Source: Verrucomicrobiales bacterium (lineage in GTDB: Bacteria; Verrucomicrobiota; Verrucomicrobiia; Verrucomicrobiales; V1-33). From it: a stretch of DNA of 43,817 bases. The DNA lies in assembly GCA_028293125.1 (NCBI GenBank), contig JAQGPJ010000097.1, forward strand, positions 1 through 43,817, written 5' to 3'. Shown here one piece after another: positions 1 to 43,817 of the stretch. The notes under the pieces are model-generated. The model had not been told where the DNA came from. It made no database searches and was given only the letters and a program-made list of their open reading frames with translations. Every line of letters begins with the position of its first letter. Positions within the stretch are counted from its first letter, which is position 1. Position numbers and translations under genes: made by a program.

Positions 1-365
1 GGAAAGCCTGGAATGTGGCCAACTATCCGGTCATCTCCCTTTGGCAGGACTGGGACACCGTGCTGGAAGTGAAGGATGGTATCTACAACAGCCCCTCCTG
101 CCCGTTTGTGTATGGGGGCAGCAACTGTGTGGTCACCCCCGCGCAGTGGAACTCCATCGTCACGCTCAACCGCTGGCACCTGGTGCGCATGACGCTCTAT
201 CCTGACAAGTCAGTGAAGTGCTTCATCGACGGCAGCCTGGTGAGTGCCCTGCCAGCCTCCTCCTCCTCGATCAACCCCGGCCGCACCTCCAACTGGATCC
301 TCAGAATCGGGTCCTTTGATGGTGACATTGACGAGGTCCGCGTCAGCCGCGCCACCCGCGACTGA
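1..365 (+). CDS. LamG-type lectin-domain protein, C-terminal fragment
   Basis: The reading frame is open from the left edge (first full codon at 3) to a TGA at 363-365, so only the last 120 or so residues are present. The visible part has the look of a concanavalin A-like (LamG) jelly-roll: a W-H-L-V-R-M strand, then K-C-F-I-D-G-S-L-V, and near the end the family's hallmark G-D-I-D-E-V-R-V-S. Such domains bind glycans or act as surface modules in exported proteins; no catalytic residues are visible. A second LamG protein lies at 31945-34794, but the two are not close copies by eye. The N-terminus, signal peptide and any other domains are outside the window, so the role of the whole protein cannot be given. 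Confidence 0.75.
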   Translation, partial: KAWNVANYPVISLWQDWDTVLEVKDGIYNSPSCPFVYGGSNCVVTPAQWNSIVTLNRWHLVRMTLYPDKSVKCFIDGSLVSALPASSSSINPGRTSNWILRIGSFDGDIDEVRVSRATRD

Positions 366-441
366 TCTGTTCTCCGGTCAGGCAGGCACCTGCATCCGCG
401 GGTGCGTGCCATTTCAGTAAGCTTTTTAAAAACAGTTCCGC

Positions 442-481
442 ACAGCCATGCGGCAAAGGGTAGGCTTTGCCGCATGGCTGT
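442..481. terminator. Perfect 17-bp hairpin between convergent genes
   Basis: The arms 442-458 and 465-481 are exact reverse complements (17 of 17) around a 6-base loop. On the minus strand the hairpin is followed after a few bases by a T-rich tract (complement of the A-run at 428-432), so it best serves the methyltransferase gene ending at 553. It also lies downstream of the LamG gene ending at 365 and may act in both directions. Confidence 0.7.
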
Positions 482-552
482 TCACTTTGCGGGGGAATGG
501 CGCTGTCCGGTTTCCTGCCTCCGGCAGGGAGCGCGGCCTGTCCGCCGGTGCC

Positions 553-1536
553 TCAGTCAGGAAACCTCGCCGCCAGTTCCTGCGAAACCGCCCGTTCCAG
601 CGCCAGTTCCGGCTGGCCCAGCGCGGCTTTAAGTGCCAGAAACTCCGCACGGCCATCCTTGTTCCAGCGCCCGCGGCGCTCCGCCAGGATCAGGCGGTTT
701 TTGGGAGTGTGGGCGGACGGGATGAACTCCGTGGCCGAGGCCTCGTATCCCATGGACCGAACCAGCGCCAGACGCAGGGCGTCCGTGAAGGTCGCCGCAG
801 CGTCACGCCGGAGATTCGGCGAATGCACGATCACCCCCAGCGGGGAGGCTCCTTTTTGAAGGGCGTCGGGAGTTTTGAAATACTGCGCCAGTTCCGCTTG
901 GCAGCAGGGGGCGACGGCCAGCAGGTCAGCCTGCTTTTTCAACCCCAGCGCCAGCGCGTCGTCCGTGGCGGTGTCGCAGGCATGCAGCGCCATCACCGCA
1001 TGCAGACGGTCCGGCAGCACGGCTTCCTGCAGTGTGCAGCACTGGAAGGACATCACGGATTCCAGACCCAGGACCGCGGCGCGGTCCCGTGACTGGGCAA
1101 TCACGGTGGCATTGGTGTCCACTCCGATCACATGCAGGTCAAAGCGGGTGTCACGCCAGTCCCGGATCTGCGGGGAGTGGCCGGTGGAGGCCTCACGGGC
1201 CAGAAAGGCGAAAGCCAGGGAAAGCCAGGAATTGCCACAGCCCGCATCCAGCAGTGTCAGGGCGCGTCCCGGCATGGCCTTCGCCAATGCTTGGAAAGGC
1301 GGGGCGATCAGGTTGATCATGTGATTGATCTGCAGGAATTTTTTCACCTGCCCGGAGGTCACCGAGGCATCATCGTCCATCAGGCCTGTGGCATGCAGAA
1401 AAGCGCAGTGCGTCACCGGGTGCAGCGGCAGGCGCTTCCCCGCCATCAGACGCTCCAGCCGGTCCGGGGTCCAGTGGCTGCGGGCCCGGCGGGCCAGTTC
1501 GGAGGGATCAACAGGTTTCAAAATGGGAAAGGACAT
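553..1536 (-). CDS. Class I SAM-dependent methyltransferase (Methyltransf_32-like)
   Basis: I place the start at the ATG at 1534-1536 (protein begins MSFPILKPVDPSELARRA, 327 residues); a longer frame reaches 1638 but its extra residues look non-coding. The centre carries the SAM-binding motif I, L-T-L-L-D-A-G-C-G-N-S-W, followed by V-I-G-V-D at the end of strand 2. A later A-L-H-A-C-D-T-A-T-D-D-A-L and A-V-A-P-C-C-Q are typical of the Methyltransf_32 family, in which the CCQ/CCH motif sits near the active site. The family methylates RNA or small molecules in different organisms, so the substrate is unknown. The gene is divergent from parB with about 145 bp between starts. Family confidence is high; substrate is not assigned. 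Confidence 0.8.
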   Translation of the reverse strand: MSFPILKPVDPSELARRARSHWTPDRLERLMAGKRLPLHPVTHCAFLHATGLMDDDASVTSGQVKKFLQINHMINLIAPPFQALAKAMPGRALTLLDAGCGNSWLSLAFAFLAREASTGHSPQIRDWRDTRFDLHVIGVDTNATVIAQSRDRAAVLGLESVMSFQCCTLQEAVLPDRLHAVMALHACDTATDDALALGLKKQADLLAVAPCCQAELAQYFKTPDALQKGASPLGVIVHSPNLRRDAAATFTDALRLALVRSMGYEASATEFIPSAHTPKNRLILAERRGRWNKDGRAEFLALKAALGQPELALERAVSQELAARFPD

Positions 1537-1681
1537 GCCCTGCGGCAATGAGGCTGTGGTGCAGTAGGGCAGGCCCGGCTCCGGATCAACCCCATCTTCC
1601 CTTGGCGACCAGCCTGCCGGTCCATCACTCCCGATCAATCTTCAGTGGAAAATCCCCGGCGTATGCCTAATCTGCTGACTT

Positions 1682-2632
1682 ATGCAGAAAAACGCGCTCG
1701 GTCAGGGACTCGGAGCCCTCATCAGTGGGGCCTCCCGCCGGGGGGCCGGAGCCCTCGTGCTGGCGCCCATTGCTCAGACTTCACCCATACCCCCGCCGGT
1801 GGCGGATCCGGTGCTGCCCGGCACCCGGGTGCTGCGGGTGCCGCTGGACTCCATTGTGGCCAGTCCCATGCAGCCCCGCCGCACCTTCCGCGAGGAGCAG
1901 TTGCTGGAGCTCATGGACTCCATCCGGGAGCATGGCCTTATCCAGCCCTTGATTGTCCGCCGCGTCCACGGTCAGCTGGAGCTCATCGCCGGCGAGCGCC
2001 GCTTCCGCGCCTCCAAACGGCTGGGACTTACGGATGTGCCGGTCATCGAACGCGAGGCCACGGATCGCGACGTCCTGGAGATGGCGCTGATCGAGAACCT
2101 TCAGCGTGAGGATCTGAATCCCATTGAGGAGGCCGAGGCCTTCTGGCGGCTGTCAAAGGAGTTCGCCCTGCGTCAGGAGGACATCGCCCGCCGGGTTGGT
2201 AAAAACCGCGCTACGGTCGCCAACAGCATGCGGCTGCTGGATCTGCCGGATGAGGTGAAATCCTTGATTGGCCAGAGCCGCCTGAGCAGCGGCCACGCCA
2301 AAGCCCTGCTGGGCCTGCGGGACGCCGCCCTGCAGAGCGCGGTGGCGGATCAGGTGGTGCGCCACTCGATGACCGTCCGCCAGACTGAGCGCCTGGTGCA
2401 GCAGGAACTCGCCGGCAAAAAGGAGAAGCCCGCGGCTTCCGGCAAACCCGCCGCTCCTCCGGCCCGCGACCTGAACGCCACACTGCACCGCATCCAGTCC
2501 AATCTGCGCCATAAGCTCGCCACCAATGTCACGGTGCACCACGGCGACAAAAAGGGCCGCATTGAGATCGAATATTATGGCAACGACGATCTGGGCCGCC
2601 TTCTGGAGGTGCTGGGAGTGGACGCCGAATAA
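1682..2632 (+). CDS. parB: ParB/Spo0J chromosome-partitioning protein
   Basis: A 316-residue protein of normal ParB length. Residues 1-45 form a short basic N-terminus (M-Q-K-N-A-L-G-Q-G-L-G-A-L-I-S) that in the family contacts and stimulates the ParA ATPase. The CTP-binding ParB/sulfiredoxin domain is at about 50-145, with G-E-R-R-F-R-A at 104-110 and E-N-L-Q-R-E-D-L-N-P at 138-147. The helix-turn-helix that recognises parS is at about 163-185, then a linker rich in Ala, Lys and Pro (243-262) and a C-terminal dimerisation segment. ParB spreads on DNA near parS and helps segregate the origin. The ParA partner, normally just upstream, is not in the window: the upstream neighbour is a divergent methyltransferase. 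No parS-like 16-mer was recognised by eye. Confidence 0.95.
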   Translation: MQKNALGQGLGALISGASRRGAGALVLAPIAQTSPIPPPVADPVLPGTRVLRVPLDSIVASPMQPRRTFREEQLLELMDSIREHGLIQPLIVRRVHGQLELIAGERRFRASKRLGLTDVPVIEREATDRDVLEMALIENLQREDLNPIEEAEAFWRLSKEFALRQEDIARRVGKNRATVANSMRLLDLPDEVKSLIGQSRLSSGHAKALLGLRDAALQSAVADQVVRHSMTVRQTERLVQQELAGKKEKPAASGKPAAPPARDLNATLHRIQSNLRHKLATNVTVHHGDKKGRIEIEYYGNDDLGRLLEVLGVDAE

Positions 2633-2821
2633 AGCCGGCCGCCCCGTCAGCCGCCTTGGGCAGGAAAAATGCGCGGCAATGCGCTGCCGACTCCCGACCC
2701 TTTGAAGACTGGTCCTTACAGGCTTTGTTCCTGCTGTCAGGATTGATGTCCTGATGATGTGGCTGACACCATCAGCAGGCTGACTTGATGAATTTACAAA
2801 AAGTGCGGCTCGGAATGAATT

Positions 2822-2837
2822 CACTACAAGTGTAGTT
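2822..2837. promoter_or_regulatory. blaI operator: BlaI/MecI-type operator 1
   Basis: Near-perfect dyad with half-sites CACTACA and TGTAGTT around a 2-base spacer; the core CTACA-AG-TGTAG is exact. It matches the TACA-NN-TGTA core of known BlaI/MecI operators and lies 34 bases upstream of the blaI-like start codon, so negative autoregulation is likely. Confidence 0.75.
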
Positions 2838-2839
2838 GC

Positions 2840-2865
2840 AATTTCACTACAAATGTGGTGAAATT
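2840..2865. promoter_or_regulatory. blaI operator: BlaI/MecI-type operator 2, extended palindrome
   Basis: Arms AATTTCACTACA and TGTGGTGAAATT flank a 2-base AA centre, with a single mismatch over 12 pairs. The core is again TACA-AA-TGTG. Its centre is 23 bp from that of operator 1, about two helical turns, so two repressor dimers could sit side by side on one DNA face. It ends 5 bases before the blaI ATG at 2871, so bound repressor would block the transcription or translation start region. Confidence 0.75.
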
Positions 2866-2870
2866 CAACC

Positions 2871-3299
2871 ATGACTGCATCCGACATTTCAGAATCCGAG
2901 TGGGTGATCATGGAGACCCTGTGGGACCATGCGCCGCGGACCGCGTCGGAGGTGGCCCAGGCAGTGCGGGAAACCACCGGCTGGGCGGACAACACGGTAA
3001 GGACGCTGCTCACCAGACTGGCGGCCAAGGGGGCGGTGGAGTCGCGGCGGAACACTCCCGGCGTGCGGGAATTCCTGCCGACGGTGCAGCGGGAGGCGTG
3101 TGTGAAAGAGGAGAGCCGATCCTTTTTGAAGCGCGTGTTCCGGGGTTCGGCCAAACCGTTGCTGGCCCATTTTGCGGAGAACGCCCGTCTTTCCCCGAAC
3201 GAGGTCCAGGAGCTGAAAAGGCTGCTGGATGAGTCTCTCAGGCAAACACCGTCCCCAACTGACACCACAAACCAACCAAAAACACCGATCCTGCCATGA
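2871..3299 (+). CDS. BlaI/MecI/CopY-family transcriptional repressor
   Basis: A 142-residue winged-helix repressor. The family opening S-E-S-E-W-V-I-M-E-T-L-W is at 7-18 and the recognition-helix segment N-T-V-R-T-L-L-T-R-L is at 41-50, followed by the wing K-G-A-V-E-S-R-R. The C-terminal half is the dimerisation helix that the partner protease normally cuts or inactivates. Two matching operators lie directly upstream. The stop codon overlaps the start of the M56 peptidase gene (ATGA at 3296-3299), so the two are translationally coupled. No beta-lactamase or penicillin-binding protein is nearby, so the signal is probably not a beta-lactam. The last 15 residues are Thr/Pro-rich and probably unstructured. 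Confidence 0.92.
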   Translation: MTASDISESEWVIMETLWDHAPRTASEVAQAVRETTGWADNTVRTLLTRLAAKGAVESRRNTPGVREFLPTVQREACVKEESRSFLKRVFRGSAKPLLAHFAENARLSPNEVQELKRLLDESLRQTPSPTDTTNQPKTPILP

Positions 3300-5029
3300 A
3301 TGCTGATCCCTTCCCCGCTTTCGTGCCGTGGCTCCTTGCCGCCAGTCTGCGCGCCTCTCTGGCGGCACTGGTGATTCTGAGTGTTCAGAAAACGCTGTCG
3401 CGGCGGCTTCCCGCACGCTGGCGCTTCGCACTCTGGACCCCGTTTGTGCTGATTCTGATTCTTCCAGCATTGCCGGAAAGCCCTTTGAGTCTGGAGCGCC
3501 TGTGGCGTGCCAGAAAAGGGGCGGAGCCGAAGGCAGCCGTCACTGCGGTGCCCATGGCGGGGACCGATGTCTTCCTTCCCACACGGACGGCGGAGCCGGC
3601 TCCGGGGCCGCAGGCGGGTGGCCATCCTGTCCAAAACGACGCGCCGCCTGCCGGTCTGGCCGTCTGGCGAACAGCGGGCGTGGTGTGGCTGTCAGGGTTC
3701 GCCGGGGTGGCGGGGATAGGGCTGATAGCCTGGCGGCGGCAGATTGGGCGTATCCGCGGAGAGGCCACCCCGGTTTCCGCTGAGCTGCGGGAAAGTGTCA
3801 GGGCCGCGGCGGCGGCCTCCGGTCTGAGGCGGCTTCCGGAAATCGTGTGCTCCCGTGCGGTGGACAGCCCGGCGGTCACCGGCCCGCTGCGTCCGGTGCT
3901 GCTGCTGCCCTCCGGATTCCCGAGGAACCTGCCACCGCGCGAGGCCAAGCTGATTCTGCGCCACGAGGCGCTGCATCTGCGGCACCGGGATGCGGCCTGG
4001 GACGTGCTGTTCTGGCTGCTGAATGCGACGCACTGGTTCAATCCGCTGATCTGGTCCGCCTTCACCCGGCTGCGCTCCGACCGCGAAACGGCCCGCGATG
4101 CCGAAATCCTGGCTGAAGCCGGTCATGCGGAGCGCGCGGCTTACGGAGCAGCCCTGCTGCGGCTGCAGCTACCGGCGGGCACTCCGCTGTTTCAGACCGG
4201 GTTCGTGGGGCTGGTGAACGGTGGCGGCGGGATGCGGCGGCGCATTGCAGGCTTGGCGGGGCACCGCCGGATTTCCAAAGGCTGGCACTTGGCGGGAGTG
4301 GTCCTGGCGGCACTGATTCATCTCACGGTCGGCGCCTCCACGGCGGATCCTGCCGGGCAGCCAAAGGCGGAGTCCTCTGTTTCCGCTCCGGCCCCGGACG
4401 TGCGGGCGGGGGACGCGGCGGTGGCCAAGGCGCGGAGCCTGATTCTTGAGCGGTGCCAGTTCTCCGGTGCCTCCATTGAAGAGGTGATGGATTATATGCG
4501 GTGGAAAATGAAAGAGGCTGATCCTGACAAAAAGGGGGTTGATATTATCCTTGATGCCACAGGAGCCAAGCCCGGTGCCGTAATCACTTTGGACCTGCGC
4601 GGCGTGCCGGCTTATGAGGTTCTGAAAACCGCGGCGGAAATGACGGGGTTGTCAGTCAGTCCGGATGCTGATGTCAGTGCGGTCAGGGTGGCCGCCGCCG
4701 CGGCGCCGCGCCCGACTGTCCAGCCTCGGAAAAGCACGGGAGTCAGCGAGCTGGCATCCAAACTGATCCTGGAACGTCTGCAGTTTTCCGATGCCAGCCC
4801 TTCGGAGATAGCCTTCTATCTGACGGCCAAGTCGAAAAAGGCGGATCCAGCCGGCAAAGGCATCAAAATACTGGTCACGCCCGGAGCTGAAAAAGGAAAA
4901 CCGGTGACACTGGATCTCCGCGATGTCTCCGTGCTGAGCGCGGTGAAAACAGTGGCCGCGGAGGTAAGCCTGAATGTGGAGGATGACGGTGAGGCTCTGA
5001 AACTGGTGCCCCGTCCCGCCAAAAAATAA
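3296..5029 (+). CDS. M56 (BlaR1/MecR1-like) membrane peptidase with tandem secretin-N-like repeats
   Basis: A 577-residue protein. Hydrophobic segments near residues 8-30, 38-55 and 120-145, and another near 340, anchor an M56 zinc metalloprotease domain with the H-E-A-L-H motif at 223-227 and H-L-R-H-R-D just after it. Instead of the penicillin-binding sensor of BlaR1, the region after the last membrane segment holds two similar repeats of about 85 residues (about 378-455 and 485-570). Each has the plan L-I-L-E-R-x-Q-F-S-x-A-S, A-D-P-x-x-K-G, and L-D-L-R-x-V, which resembles the short STN/secretin N-domains of TonB receptors and type II secretin proteins. The gene overlaps the BlaI-like repressor by 4 bases, so it should be the protease that relieves repression. 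The ligand is unknown; the repeats suggest a peptide, protein or envelope polymer rather than an antibiotic. Confidence 0.88.
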   Translation: MNADPFPAFVPWLLAASLRASLAALVILSVQKTLSRRLPARWRFALWTPFVLILILPALPESPLSLERLWRARKGAEPKAAVTAVPMAGTDVFLPTRTAEPAPGPQAGGHPVQNDAPPAGLAVWRTAGVVWLSGFAGVAGIGLIAWRRQIGRIRGEATPVSAELRESVRAAAAASGLRRLPEIVCSRAVDSPAVTGPLRPVLLLPSGFPRNLPPREAKLILRHEALHLRHRDAAWDVLFWLLNATHWFNPLIWSAFTRLRSDRETARDAEILAEAGHAERAAYGAALLRLQLPAGTPLFQTGFVGLVNGGGGMRRRIAGLAGHRRISKGWHLAGVVLAALIHLTVGASTADPAGQPKAESSVSAPAPDVRAGDAAVAKARSLILERCQFSGASIEEVMDYMRWKMKEADPDKKGVDIILDATGAKPGAVITLDLRGVPAYEVLKTAAEMTGLSVSPDADVSAVRVAAAAAPRPTVQPRKSTGVSELASKLILERLQFSDASPSEIAFYLTAKSKKADPAGKGIKILVTPGAEKGKPVTLDLRDVSVLSAVKTVAAEVSLNVEDDGEALKLVPRPAKK

Positions 5030-5283
5030 CCGGAAACCTCCGGACCGGTCTCCGCTGGTGATTTCCTCCTGAGTCTCCAAAGATGGCCGTCTCCCCTCCG
5101 TGCTGAAGCAGGGGTTGGGGTGGCCCCTTTTTTTGGGCTCCGGCAGGCGGTCCGGGCCGGCGCGGACACGGCCAGGAAATAGCAATGGGTAGGCTTCACT
5201 CCCTCTTGCCGTCACTGCGGCGGAGTTGGTGGATTGACCGCCTGAGGGAAGTCCTTTATCATTTCACCTTCGCCCAACCCGTC

Positions 5284-6093
5284 ATGAAACTTTTGCCTGC
5301 CGTTCTGCTGGCCGCGCTGACCCTCGGCCTTGCCGCCTGCGGCCCCAGCGCGTCATCCACCAATGCCGCCACCCCCGCCCACTCCACACCCGGCAAAGTG
5401 CCCATTTACACCTTTGAAATCGTCAGGCGCTGGCCGCACGATCAGGATGCCTTTACCCAGGGTCTGATCTTCCATAACGGTGGCTTTCTGGAAAGCACAG
5501 GTCTCAATGGCAAATCCAGCCTGCGCCGTGTGGACCTGGCCAGCGGCGGCGTGCTGCAGCAGATCGCCATTCCGTCCCAGTATTTCGCCGAGGGCATTGC
5601 GGTGGTGGGAAACCGTATTTTCCAACTGACATGGAAGGATCAGAAGGGGTTTGTCTATGACCTCGACACCTTCCATTTGGAGCGGGAATTCCAGTATCAG
5701 GGCGAAGGCTGGGGACTGGCCACCGACGGCCAGCTGCTTATTCTCAGTGACGGCACCAGCGCCATCCGCTTCCTGGACCCGGCCAACACCGTCGTGAAAC
5801 GGACGATTCAGGTCACCATGCAGGGCCGTCCGGTTGGCAACCTGAACGAGCTGGAGTATATAAAGGACGAGATCTGGTCCAACATCTGGGGCACTGACTA
5901 TGTGGCCCGTATCGACTCCAAAACCGGCAACGTGAACAGCCTCGTTGATTTCACCAATCTGCTCACCGGCCCTGAGCGCACTCCTCAGGCGGAAGTGCTC
6001 AATGGCATCGCTTACGACGCGGCCACGGACCGCCTGTTTATCACCGGCAAGTGGTGGCCAGTCATTTTTGAGGTGAAGCTGAAATTGAAGTAA
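5284..6093 (+). CDS. Glutaminyl-peptide cyclotransferase family lipoprotein
   Basis: The start is taken at the ATG at 5284 because it opens a clean lipoprotein signal (M-K-L-L ... L-G-L-A-A-C, Cys at residue 19), giving 269 residues. The mature part matches the plant/bacterial-type glutamine cyclotransferase family (PF05096), a five-bladed beta-propeller: F-T-Q-G-L-I-F near the start, E-S-T-G-L-N-G-K-S-S-L-R, then L-N-E-L-E-Y and N-I-W-G-T-D-Y, and the closing A-Y-D-A-A-T-D-R-L-F-I-T-G-K-W-W. The family converts N-terminal glutamine to pyroglutamate on exported peptides. A lipid-anchored envelope location is inferred. No Shine-Dalgarno is evident. It stands alone, about 250 bp after the M56 gene, and is followed by a DUF2237 gene 48 bp on. 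Confidence 0.88.
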   Translation: MKLLPAVLLAALTLGLAACGPSASSTNAATPAHSTPGKVPIYTFEIVRRWPHDQDAFTQGLIFHNGGFLESTGLNGKSSLRRVDLASGGVLQQIAIPSQYFAEGIAVVGNRIFQLTWKDQKGFVYDLDTFHLEREFQYQGEGWGLATDGQLLILSDGTSAIRFLDPANTVVKRTIQVTMQGRPVGNLNELEYIKDEIWSNIWGTDYVARIDSKTGNVNSLVDFTNLLTGPERTPQAEVLNGIAYDAATDRLFITGKWWPVIFEVKLKLK

Positions 6094-6141
6094 GGCCAGG
6101 ATTCCGCCGCCGCCATTCGTTTCCGAACCCCATCCCCATTC

Positions 6142-6498
6142 ATGCTCAACGTTCTAGGCACCGCTCTCCGCTCCTGCGGCACCACTCCCGTGACCGGGTT
6201 TTTCCGGGACGGAAGCTGCCGCACCTGCGAGGAGGATATCGGCTCCCACACGGTCTGCGTGGAGGTCAGCGAGGAATTCCTCATCTTCTCCCGGCTGAGG
6301 GGCAATGATCTCTCCACGCCGGCGCCCGCTTGGGGATTCCCCGGTTTGCAGCCGGGGGACCGCTGGTGTGTCTGCGCCGCGCGCTGGCTGGAGGCCGAGG
6401 CGGCCGGCTGCGCCGCCCCTGTCAATCTGCTGGCCACGGAGGCCTCGGCTTTGGAGATCATTCCGCTGGCCACTCTGCAGAAGCATGCCTGCGCCTGA
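6142..6498 (+). CDS. DUF2237 family protein
   Basis: A 118-residue protein that covers the whole DUF2237 (COG3651) family: N-V-L-G-T-A-L-R-S-C at the N-terminus, T-G-F-F-R-D-G-S-C-R-T near 19-28, the very conserved G-S-H-T-V-C-V and S-R-L-R-G-N-D-L-S-T-P, and W-G-F-P-G-L-Q-P-G-D-R-W-C-V-C-A-A-R-W in the second half. The function is not established. The family has several conserved Cys and Asp residues, all present here. No signal peptide, so cytoplasmic. Whether it is cotranscribed with the cyclotransferase gene 48 bp upstream is uncertain. Confidence 0.88.
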   Translation: MLNVLGTALRSCGTTPVTGFFRDGSCRTCEEDIGSHTVCVEVSEEFLIFSRLRGNDLSTPAPAWGFPGLQPGDRWCVCAARWLEAEAAGCAAPVNLLATEASALEIIPLATLQKHACA

Positions 6499-6592
6499 TC
6501 CCGGCGGAGTGGACAGTGGATTTTTGGGATGGTTATTTGATTTTTTCTCCTTGAAAGAATCACTGATTATCCGAAAATCCCTGTTTCCGCCG

Positions 6593-6622
6593 CGCCGCCC
6601 GGTTTTGTCCAGGCGGCGTTTT
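6593..6622 (+). terminator. GC stem with T-run upstream of DAHP synthase (terminator or attenuator)
   Basis: Arms CGCCGCC (6593-6599) and GGCGGCG (6612-6618) pair perfectly around a 12-base loop and are followed by TTTTCGTTTT. It lies 22 bases before the aroG-like start codon, so it either ends transcription from the DUF2237 gene or attenuates the DAHP synthase gene. Confidence 0.5.
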
Positions 6623-6644
6623 CGTTTTCCGCCCCGCAGCCGCC

Positions 6645-7736
6645 ATGTCTCTGAAACTGTCCACTGATGATGTCCGCATCTCCGAAATCTGGAGCCTTGT
6701 CGCGCCGGAGATCGTCATCCACGACCTGTGCCCGAGCGACCGCGAAGTCTCCTTTGTCTCCAAGTGCCGCACACAGGCCGAGGACATCATCCACCGCCGG
6801 GACGACCGTCTGATGGTGGTGGTGGGTCCCTGCTCCATCCATGACGAGAAGGCGGCTCTGGAATATGCCGCCCTGCTGAAGGAGGAGTTCCCCAAACATG
6901 CGGACGCGCTGTTCGTGGTGATGCGGGTTTACTTTGAAAAACCCCGGACCACGGTGGGCTGGAAGGGCTACATCAACGATCCCGGTCTGGATGAGAGCTA
7001 CGACATCAACCGCGGGCTGCATCTTTCCCGCAAGCTGCTGCTGCACCTCGCGGCCATGCGCGTGCCCACGGGCACGGAGTTTCTGGATGTCATCAGTCCG
7101 CAGTATGTGGCGGATCTGGTCACCTGGGGGGCCATCGGCGCCCGCACGGTGGAAAGCCAGGTTCACCGTGAACTGGCGAGCGGACTGTCCATGCCGGTGG
7201 GCTTCAAAAACGGCACCGGCGGGGGCCTGGGCATCGCCCTCGACGCCATCCGCGCCGCCCAGGGCAGCCATCGTTTCCTGAGCGTGACCAAACAGGGCGT
7301 GGCCGCGATTGTGAAAACAGAGGGCAATCACTCCTGCCACATCATCCTGCGCGGCGGCAAAACCGGCGCGAACTTCGCCGCCCCCCAGGTGGCGGAGGTC
7401 ACGGGCATGCTGGAAAAAGCCGGCCTGCCGGCGACCATCATGATCGACTGCTCCCACGGCAACTCCAGCAAGGACCACCGGAACCAGCCGAAGGTGGCCG
7501 CGGACATCGCCGATCAGATCCGGGGCGGCAACAAAGCCATCACCGGCGTGATGATTGAGAGCCATCTCGTCGAGGGACGCCAGGATGTGAAGCCCGGACA
7601 GAAACTCACCTACGGCCAGAGCATCACTGATGCCTGTCTGGCCTGGGAGGACACCAAAGCCGTGCTGACCAATCTGGCGGAGGCCGTGCGCACCCGCCGC
7701 GCCCTGGACACCGCCACTGTTGGGGCCACCGACTGA
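6645..7736 (+). CDS. aroG: 3-deoxy-7-phosphoheptulonate synthase (DAHP synthase, class I)
   Basis: A 363-residue enzyme of normal length for the AroF/G/H type. It condenses phosphoenolpyruvate and erythrose 4-phosphate in the first step of the shikimate pathway. Family motifs are in order: V-V-V-G-P-C-S-I-H-D near residue 60 (with the metal-binding Cys), E-K-P-R-T-T-V-G-W-K-G, G-A-R-T-V-E-S-Q, G-F-K-N-G-T-G-G, L-R-G-G-K, and D-C-S-H-G-N-S-S-K-D-H. The N-terminal 40 residues are the extension that holds the aromatic amino-acid feedback site in this class, so allosteric control is likely; which amino acid cannot be told by eye, and the symbol aroG is used for the type only. A GC hairpin with T-run precedes the start and a strong hairpin follows the stop. 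Confidence 0.95.
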   Translation: MSLKLSTDDVRISEIWSLVAPEIVIHDLCPSDREVSFVSKCRTQAEDIIHRRDDRLMVVVGPCSIHDEKAALEYAALLKEEFPKHADALFVVMRVYFEKPRTTVGWKGYINDPGLDESYDINRGLHLSRKLLLHLAAMRVPTGTEFLDVISPQYVADLVTWGAIGARTVESQVHRELASGLSMPVGFKNGTGGGLGIALDAIRAAQGSHRFLSVTKQGVAAIVKTEGNHSCHIILRGGKTGANFAAPQVAEVTGMLEKAGLPATIMIDCSHGNSSKDHRNQPKVAADIADQIRGGNKAITGVMIESHLVEGRQDVKPGQKLTYGQSITDACLAWEDTKAVLTNLAEAVRTRRALDTATVGATD

Positions 7737-7763
7737 AAGCCGCCATCGGCGGTCTGGCCATTC

Positions 7764-7793
7764 GCCTCCCCGCCTCTGACTGACGGGGGAGGC
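7764..7793. terminator. Hairpin between convergent aroG and hmp
   Basis: Arms GCCTCCCC (7764-7771) and GGGGAGGC (7786-7793) are exact complements around a 14-base loop. It sits between the aroG-like stop (7736) and the hmp stop (7828). No long T-run follows, so it may act as a transcript-end stabiliser rather than a full intrinsic terminator. Confidence 0.5.
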
Positions 7794-7827
7794 TCAAGGC
7801 CCCTATTATTTCCACCCGCCATCCGGG

Positions 7828-9054
7828 TCAGGAGGCGGTTGAGAGAGCCTCGCGGGGGCCGAAGAATTCGAAGTGAACCTGCGATGCGGGAATACCCCAT
7901 TCCAGCAGATGGCGGTAAATGCCCCCCATGAACGGTTTCGGGCCGCAGAAGTAGTAATCACAGTCCTTGGCCGGAACCAGGCTTTCGATCAATTCAGCAT
8001 CGATAAAGCCCCTGCTGTGACAAATGCCGGACCTGATGTCCTCCGCATCGGGTTCGCTGTAACGGAAGTGGACCGTCAGGTTCTGATGGGTCCGCGCCAG
8101 CCCGCTCACCCAGGAGCCGAAGGCATGGGTTTTCCCATTCAGCGCGCCGTGGATCAGGATCACTTTACGCTCCGGATGGGCTTCCAGCGCCACTTCCAGA
8201 ATCGCCAGCATGGGGGTGATGCCGACTCCCGCCGACAGCAGCACGAGAGGGCGCTCATGATGCTCCGTGGGATCGAGGAAAAAGTCTCCGCAGGGAGGGC
8301 CAACCTCAATTTCGGCACCCGGGTCCAAGGCGTGCAGATAACCGGACACGGTGCCCTGCGGCTCCTTCTTCACACTGATCCGCAGACAATCCCCGCGCGG
8401 GGCGGAGGAAATGCTGTAGTTGCGCATGGTGGTTCCTGCCGCCTGCTCGGGAACCCGAACGGTCAGATACTGGCCCGGTTTGTGGGGTGGCACCTTTCCT
8501 CCATCCACGGGCTTGAGATAAAAGGAAGTGATCACGGAGCTTTCCCGCACTTTGTCCGTCACCCGAAAGGGCTTGAATCCGCTCCATCCGTGCGGGCTGG
8601 CCTCCTGGGTGTGATAGATTTCCCGCTCCCTGCCGATGAGAATGTCCGCCAGAAACCCGTAGGCCTCCGCCCAGGCGTCGATAATCTCCGGAGTGGCGGC
8701 CTCCCCCAGCACCTCCCTGATTGATGCCAGAAGGTTGGATCCCACAATGGGGTAGTGCTCCGGCAGAATCCGCAGCCCGGCGTGCTTTTGGGCAATGCCC
8801 TCCACCGCCGCTCCCAGAACCTCCAGATTGTCCACATTGGCGGCGAAGGCGCAGATGGCTCCCGCCAGTGCCCGCTGCTGGGTGCCTCCCGCCTGGTGGG
8901 CCGGATTGAAGAACGCCTTTACCTCCGGATTCTCCCGGAACATCCGCTGATAGAAGTGGCGGGTCAGAAGCTCCCCGTTCTGTTCAAGCACCGGCGCGGT
9001 GCTTTTCACCACCGCGATGGTCTGTTCACTCAGTTCCTTGGTTGATGCTGCCAT
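7828..9054 (-). CDS. hmp: Flavohemoglobin (nitric oxide dioxygenase)
   Basis: A 408-residue protein with the full flavohemoglobin layout. The globin domain (about 1-140) has R-H-F-Y-Q-R-M-F with the distal Tyr, the distal Gln in T-Q-Q-R-A-L-A, and the proximal His in Q-K-H-A-G. The FAD-binding domain (about 150-260) has R-N-Y-S-I-S-S-A-P, and the NAD(P)H-binding domain has L-L-S-A-G-V-G-I-T-P-M and ends with F-E-F-F-G-P. It oxidises nitric oxide to nitrate using O2 and NAD(P)H in the cytoplasm. It is divergent from a Crp/Fnr-family regulator, and a TTGAC-N4-GTCAA palindrome between the two starts indicates NO-responsive control. Confidence 0.97.
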   Translation of the reverse strand: MAASTKELSEQTIAVVKSTAPVLEQNGELLTRHFYQRMFRENPEVKAFFNPAHQAGGTQQRALAGAICAFAANVDNLEVLGAAVEGIAQKHAGLRILPEHYPIVGSNLLASIREVLGEAATPEIIDAWAEAYGFLADILIGREREIYHTQEASPHGWSGFKPFRVTDKVRESSVITSFYLKPVDGGKVPPHKPGQYLTVRVPEQAAGTTMRNYSISSAPRGDCLRISVKKEPQGTVSGYLHALDPGAEIEVGPPCGDFFLDPTEHHERPLVLLSAGVGITPMLAILEVALEAHPERKVILIHGALNGKTHAFGSWVSGLARTHQNLTVHFRYSEPDAEDIRSGICHSRGFIDAELIESLVPAKDCDYYFCGPKPFMGGIYRHLLEWGIPASQVHFEFFGPREALSTAS

Positions 9055-9109
9055 GATGCCTTAGCATGCGGGAAGCGGGGACCGCGGCAATTGCGGAGGC
9101 ATCCCGGAT

Positions 9110-9123
9110 TTGACCTGGGTCAA
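9110..9123. promoter_or_regulatory. Fnr/Dnr/NnrR-type box between hmp and its regulator
   Basis: The 14-base sequence TTGACCTGGGTCAA is a perfect 6-bp dyad and fits TTGAC-N4-GTCAA, the binding pattern of Crp/Fnr-family NO sensors (DNR, NnrR). Its centre (9116.5) is 62 bp upstream of the hmp ATG. A class II activator centred at -41.5 would start hmp transcription about 21 bp before its ATG, a reasonable leader. It is 21 bp before the regulator ATG on the other strand, where binding would more likely repress. Confidence 0.75.
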
Positions 9124-9143
9124 TTCCCCGGCTTAAAACCGTT

Positions 9144-9875
9144 ATGTCCTCCACGGAAGCCATCCGCACCGCCGCGCTCGCCCATGAGCTCCGGGGCAGT
9201 TCCATCTTTTCAGGGCTTGGCATGGGGGAGCTTCTCCAGATTGCTGGCTATTCCGAACGCATGGTAATGAAAAGAAACCAGCTCCTGTTCCGCGAAGGGG
9301 ATCCGGTGATCGGTTTCTACGTGGTCATCAGAGGAGCCATCAAAGCCTACCGCCTCAATGAGGCTGGGCGCGAGCAGGTGATTCACATTATCCGCGCCGG
9401 AGGCTCTTTTGCCGAGCCGGCTGTAGCCGGGCTGCCGGGGTATCCGGCGCACACGCGGGCCTTGGAGGCCACGGAGGTGGTGCTGATCCGCTCGCAGCCG
9501 TTCCTCGCGCATCTGCGCGTCAATTCGGATCTGGCTCTGCGCATGCTGGCTTCGCTCAGCCGCCATCTTCACGAACTGGTCACCGCCATTGACGGATACC
9601 GGCTCCGCGATGCCGAAACCCGCCTGCTGCACTGGCTGTTGGGTCAGGCGGGAAACAGCACAGGCACTGTGGCGTTCGAGCTTTCCATTCCCAAATCCGT
9701 GCTGGCCTCTGAACTGGGAACCCGGCAGGAGACCCTCTCCCGGCTGTTTGCCAAACTCCGGAAAACCGGAGCCCTGAAAGTCCAAGGGAAACAAATCCTG
9801 ATCGAAAATCCGGTCATTCTCCGGAAACTGTTCGAGGAGAACCTTTCCCGCCCTGTCCCGGGCGGTGACCACTGA
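9144..9875 (+). CDS. Crp/Fnr-family transcriptional regulator, probably NO-responsive
   Basis: A 243-residue protein. The cyclic-nucleotide-type sensor barrel is at about 20-135, with F-R-E-G-D-P-V-I-G-F-Y-V-V-I-R-G-A-I-K typical of the DNR/NnrR branch. The dimer helix follows (about 140-160), then the helix-turn-helix with the recognition segment A-S-E-L-G-T-R-Q-E-T-L-S-R at about 191-203. The T-R-Q-E-T-L-S-R-L recognition helix is of the kind that reads TTGA half-sites. The sensor part lacks the N-terminal Cys cluster of true Fnr, so an iron-sulfur O2 sensor is unlikely and haem-based NO sensing is inferred. It is divergent from hmp with a shared palindrome, so it most likely controls hmp and itself. 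Confidence 0.9.
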   Translation: MSSTEAIRTAALAHELRGSSIFSGLGMGELLQIAGYSERMVMKRNQLLFREGDPVIGFYVVIRGAIKAYRLNEAGREQVIHIIRAGGSFAEPAVAGLPGYPAHTRALEATEVVLIRSQPFLAHLRVNSDLALRMLASLSRHLHELVTAIDGYRLRDAETRLLHWLLGQAGNSTGTVAFELSIPKSVLASELGTRQETLSRLFAKLRKTGALKVQGKQILIENPVILRKLFEENLSRPVPGGDH

Positions 9876-9887
9876 TGGGCGGCCGGA

Positions 9888-9923
9888 GCGGGAACCTTTC
9901 CCGCCCGCAGCCCTGAGCTGCGG
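9888..9923 (+). terminator. Two tandem hairpins after the Crp/Fnr gene
   Basis: GCGGGAA (9888-9894) pairs with TTCCCGC (9898-9904), and CCGCAGC (9905-9911) pairs with GCTGCGG (9917-9923). Both stems are exact 7-mers, starting 13 bases after the regulator stop codon. No T-run follows, so termination is possible but not certain. Confidence 0.4.
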
Positions 9924-10025
9924 CCATGGCCACTGTCACCCCCTTGGGATGCAGCACGCTCCTGCCTGAGGAAAGCCGGCCGGCGGGGGCTTTGAAAAAC
10001 TCCACCCGGCCTCCGTATCCATTCC

Positions 10026-10564
10026 ATGCGTTCTTGTTTGAAAGTGGCCACCGCCGCCCTTCTTGCCATCCTGTTTTCCGCTTCTGAAGGTTTGTCCCAG
10101 GATCCGGTTCCGGCGGTGAAAGCGCCTCCGGCACTGGAGGAGGCCCAAACGCGCGCCCGGCTTCTGCATTCCTCACTCGGCGGAACGCTGGAGGTGATGC
10201 ACCGTGACTTCTTCCGGAAAAACGGCAGCAGAGCCATCCCGTCGTCGTCGTTGGAGGATGTTTTCCGGAAAATGGAGCAGGAATGGGGAATCACTCTCCG
10301 CTGGTTGGCCTCCAAGGCCACGATCATGAATGCGGACCACACGGCCCGGGATGAATTTCAAAAAGCTGCGCTGCTCAAAATCACCAAAGGAGAGAAGGAG
10401 GTGATGGGGGTCGAGAACGGGACGCTGCGGTTTGCGGATCCATTGTCCTGCGGAACGAATGCCTCAAAGGCCATGTCAGGAACCGGCAGAGCTTGGAGGA
10501 CCGGTTCGCGGCTTTGGAAATCCAAATGGCCATTCAAGGTATCCCGCCTCCGAAAGGACCCTGA
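10026..10564 (+). pseudogene. Tll0287-like (DUF3365) haem-domain protein, frameshifted
   Basis: The N-terminus is a signal peptide (M-R-S-C-L-K ... S-A-S-E-G-L-S-Q). The next part reads L-E-V-M-H-R-D-F-F-R-K-N-G, A-I-P-S-S-S-L-E-D-V-F, and L-R-W-L-A, as in exported DUF3365 proteins. The first frame continues to 10589, but from about 10431 its sequence becomes meaningless while the neighbouring frame reads G-S-I-V-L-R-N-E-C-L-K-G-H-V, the expected end of the family, stopping at 10562-10564. One base has been lost near 10431-10440. In addition the c-type haem motif C-x-x-C-H reads C-L-K-G-H (10460-10474, G at 10469 where T is expected). Two independent lesions suggest a dead gene. The family identity is recalled, not searched. 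Confidence 0.65.
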
Positions 10565-10589
10565 AAGCAAAACGCCCGATCCTGTGTGA

Positions 10590-10934
10590 ATTTGCGGATT
10601 TTCCCACCGGTCAGCATGGGCGCATCGGCACGCCGGGTTCCCCTGGCCTAATGTGCGGCTGGTGCCGGTGATGAACGGCAGGAGACGGGTAGCGGTCATT
10701 TCACGGGTGGATGTGTTTGCCGCCATGGAGTCGGCGCCGGCGAGCACCGTACTGGAGGCCGGGGTGCGCCACCCCCTCACTGCAGAGACCGGCGGGAACT
10801 TTGCCAACGCCATCGACCGCATGATTCCCCACAGCATTGGCCGCCTGCCGGTGACCGATGCCGGCGGTTCCGGAAAGCTGGCCGGCCTGCGGACGCGGCG
10901 GGCGGTGCAGGATGCGCGGCAGCGCCGGCATTGA
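10590..10934 (+). pseudogene. CBS-domain fragment (C-terminal remnant)
   Basis: From about 10620 the frame ending at 10934 reads like one CBS repeat: F-P-W-P-N ... R-R-V-A-V-I-S-R-V-D-V-F-A-A-M, then V-L-E-A-G-V-R-H-P-L-T, A-I-D-R-M-I-P-H-S-I-G-R-L-P-V-T-D. This pattern is found at the C-terminal end of CBS-containing chloride-channel-type proteins. Only about 100 residues remain, there is no sensible ATG start (the first usable codon is a GTG at 10653 inside the domain), and no transporter part is found upstream, where the decayed DUF3365 gene lies. I read it as a leftover of a deleted larger gene. A small stand-alone CBS protein is possible but less likely. Confidence 0.55.
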
Positions 10935-11030
10935 TCGGCAGTGCGGTAAATTCCGCGGACAGGCCGATACAAGGATGACCATGGCATAACTAATTTTACT
11001 TTGTTGTATTTTAAAATTAGGTCTTTGATA

Positions 11031-11087
11031 ATCAACGAGTTACGTAAATTGCGCGGATGCTGTTCACGGAAACAGTAACTCGTTGAT
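11031..11087. repeat. Perfect 13-bp inverted repeat, 31-base loop, in an AT-rich patch
   Basis: ATCAACGAGTTAC (11031-11043) and GTAACTCGTTGAT (11075-11087) are exact complements. The loop contains a smaller TGTT...AACA dyad. The patch at 10985-11110 is far richer in A and T than the flanks. It lies 190 bp before the PEP-CTERM gene and just after the CBS remnant. It could be an operator, an RNA hairpin, or an end scar of a lost element. No transposase or target duplication was seen. Confidence 0.7.
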
Positions 11088-11273
11088 GTTGAATCAGTTA
11101 AGACTTAAATGTGGCAAAATAGAACTAATTGCAGAGAGCCAACCGCCGGCTCCTGCCTGGTGAAGCCGGCCATGGTGCCGCCGCCGGCAACGCCGGAAAC
11201 GAATATATCTTTCATACACGTTTTTCCGAGGAGGCTGTTGTTTTTAATCCGGTTGCGGCGACTGATAGCCGCT

Positions 11274-12374
11274 ATGCAGAAACTTAAATCCTCACTGATC
11301 CTTTATAAGCCGGCGGTTTTGGCCGCATGCCTGGTCATGGCCACAGCCGCCAGCGCGGCGGTGCAGAGCGTGGTGCTCATCTCCGGACTGAATGAGCCCC
11401 GGGACGTGGCCGTGGCTCCCAATGGCGACATCCACGTCGTGGAGGCCGGCGCGGCGATAGACACCACCGGTCTCACGCCGATCACCACCGACACGGGCAC
11501 CGCCTATTTCGGCACCACAGGCTCGGTCTCCGTCTGGTCCAATGGCGCCGTGACCCGGCCCATCACGGGGCTGCCAATGCTGTACAATCCAACAAGGAAC
11601 GAAATCACCGGTGGGCAGGGAATCACCGTCACCACCTCCGGCACCGTCCTGGCCATCGGTCTGGGTGGCACCGCCGCAAATCGGGATCTGGGTCCTGCGG
11701 GGGCCTCGGCTTTGGGCAATCTAATGACTCTGCCCTTCACCCGCACGGACCTCTCGGCCTTTGTCGGCAGCGCCAGCAATCCATTCCACATGGCGGTCTC
11801 CGGGGACCTGACGGTTGTGGCGGACGCCGGCGACAATTCCGTGCTGACCATCCAGAACGGCGTGGTTTCCCGCGCGGGCTACCTGCCGGACACGCCCGGT
11901 GGCGCTGATTTCGTCCCCACTGGCGTGGCCTTCGGGGCCGGCGGCAATATTTTTGTGGGCGGTCTCTCTGGATTTCCCTTCACTCCCGGCGCGGCCTCCG
12001 TTTACCGCATGGCTCAGGGACAGGCCTCCCTGTTCGCCACCGGGTTCACCAATATCACGGACATCGCGCTGGGGCAGGACGGCACTCTGTTCGTGCTGGA
12101 GTACGCCACCAATGGCATTCTCTCCGGCAACAACACCGGCGGGCTGTGGGCACTCAGCGCAGATGGTTCCAGCCGCCAACTGCTGATGACCGACGGTCTG
12201 GTTCATCCCACGGGCCTCACCACCGGCACGGATGGCACCCTGTATATCACCAACAGCGGTGCCGCGCTGGGCCAAGGGCAGCTTCTGGCCGTCACCGTGC
12301 CTGAACCGGGTGCCACCGTCCTGATGGGCCTCCTGGGTGTTGTCGGCCTGATGCGCCGCCGCCGGTGCCCCTGA
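11274..12374 (+). CDS. PEP-CTERM sorted, ScyD/ScyE-like beta-propeller protein
   Basis: The start is set at the ATG at 11274, which opens a clear signal peptide (M-Q-K-L-K-S-S-L ... A-A-S-A-A), giving 366 residues; the open frame upstream to 11109 looks non-coding. The mature region begins V-V-L-I-S-G-L-N-E-P-R-D-V-A-V-A-P-N-G-D and continues in NHL-like propeller strands, as in the ScyD/ScyE family of exported proteins. The C-terminus is a textbook PEP-CTERM tail: V-P-E-P-G-A, a hydrophobic helix (T-V-L-M-G-L-L-G-V-V-G-L-M), then R-R-R-R. Such tails are processed by an exosortase, which is not in this window. Function beyond surface or matrix association is unknown. A hairpin with T-run follows the stop. 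Confidence 0.85.
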   Translation: MQKLKSSLILYKPAVLAACLVMATAASAAVQSVVLISGLNEPRDVAVAPNGDIHVVEAGAAIDTTGLTPITTDTGTAYFGTTGSVSVWSNGAVTRPITGLPMLYNPTRNEITGGQGITVTTSGTVLAIGLGGTAANRDLGPAGASALGNLMTLPFTRTDLSAFVGSASNPFHMAVSGDLTVVADAGDNSVLTIQNGVVSRAGYLPDTPGGADFVPTGVAFGAGGNIFVGGLSGFPFTPGAASVYRMAQGQASLFATGFTNITDIALGQDGTLFVLEYATNGILSGNNTGGLWALSADGSSRQLLMTDGLVHPTGLTTGTDGTLYITNSGAALGQGQLLAVTVPEPGATVLMGLLGVVGLMRRRRCP

Positions 12375-12428
12375 TCCCTGTTTCGCCAACCGGCTGCCAT
12401 CAGCCACGGCATCCCCATCAGTCATCGG

Positions 12429-12464
12429 AACGCCCGGTCTTCAATGGCTGGGCGTTTCATTTTG
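12429..12464 (+). terminator. Terminator of the PEP-CTERM gene
   Basis: AACGCCC (12429-12435) pairs with GGGCGTT (12450-12456) and is followed by TTCATTTT. It begins 55 bases after the stop codon at 12374. Confidence 0.65.
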
Positions 12465-12641
12465 AGGTTCCCCCGTTGGAGCCTCCCCCGCCGCCTCACC
12501 ATCCACCCATGGAAGGGAGGAGGAACTGCGGAACAGGGGGGACGGTTGCTGTATTGCATACCATCGCCCATGATCAGCCCCTCGGCAATGTGTTGGGGAA
12601 CCGGGTCGGAAGTTTGAATTTTCCATTCTCCAAAGGCCAAA

Positions 12642-12667
12642 AGCCGCCGGCCCGAAGGCCGGCGGCT
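12642..12667 (-). terminator. Terminator of the SUMF1/Gfo operon
   Basis: AGCCGCCGGCC (12642-12652) and GGCCGGCGGCT (12657-12667) form an exact 11-bp stem with a 4-base loop that reads TTCG on the minus strand. On that strand a short T-run (complement of 12638-12641) follows. It lies 80 bases beyond the stop of the minus-strand gene ending at 12749. Confidence 0.8.
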
Positions 12668-12748
12668 GAAATGAAAAACGGAAACGACTTTGGATGGGCA
12701 GGGCCTCAGTCCCGCCGTCCAGGATGCTCCCGGTGGATTCAGACCGCG

Positions 12749-14509
12749 CTATTTCTTGTTCGCGGTGCCGAGGTTCCAGGCCGCGTGCATTTCCTCCGCG
12801 GTCGGCAGCTTCAGCGGGCGCACCAGACGCATGCCGAGGAACTGGGCGCTGGTGTGGTACCACAGGCTCTTGGGCAGCTGGGGATCGATGGCTTTCCAAA
12901 CTTCGCTGGAGGCCCGGCGGGCAGCGCTGCGAAGATCCTTGGCGTCGTCATCCCATGAACCGCCGCGCACCACCCGGGGATAGAGGGTCACGGGTTTGTT
13001 AAAGGGATTGGAGACCCCGCTTTGGAGGCTGGCGTAGAAGTCGGGACTGTACTGGTCGAGCGTCCACTCCACCACATTGCCATACATGTCGTAGAGACCC
13101 CACGGATTGGGCTTTTTCTTTCCAACCAGCTGGGTCTTGCCGTCGCTGTTTTCGAAGTACCAGGCGTAGTCCCCGATCTGCGAGGGGTCGTCCCCGAAGG
13201 ACCATGCGGTGGTGGTGCCGGCGCGGGCGGCGTATTCCCACTCGGCCTCGGTGGGCAGGCGGTAGAACTGACCGGTTTGGGCGCTCAGCCATTCACAGAA
13301 TTTGTTGGCGGCGTGCTCGGTCATGGAAATGGCCGGATAACCGTCCTGGCCCATGCCGAATGTCATGTCGGTGTAGGGCGGGGTGGGGCTGCTGACGGCG
13401 TCCACCGGCTTGTCATCCTTGCCGGGCGACTTCTTGCTGCCGTCCTTCCAGCGGGAGTCCGAGGTCACCATGAAGGGCATGTAGAGATCCCAGGTCACCT
13501 CCATGGCCCCCATCCAGAAGGGATCGATTCTCACCTTCACCTGCGGTCCCTCGTCGGGCTTGTGAAACGGCTCCGTCTCCGGGCTGCCCATCAGAAACTC
13601 ACCACCGGGAATCGGCACCATGGCGAAAGTCTTCGGGTTGGGAGCCTTGGTCACCGTGCCCGTGTAGGGCTTGAAGTCACCTTCGTTGTTCCCGCCACTG
13701 GTCTGAACGATGAATTCCCGGATTTTGCGGGTTAGTTCGATAGTGTCAGGGGAGGGCGCGCGCTCCTCGGTTTTGGCTTTGGGCACCAGCACGATGCCCT
13801 CCGGCCACGGGGCGCCCTGGCCCACCCACAGTCGGAGCTTTTCAATCAGTTCCGGTTTGAGCGGACCGCCACTCTTTTTAGTGGGCATCAACTCATCGTC
13901 ATCCTCCTTCAGCGTGGTGCGCTTGTAGAGCGGGCTGGCCTCGGGATCGTAGGGCACCAGCGCCGGGCCGCCGTCACCGCCATGGACGTTGGTGGCCAAC
14001 GTGGTCATGTTCAGCTCACCCTTGGCCTTGTCGGCGTCATGGCAGGAGAGGCAGTTCTGCTCCAGAATGGGCTGAATGTCCTTTTTGAACTGCATCCGGG
14101 GCACTGCCGCCAAGGTCAAGCCGGCGGGCCATTTGGCTCCGGCGGCAATCCATGCTTTCAGGTGCTCACTCTGCTGATGGACCAGCGGTTCCTCCTTGGA
14201 GGGCGGCATGATGTCGTCATCATCGGGTTTCAGCACCGTCAGCGTGTAGAGTTTGCTCTCCTCCGGCTTGCCGGGCACCAGCCAGGCGCCGTCATCGTTG
14301 CCCTTCAACGCGTTTTCCAGAGTGTCCAGCCGGCCATCGCCCTTCTGCTCATTGGCATTATGGCAATGAACGCAGGACGATTCCAGAATCGGCTGCACGA
14401 AACGGGTGAAATAGGCCTCCGTGTCCGGGGCTGGATCCGCGGCGTGAAGATGGCCGACGGCGGCCAGGCCGGTGAAAACAAGAGCTGGAAGGACGCGATG
14501 GGGCAACAT
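12749..14509 (-). CDS. Exported dihaem cytochrome c / SUMF1-domain fusion
   Basis: A 586-residue protein. Residues 1-23 are a signal peptide. Two planctomycete-type cytochrome c modules follow, with C-V-H-C-H at 46-50 and C-L-S-C-H at 153-157, each with a later M-P-P-S / M-P-T-K segment that may supply the axial Met. From about 295 there is a formylglycine-enzyme-like (SUMF1) domain: M-V-P-I-P-G-G-E-F-L-M-G-S, R-L-P-T-E-A-E-W-E-Y-A-A-R, G-N-V-V-E-W, R-V-V-R-G-G-S-W. The Cys pair of true formylglycine-generating enzymes is not visible in the C-terminal part, so a binding or structural role is more likely than sulfatase activation. It is 30 bp downstream of the Gfo/Idh/MocA gene in the same direction and probably cotranscribed. 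It should act in the periplasm; its redox partner is unknown. Confidence 0.87.
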   Translation of the reverse strand: MLPHRVLPALVFTGLAAVGHLHAADPAPDTEAYFTRFVQPILESSCVHCHNANEQKGDGRLDTLENALKGNDDGAWLVPGKPEESKLYTLTVLKPDDDDIMPPSKEEPLVHQQSEHLKAWIAAGAKWPAGLTLAAVPRMQFKKDIQPILEQNCLSCHDADKAKGELNMTTLATNVHGGDGGPALVPYDPEASPLYKRTTLKEDDDELMPTKKSGGPLKPELIEKLRLWVGQGAPWPEGIVLVPKAKTEERAPSPDTIELTRKIREFIVQTSGGNNEGDFKPYTGTVTKAPNPKTFAMVPIPGGEFLMGSPETEPFHKPDEGPQVKVRIDPFWMGAMEVTWDLYMPFMVTSDSRWKDGSKKSPGKDDKPVDAVSSPTPPYTDMTFGMGQDGYPAISMTEHAANKFCEWLSAQTGQFYRLPTEAEWEYAARAGTTTAWSFGDDPSQIGDYAWYFENSDGKTQLVGKKKPNPWGLYDMYGNVVEWTLDQYSPDFYASLQSGVSNPFNKPVTLYPRVVRGGSWDDDAKDLRSAARRASSEVWKAIDPQLPKSLWYHTSAQFLGMRLVRPLKLPTAEEMHAAWNLGTANKK

Positions 14510-14539
14510 GGGAAAGGATGGGACAACGAAAGATAAGTA

Positions 14540-15832
14540 TTATACAACCGGCGTCACGCCGGGCATGGGCATGGGTGTGGGAGTGAAGGATGAATCCCAC
14601 TTCAAATCATCCGGCGCAAGGTCGTCTTTGCTGTTGACCACCTGGTCCCAGGAGACGCGCTTGCCTGTGTAGGCGGCCATGCGGCCCATGATGCCCAGCA
14701 TGGTGCTGTGGCACATGAACACCGAATCATTGACAGGCTTGCCGGCGCGGATAGAGGCGAAGAGCTCGACGTGCTCCTGGCGGTACATGTCGTTGTCCTC
14801 GCCCTCGAAGCGCCATTTTTTCTCCCCAATGATGTAGGGCCGGGCACCCTTGCCAATGATGAGAGTGCCCTTGGTGCCTTTAATGTAATCCGCGTTTTCG
14901 CCGTCACAGTTCACCTGCTGGCGGCTGGCGACCGTGGCGAACACATTGCCGGGGAATTCATAGATCACGCTGAAATGGTCAAAGATATTGGCCCCCTCCA
15001 TCGGGATCTGACGGCCGCCGACACCGATGCAGTTCAGCGGGTCTTTATCGCCGAAGGCCCAGCCGACCTTGTCCACGCTGTGCACCGCCTGCTCCACATA
15101 GGTGTCGCCGCTCAACCAGGAGAAGTTCATCCAGTTGCGCAGCTGCCACTCCACATCGCTCCACTCCGCCCTGCGGGCGGAGGCGGGCTGTATGGGTTTC
15201 ACAGGGCCGGTATAGTAGGTGGCGTAGTAGCTGACCACATCGCCGATGGCACCGTTCTGCAGTTGCTCAAAGGCCGCTCGGCGGGAGGCGCTGCGGCGCC
15301 AGCAGAAGCCGGGCATCACCGCCAGACCCTTTTCCTGAGCTTTTTTAGAGGCGGCCAGGATACGGTTCACGCCGGGGATGTCCACCCCCATGGGCTTTTC
15401 GCAGAAAATATGCTTTCCAGCCTCGACGGCGGCTTCGAAATGAATGGGGCGGAAGCCGGGGGGGGTGGAGAGAATGACCACATCGACCCCGCTCTCCAGC
15501 ACCTTTTGGTAGGCGTCCATGCCCAGGAACTGGCGGGAGGGGTCGACTTCCGCACGGTCACGGAAATCGGCCTTCAGGTTGCGGAGGGAGCCGTCGATGG
15601 ATTCCTGGAACACATCGCCCACGGCATAAAGCTCGACATTGCTGTCCGCCTTCATGGCGTCCTGGGCGGCCCCGGTGCCGCGCCCGCCGCAGCCGATGAG
15701 GCCGAGCTTCAGGCGTTTGCTGTCCAGCTGGCCGAAGCTGACGTTCGGGAAGGCCACCAGCCCGGCGGCCACGCCGGCGGCTCCGGCTTTGAGAATGGTG
15801 CGGCGGGGGGCGGAGTCGGAAAACGGAGTCAT
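14540..15832 (-). CDS. Tat-exported Gfo/Idh/MocA-family oxidoreductase
   Basis: A 430-residue protein. The N-terminus is a twin-arginine signal (R10-R11-T-I-L-K, then a hydrophobic stretch ending near F-G-Q at 33-35), so the folded, cofactor-loaded enzyme should be exported. The Rossmann motif G-L-I-G-C-G-G-R-G-T-G is at 44-54, the family's E-K-P-M-G follows the second half of the NAD domain, and the C-terminal beta-sheet substrate domain begins near 180. Members oxidise or reduce sugars, inositols or bile-pigment-like compounds with NAD(P). Tat-exported members are common in Verrucomicrobia and Planctomycetes. The cytochrome c/SUMF1 gene follows 30 bp downstream and may be an electron-transfer or substrate partner. 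The C-terminus is Pro/Met-rich. Confidence 0.9.
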   Translation of the reverse strand: MTPFSDSAPRRTILKAGAAGVAAGLVAFPNVSFGQLDSKRLKLGLIGCGGRGTGAAQDAMKADSNVELYAVGDVFQESIDGSLRNLKADFRDRAEVDPSRQFLGMDAYQKVLESGVDVVILSTPPGFRPIHFEAAVEAGKHIFCEKPMGVDIPGVNRILAASKKAQEKGLAVMPGFCWRRSASRRAAFEQLQNGAIGDVVSYYATYYTGPVKPIQPASARRAEWSDVEWQLRNWMNFSWLSGDTYVEQAVHSVDKVGWAFGDKDPLNCIGVGGRQIPMEGANIFDHFSVIYEFPGNVFATVASRQQVNCDGENADYIKGTKGTLIIGKGARPYIIGEKKWRFEGEDNDMYRQEHVELFASIRAGKPVNDSVFMCHSTMLGIMGRMAAYTGKRVSWDQVVNSKDDLAPDDLKWDSSFTPTPMPMPGVTPVV

Positions 15833-16031
15833 GGAGTGAAAAGCGCTGGTGGTGGATTGCGGTGATGGGAATATCAGTCAGCCGCCTCCGGACAGCCGGA
15901 CGGACAGCTTGATTCACCCAAAATAAGAGTAAATAAACGGGACGACCAAACCCGTTCTTGTTCCCTTTTCACAGCATTTTCCATACTTTCATGGGGCGGA
16001 ATACCCGTTCTCAGCCCCATAAACCGCCGGA

Positions 16032-16053
16032 AAATTTTCAATGATGAAAATTT
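16032..16053 (-). other. AT-rich hairpin after the Pro-rich membrane-protein gene
   Basis: AAATTTTC (16032-16039) pairs exactly with GAAAATTT (16046-16053) around a 6-base loop. It lies 31 bases downstream of the minus-strand stop at 16084. A weak terminator is possible; the stem has only one G-C pair. Confidence 0.35.
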
Positions 16054-16083
16054 CTTCTTTTGGCTGGACCCAGGTCCGTGGAG

Positions 16084-16881
16084 TTATGGCGTTTTCGCCC
16101 CAGCCGGCCCGGAGGGCATGGGCGGCGTGGTCTCCGGTTCAGGAGAGGGGAAGGCGGAGGCATCAGGAGCGGCGGCGGGCGGCGGCGGGGCAGTCTCCGG
16201 AGAGGCCGGGGTGGGTGGAACTCCGGGAACCGGTTCACCCGGCACCTCCAGCGGTGTTCCCTGGGGGACAGAGGGGGATCCCGGGCTGGTGGGGGACAGC
16301 ACATCCGGTGCCGCCGGAGAGGAATTGGCCGGTTTTTTCAGCAGCACATCGTGCTGCACACTTTGAAAGTCCGGTCCCAACTCGTATCCCAGAATAGCCA
16401 CCCTGCCGTGCTCCATATCATGAAACACCATCAGGGTCAGGGCCGCCCGCGTGCCCGCCATATAAACGATATGATGCGTGACCCGCCGCCCCAGCAGGCC
16501 GGACTCCGTCTCATCCGAAACCACAATGCCGGGCAAACCCGGCACTTTTTTCCTCAGCTGGGTGAGAATGGCCATCAATTCGGGATCCATGTCCTCGACC
16601 TCGGCGGTGACGCCGGTGGTCCACAGTTCAGCGGCAATGGCCCGGAGGCTGCTGTTGAGGCTCTCTGTTATGCGGGCGGAATCCTTCAGCGCCTGTGAGT
16701 AGTACCAGAGTCCGCCTCCCAGGGCCCCGCCCAGCAGCAGCATGCCCACAAGGGGGCGCAGCACTTTCCCAATAGAGGGTTGCTCGTCACTTGCCAGGGC
16801 CGGTGCCGCGCTACGCTGCGGAACGGGGCGGCGGCGGGTGGTCCGGGACTGTGAAGGGCGGCGGGGCGGCGGCAGGCTCAT
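16084..16881 (-). CDS. Single-pass membrane protein with Pro-rich C-terminus, unknown
   Basis: I do not recognise this 265-residue protein. Residues 1-37 are basic and rich in Pro, Arg and Ser (cytoplasmic by the positive-inside rule). A single transmembrane helix lies at about 41-61 (L-R-P-L-V-G-M-L-L-L-G-G-A-L). The outside part (62-185) is a small mixed domain with two L-T/V-x-L-R-K-K type helices and the strand T-H-H-I-V-Y-M-A-G. Residues 187-265 are almost entirely Pro, Ala, Ser, Glu and Gly, a likely disordered spacer. No catalytic motif is seen. It is separated by 250 bp from the Gfo/Idh/MocA gene and by 356 bp from the next forward gene. Codon use supports it being real. Confidence 0.7.
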   Translation of the reverse strand: MSLPPPRRPSQSRTTRRRPVPQRSAAPALASDEQPSIGKVLRPLVGMLLLGGALGGGLWYYSQALKDSARITESLNSSLRAIAAELWTTGVTAEVEDMDPELMAILTQLRKKVPGLPGIVVSDETESGLLGRRVTHHIVYMAGTRAALTLMVFHDMEHGRVAILGYELGPDFQSVQHDVLLKKPANSSPAAPDVLSPTSPGSPSVPQGTPLEVPGEPVPGVPPTPASPETAPPPPAAAPDASAFPSPEPETTPPMPSGPAGAKTP

Positions 16882-17237
16882 GGGATTGGAATCTGGCGGA
16901 TAAAAGTGACAACGGGATTTACCCCATGCTCAGAGGACGCGCAAGATTTGTGGTGCCGCGGGGCCAAACCCGCAGGCAATGAATGAATTTTGCCTGGTCC
17001 AGGGAATGGATGGATGGGAGGGAATGCGTTTGCCCTGCTTCCGCTCCGGCACAAAACTCCCGCGCATCGGCGGTGCCTCATGGCGGATTGAGCGGAAAGC
17101 CGGCCCGCTGGTCAAAATAAAATCCCTGTCCCCCGCGATGGTCCGGGGTCCTGAATGAGTTAAGCCAAACCCCCGGTCCGCTGTTCCTGATCCGGATTTA
17201 ACATTTTCCGTCCATTCCCGCTTTATCTTGTTTTATT
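16882..17237. other. Intergenic region, no feature recognised
   Basis: These 356 bases lie between the divergent starts of the Pro-rich membrane protein and the bPH-like membrane protein. They should hold both promoters, but I could not point to clear -35/-10 pairs, a conserved RNA or a repeat. Confidence 0.5.
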
Positions 17238-17723
17238 TTGAAAGCTCCTGAAAAAGAACTTCGCTTCACCCGCTCCCGCCAGTCCGTGCCCTTCTGGCTG
17301 TTGGGCGTACTGCTGGCTCTGGCAGCCTTCGGGTTGGGAATCATGTGGCGGGAAAACCTCAGCCTGTGGCCGCCGTGGTGGCTGGCGCTGCTGCCTCTCG
17401 CCGGCTCCATCGGTGCCTTCTGGCTGGCGCTGCGCCTCACCCGCCATGCTTACGTGCTGCTGTCGCCGGTGGGGGTGGAGATTTTCCCTTTTTTTAAACC
17501 TTCCGACAATTTTCAGCTGGTCACCTGGGGCAGCATCGCGGAGGCGGAGGTGTCCAGTGACCAGCGCTGGCTTACCCTGACCCTGGCCGGTTACGAGGAT
17601 GTAAAAATCATTCTGACCCTGGAGCCCGTCGATCCCCGCTCCCGCTGCCTTCTCATCCAGGCTGTGACCGGTGTTTTGGACAGGCGCGGCGGTCAGAAAC
17701 CGGCGGATTCCGGGGGTTCCTGA
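17238..17723 (+). CDS. Two-helix membrane protein with PH-like domain, unknown
   Basis: A 161-residue protein. No ATG fits; the frame opens after a TAA at 17199-17201 and the best start is the TTG at 17238, because the residues K-A-P-E-K-E-L-R-F-T-R before the first helix look coding. Two transmembrane helices are at about 18-36 and 45-65. The rest (about 70-150) looks like a small beta domain: Y-V-L-L-S-P-V-G-V-E-I-F-P-F-F, then V-T-W-G-S-I-A-E-A-E-V and W-L-T-L-T-L-A. That plan resembles bacterial PH-like (bPH/YcxB) domains attached to two-helix anchors. No enzyme motif. Function unknown; the start is uncertain. Confidence 0.6.
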   Translation: MKAPEKELRFTRSRQSVPFWLLGVLLALAAFGLGIMWRENLSLWPPWWLALLPLAGSIGAFWLALRLTRHAYVLLSPVGVEIFPFFKPSDNFQLVTWGSIAEAEVSSDQRWLTLTLAGYEDVKIILTLEPVDPRSRCLLIQAVTGVLDRRGGQKPADSGGS

Positions 17724-17814
17724 CGGAAAAAGGAAGCGGCGCGAACCATGGCCCGCGCCGTCCGGCGAACTGAAAGGGTGGAAGGAAGGCAGTGGACCGC
17801 CCGCCTGGCCTCTG

Positions 17815-18237
17815 TTAGACCAGCTTCGCGTCCATGGTGATGGAGGCGTTGAGCACTTTGGAGACCGGACAGCCGGCCTTGGCCTTGGCGGCGAGATCCT
17901 GAAAGGTGGCGTCGTCGATGCCGGGAATGGACGCCGTCATGTCCAGATGGCTGGCAGTGATGGCGAACCCGCCTTCCACAGCATCAAGCGTGATAGTGGC
18001 CGTGGTCTCGATTTTGTCAGGCGTGAAGCCGGCCATGCCCAGAATCATGGAGAAGGCCATGGAGAAACATCCGGCGTGCGCCGCGCCGATGAGCTCCTCG
18101 GGATTGGTGCCCTGCTCCCCCTCGAAACGGGTTTTGAAGGAGTAGGGTTTGGAGGTCAGGGCTCCGGAACCGGTGGTGAGAAAACCTGCGCCTTCCTTGA
18201 GGCTGCCCTGCCAGACTGCGGATGCTTTTTGTTTCAT
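17815..18237 (-). CDS. osmC: OsmC-family organic hydroperoxide reductase
   Basis: The ATG at 18235-18237 is chosen (140 residues, the usual OsmC size); a TTG three codons upstream is the alternative. The sequence follows E. coli-type OsmC closely: [10 protein letters not shown] near the start, then [26 protein letters not shown] with the first catalytic Cys, and [13 protein letters not shown] with the second. The enzyme reduces organic peroxides in the cytoplasm with two thiols, often with lipoyl or thioredoxin partners. It is a single gene, convergent with the membrane-protein gene that ends at 17723. Confidence 0.93.
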
Positions 18238-18472
18238 GGCCGCCAATAATGCGCGGCGGGGCGTGGCAGGCGAATGATTTTTTCAAGCAGCAATGCTTAT
18301 CGGAAAACCGGGGCAGGCCGGGGCGGGCACCGGTCATTCCGCAAAAATGAACACCGCTGCTGATCCGTCGTCCATGCATTTAGTGGATTTCCCTAAAACG
18401 TCAGGCTTGCCAGCCGGCGCTTATCCGCGCCAGCATCGTTTTCTTTTATCCCCTGACGTTTTCAATTTCCAT

Positions 18473-19591
18473 ATGAAGTGTTATCCCGCCGCCGCCCTTG
18501 CTCTGTCACTGATGCTGGCCGGCACCGCCGCTGCCGAGCTGCAGCCGCGCAAAGCTCCACCCGCACCCGCTCCGGCTCCCAAAACCACGCCGGCACCGGT
18601 TGCAGACAAGCCGTCGGCCACCCCCGCTGCGCCGACTGCCACAGAGGATGGCACCCCCAAACTGAGCCCGGAGCTGTCGGCAAAGCTGCTTAAGGAACTG
18701 GACAATCTGGAGAAAGGCCTGGGCGGCAAACGCGACAGTGAAAGCCAGGCGCTGATCAAGGAGCTTAAAGAGGCCGCCGGCAGTGATGAGAAAGCCTTCA
18801 ATCTTTATGAAAGCTGCCTGAAGGAGATCGAATACGATCAGAAGGGAAAGCATGCCTCAGCATTTGTGGAGTGGAAGCGCACCAAGGGCAAAGAACTGGC
18901 GGTGAACAACGATTTCTGCGCCAGCATCCGGCTGCAGGCCCAGTTCATGGCGCTGGCGCTGCTGGACTCGCACTCGGAAACCCCGGAGTCGCGGCTGAGT
19001 GTGCTGGCCGACGCCAACCTCTATATGGAGGCCCTCATCAAGCTGTGCGAGCGGAATGAGGGGCTCGCCAAAAGCGTGCTCGCCAGCATCATGGATGTGA
19101 CGCTGGAGCCGGACAAGGCGGTGACCGTGGGGAATCTGGAGGAAAGCCTGAAACAGTCACGGGAGGCCTCCGCCGCGCTGGGAGGCGACGTCATGGAGTG
19201 TCTGCTGGCCAAAAAGTTGAAGCCGGAAAGCTGCACAGGACCCAAGGGAATCGCTGCCCGGAACCCCGGCAACCTGGATGAGATCTATGAGCGGCTGATC
19301 CTGAAAACCCTGCGGGATAAAAAGGACACGGCGGGCCTGGCCGCCGCCTGGGGCCGGCGGATAGCGCAGACATCAGCTCTGACCAAGGCCACAAAGGTCA
19401 AGGAACTGGGGGAAAAATTCGAGACTGAGAAGCTGCCGGTGCTGAAGTGGCTGTATGCGGTCGATCAGTGGCGCTGTGGCCAGACCGAGGCCGCGGCCGC
19501 CGCCATGCTGGCGGTGATCCGTGCCAATCCCGGCCACAAGCTGTGCCCCGGCTGGGTCGAGGAGCTCCGCGGGCTTGCCACCGGCAAGTGA
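18473..19591 (+). CDS. Exported helical protein, unknown
   Basis: The ATG at 18473 is preferred because it opens a standard signal peptide (M-K-C-Y-P-A-A-A-L-A-L ... A-A-A-E, cleavage near residue 21), giving 372 residues; the open frame upstream to 18293 is probably non-coding. Residues 24-60 are Pro/Ala-rich. The rest is mostly amphipathic helix with Lys, Glu, Leu and Ala and ends V-E-E-L-R-G-L-A-T-G-K. A W-L-Y-A-V-D-Q-W-R-C-G-Q-T-E-A-A-A-A-A-M segment resembles a TPR-like helix pair. I recognise no named family. It is 22 bp upstream of the NIF3 gene and may be cotranscribed with it. Confidence 0.72.
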   Translation: MKCYPAAALALSLMLAGTAAAELQPRKAPPAPAPAPKTTPAPVADKPSATPAAPTATEDGTPKLSPELSAKLLKELDNLEKGLGGKRDSESQALIKELKEAAGSDEKAFNLYESCLKEIEYDQKGKHASAFVEWKRTKGKELAVNNDFCASIRLQAQFMALALLDSHSETPESRLSVLADANLYMEALIKLCERNEGLAKSVLASIMDVTLEPDKAVTVGNLEESLKQSREASAALGGDVMECLLAKKLKPESCTGPKGIAARNPGNLDEIYERLILKTLRDKKDTAGLAAAWGRRIAQTSALTKATKVKELGEKFETEKLPVLKWLYAVDQWRCGQTEAAAAAMLAVIRANPGHKLCPGWVEELRGLATGK

Positions 19592-19612
19592 CCAGGCTAC
19601 CGGCGTGCTGCC

Positions 19613-20374
19613 ATGGTCACGCTGCCCGATCTGAAAACTGCCCTCAGCACCCTCCTGCGGATTGATGAAATCCCGGATTATGCCGGGGCCGTGAACGGTC
19701 TGCAGTTTCAGAACCGCAGCGGGGGGGTAGTGCGGTTTCTGGCGGCGGTGGACGCCAGTCTGCCGGTGATCCGCCGGGCGGCGGCTCTGCCGGGGCCATC
19801 CCTGTTGCTGGTGCATCATGGACTGTTCTGGAGCGGGGCCCAGACCGTGACCGGCGCAGTGTTTGAGAAATATGCGGCGGCGCTGGACGGGGATCTGGCC
19901 ATTTACAGCTCCCACCTGCCGCTGGATGTGCATCCGGAGCTGGGCAACAACGCCCTGCTGGCGGCGGCGCTTGAGCTTGGCTGCACCGTTCCGTTTTTTG
20001 ACCGGAAGGGACTGAAGCTCGGGCTGCGGGCCACGGTGGATCTGAGCCGGGAGGAACTGGCGGACCGCCTGCGCGCCGCCGTGGGCGGTCCGGTGCATGT
20101 GTGTCCCGGCGGGCCGGACCGGGTGCGGGAGGTGGGGGTCATCACCGGCGGGGCGGGATCGGAAATCGCAGCGGTGGCGGCTGCCGGTGTGGACACTTTC
20201 ATCACCGGGGAAGGCCCGCACTGGAGTTATCCCGCCGCCGAGGAGGCCGGTGTCAATCTGCTTTACGGCGGGCACTACGCCACGGAGACCTTCGGGGTCA
20301 AAGCCCTGGCGGCGCGCCTGGCGGAGGAGCACGGACTGCCTTGGGAATTTATCGACCACCCCACCGGGCTGTGA
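19613..20374 (+). CDS. NIF3-like dinuclear metal-centre protein
   Basis: A 253-residue member of the NIF3/YbgI (DUF34) family. Expected motifs are present: V-N-G-L-Q near 28-32, A-A-V-D-A-S-L, the metal-binding L-V-H-H-G-L-F-W near 66-73, Y-S-S-H-L-P-L-D with D-V-H, G-G-A-G-S-E, F-I-T-G-E-G-P-H-W, and the C-terminal G-G-H-Y-A-T-E-T. The family forms hexameric toroids with two metal ions per subunit; its role is debated (GTP cyclohydrolase I-like fold, possible metal or nucleotide-related function). The length lacks the large insert domain of some Gram-positive members. Cytoplasmic. Confidence 0.93.
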   Translation: MVTLPDLKTALSTLLRIDEIPDYAGAVNGLQFQNRSGGVVRFLAAVDASLPVIRRAAALPGPSLLLVHHGLFWSGAQTVTGAVFEKYAAALDGDLAIYSSHLPLDVHPELGNNALLAAALELGCTVPFFDRKGLKLGLRATVDLSREELADRLRAAVGGPVHVCPGGPDRVREVGVITGGAGSEIAAVAAAGVDTFITGEGPHWSYPAAEEAGVNLLYGGHYATETFGVKALAARLAEEHGLPWEFIDHPTGL

Positions 20375-20419
20375 CCGGGCGTGGGAGCCGGGAGCGGGGA
20401 GCGGGGAGCGGTTTTCTAT

Positions 20420-20863
20420 TCAGGAGACCGGCGTGCCGTCCTGCTGCTGACTGTGTCCCCGGCGGGCGGGAAGCAGCGTGCACGCGCCTTTGCAGCCAAA
20501 AAGGCGGCTGAGCAGGTGACGGTTCCGGCTCAGCCAGCGGTAGGCGGCCTCCGCAATCAGGATCACCCCGGGGATCCAGAGAAACAGTCCAATAGGCATC
20601 GCCAGCGGCATACGCAGCGAGACAAAGCGGATGCAGCGGGCACCGCGGTGGATTTTGCCGTCCTTGGCCACGCAGTGGATGGCCTCCATCAGATCCTCAC
20701 GGCCAATGCCGGGGGCGATTTCCGCGGCCCGGGGATCCGCGATGGGCAGCAGGATGAAGGAGTTGAACCAGTCCAGCCAGCTGATCATGCGGGACTGGAA
20801 CGTGCACAGGGGGCAGTCCCCGTCATAAAGCACAATGTGGGCGGTGGGCGGCAGGGCGGACAT
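20420..20863 (-). CDS. DCC-family (DUF393) thiol-disulfide protein
   Basis: The start is set at the ATG at 20861-20863 (147 residues) since it gives M-S-A-L-P-P-T-A-H-I-V-L-Y-D-G-D-C-P-L-C, the standard opening of the family; the frame upstream looks non-coding. The D-G-D-C-P-L-C motif at about 15-21 is the thioredoxin-like D-x-x-C-x-x-C signature. A hydrophobic stretch (I-G-L-F-L-W-I-P-G-V-I-L-I-A) in the second half may be membrane-associated. Function of the family is predicted only: thiol-disulfide exchange. It is convergent with NIF3 and divergent from the sugar-kinase gene (134 bp between starts). Confidence 0.87.
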   Translation of the reverse strand: MSALPPTAHIVLYDGDCPLCTFQSRMISWLDWFNSFILLPIADPRAAEIAPGIGREDLMEAIHCVAKDGKIHRGARCIRFVSLRMPLAMPIGLFLWIPGVILIAEAAYRWLSRNRHLLSRLFGCKGACTLLPARRGHSQQQDGTPVS

Positions 20864-20996
20864 GACGGCAAAATGAGGTTCCCAAGCGGAGGGCGCAACG
20901 CCGGATATCCGTTTGTCCGGCCAGCAATCGGGTATTGCATGGACAAGGCGCTGTGAGTAGCCTTCAAATACTTCACCTTTCCGAAATTTCCTGCCC

Positions 20997-22028
20997 ATGC
21001 TGCCCCCCACCGATGACACCCTCCGCGCCGAGTCCTGCGTTCACGTGCCGGGCTGGAAGGGCGCGTCCGTGCTGCTGGATCTGATCGTGAAGGGCGGATC
21101 GGACCGGTATTATTACCGGGCCACGGCTGGGAAGCTCGAAAATGGCGGGCCGGAGTCAGCGGTCATCATGGTCTACACCGACAAACGGCCTGACAATCTG
21201 AGCTTTTTCGCCGCCACCGAGATTCTGGCGCTCAGCGGGGCGCGTACCATGCGTGTCTATCATCACGATGAGACCCGCCGCGTTGGGTGGTTGGAGGATC
21301 TGGGCCGGGAGGACCTGTGGGAATGCCGGCAGGCGGATGACTCCCTGGCGCTCTACCGGGACACCCTGACCCAAGTGGCGCATCTGCACCGGATGCGCGC
21401 CGGGCAGTTGCCGGAGACTCTTCAGGACACCCTCCAGCCGGCCTTTGATGCCCGGCTTTACCGCTGGGAGCAGGATTATTTTTTCAACCAGTTCGCCTCC
21501 CGCTTCTCGGTGCTGCCGCCCGAAGCTCTGGAGGAACTGCGGACTTCCGCTCCTTTTGAGCAGATGGCGGAAACCTTGGCCTCGCTGCCCCGCCGCCTGG
21601 TGCACCGGGATTTCCAGTCCCAGAATGTGATCCGGCGGGGGGAGGACGCTTATCTGATCGACTACCAAGGCATCCGCGAGGGCCTGCCGGAATACGATCT
21701 GGCGTCCCTGCTGTACGATCCGTATGTCTCCCTGTCCATGGTGGAGCGGGAGAGTCTGCTGGAGCATTACAAGAGCGTGCGCGCCTCCCTAGACGGCGGA
21801 GCGGTCGATCCCGCGGTGCTGCGCATGGCCGCCTGCCAGCGCCTCATGCAGGCTCTGGGGGCCTACAGCAAGCTGGGGGCGGGCGACGGCAAACTGTCCT
21901 TTCTGCGCCACATTCCACCGGCGGTGGAGAATCTGCGCGGAGTGCTGGCGGACACCGGCCTGCTGCCCGGCCTGGCGGAGGCGCTGGAACTGCGTCAGGG
22001 TGCTGCCGGCTCTTCGGATTCCCCATGA
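20997..22028 (+). CDS. AmgK-like aminoglycoside-phosphotransferase-fold sugar kinase
   Basis: A 343-residue kinase of the APH fold. The catalytic loop L-V-H-R-D-F-Q-S-Q-N-V-I and the metal-binding segment L-I-D-Y-Q-G-I-R-E-G-L-P-E-Y-D-L-A-S-L-L are both present, at about 200-240. The D-Y-Q-G ... Y-D-L-A-S-L-L pattern is that of AmgK, the anomeric N-acetylmuramate/N-acetylglucosamine kinase of the cell-wall recycling route. AmgK normally pairs with the uridylyltransferase MurU; no MurU is seen here, so it may be elsewhere, or the substrate may differ. It overlaps the next gene by 4 bases (ATGA at 22025-22028), which implies coupled translation. Confidence 0.85.
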   Translation: MLPPTDDTLRAESCVHVPGWKGASVLLDLIVKGGSDRYYYRATAGKLENGGPESAVIMVYTDKRPDNLSFFAATEILALSGARTMRVYHHDETRRVGWLEDLGREDLWECRQADDSLALYRDTLTQVAHLHRMRAGQLPETLQDTLQPAFDARLYRWEQDYFFNQFASRFSVLPPEALEELRTSAPFEQMAETLASLPRRLVHRDFQSQNVIRRGEDAYLIDYQGIREGLPEYDLASLLYDPYVSLSMVERESLLEHYKSVRASLDGGAVDPAVLRMAACQRLMQALGAYSKLGAGDGKLSFLRHIPPAVENLRGVLADTGLLPGLAEALELRQGAAGSSDSP

Positions 22029-23338
22029 ATGTCCGCTCCCAGTTTCTCCTGCTCCTCGGGGCCGGCATTTTGGCCACCCTGCTGCACCGCGAGCAGCAGC
22101 GGGGCACGTTCGAAATTTTTGACCGCCGGCACCGGGAGTTTCTGAAGGCGAATCCGGGAGCCACCGAGTGGCGGTCGCTGGCGGAAAAACCGCAGGTGGT
22201 GCTGGCCCGGCTGGACGACCCTGATCTCCCCGCGGCGCAGCGCACATTTGACGCCTGGCCGCCGCTGCCGGATGAATGGCAGGTGCTTTTCCAGAATATC
22301 CGGGACTATGCGCCGGCGGCGGTGGCGGTGGGGCTGCCGCTGCGGGTGGAGACGCCCTCCGCAGGGTTTGTGGCGGCGGCGGCGGCGGTGCCGGGTCTGA
22401 CGCTGGGGCTGTTCGCGGAGTCCACAAGGGCCTCGGGCACGCCGCCGTTGGTGCTGCCTCCGGCGGTCGCGGTGCTCCGGGCGCAGGGGCCGGTCAGCGG
22501 CATTCCGGTGTTCGACCGCCTCACCGTCTCCGGAATGGAAGTGCGTCAGGCGGTGTCAGAGGTGGATCTGGGGCAGAAAGTCACCATGGAGGGCGACTGG
22601 TGCCGGGTGCCGCTGCTGGCGCGCACGGGCACCCAAGTGGTGCCGACGCTGGCCCTGCAGGCGCTGCTGACGTGGAACGGCACCCCGTTGGAAAGCATCA
22701 TGGTGCAGACGGGGACCGCCATCCGCGGCCCTAAGGGGATGGTGATTCCCATTGATGAGGAGGGCTGCTTCCGGTTCTATGTGCCGCTCGCCCCACCGGC
22801 GGAGTCGGTGTCGGCGGACGATTTTCTTTTCCCCAAAACCCAGGCGGAAACCCTTTACACCTCTGGCACACCGGAGCGCGCGGCTTTGGAGAAAGTGCGC
22901 GGCAGCCTCCTGTGGGTGGGCGCCGACGACCGCGCATCGCGCCTGCTGAAGCTGCCGGACGGCAACACCGCTTCCCCCGCGGACCTCATCACCCGTGCCC
23001 TGACCGCCATTCAGACCGGCCGTTTCATGCGCCCGCTGGAGCCCGCTTGGCAGATCGTCACCCTGACAGCGGCGGTGCTGCTGGGCTGCTGGATGACGCG
23101 GTGGAGACGGTGGAACCTGGCCAAGGGCCTCTTGATTGCCTCGCTGTCCTTCGGTATGGCCAGTCTGCTCGCTTTTCAGAGCAGCCACACTTGGATTCCG
23201 CTGGCCCCGGCCCTGATTCAGCTTGCCGCCTTCCTGTTTGTGGGCCTTTTGATTCCCCGCCCGGCCCCGCCGGAAAACCCAAAAACGCAACCTTTTCCCC
23301 TTAATCCACCCCATGAGCCTGCACACCGATATCGCTGA
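22025..23338 (+). CDS. CHASE2-like membrane protein without output domain
   Basis: A 437-residue protein. A signal/anchor helix is at 5-20, a periplasmic region at about 25-335, and three transmembrane helices at about 341-357, 366-385 and 392-411. The periplasmic part follows the CHASE2 plan: A-A-V-A-V-G-L-P-L, later G-M-V-I-P-I-D-E-E-G-C-F-R-F-Y-V-P-L, and near the end G-S-L-L-W-V-G-A-D-D-R-A-S-R. CHASE2 domains normally sense extracellular signals for kinases or cyclases, but here the protein ends 25 residues after the last helix, with no cytoplasmic effector. The gene overlaps the preceding kinase and the following yqeY gene (26 bases). Sensing or envelope function is inferred only. Confidence 0.72.
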   Translation: MNVRSQFLLLLGAGILATLLHREQQRGTFEIFDRRHREFLKANPGATEWRSLAEKPQVVLARLDDPDLPAAQRTFDAWPPLPDEWQVLFQNIRDYAPAAVAVGLPLRVETPSAGFVAAAAAVPGLTLGLFAESTRASGTPPLVLPPAVAVLRAQGPVSGIPVFDRLTVSGMEVRQAVSEVDLGQKVTMEGDWCRVPLLARTGTQVVPTLALQALLTWNGTPLESIMVQTGTAIRGPKGMVIPIDEEGCFRFYVPLAPPAESVSADDFLFPKTQAETLYTSGTPERAALEKVRGSLLWVGADDRASRLLKLPDGNTASPADLITRALTAIQTGRFMRPLEPAWQIVTLTAAVLLGCWMTRWRRWNLAKGLLIASLSFGMASLLAFQSSHTWIPLAPALIQLAAFLFVGLLIPRPAPPENPKTQPFPLNPPHEPAHRYR

Positions 23339-23765
23339 CCAGATGAAGGAGGCCATGCGCTCCAAGGACAGCATCACTCTGAACACACTGCGCGCGCTGA
23401 AGTCCGCCCTGAAGTATGCCGCCATTGAGAAGCTGGGTGCCGAGAGAGAGCTGGACGGCCCTGACGCCATCGCGGTCATCCGCAAGCAGATCAAACAGCG
23501 CCGGGATTCGTTGGAGAGCTTCCAAGCCAATGGACGCCCGGAACTGGCGGAGAAGGAGCAGGCCGAACTGTCGGTGCTGGAGCGGTTTCTGCCCGCGGCG
23601 CTGACCGAGGCTGAGATCGACGCCCTCGTTACCGCGGTCATCGCGGAGACCGGAGCGGCGGGCAAGGCGGACATGGGCAAGGTCATGAAGGCGCTCCAGC
23701 AGAGAACCGAAGGCCGGGCCGACGGACGCGCTCTGTCCCAGGCGGTGGGCAAACAATTGAAATAA
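23313..23765 (+). CDS. yqeY: GatB/YqeY-domain protein
   Basis: A 150-residue protein of standard YqeY length. It opens L-H-T-D-I-A-D-Q-M-K-E-A-M-R-S-K-D and contains L-N-T-L-R-A-L-K-S-A, then I-R-K-Q-I-K-Q-R-R-D-S-L-E-S-F, and A-D-M-G-K-V-M-K-A-L near the end. The family resembles the tRNA-binding tail of GatB and has a suspected link to tRNA amidation or stability, not proven. Start overlaps the end of the CHASE2-like gene by 26 bases. Confidence 0.93.
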   Translation: MSLHTDIADQMKEAMRSKDSITLNTLRALKSALKYAAIEKLGAERELDGPDAIAVIRKQIKQRRDSLESFQANGRPELAEKEQAELSVLERFLPAALTEAEIDALVTAVIAETGAAGKADMGKVMKALQQRTEGRADGRALSQAVGKQLK

Positions 23766-23856
23766 AATTCCTGTCAGGAAAGGGCCGGAAATCGTTTTTT
23801 CCCACGAGCAGGCCTCCAAGCTTTCCCGTCCGGTTCTTCTCTTCCTGATCAAAGTC

Positions 23857-24528
23857 ATGACCACCGCCATTATTGTCGCTGCCGGGTCCTCCAGCCGCAT
23901 GGGTTTTGACAAACTGCTGGCCCGCCTGGGCGATGCCCCGGTGATCCTCCATACCCTGCGGGCGTTTCAGGTTTGCCCGGACATCGATTCCTTCATTGTG
24001 GTGGCAGCCCCGGAGCGCGCGGAGGTGATCGAGCGGCTGTCGGACGACGAGGGCTTCACCAAGCTGCGGGGCTTCATCTCCGGCGGCGAGGCGCGGCATC
24101 ACTCCGTGAATGCCGGGCTGGAGGCCCTGCCGGACGATTGTGACTTCGTGGCCGTGCATGACGGGGCGCGTCCGCTGATCCATCCGCAGCAGATTTCCCG
24201 CTGCATCGCCCGCGCCCGGGAGTGCGGGGCCGCCGCCTGCGCCCGCCCGCTGGTGGAGACGCTGAAGCGCGCGGACTCCGGCGGTCTGGTGACCGGGAGC
24301 GTGGACCGGGAAGGGCTGTGGATCATGGAGACACCGCAGGTTTTCTCCCGCACCCTGCTGACGGAGGCCTATGCCGCCGTGCTGCGCGACGGTGCCGCGG
24401 TGACGGACGAGGTCTCCGCCGTGGAGCGCGCCGGATACCCGGTCCATCTGGTGTCCAATCCCTTCCCCAATCTGAAAATCACCTGGCCGGAGGATCTGGC
24501 CATCGCTGAGCGGCTGCTGCCTTCATGA
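23857..24528 (+). CDS. ispD: 2-C-methyl-D-erythritol 4-phosphate cytidylyltransferase
   Basis: A 223-residue enzyme of normal size. It transfers CMP to MEP in the non-mevalonate isoprenoid pathway, in the cytoplasm. The nucleotide-binding loop A-A-G-S-S-S-R-M-G is at 8-16 with the catalytic Lys in F-D-K just after it. H-D-G-A-R-P-L-I is near 100-107, and T-D-E-V-S-A-V-E supplies the substrate-binding residues, with N-P-F-P-N-L-K-I-T at the end. Its stop overlaps the start of the M16 peptidase gene (24525-24528). Confidence 0.97.
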   Translation: MTTAIIVAAGSSSRMGFDKLLARLGDAPVILHTLRAFQVCPDIDSFIVVAAPERAEVIERLSDDEGFTKLRGFISGGEARHHSVNAGLEALPDDCDFVAVHDGARPLIHPQQISRCIARARECGAAACARPLVETLKRADSGGLVTGSVDREGLWIMETPQVFSRTLLTEAYAAVLRDGAAVTDEVSAVERAGYPVHLVSNPFPNLKITWPEDLAIAERLLPS

Positions 24529-25805
24529 CCTCCTATCATCGTTTCGAACTTCCCTCCGGCACGCGGGTCCGCGTTGCCGAAATGCCTTGGATGGAAAGTG
24601 TGAGCGCCGGCGTCTGGGCCGGCGTGGGCGGGCGGCACGATCCCGCCCGGCTGGGCGGTCTGGCGCACTTTGCGGAGCACATGGTCTTTCAGGGCACCAA
24701 GCGCCGCACCGCGCGCCGCCTGAACACGGAGGTTGAAAGCGTGGGCGGCAGCATGGACGCCTACACCTCGGAGGACCACACGGCCTTCTTCGTGCGCGGA
24801 CCGGCGGAACACCTGACGCGTTTTTCCGATGTCCTGTTCGATCTCTATCAACATTCCATTTTTGACCCGGAGACGGTGAAAAAGGAGCGGGATGTCATCG
24901 CGGAGGAGATCGCCATGTACCGAGAGCAGCCCAATCAGCATGTCGAGGACCTGCTGTGCCGCACCGTCTGGCCCAAACACCCGCTGGGGCTGCCCATTGC
25001 GGGCACGGAGAAATCGCTGGAGCGCATTGAGGAGGGGGCGCTGAAGGAGCACGCGCGCAAGTATTTCGGCGCAGGCAATTCCGTCATCTCCATCGCCGGA
25101 CGCGTCGAGGCTGGCCAGGTGAGGGAGCTGCTGGCCAAACTGCTGCCCAACGGCCTGCCGCCGGATGTCCGGCCTCCCAGCCGGCCCTTCAAGCTCAAAG
25201 CGGCCCGCCGCCCCTCGGTGGTTTCGGAGGCGCGGGATCTGGATCAGATCCAAGTGGCGCTGGCCTTCCATGCCCCCGGACGGAAGTCGCGTATGATGCC
25301 CGCCCTGCGGCTGCTGAATGTGATTCTGGGAGAGAACACCAGCTCCCGACTGTGGGCCGAGCTGCGGGAGAAACGGGGGCTCTGCTATGATGCCGGCTCC
25401 GATATCACCTCGCTGGAGGAGACCGGTCTGCTGCATCTTTATGCCGGCGTGGATCCTGATCGGATGGAGCGCGTGCTGGCGGTCATCTTCAAAATCCTCC
25501 ACGGCTTGGCGGACAAGGCAGTGAGTTCCTCCACTCTGAAGGCTGCCGTGGAGTACTCCATCGGCTCCAGCCGCATGGCCATGGAGAGCACCTCCCATCA
25601 AATGACCCTGATGGCGGAGAGTGAACTGCTCCACGGACACCCAATCGACATGGACGCGCTCTATGCCCGTCTGCGCGCCGTGACTCCCGAGCAGGTCCGC
25701 CGCGCCGCCGCTGAAATTCTCCGCCCCGGCCGCCTCACAGTGGCGCTTGTGGGACCGGAAACCGATCACGCCCTGGTGGAGCGCGCGGCCATGAATGGGC
25801 TCTGA
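24525..25805 (+). CDS. M16-family (processing-peptidase-like) zinc protease
   Basis: A 426-residue single-unit M16 protease. The inverted zinc motif H-F-A-E-H is at 48-52 and the distal Glu ligand lies in the E-R-D-V-I-A-E-E-I helix near 125. The C-terminal half carries the usual non-catalytic domain, with L-R-E-K-R-G-L-C-Y-D. There is no clear signal peptide, so it is probably cytoplasmic, like PqqL/YmxG-type relatives. It overlaps ispD by 4 bases, but no functional link between the two is known. Confidence 0.92.
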   Translation: MTSYHRFELPSGTRVRVAEMPWMESVSAGVWAGVGGRHDPARLGGLAHFAEHMVFQGTKRRTARRLNTEVESVGGSMDAYTSEDHTAFFVRGPAEHLTRFSDVLFDLYQHSIFDPETVKKERDVIAEEIAMYREQPNQHVEDLLCRTVWPKHPLGLPIAGTEKSLERIEEGALKEHARKYFGAGNSVISIAGRVEAGQVRELLAKLLPNGLPPDVRPPSRPFKLKAARRPSVVSEARDLDQIQVALAFHAPGRKSRMMPALRLLNVILGENTSSRLWAELREKRGLCYDAGSDITSLEETGLLHLYAGVDPDRMERVLAVIFKILHGLADKAVSSSTLKAAVEYSIGSSRMAMESTSHQMTLMAESELLHGHPIDMDALYARLRAVTPEQVRRAAAEILRPGRLTVALVGPETDHALVERAAMNGL

Positions 25806-25924
25806 TGCTGTTCCCGCAAATGCCTCCATAGGTGTGCCGCAGGTGCGGGCAGGGACTCCGGGCCAGAGTCCGCCGCCCCCAGGCCACGCTTGCGGTTTGC
25901 GGCCGTATAGACGTTAGTCAGCGG

Positions 25925-27274
25925 ATGAATGAGCTAAGGACATTGGTGGAGGAGGTGGCGGGAAGGCTGAGGGCGGCAGGCTTCACCGCCTATTTTGCCG
26001 GCGGCTGTGTGCGGGACGCTCTGCTGGGCCAGGAGCCGCACGACTACGATATCGCCACCAGCGCGCGCCCGGAGGAGGTGCAGCGTCTGTTTCCCAAATC
26101 CCAGGCGGTGGGCGCGCATTTCGGGGTGGTCATTGTCCGGCACGGCGGAGCCTCGTTTGAAATCGCCACCTTCCGCACGGACGGCCAGTATGTGGACGGG
26201 CGGAGACCGGAATCCGTGGTTTTCAGCTCCCCGGAGGATGATGCCATGCGGCGTGACTTTACAGTGAACGGCCTGTTTCTGGACCCGGAGACAGGCCGGA
26301 TCATCGATTTTGTGGGCGGTCAGGAGGATTTGAAAAACCATGTCCTCCGCGCCATCGGCGATCCCTCGCAGCGCTTCCAGGAGGATCATCTGCGCCTGAT
26401 GCGGGCAGTGCGGTTTTCCACGGTGCTGGGCTGGGAGATCGAGCCCGCCACCTGGGCCGCCATCAAATCGGAGGCACATCACCTGGCGCAGATCAGCATC
26501 GAACGCATCCGGGATGAGTTCATCCGGATCATGCTGCACCCGAACCGCGTGCGCGGTTTGGATCTTCTGGACGCCTCCGGCCTGCTGTCCCATATCCTCC
26601 CGGAAATGGAGGCGCTCAAGGACTGCACCCAGCCGCCGGAGTTCCACCCCGAGGGCGATGTCTGGGTGCACACCCGTCTGATGCTGAGCCTCCTGCCGGC
26701 CCAAGTGAGCGTGCCGCTTGTCCTCAGCGTGCTTCTGCACGACATCGCCAAACCCGCCACCCGCACGGTGGACGAGGCCGATGGCCGCATCCGCTTCAAC
26801 GGCCACGACAAGCTGGGAGCCGAGATGACGGAGGCCATTTTGCGCCGCCTGAAGTTCTCCAACGATATCATAGACGACACCGTCGAGGCCGTGGCCAACC
26901 ACATGAAAATGCAGCACGTGCAGGACATGCGGATCTCCAAACTGAAGCGGTTCCTGGCCAGTCCCACCATCCTGGACCAGTTGGAGCTGCACCGCGTGGA
27001 CTGCCTTGGCTGCCACGGCATGCTGGACAACTACCATTTCCTGAACGGCAAGCTGGAGGAGTTGTCGCACGAGCCTGTTATTCCCCGGAGGTTGCTCAAC
27101 GGCCACGAACTCCAGACCCTCGGCTACCCGCCCGGACCCCTTCTGGGCCATATCCTCACCGCCGTGCAGGATCTCCAACTGGAAGGCACCCTCAAAACCA
27201 GGGAGGAGGCGGTCAGCTGGGTGGGACAGGAGTTTCTCCTGAATGCCGGCCCTGCGCGGTCCCTCATTTCCTGA
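25925..27274 (+). CDS. cca: CCA tRNA nucleotidyltransferase / poly(A) polymerase family
   Basis: The ATG at 25925 is chosen because the 31 residues that could precede it look non-coding; the protein has 449 residues. The nucleotidyltransferase head has A-G-G-C-V-R-D-A-L-L-G and the metal-binding D-Y-D-I-A-T-S, followed by R-R-D-F-T-V-N-G-L-F. Then come the neck (R-L-M-R-A-V-R-F) and an HD domain with L-L-H-D-I-A-K-P-A-T. It builds or repairs the 3' CCA of tRNAs in the cytoplasm, possibly with phosphohydrolase activity from the HD domain. A poly(A) polymerase role cannot be ruled out. A TTG-rich leader of about 120 bp separates it from the M16 gene. Confidence 0.93.
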   Translation: MNELRTLVEEVAGRLRAAGFTAYFAGGCVRDALLGQEPHDYDIATSARPEEVQRLFPKSQAVGAHFGVVIVRHGGASFEIATFRTDGQYVDGRRPESVVFSSPEDDAMRRDFTVNGLFLDPETGRIIDFVGGQEDLKNHVLRAIGDPSQRFQEDHLRLMRAVRFSTVLGWEIEPATWAAIKSEAHHLAQISIERIRDEFIRIMLHPNRVRGLDLLDASGLLSHILPEMEALKDCTQPPEFHPEGDVWVHTRLMLSLLPAQVSVPLVLSVLLHDIAKPATRTVDEADGRIRFNGHDKLGAEMTEAILRRLKFSNDIIDDTVEAVANHMKMQHVQDMRISKLKRFLASPTILDQLELHRVDCLGCHGMLDNYHFLNGKLEELSHEPVIPRRLLNGHELQTLGYPPGPLLGHILTAVQDLQLEGTLKTREEAVSWVGQEFLLNAGPARSLIS

Positions 27275-27405
27275 GGAACGGGCTGGCAAAAACCGCTGCC
27301 GGACCGGTTTGCCATAACCTTCAGGCTCAAAACTGCATAATTATGCCGCATAAAGTCACCAAATGTTGCTTGCGGAGGGGCAAGCGGTTTCCACGTTGGC
27401 CGCGC

Positions 27406-28304
27406 ATGCACACCGGCGCGGGGATTGCCGCTTTTCCAACTTCTGAAATCTTTGACAGCCATCCGGGTTTGGCGACCCGGCTGCGGGGCATCCGGCATGT
27501 GGCCTTGGATATGGACGGGACGATTTACCGGGGTGGGCAGCTTTTTGAATTCACCAACCGTTTTCTGGACCAGCTGACAGAGTGGGGCATCGGCTGGACC
27601 TTCCTGACCAACAACTCCTCAAAAAGCACCGAGGAGTACCAAGCCCATCTGCGGAAACTGGGCGTCAGGCCGGGTGTAGGGGAGGGGTGCGTGTTTATCT
27701 CCACTCACGCCACCATCGAATATCTGCGCCAACGGCACCCGAAGGTGCGGCGGCTGTATGTGCTGGGATCGCCGGGAATGAAGACGGAGCTGGCCCTGGC
27801 GGCTTTTGAGATCAATAGAAAGTCGGCGGAGGATGAACCGGAGGCGGTCATTGTTGGGTTCGATCCCGCGATGACCTACGCCTCGCTGTGCCGCGCCGCG
27901 TGGTGGATCCGGAAAGGGAAGTGGTTTGTGGCCTCGCATCCGGACACTGTCTGTCCACCGACGGACCCACCGTGCTGGTGGACTGCGGAGCCATATGCAC
28001 AGCGCTCACCGCCGCCACCGGTCGGCATCCTGACGCCGTGGCCGGCAAGCCGCACCCGCGCATGCTGCAGGGACTGATGCAGCGTCTGGGGCTGATGCCG
28101 GAGCAGATGGCCATGGCCGGGGACCGCCTCAATACGGATGTCGAAATGGCCCGCCGCGCCGGAGGGCTGGGAGTGCTGGTGCTCACGGGCGAGGCTGCTG
28201 CGGAGGATGCTGCCCAAGCCCAGCCGCTTCCGGACTTGGTGGTGCCGGATCTGGCGGCATTCGGAGAGCTGCTGCGGGAGGCCCGCGGAGCCCGTTTTTC
28301 CTGA
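27406..28304 (+). pseudogene. HAD-superfamily (NagD/AraL-like) phosphatase, frameshifted
   Basis: From an ATG at 27406 the first frame reads H-V-A-L-D-M-D-G-T-I-Y-R-G, then F-L-T-N-N-S-S-K-S-T-E-E-Y, V-I-V-G-F-D, and A-S-H-P-D-T-V-C-P, the NagD-type HAD plan. At 27955-27957 it goes out of register, and the next frame continues T-D-G-P-T-V-L-V-D-C-G, then G-K-P-H-P-R-M-L and A-G-D-R-L-N-T-D-V-E-M-A, ending at 28304. Joining the two needs one extra base, so a single base is missing. The complete enzyme would remove phosphate from small sugar or polyol phosphates; its position next to a G1P dehydrogenase-like gene recalls the AraL-AraM pair of Bacillus, so a glycerol-phosphate role is inferred. 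Natural loss and a sequencing error cannot be told apart here. Confidence 0.8.
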
Positions 28305-28406
28305 CTGTTCATCACTGTCCCCATCATGGGGTTTTGGCGGAGCCGCCGCCCCGCTGAGCACGCCGGAGACCGCCAACCCCTTGGAAAATGACTGAAAATC
28401 CCTGTT

Positions 28407-29421
28407 ATGAACTCCCCACGCGCTCCCCGCTACACCGACGAGCAGCTGCGCCTCGCCGCGCGGCTTTATTATGTGGATGGACTCGGCCAGGCTGAGGTCG
28501 CGCAGTTCACCCGCATCTCGCAGACCAAGGTCTCCCGTCTGCTGGCCCTGGCCAGGGAGCGGGGCATTGTGAAAATCTCCGTCGCCGAATACGAGTCCCG
28601 CAGTTTCCTGCTGGAGGATAAGCTCCGCTCCCTGCTTGGTCTGGGGACGGTGGCGGTGATCCGCACCCTGCCGGGAGCCACCAGCGGTGACGCCCGCCGA
28701 GCCGTGGGGCACTTCGGGGCCTCCATCGCGGCCTCGCTGATTGCGCCGGGCAGTGTGGTGGCCATCTCCGGCGGACGCACCATGCGGGAACTGGTGCAGA
28801 ATCTGCCGACGGACAAAAAAGCCGGCCTGACCGTGGTCCAGACCATGGGCAGCATCGATTCCTCCGTGGCTCCGGTGGATGCCCTGGAGCTGGGCCGGGT
28901 GATGGCCCGGCGCTGCGACGGCCTGTTCCAGTCGCTCAACAGCCCGGCATTTGTCCCGGACAAACAGACCCGCGACGCCTTTCTGAATCTGACGCAGATC
29001 CGCTCCGTCTGGCAGCAGCTGAACCGGGCCAAACTCCATCTTTGTGGAGCGCGGCATTCTCAGTCCCGACGAGCTGGCGCAACTGCGGGCTGGCGGAGCA
29101 GTGGGTGAAATCTGCGGTCGCTTCTTCAACGCCGAGGGACAGGAATGCGATACGCCGTGGCGCGACCGGGTGGTCGGCATCGAACTGGAGCAGCTGCGCA
29201 CCATTCCCCAGGTCATCGGCATCGTGGCCGGCAGCAACCGTTCCCGGGCCATCGCGGCCGCTATAAGTGGAGGGCTGCTGAAGTCCCTGATCATCGACGA
29301 GGGCGGGGCCAACGCCCTGCCTTTCCCATCCTTTGCCGCCGGCCACAGCACGGCCCCGGCTTCCACCAACCCCAAATCCCGGTCCGGCTCCGTCACTGCC
29401 GCTGCCGCTGCCCTTTCATGA
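28407..29421 (+). pseudogene. SorC/DeoR-like sugar-binding regulator, internal deletion and frameshift
   Basis: The first frame (28407 onwards) has an N-terminal HTH, A-A-R-L-Y-Y-V-D-G-L-G-Q-A-E-V-A, then Q-T-K-V-S-R-L-L, and the start of the sugar-binding domain with A-I-S-G-G-R-T-M-R-E and D-A-L-E-L-G-R. At about 29028-29033 it breaks, and the adjacent frame resumes at N-S-I-F-V-E-R-G-I-L-S-P-D-E-L, continuing G-A-V-G-E-I-C-G-R-F-F and I-G-I-V-A-G to the stop at 29421. In intact members a V-G-I-G strand of about a dozen residues lies between these two parts and is not found, so the lesion removed a few tens of bases and shifted the frame. It would have sensed a phosphorylated sugar or polyol and controlled the genes beside it. 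Its stop overlaps the GDPD start. Confidence 0.8.
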
Positions 29422-30392
29422 AACGCTGCCGCCTTGTCACCTTTTTCCCTTTCATCGCCGCCGCTGTGCTCCCCGCAGGCGCTTTCCCTGCCAAGGCGGA
29501 GTCCCCGGCCCCGGCTGCCACAGTGAAAAGCTCTTGGAATGTGCGTGATCACGTGCCGCTTCAGGACTTTATCATTCAGAGCCACCGCAGTGCCGGTGAA
29601 CTGGCGGAGGAGAACACGCTGGAGGCTTTTGAACTGGGCTGGTCGCTGGGGACCATCCCGGAGGCGGATGTCCGCACCACCAAAGACGGCGTGATCGTGG
29701 CTTTTCACGACAATGATTTCTCCCGCGTGGTGAAGGATGTGCCGGACGGTCTGAAAAAGAAGGGCGTGGCCGATGTGGGTTATGAGGATCTGATGCACTT
29801 GGATGTCGGCTCGTGGAAGGGCGACGCCTTCAAGGGAAGGCGCGTGTGCCGGATGAAGAACATCTATGAACGCATGGCCGGACATCCGGAGCGGCGGCTC
29901 TATCTGGATTTCAAGAATGTGGATCTGCGGCAGCTGGGGGCGGAAATCAAAGCGGCGGGTGTGGAGAAACAGGTTATACTTGCCTCTTCCAAACACCCCA
30001 TCCTGCGGGAATGGCGGGAGCTGGTGCCTGAATCCGGCACCCTGCTGTGGATCAGCGGCACCCAGGAGGACAAACGCAAAGCCATGGAGGCCGCGCGGGC
30101 CACGGGATTCGCCGGCATCACCCAGATTCAGATCCATGTGCGCCTGCCCGGCGATGCCAAGGATGTCCAGCCCGGCGAGCCCTTCTCACCCAGCCGCGCC
30201 TTCCTGGCGGAACTGAGTTCGGAACTGGCCCGGCGCGGCATTCTGTTCCAGACCCTGCCCTGCGGCGTGACCGATCCCGCCATTTATCAGCAGCTGCTGG
30301 ACGCCGGTTTGGCCTCCTTCGCCACGGATCACCCGAAGGTGACGGTGGAAGCCGTGCGCAGCTATTACGAAGCGGTCAAACCAAAGCCCTGA
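29418..30392 (+). CDS. Exported glycerophosphodiester phosphodiesterase
   Basis: The ATG at 29418 gives 324 residues with a signal peptide (M-K-R-C-R-L-V-T-F-F-P-F-I-A ... A-F-P-A-K-A); the longer frame upstream is the shadow of the regulator gene. The GDPD TIM-barrel motifs are all there: Q-S-H-R-S-A-G, E-E-N-T-L-E-A-F, E-A-D-V-R-T-T-K-D-G with the metal-binding Glu and Asp, and A-F-H-D-N-D with the catalytic His. The enzyme splits glycerophosphodiesters to an alcohol and glycerol phosphate in the periplasm. It is the only gene of its cluster that looks fully intact. It overlaps the regulator by 4 bases and is followed 28 bp later by the fusion ORF. Confidence 0.92.
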   Translation: MKRCRLVTFFPFIAAAVLPAGAFPAKAESPAPAATVKSSWNVRDHVPLQDFIIQSHRSAGELAEENTLEAFELGWSLGTIPEADVRTTKDGVIVAFHDNDFSRVVKDVPDGLKKKGVADVGYEDLMHLDVGSWKGDAFKGRRVCRMKNIYERMAGHPERRLYLDFKNVDLRQLGAEIKAAGVEKQVILASSKHPILREWRELVPESGTLLWISGTQEDKRKAMEAARATGFAGITQIQIHVRLPGDAKDVQPGEPFSPSRAFLAELSSELARRGILFQTLPCGVTDPAIYQQLLDAGLASFATDHPKVTVEAVRSYYEAVKPKP

Positions 30393-30420
30393 ACCGCCCG
30401 CCGACTGCCTGTCCGCCCGC

Positions 30421-31689
30421 ATGATTCCCTCCCGCCTTGTTCTCTCCTCCGCCCAGGCTTTGGAGGCCGCGCGTGAAACGCAGGTGTTGGAGATCGGCTC
30501 CGGCATCCTGTCCCAAGTGCCGGAGATTTTCCGCGGGCAGTTTGGAAACCGGCCCGCGGTCATGGTTACCGATCCCAACACCTTCAGCGCCGCCGGCAGC
30601 CTGATCCGGCAGGCGTTTGCCGATGCCGGGCATCTCATGCGGGAGCCGTTTCTGTTTCACGATCCGGATCTTTATGCGGAGCGCCGTTTTGTGGATGAGC
30701 TCCGCACGGCTTTGGCGGGTCATGACGCGGTGCCGGTGGCCGTGGGAGCGGGCACGCTCAATGACCTGACCAAGCTGGCCTCCCATGAAGCCGGACACCC
30801 CTATCTCTGTGTGGCCACTGCGGCCTTCATGGATGGTTACACGGCTTACGGAGCCTCCATCACGCACCGGGGCTCCAAGCAGACCTTTGACTGTTCGGCC
30901 CCGGTGGCGGTGGTGGCGGATCTGGCGGTCATCGCCGCTGCTCCCCCGGCCATGAACGCCTGGGGGTATGCGGATCTGCTGGCCAAGGTCACGGCGGGGG
31001 CGGACTGGATCGTGGCGGATTTTCTGGGTATGGAGCCCATTGAGCCATTGTCGTGGACATCGTGCAGGGCGGTTGGCGATCCCGACGGCATCCGCCGGGC
31101 TGATCCCGATGCCATCGCCAGGCTGGTGGAGGGACTGATGCTGGGGGGCTTCGCCATGCAGGCCAAGGGTATGAAGCTGGAGCACAGCGGCTGGATGGTG
31201 GCCGGATTCGAGATCTCCGGCGTCGTCGGCATGCTGGCTGCGGGCTGGATCACGGACCGTGTGTTCGGCGGGCGGGGAGCCTGGACCTGCCTTGTTTACA
31301 TGGCCCTGGCCGGAGCGGCGATGTTCTGTTTTTGGAAAACTCCGGTGGGCTACGGGGCACTCAGTGCCGCACTGCTGTGTGCCGCAGGCTTTTTCATCTA
31401 TGGCCCGCAGGCGCTGATCGGCATTGCCGTGGCCAATCTGGCCACCAAGCGGGCCGCCGCCGGTTTCACGGGGATTTTCGGTTATGCCAGCACGCTTGTC
31501 TTCGGCGTGGGCCTTGGCTGGCTGGTGGAGAAGCACGGATGGAACGCCGCCTTCGACGCCCTGATCCTCTGCAGCGCCATCGGCACCGCGCTTTTTGCGC
31601 TTTCATGGAGGGCCAGGGTGCACGGCTACGCTGAGCATGAAGCATCGGCGCGGGCGGGAGCAGGATGCCGGCAAAGACTGGGAGAATGA
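30421..31689 (+). pseudogene. Junction ORF: G1P dehydrogenase N-half joined to organophosphate transporter C-half
   Basis: The 422-residue frame is open, but two unrelated families meet inside it. Residues 1 to about 248 match the N-terminal part of sn-glycerol-1-phosphate dehydrogenases (AraM/EgsA): A-V-G-A-G-T-L-N-D-L-T-K, A-A-F-M-D-G-Y-T-A-Y-G-A-S with the first metal ligand Asp, and G-G-F-A-M-Q-A. The remaining ligands in the S-G-A-E-H segment are absent. From about 249 (K-G-M-K-L-E-H-S-G-W-M, DNA near 31163-31171) the sequence is the second half of a GlpT/UhpT-type (OPA) transporter, with D-R-V-F-G-G-R-G and I-Y-G-P-Q-A-L-I-G and five or six membrane helices. Neither half can work alone, so an in-frame deletion fusing two neighbouring genes is the best reading; an assembly collapse is the alternative. 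Confidence 0.8.
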
Positions 31690-31866
31690 GGACGTGGTGG
31701 ATTTTCATAGGAGAATCCCACGTTAGCCCCTCACCGGTCCGGTTTGCTTGGCTGTGCTTGCCAGAAGTTTGGGTTTTTCGCACGGATTTGCCTTGGATTG
31801 CGCCCCCATTGGCGGTCAGTTGCCCGCCATGCCCCCGGAGCAGGCCGCTGATTTTCGGAAAAAGCG

Positions 31867-31911
31867 CGGGCCCCGGGCCACGCATGGGCAAATGCGTGGA
31901 CTTGGGGCCCG
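31867..31911. terminator. Two-tier hairpin between convergent genes
   Basis: Outer arms CGGGCCCC (31867-31874) and GGGGCCCG (31904-31911) and inner arms CCACGCAT (31878-31885) and ATGCGTGG (31892-31899) are all exact, with a GGGCAA loop and a small internal bulge. It lies between the fusion ORF (ends 31689) and the LamG gene (ends 31945). There is no T-run, so either a bidirectional block or a structured RNA. Confidence 0.55.
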
Positions 31912-31944
31912 GCAAGGGATTCAGAGGTCCAGTCCCCGGTCTGA

Positions 31945-34794
31945 TCAGGGCCTGGCCAGACGGTAGAACTTTTTGCCGCTGGCGGGCAGGGGGACCGTCA
32001 AGGGGCTGGCGGCTCCGTTCACAGTGGTCCAAGTGCCGAGATCCGGGCTTTCCTGCAGGATCGCTCCCGCCCCCGCCGACCAAGTGAGAGTGACATTGGA
32101 GCCGCTGACACTCATTGAAATCGAGGCTGTGGCGGGTGGAGTGACCGTGGTCGCGGCCTGCATGTGGGTGGTGATCAGCGACTGCACTCTGGAGCGCAGG
32201 GCGGCCTCATCAAAGGCGGTGGAGAAATCGTGGATAGCGATCTCATCAAGACGACCGGTGAAACCGTTGACTCCGTTGGGCAGGGCGGCGCCCACCAGAA
32301 CACCGGCGAGGCTGACCCTCCAAGCGGTGGTGTTAGTGATGGAATAGACCTGGCCATCCAGATAAATCTCCAGCAGCGGAGCCACGCCGACTGAGTCATT
32401 GCCGTAAAATACATACATCAGGTGGTGCCATTCATTGTCATCAAGCGGGGGGCCTTCAGTGGTGGTGCGGGCCGGCCCGAACAGCTCAAGATAGCCAGCA
32501 TTGAAATTGTAAATCAGCGCCGGGGAATTGTCGCCGCCGGCCACTTCATGATTGCCGAAGTTCACCAGGTAGGTGTTTGGATTGTCCCCCAAGCTTTGAA
32601 TCCAGAGCTCCACCCCAAAAGGGCCGTTCAGTTCGGAAAGATTGGTTTCCAGCAGCTTTTTGAAGTAACTGTTGCCGGCGAAGTCCGCCGTGTAGCCAAG
32701 ATTCAGACCACTGGCGATGGCGGCATGATCCGCGCGGCGGGCGGCGACGCTGGGAACCATGTCATTGGCGCCGGCGGCGGGCGCGGGGTCCAGCGGCATG
32801 AGCTGGACTGCCGGTCCACTGGCCTCATCGAAGTTCCAGTAAAGCAGGGGAGCATCCGCGATCACCTGTTTGGCATAGGCGGTTTGCGCAAGGGGAGGAG
32901 GCGCATTCACGGTCAAAGCCGCAGCGGCGCTGTCCTTGAAGACCTGGCCTGCGGAAACCCGGACTGTGTAGTTGTGGGTGCCCACATCACCAAGCGTCAG
33001 CGCCGGTATGGTGTAGGTGGCCGCCACTTCGCCAACCAGAGCCAGGCCGTCGCGGAACCATTGGAAGATCAGAGGCTCATTGGTGCCGGTGACGGTGGCG
33101 CTGACTGAAAACACCATAGTGTCCCCGATATTGGCCGTTTTTCCCTGTGGCTGGGTGCCGATGGTGACGACCGTTTCGGGGAGAGTGCCGCCCGCTGCCG
33201 TGAAGTGCGCCTCCACCATGGAGGACACTTTGGCGGTCACTGCGGCCTCGTCCGGGAGGTCCGACAGATCGTAAACCGCCAGCTCATCAATACGCCCGGT
33301 GAACTGGTTGGCTCCATTCAGCAGGCCCGCGCCCGCCACCAGACCGCCAAGACTGAGCGGTTTCACCACTGGGCCCACCCGGGGATAGTTCTGCTTGTCG
33401 AAATAAAAATCCAGCCGGTCCGCCACGCCCGATCCGCCCCCGCCGTAATAGACGGCGACCAGATGATGCCAGCCTTGGTCCGCCATGATCGGTCCGCTGA
33501 GCGCAGTGCGGCCTCCGCCTCCGCCAAACAATTCCAGATGCAGGGGTGCTGGCGGATCAAAATTGTAAATCACCGCTGGGGAGTTGTCCCCTGCGGCCGT
33601 ATAGTCGCCGAAATTGAGCAGGTAGGCCCCTCCGTTGTCAGCCTGGCTTTGAAGCCAAAGCTCCACCACATAAGGGCCGGGCAGGGAACTGATCCCGGTG
33701 TCTGAAGTCAGAGGCCGGGCATGGAAGAAACTATTACCCACCAGATCCGCAGCACGGCCCAGCTTCAGCGTGCTGCCGAGTTCCGTATGGGTGGACAGCA
33801 CCGGCGACCCTTCCGGCAACAGCAGATTCTCCCCGGCTGTGGCGTCGGTGAGGGGCATCTGCTGCACCGCGGGTGCCGTGGGATCCGTTTCATCAAAGTT
33901 CCAGTAAAGCAGGGGTGTGTCAGCTTTGACCACCGTGCTGTAGGCGGGGCCGGAGGCCGCCAGGGCGGATGCGCGGTGCCGGGTCACCAAGCCGGAGGCC
34001 CATGCCTCCACCGCCGCCTCATCCGCCAGTTCCTTCGCCTGAAGATCGTACACAGCCAATTCATCGATATTCCCTGTGAAGGCGTTTGCTCCGTTGGGCA
34101 GAGCCGCCCCTACAATCAGGTTGGCAAGGCTCAGCCGGCGGGAAATGCCTTCCAACCCGGTCGCCAAGGTCCCGTCCAGATAAATATCCGTGCGGGCACC
34201 CACGCCATCGGTTCCGTTTCCGTGATAAACGACCAGCACATGATGCCATGCCTGATCGTCAAATCCCGGACCGGAGTCCCCGGTGCGGCCTCCGCCGGCA
34301 CCGTAAAGCTCCAGCACCGGGCCCTGAAAATTGTAAATCAATGCCGGGGAATTGTCACCTCCGGGGCTTAGTCCGAAGTTGGCAAGATAGGTGGGGGTGC
34401 CTGCGCCCCCGCTTTGAATCCACATCTCCAGCGCGTAGGCGCCGGTCAGTTGGGGCTTGCCGGCGCGGAGCGCGGCGGAGGATGCAAAATACCCCCCGCC
34501 GTCCAAGCTGGCGGTGCTGCCCAGCCGGAGACCGCTGCTGATGGATTCGTGGGTGACGCGGCTGGCCGACTGCACCGCCTGCAGATCGTTCTCCGTGGTC
34601 ACGGCAGCCCCGGGAACCTGCTGCACGATGCCATCGCCGATCTCCTCCTGATCAAAATTCCAATAAAATAACGGCTTGTCGGCCAGAATCGCCTGGGAGT
34701 AGGGAGTCTGACTTTGGGCGGAGCCTGCGCTCAGGGCTGCGGCTATAATAAAACCCGGTAGAAGCCGGGGAAGGGGGGAGGATTTTGCGGTCAT
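31945..34794 (-). CDS. Exported protein with three LamG repeats and an Ig-like domain
   Basis: A 949-residue protein with a signal peptide (residues 1 to about 28, ending S-A-Q-S-Q). Three LamG-like repeats start at about 30, 289 and 648. Each opens with A-D-x-P-L-x-Y-W-N-F-D, has D-N-S-P-A-x-I-Y-N-F in the middle and ends with F-T-G-x-(I/L)-D-E-(L/I)-A-(V/I)-(Y/H)-D. An Ig-like domain lies between repeats 2 and 3 (about 540-640; F-Q-W-F-R-D-G). The C-terminus (about 895-949) is a small beta domain ending K-K-F-Y-R-L-A-R-P, common at the end of verrucomicrobial surface proteins. Binding to glycans or cell-surface polymers is likely; no enzyme motif is seen. A strong hairpin sits 34 bases past its stop. 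Confidence 0.87.
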   Translation of the reverse strand: MTAKSSPLPRLLPGFIIAAALSAGSAQSQTPYSQAILADKPLFYWNFDQEEIGDGIVQQVPGAAVTTENDLQAVQSASRVTHESISSGLRLGSTASLDGGGYFASSAALRAGKPQLTGAYALEMWIQSGGAGTPTYLANFGLSPGGDNSPALIYNFQGPVLELYGAGGGRTGDSGPGFDDQAWHHVLVVYHGNGTDGVGARTDIYLDGTLATGLEGISRRLSLANLIVGAALPNGANAFTGNIDELAVYDLQAKELADEAAVEAWASGLVTRHRASALAASGPAYSTVVKADTPLLYWNFDETDPTAPAVQQMPLTDATAGENLLLPEGSPVLSTHTELGSTLKLGRAADLVGNSFFHARPLTSDTGISSLPGPYVVELWLQSQADNGGAYLLNFGDYTAAGDNSPAVIYNFDPPAPLHLELFGGGGGRTALSGPIMADQGWHHLVAVYYGGGGSGVADRLDFYFDKQNYPRVGPVVKPLSLGGLVAGAGLLNGANQFTGRIDELAVYDLSDLPDEAAVTAKVSSMVEAHFTAAGGTLPETVVTIGTQPQGKTANIGDTMVFSVSATVTGTNEPLIFQWFRDGLALVGEVAATYTIPALTLGDVGTHNYTVRVSAGQVFKDSAAAALTVNAPPPLAQTAYAKQVIADAPLLYWNFDEASGPAVQLMPLDPAPAAGANDMVPSVAARRADHAAIASGLNLGYTADFAGNSYFKKLLETNLSELNGPFGVELWIQSLGDNPNTYLVNFGNHEVAGGDNSPALIYNFNAGYLELFGPARTTTEGPPLDDNEWHHLMYVFYGNDSVGVAPLLEIYLDGQVYSITNTTAWRVSLAGVLVGAALPNGVNGFTGRLDEIAIHDFSTAFDEAALRSRVQSLITTHMQAATTVTPPATASISMSVSGSNVTLTWSAGAGAILQESPDLGTWTTVNGAASPLTVPLPASGKKFYRLARP

Positions 34795-35215
34795 TTGGTG
34801 GAGGGTATAACAAATGGAACAGGATCCGGATCAACCTGTGGCACGGAGCGGAAACAACGCGAATCCCGCTTCCGTGCTTGAGGCATGGTGCGTGGCACGC
34901 CAGCATTTCAGAGGCCAGACACCCCTTCTTTACCGGCATGACGCCTTAAATAAGGGAAAAATGCCGGAGTCTTATCGGTGGTTTCCTGAACAGAATGGAT
35001 TTGAGTCTGAAGGTCCCGGTCAGAAGGTTCAGAATGCTTCGGAAGAGGCCGGAAACTTTGGCGGTGATATCAAAAAAAGTATCACAAGTCAGTGTTTATC
35101 TGGTAAACGGCGTTTTTTTCCGCTTCCGGAAAGCATGATGCGGAGGGGTGCTGGAGGCATTCAGCCAGACTGCCGGCGCACGGTGCGTCCCCGGCGTGGG
35201 GAGCCGGAACCGGGC
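34795..35215. other. Intergenic region upstream of the LamG gene
   Basis: About 420 bases that should hold the LamG promoter (on the minus strand). GTGATA (35063-35068) and TATCAC (35079-35084) form a short dyad around an A-run. I do not see a convincing gene; an open frame from 34814 to 35251 runs into the typA terminator and has no recognisable content. Confidence 0.4.
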
Positions 35216-35249
35216 AAAAAAAAAGCCGCTCCTGAATGGAGCGGCTTTT
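35216..35249 (-). terminator. typA terminator
   Basis: AAAAGCCGCTCC (35221-35232) pairs exactly with GGAGCGGCTTTT (35238-35249) around a 5-base loop; read on the minus strand, a run of nine T follows (complement of 35216-35224). It starts 48 bases after the typA stop at 35297. Confidence 0.9.
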
Positions 35250-35296
35250 GAAGGGATGTTTAGAATGAGCCTGCGGAGAGCTGGCGGCACCGGGGA

Positions 35297-37126
35297 TTAC
35301 ACCCCGCTGAGGGCGTCCTCGCGCTTCTGAATGCGGCGGCGCTCGTTGGGGTCGAGGATGCGTTTGCGCAGGCGGATGTTTTTCGGCGTGGCCTCCACGA
35401 GTTCATCAGCTTGGATGTACTCGATGGCGCGCTCGAGGCTGAAGCGGATGGGTGGAGTCAGCCCGGCGCTCTTGTCGTTGCCGGCGGCACGGAAGTTGGT
35501 GAGCTGCTTGGCTTTGCAGGGATTGACGGGCAGATCGTCCGCGCGCGGGTTTTCACCGATCAGCATGCCGGAATAGACCATGTCGCCGGGGGCCACGAAG
35601 AGTTTGCCGCGCACCTGAATGTCCTCGAGGCTGTAGGGAGTGGCCTCGCCGCCCTCCATGCTGACCAAGGTGCCCGTGGTGCGGGTGACGATGGAACCGG
35701 CCCAAGGGGCATAGTGCTTGAAGAGGTGACTCATGACGCCGTGGCCGCTCGTCAGGTTCATGAGGTCGTATTCGAAGCCGATGAGGCCGCGGGTGCTGAT
35801 CTCGGCCTCGATGAGGGTGCTGGTTTTGTGGACGTTCATGTTCACCAGAAGGCCGCGGCGGTCGTTGATGCGCTTGAGGACGCCGTTCACGTATTCCTCA
35901 GGCACTTCGATATAAAGGGTTTCGAAGGGCTCCATGGTGGTGCCGGATTCATCCTTTTTGGTGATGACGTTGGGGCGGCTGACCAGGAGTTCGAAGCCCT
36001 CACGGCGCATCTGCTCCACCAGCACCGCGATCTGCATGGCGCCGCGGGCGCTGACGTTGAAGACGCCGGACAGATCGGAATCCGTGACGTGGATGGAGAT
36101 GTTGGACTTCATCTCGCGCATCAGGCGGTCGCGGATCTGGCGGCTGGTGACGTATTTGCCCTCCTTTCCGGCGCCGGGACTGTCGTTCACGGCGAACTCC
36201 ATGCTCACGGTCGGAGGATCGATGTCCACAAATTCAATGGCGGAGTCCTCGTCGCTGGAGGAGAGGGTTTCACCGATATCCACATCCTCAAAGCCGGCGA
36301 TGCCGACGATATTGCCGGCGACGGCCTCATCCGCGAAGTTGGTCTGGAGCGCGGAATATTCAAAAATGCGGCTGACCTTCGCGCGGACCTTGGAGCCGTC
36401 CTTGCGGTAGAGGAACACGGGGTCGCCCTTGGTGACCCTGCCGCTGAGCACCTTGCCCATGGCCACACGGCCGACGTAGTCATCCCAGGCGATGTTGGAG
36501 GCCAGCATGCGGAAAGGGCCGTTCTCCTCAACCTTTGGAGCCGGGATGTGGTCCCAGATGCCCTGCAGCAGCGGCATCATGTCCACATTCTCATCGGAAA
36601 GATTGGCTTTGAAGTAGCCATCGCGGGCGGAGCCATAAAAAGTGGGGGCGTCGAACTGGTCTTCGGTGGCGTCCAGCTCCAGCAGCAGTTCCAGCACCTT
36701 GTCGTGCATGGCTGCAGGTTCGGAGTGCGGGCGGTCAATCTTGTTGATGACCAGAATGACCTTCAGGCCCTCCTGCAGCGCCTTGCGGAGCACAAAACGG
36801 GTCTGGGCCTGGGGGCCATCATAGGCGTCCACCACGAGAAGCACGCCGTCCACCATCTTCATCACGCGCTCCACCTCCGCGCCGAAGTCGGCGTGGCCGG
36901 GGGTGTCCACGATGTTGATGATGCGGTCGCCCCAGTGAACGGAGGTGTTTTTGGCGCGGATGGTGATGCCTTTTTCCTTTTCGAGGTCCATGGAGTCCAT
37001 GGAGCGCTCGGCGACCACCTGATTTTCCCGGAAGGCACCGCCGGCGCGCAGCAGTTTATCCACCAGCGTGGTCTTCCCATGGTCAACGTGGGCGATGATG
37101 GCGATATTGCGGATACGGGTATACAT
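35297..37126 (-). CDS. typA: Ribosome-associated GTPase TypA/BipA
   Basis: The start is set at the ATG at 37124-37126 ([18 protein letters not shown]), giving 609 residues, the normal size; the frame upstream is not coding-like. G1 is A-H-V-D-H-G-K-T-T near 11-19, G3 is [10 protein letters not shown]4 is N-K-I-D-R-P. Domains II, III and V follow, then the TypA-specific C-terminal domain ([15 protein letters not shown] near the end). It binds the 70S ribosome near the A site and helps assembly and stress growth. A strong terminator closes the gene; the 560 bases upstream are AT-rich in part and probably hold its promoter. Confidence 0.97.
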
Positions 37127-37692
37127 GACAGGACAGAACGAAGGAAGGGAGGACAGGGCGTGACGTGACGGAAAGTCAGGAAGAGAGAGAAAATGCGCTC
37201 CCGGACGGGAAAATAGGGCGATCGCCGCTGCCCGGAGCACAAGGGGCGGGACCAGTAGCATGGTTTTCCCATTTTGCAAACGCCCACTGGAAATGTGGCG
37301 GTTTTGATTGAAAGCACTCTGTTTGCCACTATTCGGATCTTTCCATTAAGGCCAAAACGGGACCGGGACGCCGCGGGAAATTATAATCCGATATTAATTC
37401 AAGATTCTGATGGACTGCTGAGTGCCGATGCTCAGGAGATATCTGGCATTTAATTAAAAGCCAAGAAAAGGGGCCCGGTTTTTTGGATTCGTGGGCGAAG
37501 CGTGCCCCGGAGGCGGTGGCCGGAGTGGTTTAATTGAATGACAAACCAGTCCCGCCCGCAGCGTGCCTTTCCTGCGCCTCCCGGCTTGCGGAACCAGCCC
37601 GGTTCCGCTTGGCTGTGATCCGTGCCCACGGCAATGGGCTCCCCGTGCCGGCCTCCCATGCGATTTGTCCCATCATCCTTCTCAATATTCCC
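37127..37692. other. Intergenic region between divergent typA and AMP-binding genes
   Basis: About 566 bases. The middle (37340-37460) is notably AT-rich, with TTATAATC and TATTAATTC motifs that could serve as -10 elements for either gene. No RNA gene, repeat or clear operator was recognised. A frame open from 37534 joins the downstream gene but its first 53 residues look non-coding. Confidence 0.5.
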
Positions 37693-38748
37693 ATGACCCC
37701 CGCTGAAAATCTCGACGAACACCTCCGCGCGATGATCCAATGGCACTTCAGTCCGGAGACCGGCTGTCCCTTCTGGCTGGACTGGGCGGCGCAGCAGGGG
37801 TGGGATCCCCGCCAGGAGGTGAAGTCCTTCGCCGACATCAACAAATTCCCCCATTTCCAGGACGAGTGGCTGCGGGATGAGCAGAACGAGCGGTTTGTCC
37901 TCAAAGGTTTCGGTGACCGGCCCTTCAACATTTTCGAAACCGGCGGCACCACCGGCCTGCCAAAGCAGCGGATCGGCTGGGACGACTACAAAGTGGATTA
38001 CGAGGAGTTCGGGGACAATCTCGACGACCAGTATTTTCCCCGCGGCGCCAAATGGCTGATGGTTGGCCCCACCGGCCCGCGCCGCCTGCGCCTGGCCATC
38101 GAGCATCTGGCGAACTATCGGGGAGGTTCCTGCTATTTTGTTGATCTGGACCCGCGCTATGTGAAAAAGCTGATCCTCCGCAAAAAATCCGAGGAGGTGG
38201 AGCAGTACATGAAGCACGTGATCGACCAAGCGGTGGAGATCGTGAAACACCGGGGTGTATCCTGTCTCTTCACCACCCCCCGCCTGCTGGAGGCGCTGGC
38301 GGAGCGGGTCTCCATCCCGGCCCACGGCATCAAGGGCGTCTTCTGCGGCGGCACCAGCATGACCCCGCAGATGGTGCGCTTCCTGAGCGAGGAGGTGCTG
38401 GAGAGCAAAGCACAGTTTGTCCCCACCTACGGCAACACCCTTATGGGGCTGGCCTGCAGCCTGCCCGCCACCCTGAAGGACAACGGCTATAGTGTGACCT
38501 ACTACTCTCCCCAGCCCCGCGCCGTCCTGCGCATCGTGGACGGCAACCACACCGACCGCGTCATGAACTACGGGGAATACGGCCGTGTGGAGCTGACCAC
38601 GCTGACGAAGGAGTTCTTCATGCCCCGCTTCCTCGAGCGCGACGAGGCCATCCGCCGTCAGCCCTGCGAAAAATACCCGTGGGATGGCGTCGGCGATGTC
38701 CGCCCTTTCGGCGCCATGGAGAAGAAGGTGATTGAGGGCGTTTACTGA
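37693..38748 (+). CDS. PaaK/EhpF-like AMP-binding (adenylate-forming) protein
   Basis: The ATG at 37693 is preferred, giving 351 residues. The adenylate-forming P-loop F-E-T-G-G-T-T-G-L-P-K is at about 94-104 and a later G-G-T-S-M-T and Y-G-N-T-L-M-G match the phenylacetate-CoA ligase (PaaK) branch. The protein is shorter than PaaK (about 430) and appears to lack the mobile C-terminal lid domain, as in EhpF-type proteins of phenazine clusters. Substrate unknown: an aromatic or other carboxylate activated as adenylate is inferred. It is a single gene; no reductase, carrier protein or thioesterase stands next to it. Confidence 0.8.
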   Translation: MTPAENLDEHLRAMIQWHFSPETGCPFWLDWAAQQGWDPRQEVKSFADINKFPHFQDEWLRDEQNERFVLKGFGDRPFNIFETGGTTGLPKQRIGWDDYKVDYEEFGDNLDDQYFPRGAKWLMVGPTGPRRLRLAIEHLANYRGGSCYFVDLDPRYVKKLILRKKSEEVEQYMKHVIDQAVEIVKHRGVSCLFTTPRLLEALAERVSIPAHGIKGVFCGGTSMTPQMVRFLSEEVLESKAQFVPTYGNTLMGLACSLPATLKDNGYSVTYYSPQPRAVLRIVDGNHTDRVMNYGEYGRVELTTLTKEFFMPRFLERDEAIRRQPCEKYPWDGVGDVRPFGAMEKKVIEGVY

Positions 38749-38902
38749 GGCTCCGAGGCCCGGAGCCCGACAGATCATGCCATGGCAGGACTGATGAACC
38801 GGATCATTGGCGCTCCCATTTGGCGCTGTTTGTCATGAGCAGGGATAACGGCATTGAAAACCGCTGGACTGGCTTCAGGAGTTTGTTCTGAACTGTTTTA
38901 GA

Positions 38903-39109
38903 GTGCTGTGGCCCTTGTGGGTGACACCGGTGGTGCTGCTTCTTGTCGGCCAGTTCAGGGCTCCTTGGATTGGTTTGGGCATTTTTGCCGGACTTGTCTT
39001 GGCGCACCGATGGTGGTGGAGCTGTATTTTTGAGTTGTTAAATGGAAGTGCGATCTACGACGGAATGATTTCATGCGCTATGATTGCCTGGAGATTATGG
39101 CGTCGGTGA
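38903..39109 (+). CDS. Possible small membrane protein
   Basis: A 68-residue frame with a GTG start at 38903 (no ATG available). It has two hydrophobic stretches, P-L-W-V-T-P-V-V-L-L-L-V-G and W-I-G-L-G-I-F-A-G-L-V-L-A, then Trp-rich R-W-W-W-S-C and a second amphipathic part. No family recognised. It lies between the AMP-binding gene and the convergent antiporter gene. Its reality is uncertain: there is no clear ribosome-binding site. Confidence 0.35.
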   Translation: MLWPLWVTPVVLLLVGQFRAPWIGLGIFAGLVLAHRWWWSCIFELLNGSAIYDGMISCAMIAWRLWRR

Positions 39110-39124
39110 CTTTCCCCTGATGGA

Positions 39125-40981
39125 CTACGCCTCGGCCGGCCGGCTGTCCTCCTCCGAGGCCTCCAGCCCGGATATGGCGATCTCGATCTCCGCAGGATCG
39201 CGGTCATAGACTGACAGGCATTGACGCAGCATCTCCAAACCGGCCTCGCGCTCGTCGTGCACAATCCCGCGGGGCGAGACCTCACGCAGCTGGGCAACCT
39301 CCGAGGGGAAGCGGGCGCGGCACAGAGTAGCGATCCCGGGGTTCCGCTCCTTGGCGATGGTAATTGCGGTGCGCGCGAGCTCCACATGCGGAAAGGTGAT
39401 CACAATAATGCTGGCGCGCTCGATGCCCGCGAGCTCCAGGGTGTCCGCTTGGGAAATATCCGCAAAAAGCACCGCATGCCCCTCCTTAAGAAGGCGGCGC
39501 ACGGTCTGGGCGTTCAGCTCCACGATGATGACCGGAATGTCCAGCCGCAGCAGCGCGTCGTGCATCATGTGCCCCACCGTGCCGTAGCCGCAGAGAATGG
39601 CGTGCTGCTGGAATTCCCGGATGCGTTTGCCGAACTGTCCCTGCCCGGGAGCTTGGCCCGCGGAGGAGGGCGCAGGGGCGGCCCCAGTATCCGCGGAGGC
39701 TGGGTCTGTTCCTCCTTCCCCGGCTTTAAGCGTTTTGGGAGTTTTCGGTTTGGACGGGCGGGCCCGGTCCCAGCGCCGGGTCAGCGGGATGGCAGCGCGC
39801 ATCAGCAGCGGGGAAAGGCCCAGGGTCAGCACGGTCTCGATCAGTAGAACCTGCAGAATGCCGCGGCTGAGCAGGCCGGCATCCGCCGCCCTGTTGGCCA
39901 CGACCACCGCGAACTCCCCCACCCCCGCGAGCGCCACCCCCGCCAGCAGCGCACCCCGCCACGGGACGCCGCTCCACCGTCCCGCGAAAGTAAGGGCCAT
40001 GGCCTTCAGCAGCAGAATCCCCACTGCCCCCGCCAGCAGGGCCGGCCAGTGGGCGAGGAAAAACGGGATATTCACAAAGGCTCCCACCGAAACGAAGAAA
40101 ATCGTCAGGAAAAAATCCCGAAAGGTCACTGCATCCGCCAGAATCCGATGGCTGTAAACAGATCCACTCACCGCCAGCCCGGCGGCAAAAGCGCCCAGTG
40201 CGGCATTCAGCCCCAAAAGATTGCCCAGCGAGGCGATGCCCGCGCACAGGGCCAGCACCGACAGCGTGAACATCTCCCGGCTGCGGGTATGGCTCACAAT
40301 CCGCAGTATCCTTGGAATGCCATACCGGCTCAGCAGCGCGGCGCAGGTCAGGAAAACAAGGCTTTTCCCCACCAGCATGACGGTCAGACCGGCGGTGGCC
40401 TTCAGATCCAGTCCGCTGGTGAGTCCCGGCAGCAGCACCAGCAGCAGAATCACGGCGATGTCCTGCAGCAAGGCCACCCCCAGCGTCAGCCTCGCCCCCG
40501 GATGATGGCCCATGCCGAAATCCTGAAACAGCTTCAGCCCCACCGCGGTGGAGGAGAGAGCCGTCAGAAAGGCCAGCAGCCCCAAGGTGGTTCCGGAAAG
40601 CCCGAAACACGCCAGAACCCCGGCCGACAAAAGGGTGGTGAGACCCAGCTGCCCGAGTCCTGCTGTCAGTCCGGTTTTCCGAAGCTGCATCAACTCGTGG
40701 AGTGACGACTCCACGCCGATGGTGAACATCAGCAGGATAATCCCCACATTCCCCATCTGCCCCAGCAGCTGCGAGGCTGGAGAGCCGGGCCGGAGATCAA
40801 CCTGGCCGGAGACCGCCAGCAGCACCCCGCACAGAAAATATCCCGGCAGAGGGGGCAGCCGCAGCCTGCCGAGCAAAAGGGAGGCCGCGACCGCCAGAAG
40901 CAGCGCCAAAGTCAGGACCAGCAGAAAATGGTCCTCCGCACCGCCGCCGCCGGATGCCAGAAAAGGGGTGAAAATCGCCAT
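39125..40981 (-). CDS. CPA2 cation:proton antiporter with TrkA-N domain (KefB-like)
   Basis: The start is set at the ATG at 40979-40981 (M-A-I-F-T-P-F-L-A-S-G), giving 618 residues; 32 further residues upstream lack coding character. About 12 transmembrane helices fill residues 15-400, with typical CPA2 motifs L-P-G-Y-F-L-C-G, F-L-T-A-L-S-S-T-A-V and G-L-N-A-A-L-G-A-F-A-A-G. A Pro/Ala/Ser-rich linker (about 420-460) leads to a TrkA-N (RCK) domain with G-Y-G-T-V-G-H near 480. The transporter exchanges K+ or Na+ for protons, gated by a nucleotide bound to the RCK domain. A KefC-like glutathione site could not be confirmed by eye. Confidence 0.9.
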   Translation of the reverse strand: MAIFTPFLASGGGGAEDHFLLVLTLALLLAVAASLLLGRLRLPPLPGYFLCGVLLAVSGQVDLRPGSPASQLLGQMGNVGIILLMFTIGVESSLHELMQLRKTGLTAGLGQLGLTTLLSAGVLACFGLSGTTLGLLAFLTALSSTAVGLKLFQDFGMGHHPGARLTLGVALLQDIAVILLLVLLPGLTSGLDLKATAGLTVMLVGKSLVFLTCAALLSRYGIPRILRIVSHTRSREMFTLSVLALCAGIASLGNLLGLNAALGAFAAGLAVSGSVYSHRILADAVTFRDFFLTIFFVSVGAFVNIPFFLAHWPALLAGAVGILLLKAMALTFAGRWSGVPWRGALLAGVALAGVGEFAVVVANRAADAGLLSRGILQVLLIETVLTLGLSPLLMRAAIPLTRRWDRARPSKPKTPKTLKAGEGGTDPASADTGAAPAPSSAGQAPGQGQFGKRIREFQQHAILCGYGTVGHMMHDALLRLDIPVIIVELNAQTVRRLLKEGHAVLFADISQADTLELAGIERASIIVITFPHVELARTAITIAKERNPGIATLCRARFPSEVAQLREVSPRGIVHDEREAGLEMLRQCLSVYDRDPAEIEIAISGLEASEEDSRPAEA

Positions 40982-41285
40982 TCCGCCAACAAAGCGGCAA
41001 CCTGTGCGCCACGCCAGAATTTCCTCACCAAAAACGGCATTTGCCCCTTTTCCTGACACTGTGGACCGCTTTTCCATCCGCCCCGCGACAGACAGAACCA
41101 GCAGGCTTGACGTAGCACAGTAAAAAGGCCGGAAAGTCCTGTAAATCAGGGAGTTGCTTTCCGTATCCCGCTTCGTTACCCGTTAAATTTCCCTTGGCTG
41201 GCCTTGTCGTCGGGCGCATTCCGCCGCCCTCATATTGTGTGATCCGGTGTTTGTGGAATCTGAAAGGCTGGTCCAGATTTTGCCT

Positions 41286-42536
41286 GTGATCAAAGTTGCC
41301 CACCTCTTAAGAAAGTACAACCCCGATGAATGGGGGGGAACCGAAGCGGCTGTGAAGCGTCTAGTGGAGGGGCTGCGCCGGCATGGCACGGAGTCCGTGG
41401 TGTTCGGCCCGCAGCTTTCCCATGTGCCGGCCACCGATCCTTTTGCCGCCTCCGGCTTCAAGGTGAGGACTTTCAGGGCCATCCTGCCCATTTGGAGGAT
41501 CAGTGAGGCCCAGCGGCAGGAGTTGATTGCCATCGGCGGGAATATTTTTTCCTTCGACCTGATCGGCCAGCTGATGCGGGAAAAGGGCCTGAGCCTGATC
41601 AACACCCACGCCACCAACCGCCTGGGGGGCACGGCGCTGACCATCGCCCGGCTGCGGAAAATTCCCGTGGTGGTCACCATTCACGGCGGACTGTTTGACT
41701 TGCCGGCCTCCGTGCGGGAGCAGCTGGCCAAACCCGCACGCGGGGGCATTGATTGGGGTAAAGGGCTGGGACTGTTTCTGCGGTCGAAAAAAGTGATCGC
41801 CCAAGCGGACGCCATCGTGACCTGCAATGTCAGGGAGGCGGAACTCATTTCGCAGCGTTTTCCCCGGCAGCGGGTGGTGGTCCAGCCGCACGGGGTCAGC
41901 GCCCGGCGCTATCAGGCTCCTGAAGGGGAGACGGTGGACCGGGAATACCCCCAGCTGAAAGGCCACCCTTACCTGCTGGTGCTGGGCCGTCTGGATCCCG
42001 TGAAAAATCAGGGCTGGCTGCTGGGGCAGGCTCCGGAGCTTCTCCGCCGGTATCCGGATCTGCGTTTTGTCCTTGCCGGCTCCTGCACCAACGAAGGCTA
42101 CGGCACCGGAATGCAGGCCACCATCGCGGGACTGGGATTGGAGGACCGCGTTATTCAAACCGGCGGGCTCCCTCCCGAGGATCCCCGGCTGATTGGCCTT
42201 CTCCAGCGCGCCAAAGGCGTGGTGGTGCCTTCACTGTCGGAGACGTTTGGCCTTGTCATTCTGGAGGCATGGGCTGCGGGGACCCCAGTGATCTCCAGCA
42301 AAACCTCGGGAGCGCTGGGCTTGGTGAAGCCCGGGGAGAACGGCTGGCTGTTCGATCTGGAGGATCCCGCCGCCTTCCACACCGCTGTGGACGAAATCAT
42401 GACCAAACCGGATGCCGCCGCCGCCATTGCCGCGCAGGGCATGAAGGAGGTCGCCGCCACCTATGATTCCGATGTGCTGGCCAGCAAGGTGAATGAACTT
42501 TACGCAGAACTGATCGAGCGCGGAAAACGGTTATGA
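41286..42536 (+). CDS. Glycosyltransferase family 4
   Basis: The GTG at 41286 is preferred (V-I-K-V-A-H-L-L-R-K-Y), giving 416 residues; an upstream TTG at 41235 adds 17 residues of doubtful content. The N-terminal domain has G-G-T-E-A-A-V near the start and T-I-H-G-G-L-F-D. The C-terminal GT-B domain has G-R-L-D-P-V-K-N and the E-x7-E motif in S-E-T-F-G-L-V-I-L-E-A-W. It transfers a sugar from a nucleotide donor to an unknown acceptor. It overlaps the deacetylase gene by 4 bases (ATGA at 42533-42536), so the two are coexpressed and probably act on the same surface glycan. Confidence 0.93.
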   Translation: MIKVAHLLRKYNPDEWGGTEAAVKRLVEGLRRHGTESVVFGPQLSHVPATDPFAASGFKVRTFRAILPIWRISEAQRQELIAIGGNIFSFDLIGQLMREKGLSLINTHATNRLGGTALTIARLRKIPVVVTIHGGLFDLPASVREQLAKPARGGIDWGKGLGLFLRSKKVIAQADAIVTCNVREAELISQRFPRQRVVVQPHGVSARRYQAPEGETVDREYPQLKGHPYLLVLGRLDPVKNQGWLLGQAPELLRRYPDLRFVLAGSCTNEGYGTGMQATIAGLGLEDRVIQTGGLPPEDPRLIGLLQRAKGVVVPSLSETFGLVILEAWAAGTPVISSKTSGALGLVKPGENGWLFDLEDPAAFHTAVDEIMTKPDAAAAIAAQGMKEVAATYDSDVLASKVNELYAELIERGKRL

Positions 42537-43342
42537 AATACGTGATCATCCGGGATGACGACACTCATCCGCTGACCCCCCCCGACTGCTTGGAGCGGCT
42601 CTACCGTCCCTTTCTTGACCGGGGCATGCCCGTCAATCTGGCCACCATCCCCTGTGTGCGCACGGATGCGGAGTTCTCCCCCGGCGTGCTGGAGGGGTTT
42701 CTCCTTGGCAAAAGCACTCCCGGCGCCCGGCCCATCGCGGACAATCCGGTTCTTCTTGAATATCTGCGGTCCAATCCGGGATTCCGCATCGTGCAGCACG
42801 GCTACTACCACGATCTTTATGAATTCGAGCGGCATCCCCGGGAGGAAATTGCCCGGCGGCTGGACCACGGAACGGAATTGCTGTGCGAGGCCGGCTTCGA
42901 AGCGCCGGAAACCTTCGTCGCGCCCTACGACCGTATCTCGCGCGACGCCTACCGGGAGCTTGCGAAGCGGTTTGGCATTATCTCCACCGGCTGGTTTGAG
43001 CTAAACCGCCTTCCTCCTGCGTGGTGGCCCGCTTATTTCCTGAAGAAGGCGCGGAAGCAGGAGCACTGGCAGCTGGGATCCACCCGGCTGCTTGGCCATC
43101 CGGGGTGTCTGCTTTCCTACCAGCGCCCTTTCGGCACCATGGTGGACACCATCCGTAAAGCGGTTGAGAGCCGGAAAGTCACGGTGTTGGTCACTCACTG
43201 GTGGGAGTATTTTTACTTGGGCAACGTCAACGAGCCATTTATTGAAAAGCTCCACGAAACCGCCGAATACCTCGCCAGTGACCGGGATATCGAGGTCATC
43301 AGCTTTGCGGACCTTCTTAAAAAAGGGATTCCGCTCCACTGA
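42533..43342 (+). CDS. Polysaccharide deacetylase-like protein (DUF2334/CE4-like)
   Basis: A 269-residue protein. It opens M-K-Y-V-I-I-R-D-D-D-T-H, where the D-D-D segment supplies the catalytic and metal-binding Asp of this deacetylase branch. H-G-Y-Y-H near 88-92 provides the metal-binding His pair, and F-V-A-P-Y-D-R matches the next conserved motif. Near the end T-H-W-W-E-Y-F-Y is in the position of the family's final His. No signal peptide, so it may act on a cytoplasmic lipid-linked or nucleotide sugar. Coupled to the glycosyltransferase gene, it should trim an N-acetyl group from its product or substrate. Confidence 0.85.
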   Translation: MKYVIIRDDDTHPLTPPDCLERLYRPFLDRGMPVNLATIPCVRTDAEFSPGVLEGFLLGKSTPGARPIADNPVLLEYLRSNPGFRIVQHGYYHDLYEFERHPREEIARRLDHGTELLCEAGFEAPETFVAPYDRISRDAYRELAKRFGIISTGWFELNRLPPAWWPAYFLKKARKQEHWQLGSTRLLGHPGCLLSYQRPFGTMVDTIRKAVESRKVTVLVTHWWEYFYLGNVNEPFIEKLHETAEYLASDRDIEVISFADLLKKGIPLH

Positions 43343-43817
43343 GGGAAGGGTAAAGCCGTTTCCGCGGCTGCCCTGTGCGGCCCGGCTTGGTTGAGGACCG
43401 GGATTTGAACGGTTTTTCCTCTTATAAATAGGAGGGAAGCCCTTGGCGGAGGTGAAGAGCGCGCCGCAACGGGGAACGAGGAGGCTGAAAGCAAAGGAAT
43501 TCGGGCTATGGAGGCAGTCTGTGAAAGGGATTTCCGGCTTTGGCAGCAGCTGGGAGAGGGATTTCAAAGTCCGAAATCGGGGTTGAAGGCCGGAATTGGG
43601 CTTGGAAGCGCGTTTTCGGGCCGGTGGACGGCGGGTTTCGGGCGGCCAAAGGCCGGGTCCGGCCCGGGATTTTGAAGGCTGAGCACCGGAAAAACCGGGA
43701 TCCGGACGGGGGAATCCGAGGAAAAAGCAAAAAAGAGCGAAAAACGATTTGCGTCATTCAGGATCCGGGTTATAAGGAGGGGTCGCACGAAACAATGCGA
43801 TCAGCGGTCGGATAAGA
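43343..43817. other. Right-edge intergenic region, no gene recognised
   Basis: About 475 bases, locally rich in GGG/CCC and GGGATTT-like words. Short open frames here have no start or content that looks coding. CCTC (43420-43423) and GAGG (43432-43435) form a weak stem around an AT-rich loop. Nothing can be assigned. Confidence 0.5.

Follow-up and report, generated by a model that had tools for sequence, protein, structure and literature searches.

The window analysed here, a 43,817-nt contig sequence of a Verrucomicrobiales bacterium, contains a 422-codon open reading frame (ATG at 30421 to a stop codon ending at 31689, + strand) in which residues 1 to about 247 of a G1P dehydrogenase (G1PDH) are joined in frame to the last ~175 residues of a GlpT-type transporter. 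We conclude that this locus is very probably an operon pseudogene, the remains of a decayed glycerol-phosphate utilisation operon, in which the fusion arose by one deletion among several. It represents ordinary gene decay and no new kind of protein. The initial annotation recognized the fusion and overlooked the operon-wide damage, namely lesions in the HAD phosphatase gene, in the SorC regulator gene and within both halves of the fused ORF, together with the absence of GlpD.

The fused ORF is composed of two incomplete proteins

By hmmscan, the fused ORF matched PF13685 over residues 25–175 (E = 2.8e-30), the equivalog G1PDH model PRK00843 over residues 24–250 (model positions 15–241 of 350) and the GlpT model TIGR00712 over residues 246–396 (model positions 281–435 of 440, E = 2.5e-24). 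The dehydrogenase–transporter fusion annotated at 30421–31689 was thus confirmed by the ORF itself and by the alignment of each half to its family model, which gave an N-terminal piece of G1PDH and a C-terminal piece of GlpT.

The G1PDH half (30421–31161, + strand; residues 1–247) was compared with bacterial G1PDHs of the AraM/EgsA family (PF13685; solved structures 9h4x and 4rfl), sharing 45–62% identity with them and aligning through the NAD-binding part and the motif GYADL, which holds the Asp. Unlike these enzymes, it is truncated and lacks both His ligands as well as the helical C-terminal domain: aligned with 13 G1PDH homologues, it matches them as far as GFAMQA, stopping one or two codons ahead of the near-invariant SSRPASGAEHQFSHLW and PSHGxKV, and the model match stops at position 241 of 350. 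The missing motifs SRPASGAEH and PSHG are those that, from what is established about G1PDH structures, we take to carry the two His metal ligands, so that the metal site, made up of one Asp and two His, is incomplete, in line with the earlier observation that this half stops short of the second and third ligands. The NAD(P)-binding motifs GSGT and AASxDGY are present in altered form (GAGT and AAFMDGY). Among 53 columns invariant in 20 homologues, 6 were changed in the G1PDH half, which ranked 1 of 21 (mean of the others, 1.6%; maximum, 7%), and these include substitutions of conserved Ser residues, S110A in GSGT and S136F in AASMDGY. Three of the six changes are accounted for by a local out-of-frame patch at 31054–31077 (+ strand), a second lesion found by alignment and reading of the sequence, in which about −1 and then about −14 nt turned W-[N]IVQGGLREAL into W-TSCRA-V; IVQGG can be read only in another frame (31056–31073).

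The transporter half (31162–31689, + strand) was assigned to TM8–12 of a GlpT/OPA-type transporter by profile match, alignments and hydrophobic regions, five of which are left, where five or six helices had been predicted. Over residues ~248–405 it shares 40–65% identity with the C-terminal region of the GlpT-like proteins encoded next to G1PDH in relatives. In the alignment it begins at (E)AKG, which in E. coli numbering lies near residue 284, past R269; unlike the twelve-helix, two-half members of the GlpT/organophosphate:Pi antiporter family (1pw4), it has no TM1–7 and therefore neither R45 (TM1) nor R269 (TM7), the established substrate arginines of E. coli GlpT. Three conserved residues are also gone, with an in-frame change of −9 nt at 31444–31464 (+ strand; LATKRA---AAGF versus the conserved LATKRAAATAAGF). 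Each half accordingly lacks what it needs to work, as had been proposed: both His ligands on one side, TM1–7 and the substrate arginines on the other.

Relatives carry the two genes as separate tandem neighbours

G1PDH and GlpT were found as separate, same-strand tandem neighbours in nine other Verrucomicrobiota loci (L046, L047, L009, L010 and L077–L081), which supports the view that the two families are normally adjacent and distinct. Complete tandem genes of both types are present in a genome of the same family (G006), in one of the same order (G033) and in two MAG loci (L009 and L010), and in these four loci, to which the measurement of spacing was confined, the points homologous to the two sides of the junction are 1417, 1406, 1691 and 1502 nt apart, respectively. 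In one further locus (L015) a HAD gene sits between the G1PDH and GlpT-like genes. Wherever both families occur close together, the fused query gave two separate genes, the matches ending at residues ~248–268 and resuming at ~243–247 as separate ORFs. No fused ORF was detected in the 94 relatives or the 384 class-level genomes searched, which together make up over 430 distinct genomes, nor in a GTDB scan, and a fusion conserved among relatives, the observation that the initial annotation had set against its own reading, was therefore rejected. Separate tandem genes in relatives and a fusion unique to this locus are what characterizes a deletion-fusion pseudogene.

We also searched the host genome (G000) for the lost parts. 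The complete G1PDH of G006 matched only through its residues 5–245, at the window, and the complete GlpT of G033 matched with residues 274–438 only, apart from a distant MFS protein (26%). Relocation of the missing segment within the genome was thus rejected, as it is absent from all other contigs of G000. Synteny beside the CCA gene is not kept within the family, so that comparison with an empty site in congeners gave no answer; the congener genomes, 68–89% complete, had no matches to SorC and G1PDH.

The junction points to a single deletion, probably at a short shared word

The junction codons read ATG CAG GCC AAG GGT ATG (31156–31173), in which the joined sequence is CAG GCC AAG (31159–31167, + strand) and an AGGCCA-like word at 31160–31165 can be assigned, by comparison with relatives, to either parent gene. 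In most G1PDH relatives, one or two codons separate ATG CA(G/A) GCN from SSRPASG, and GlpT relatives have (G/C)A(G/A) GCC AAG or GAG GCG AAG at the joining point. The joining site was therefore likely a common 5–6-base AGGCC(A) word. The initial suggestion of a short shared word near 31163 remains plausible in this form; its premise that both families can carry A-K-G there does not hold, as the G1PDHs of relatives have no A-K-G at this place and only the transporter side contributes AKG.

A single deletion across the 3′ end of one gene and the 5′ end of the next, as proposed earlier, is supported by the tandem genes of relatives, by a host genome that holds the missing pieces nowhere else and by the absence of the fusion from every relative. 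It would have removed about 1.4–1.7 kb, from codon ~247 of G1PDH to codon ~280 of the adjacent GlpT gene, probably through slippage or end joining at the 5–6-base word AGGCC/A, and would have left an open frame by chance. That the three changes in the fused ORF (the fusion, −15 and −9) are each net in frame is a mild oddity that counts against decay: the chance is about 1 in 27, uncorrected for the choice of this locus as an open one.

Further lesions extend over the operon

The genes upstream of the fused ORF, all on the + strand, were assigned by profile matches and alignments. A HAD-IIA (NagD/AraL-type) phosphatase gene (27343–28304) is split into two ORFs by a −1 frameshift near 27955, and both pieces ranked 1 of 12 for changes at invariant columns. 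A gene for a SorC/DeoR-type sugar-binding regulator (28407–29421) has a net deletion of ~32 nt near 29034–29038, leaving ORFs 28407–29108 and 29044–29421. Between them, a short gap (28305–28406) occupies the place of glpD, which lies between the HAD and SorC genes in L047 (same gene order) and L048. No GlpD remnant was detected in this gap at E 0.5, and GlpD was not found in the host genome by local tblastn, the same query recovering relatives in L048, L078–L080, L082, L089 and L092. The fourth gene (29418–30392) encodes a glycerophosphodiester phosphodiesterase (GDPD) with a signal-peptide-like N-terminus, and no lesion was seen in its frame. Its ORF as listed (29145–30392) is over-long, the first 91 residues being the SorC 3′ end in another frame; the GDPD start is likely ATG 29418, overlapping the SorC stop codon (ATGA). 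Directly 3′ of the operon, 31945–34794 on the − strand encodes a protein of 949 aa that is probably secreted and has three LamG_3 (concanavalin-like) repeats.

The operon contains at least five indels in 4.3 kb, all of them deletions and several at possible short shared words, a pattern that could also arise if the reads held the full operon and the contig had been collapsed or misjoined at several places. We consider such an assembly or sequencing artefact improbable. Assemblers are not normally misled by 5–6-base words, completeness of the genome (120 contigs) is put at 99.1%, none of the other contigs carries the missing parts, and an artefact leaves the substitutions at invariant columns unexplained. 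Moreover, ParB, DAHP synthase, IspD, NIF3, YqeY, CCA, TypA, a Na/H exchanger and others on the contig match their families in single frames. Among genes with family matches, no split gene was found elsewhere on the 43.8-kb contig (a few ORFs without a Pfam match could not be judged in this way), which makes a general assembly error unlikely, and a contig-wide error was rejected.

The other alternative, in which selection maintains an expressed fusion protein whose degenerate G1PDH-like domain, anchored in the membrane by five helices, has taken on a new, non-enzymatic role, is given very little credence here. It would account for a 422-codon frame that has stayed open through several indels and for coding statistics that are still gene-like, and neither SorC nor GDPD stands out at invariant columns; however, it has to be reconciled with a fusion found in no relative, with the loss of both metal-ligand His residues and of the transporter N-half, with an out-of-frame patch inside a conserved stretch and with active-site substitutions. 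In GlpT, TM8 normally runs into the membrane from the periplasm and leaves the basic DRxFGGRG loop in the cytoplasm, whereas as the first surviving helix behind a cytoplasmic enzyme domain it would enter the membrane reversed. In addition, the regulator and the partner phosphatase are broken. With HAD and SorC damaged and GlpD missing, loss of the pathway is far likelier than a functional fusion, and the earlier judgement that a functional membrane-tethered protein is unlikely was strengthened.

We therefore favor decay of the whole operon. The ancestral cluster would have comprised the HAD-IIA phosphatase, probably GlpD, the SorC regulator, a putatively secreted GDPD, the G1P dehydrogenase and the GlpT-type transporter, and we infer that it lost its function and then gathered deletions. 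If translated, the fused ORF would yield half an enzyme, inactive and attached to five helices, which is likely to be degraded. As a counterpoint, GDPD is open and neither it nor SorC is unusual in constraint, so that either the decay is recent or GDPD remains in use. The locus does not differ fundamentally from deletion-fusion pseudogenes in decaying operons, where likewise same-strand neighbours are joined, flanking genes are frameshifted and a partner gene is lost; the present ORF merely remained open.

The intact module recurs in other bacteria

A module of SorC, GDPD, G1PDH, GlpT-like transporter, HAD-IIA phosphatase and GlpD recurs in Verrucomicrobiota (L047, L048, L077–L080 and L092), in varying order and with some members missing in some loci. 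A similar cluster of GDPD, G1PDH, HAD and GlpT-like genes, with a divergent SorC in two cases, was observed in Candidatus Neomarinimicrobiota (L011, L014 and L015), so the module crosses phyla. A limited literature search, weak evidence of absence, returned no paper linking AraM/G1PDH with GlpT or GDPD.

The fusion itself matters little: it is a clear case of operon decay, with an in-frame chimera that would mislead automatic annotation into calling a gene. The intact SorC-GDPD-G1PDH-GlpT-HAD-GlpD module is the better lead. In it, an archaeal-type G1P dehydrogenase stands alongside GlpD, which is a G3P dehydrogenase, as well as a GlpT-like transporter and a phosphodiesterase that is probably secreted. 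This composition suggests that both sn-glycerol-1-phosphate and sn-glycerol-3-phosphate are imported and oxidized, possibly after release from phosphodiesters. Bacterial use of both glycerol-phosphate enantiomers, as suggested by this module, would give G1PDH a testable catabolic role outside lipid synthesis.
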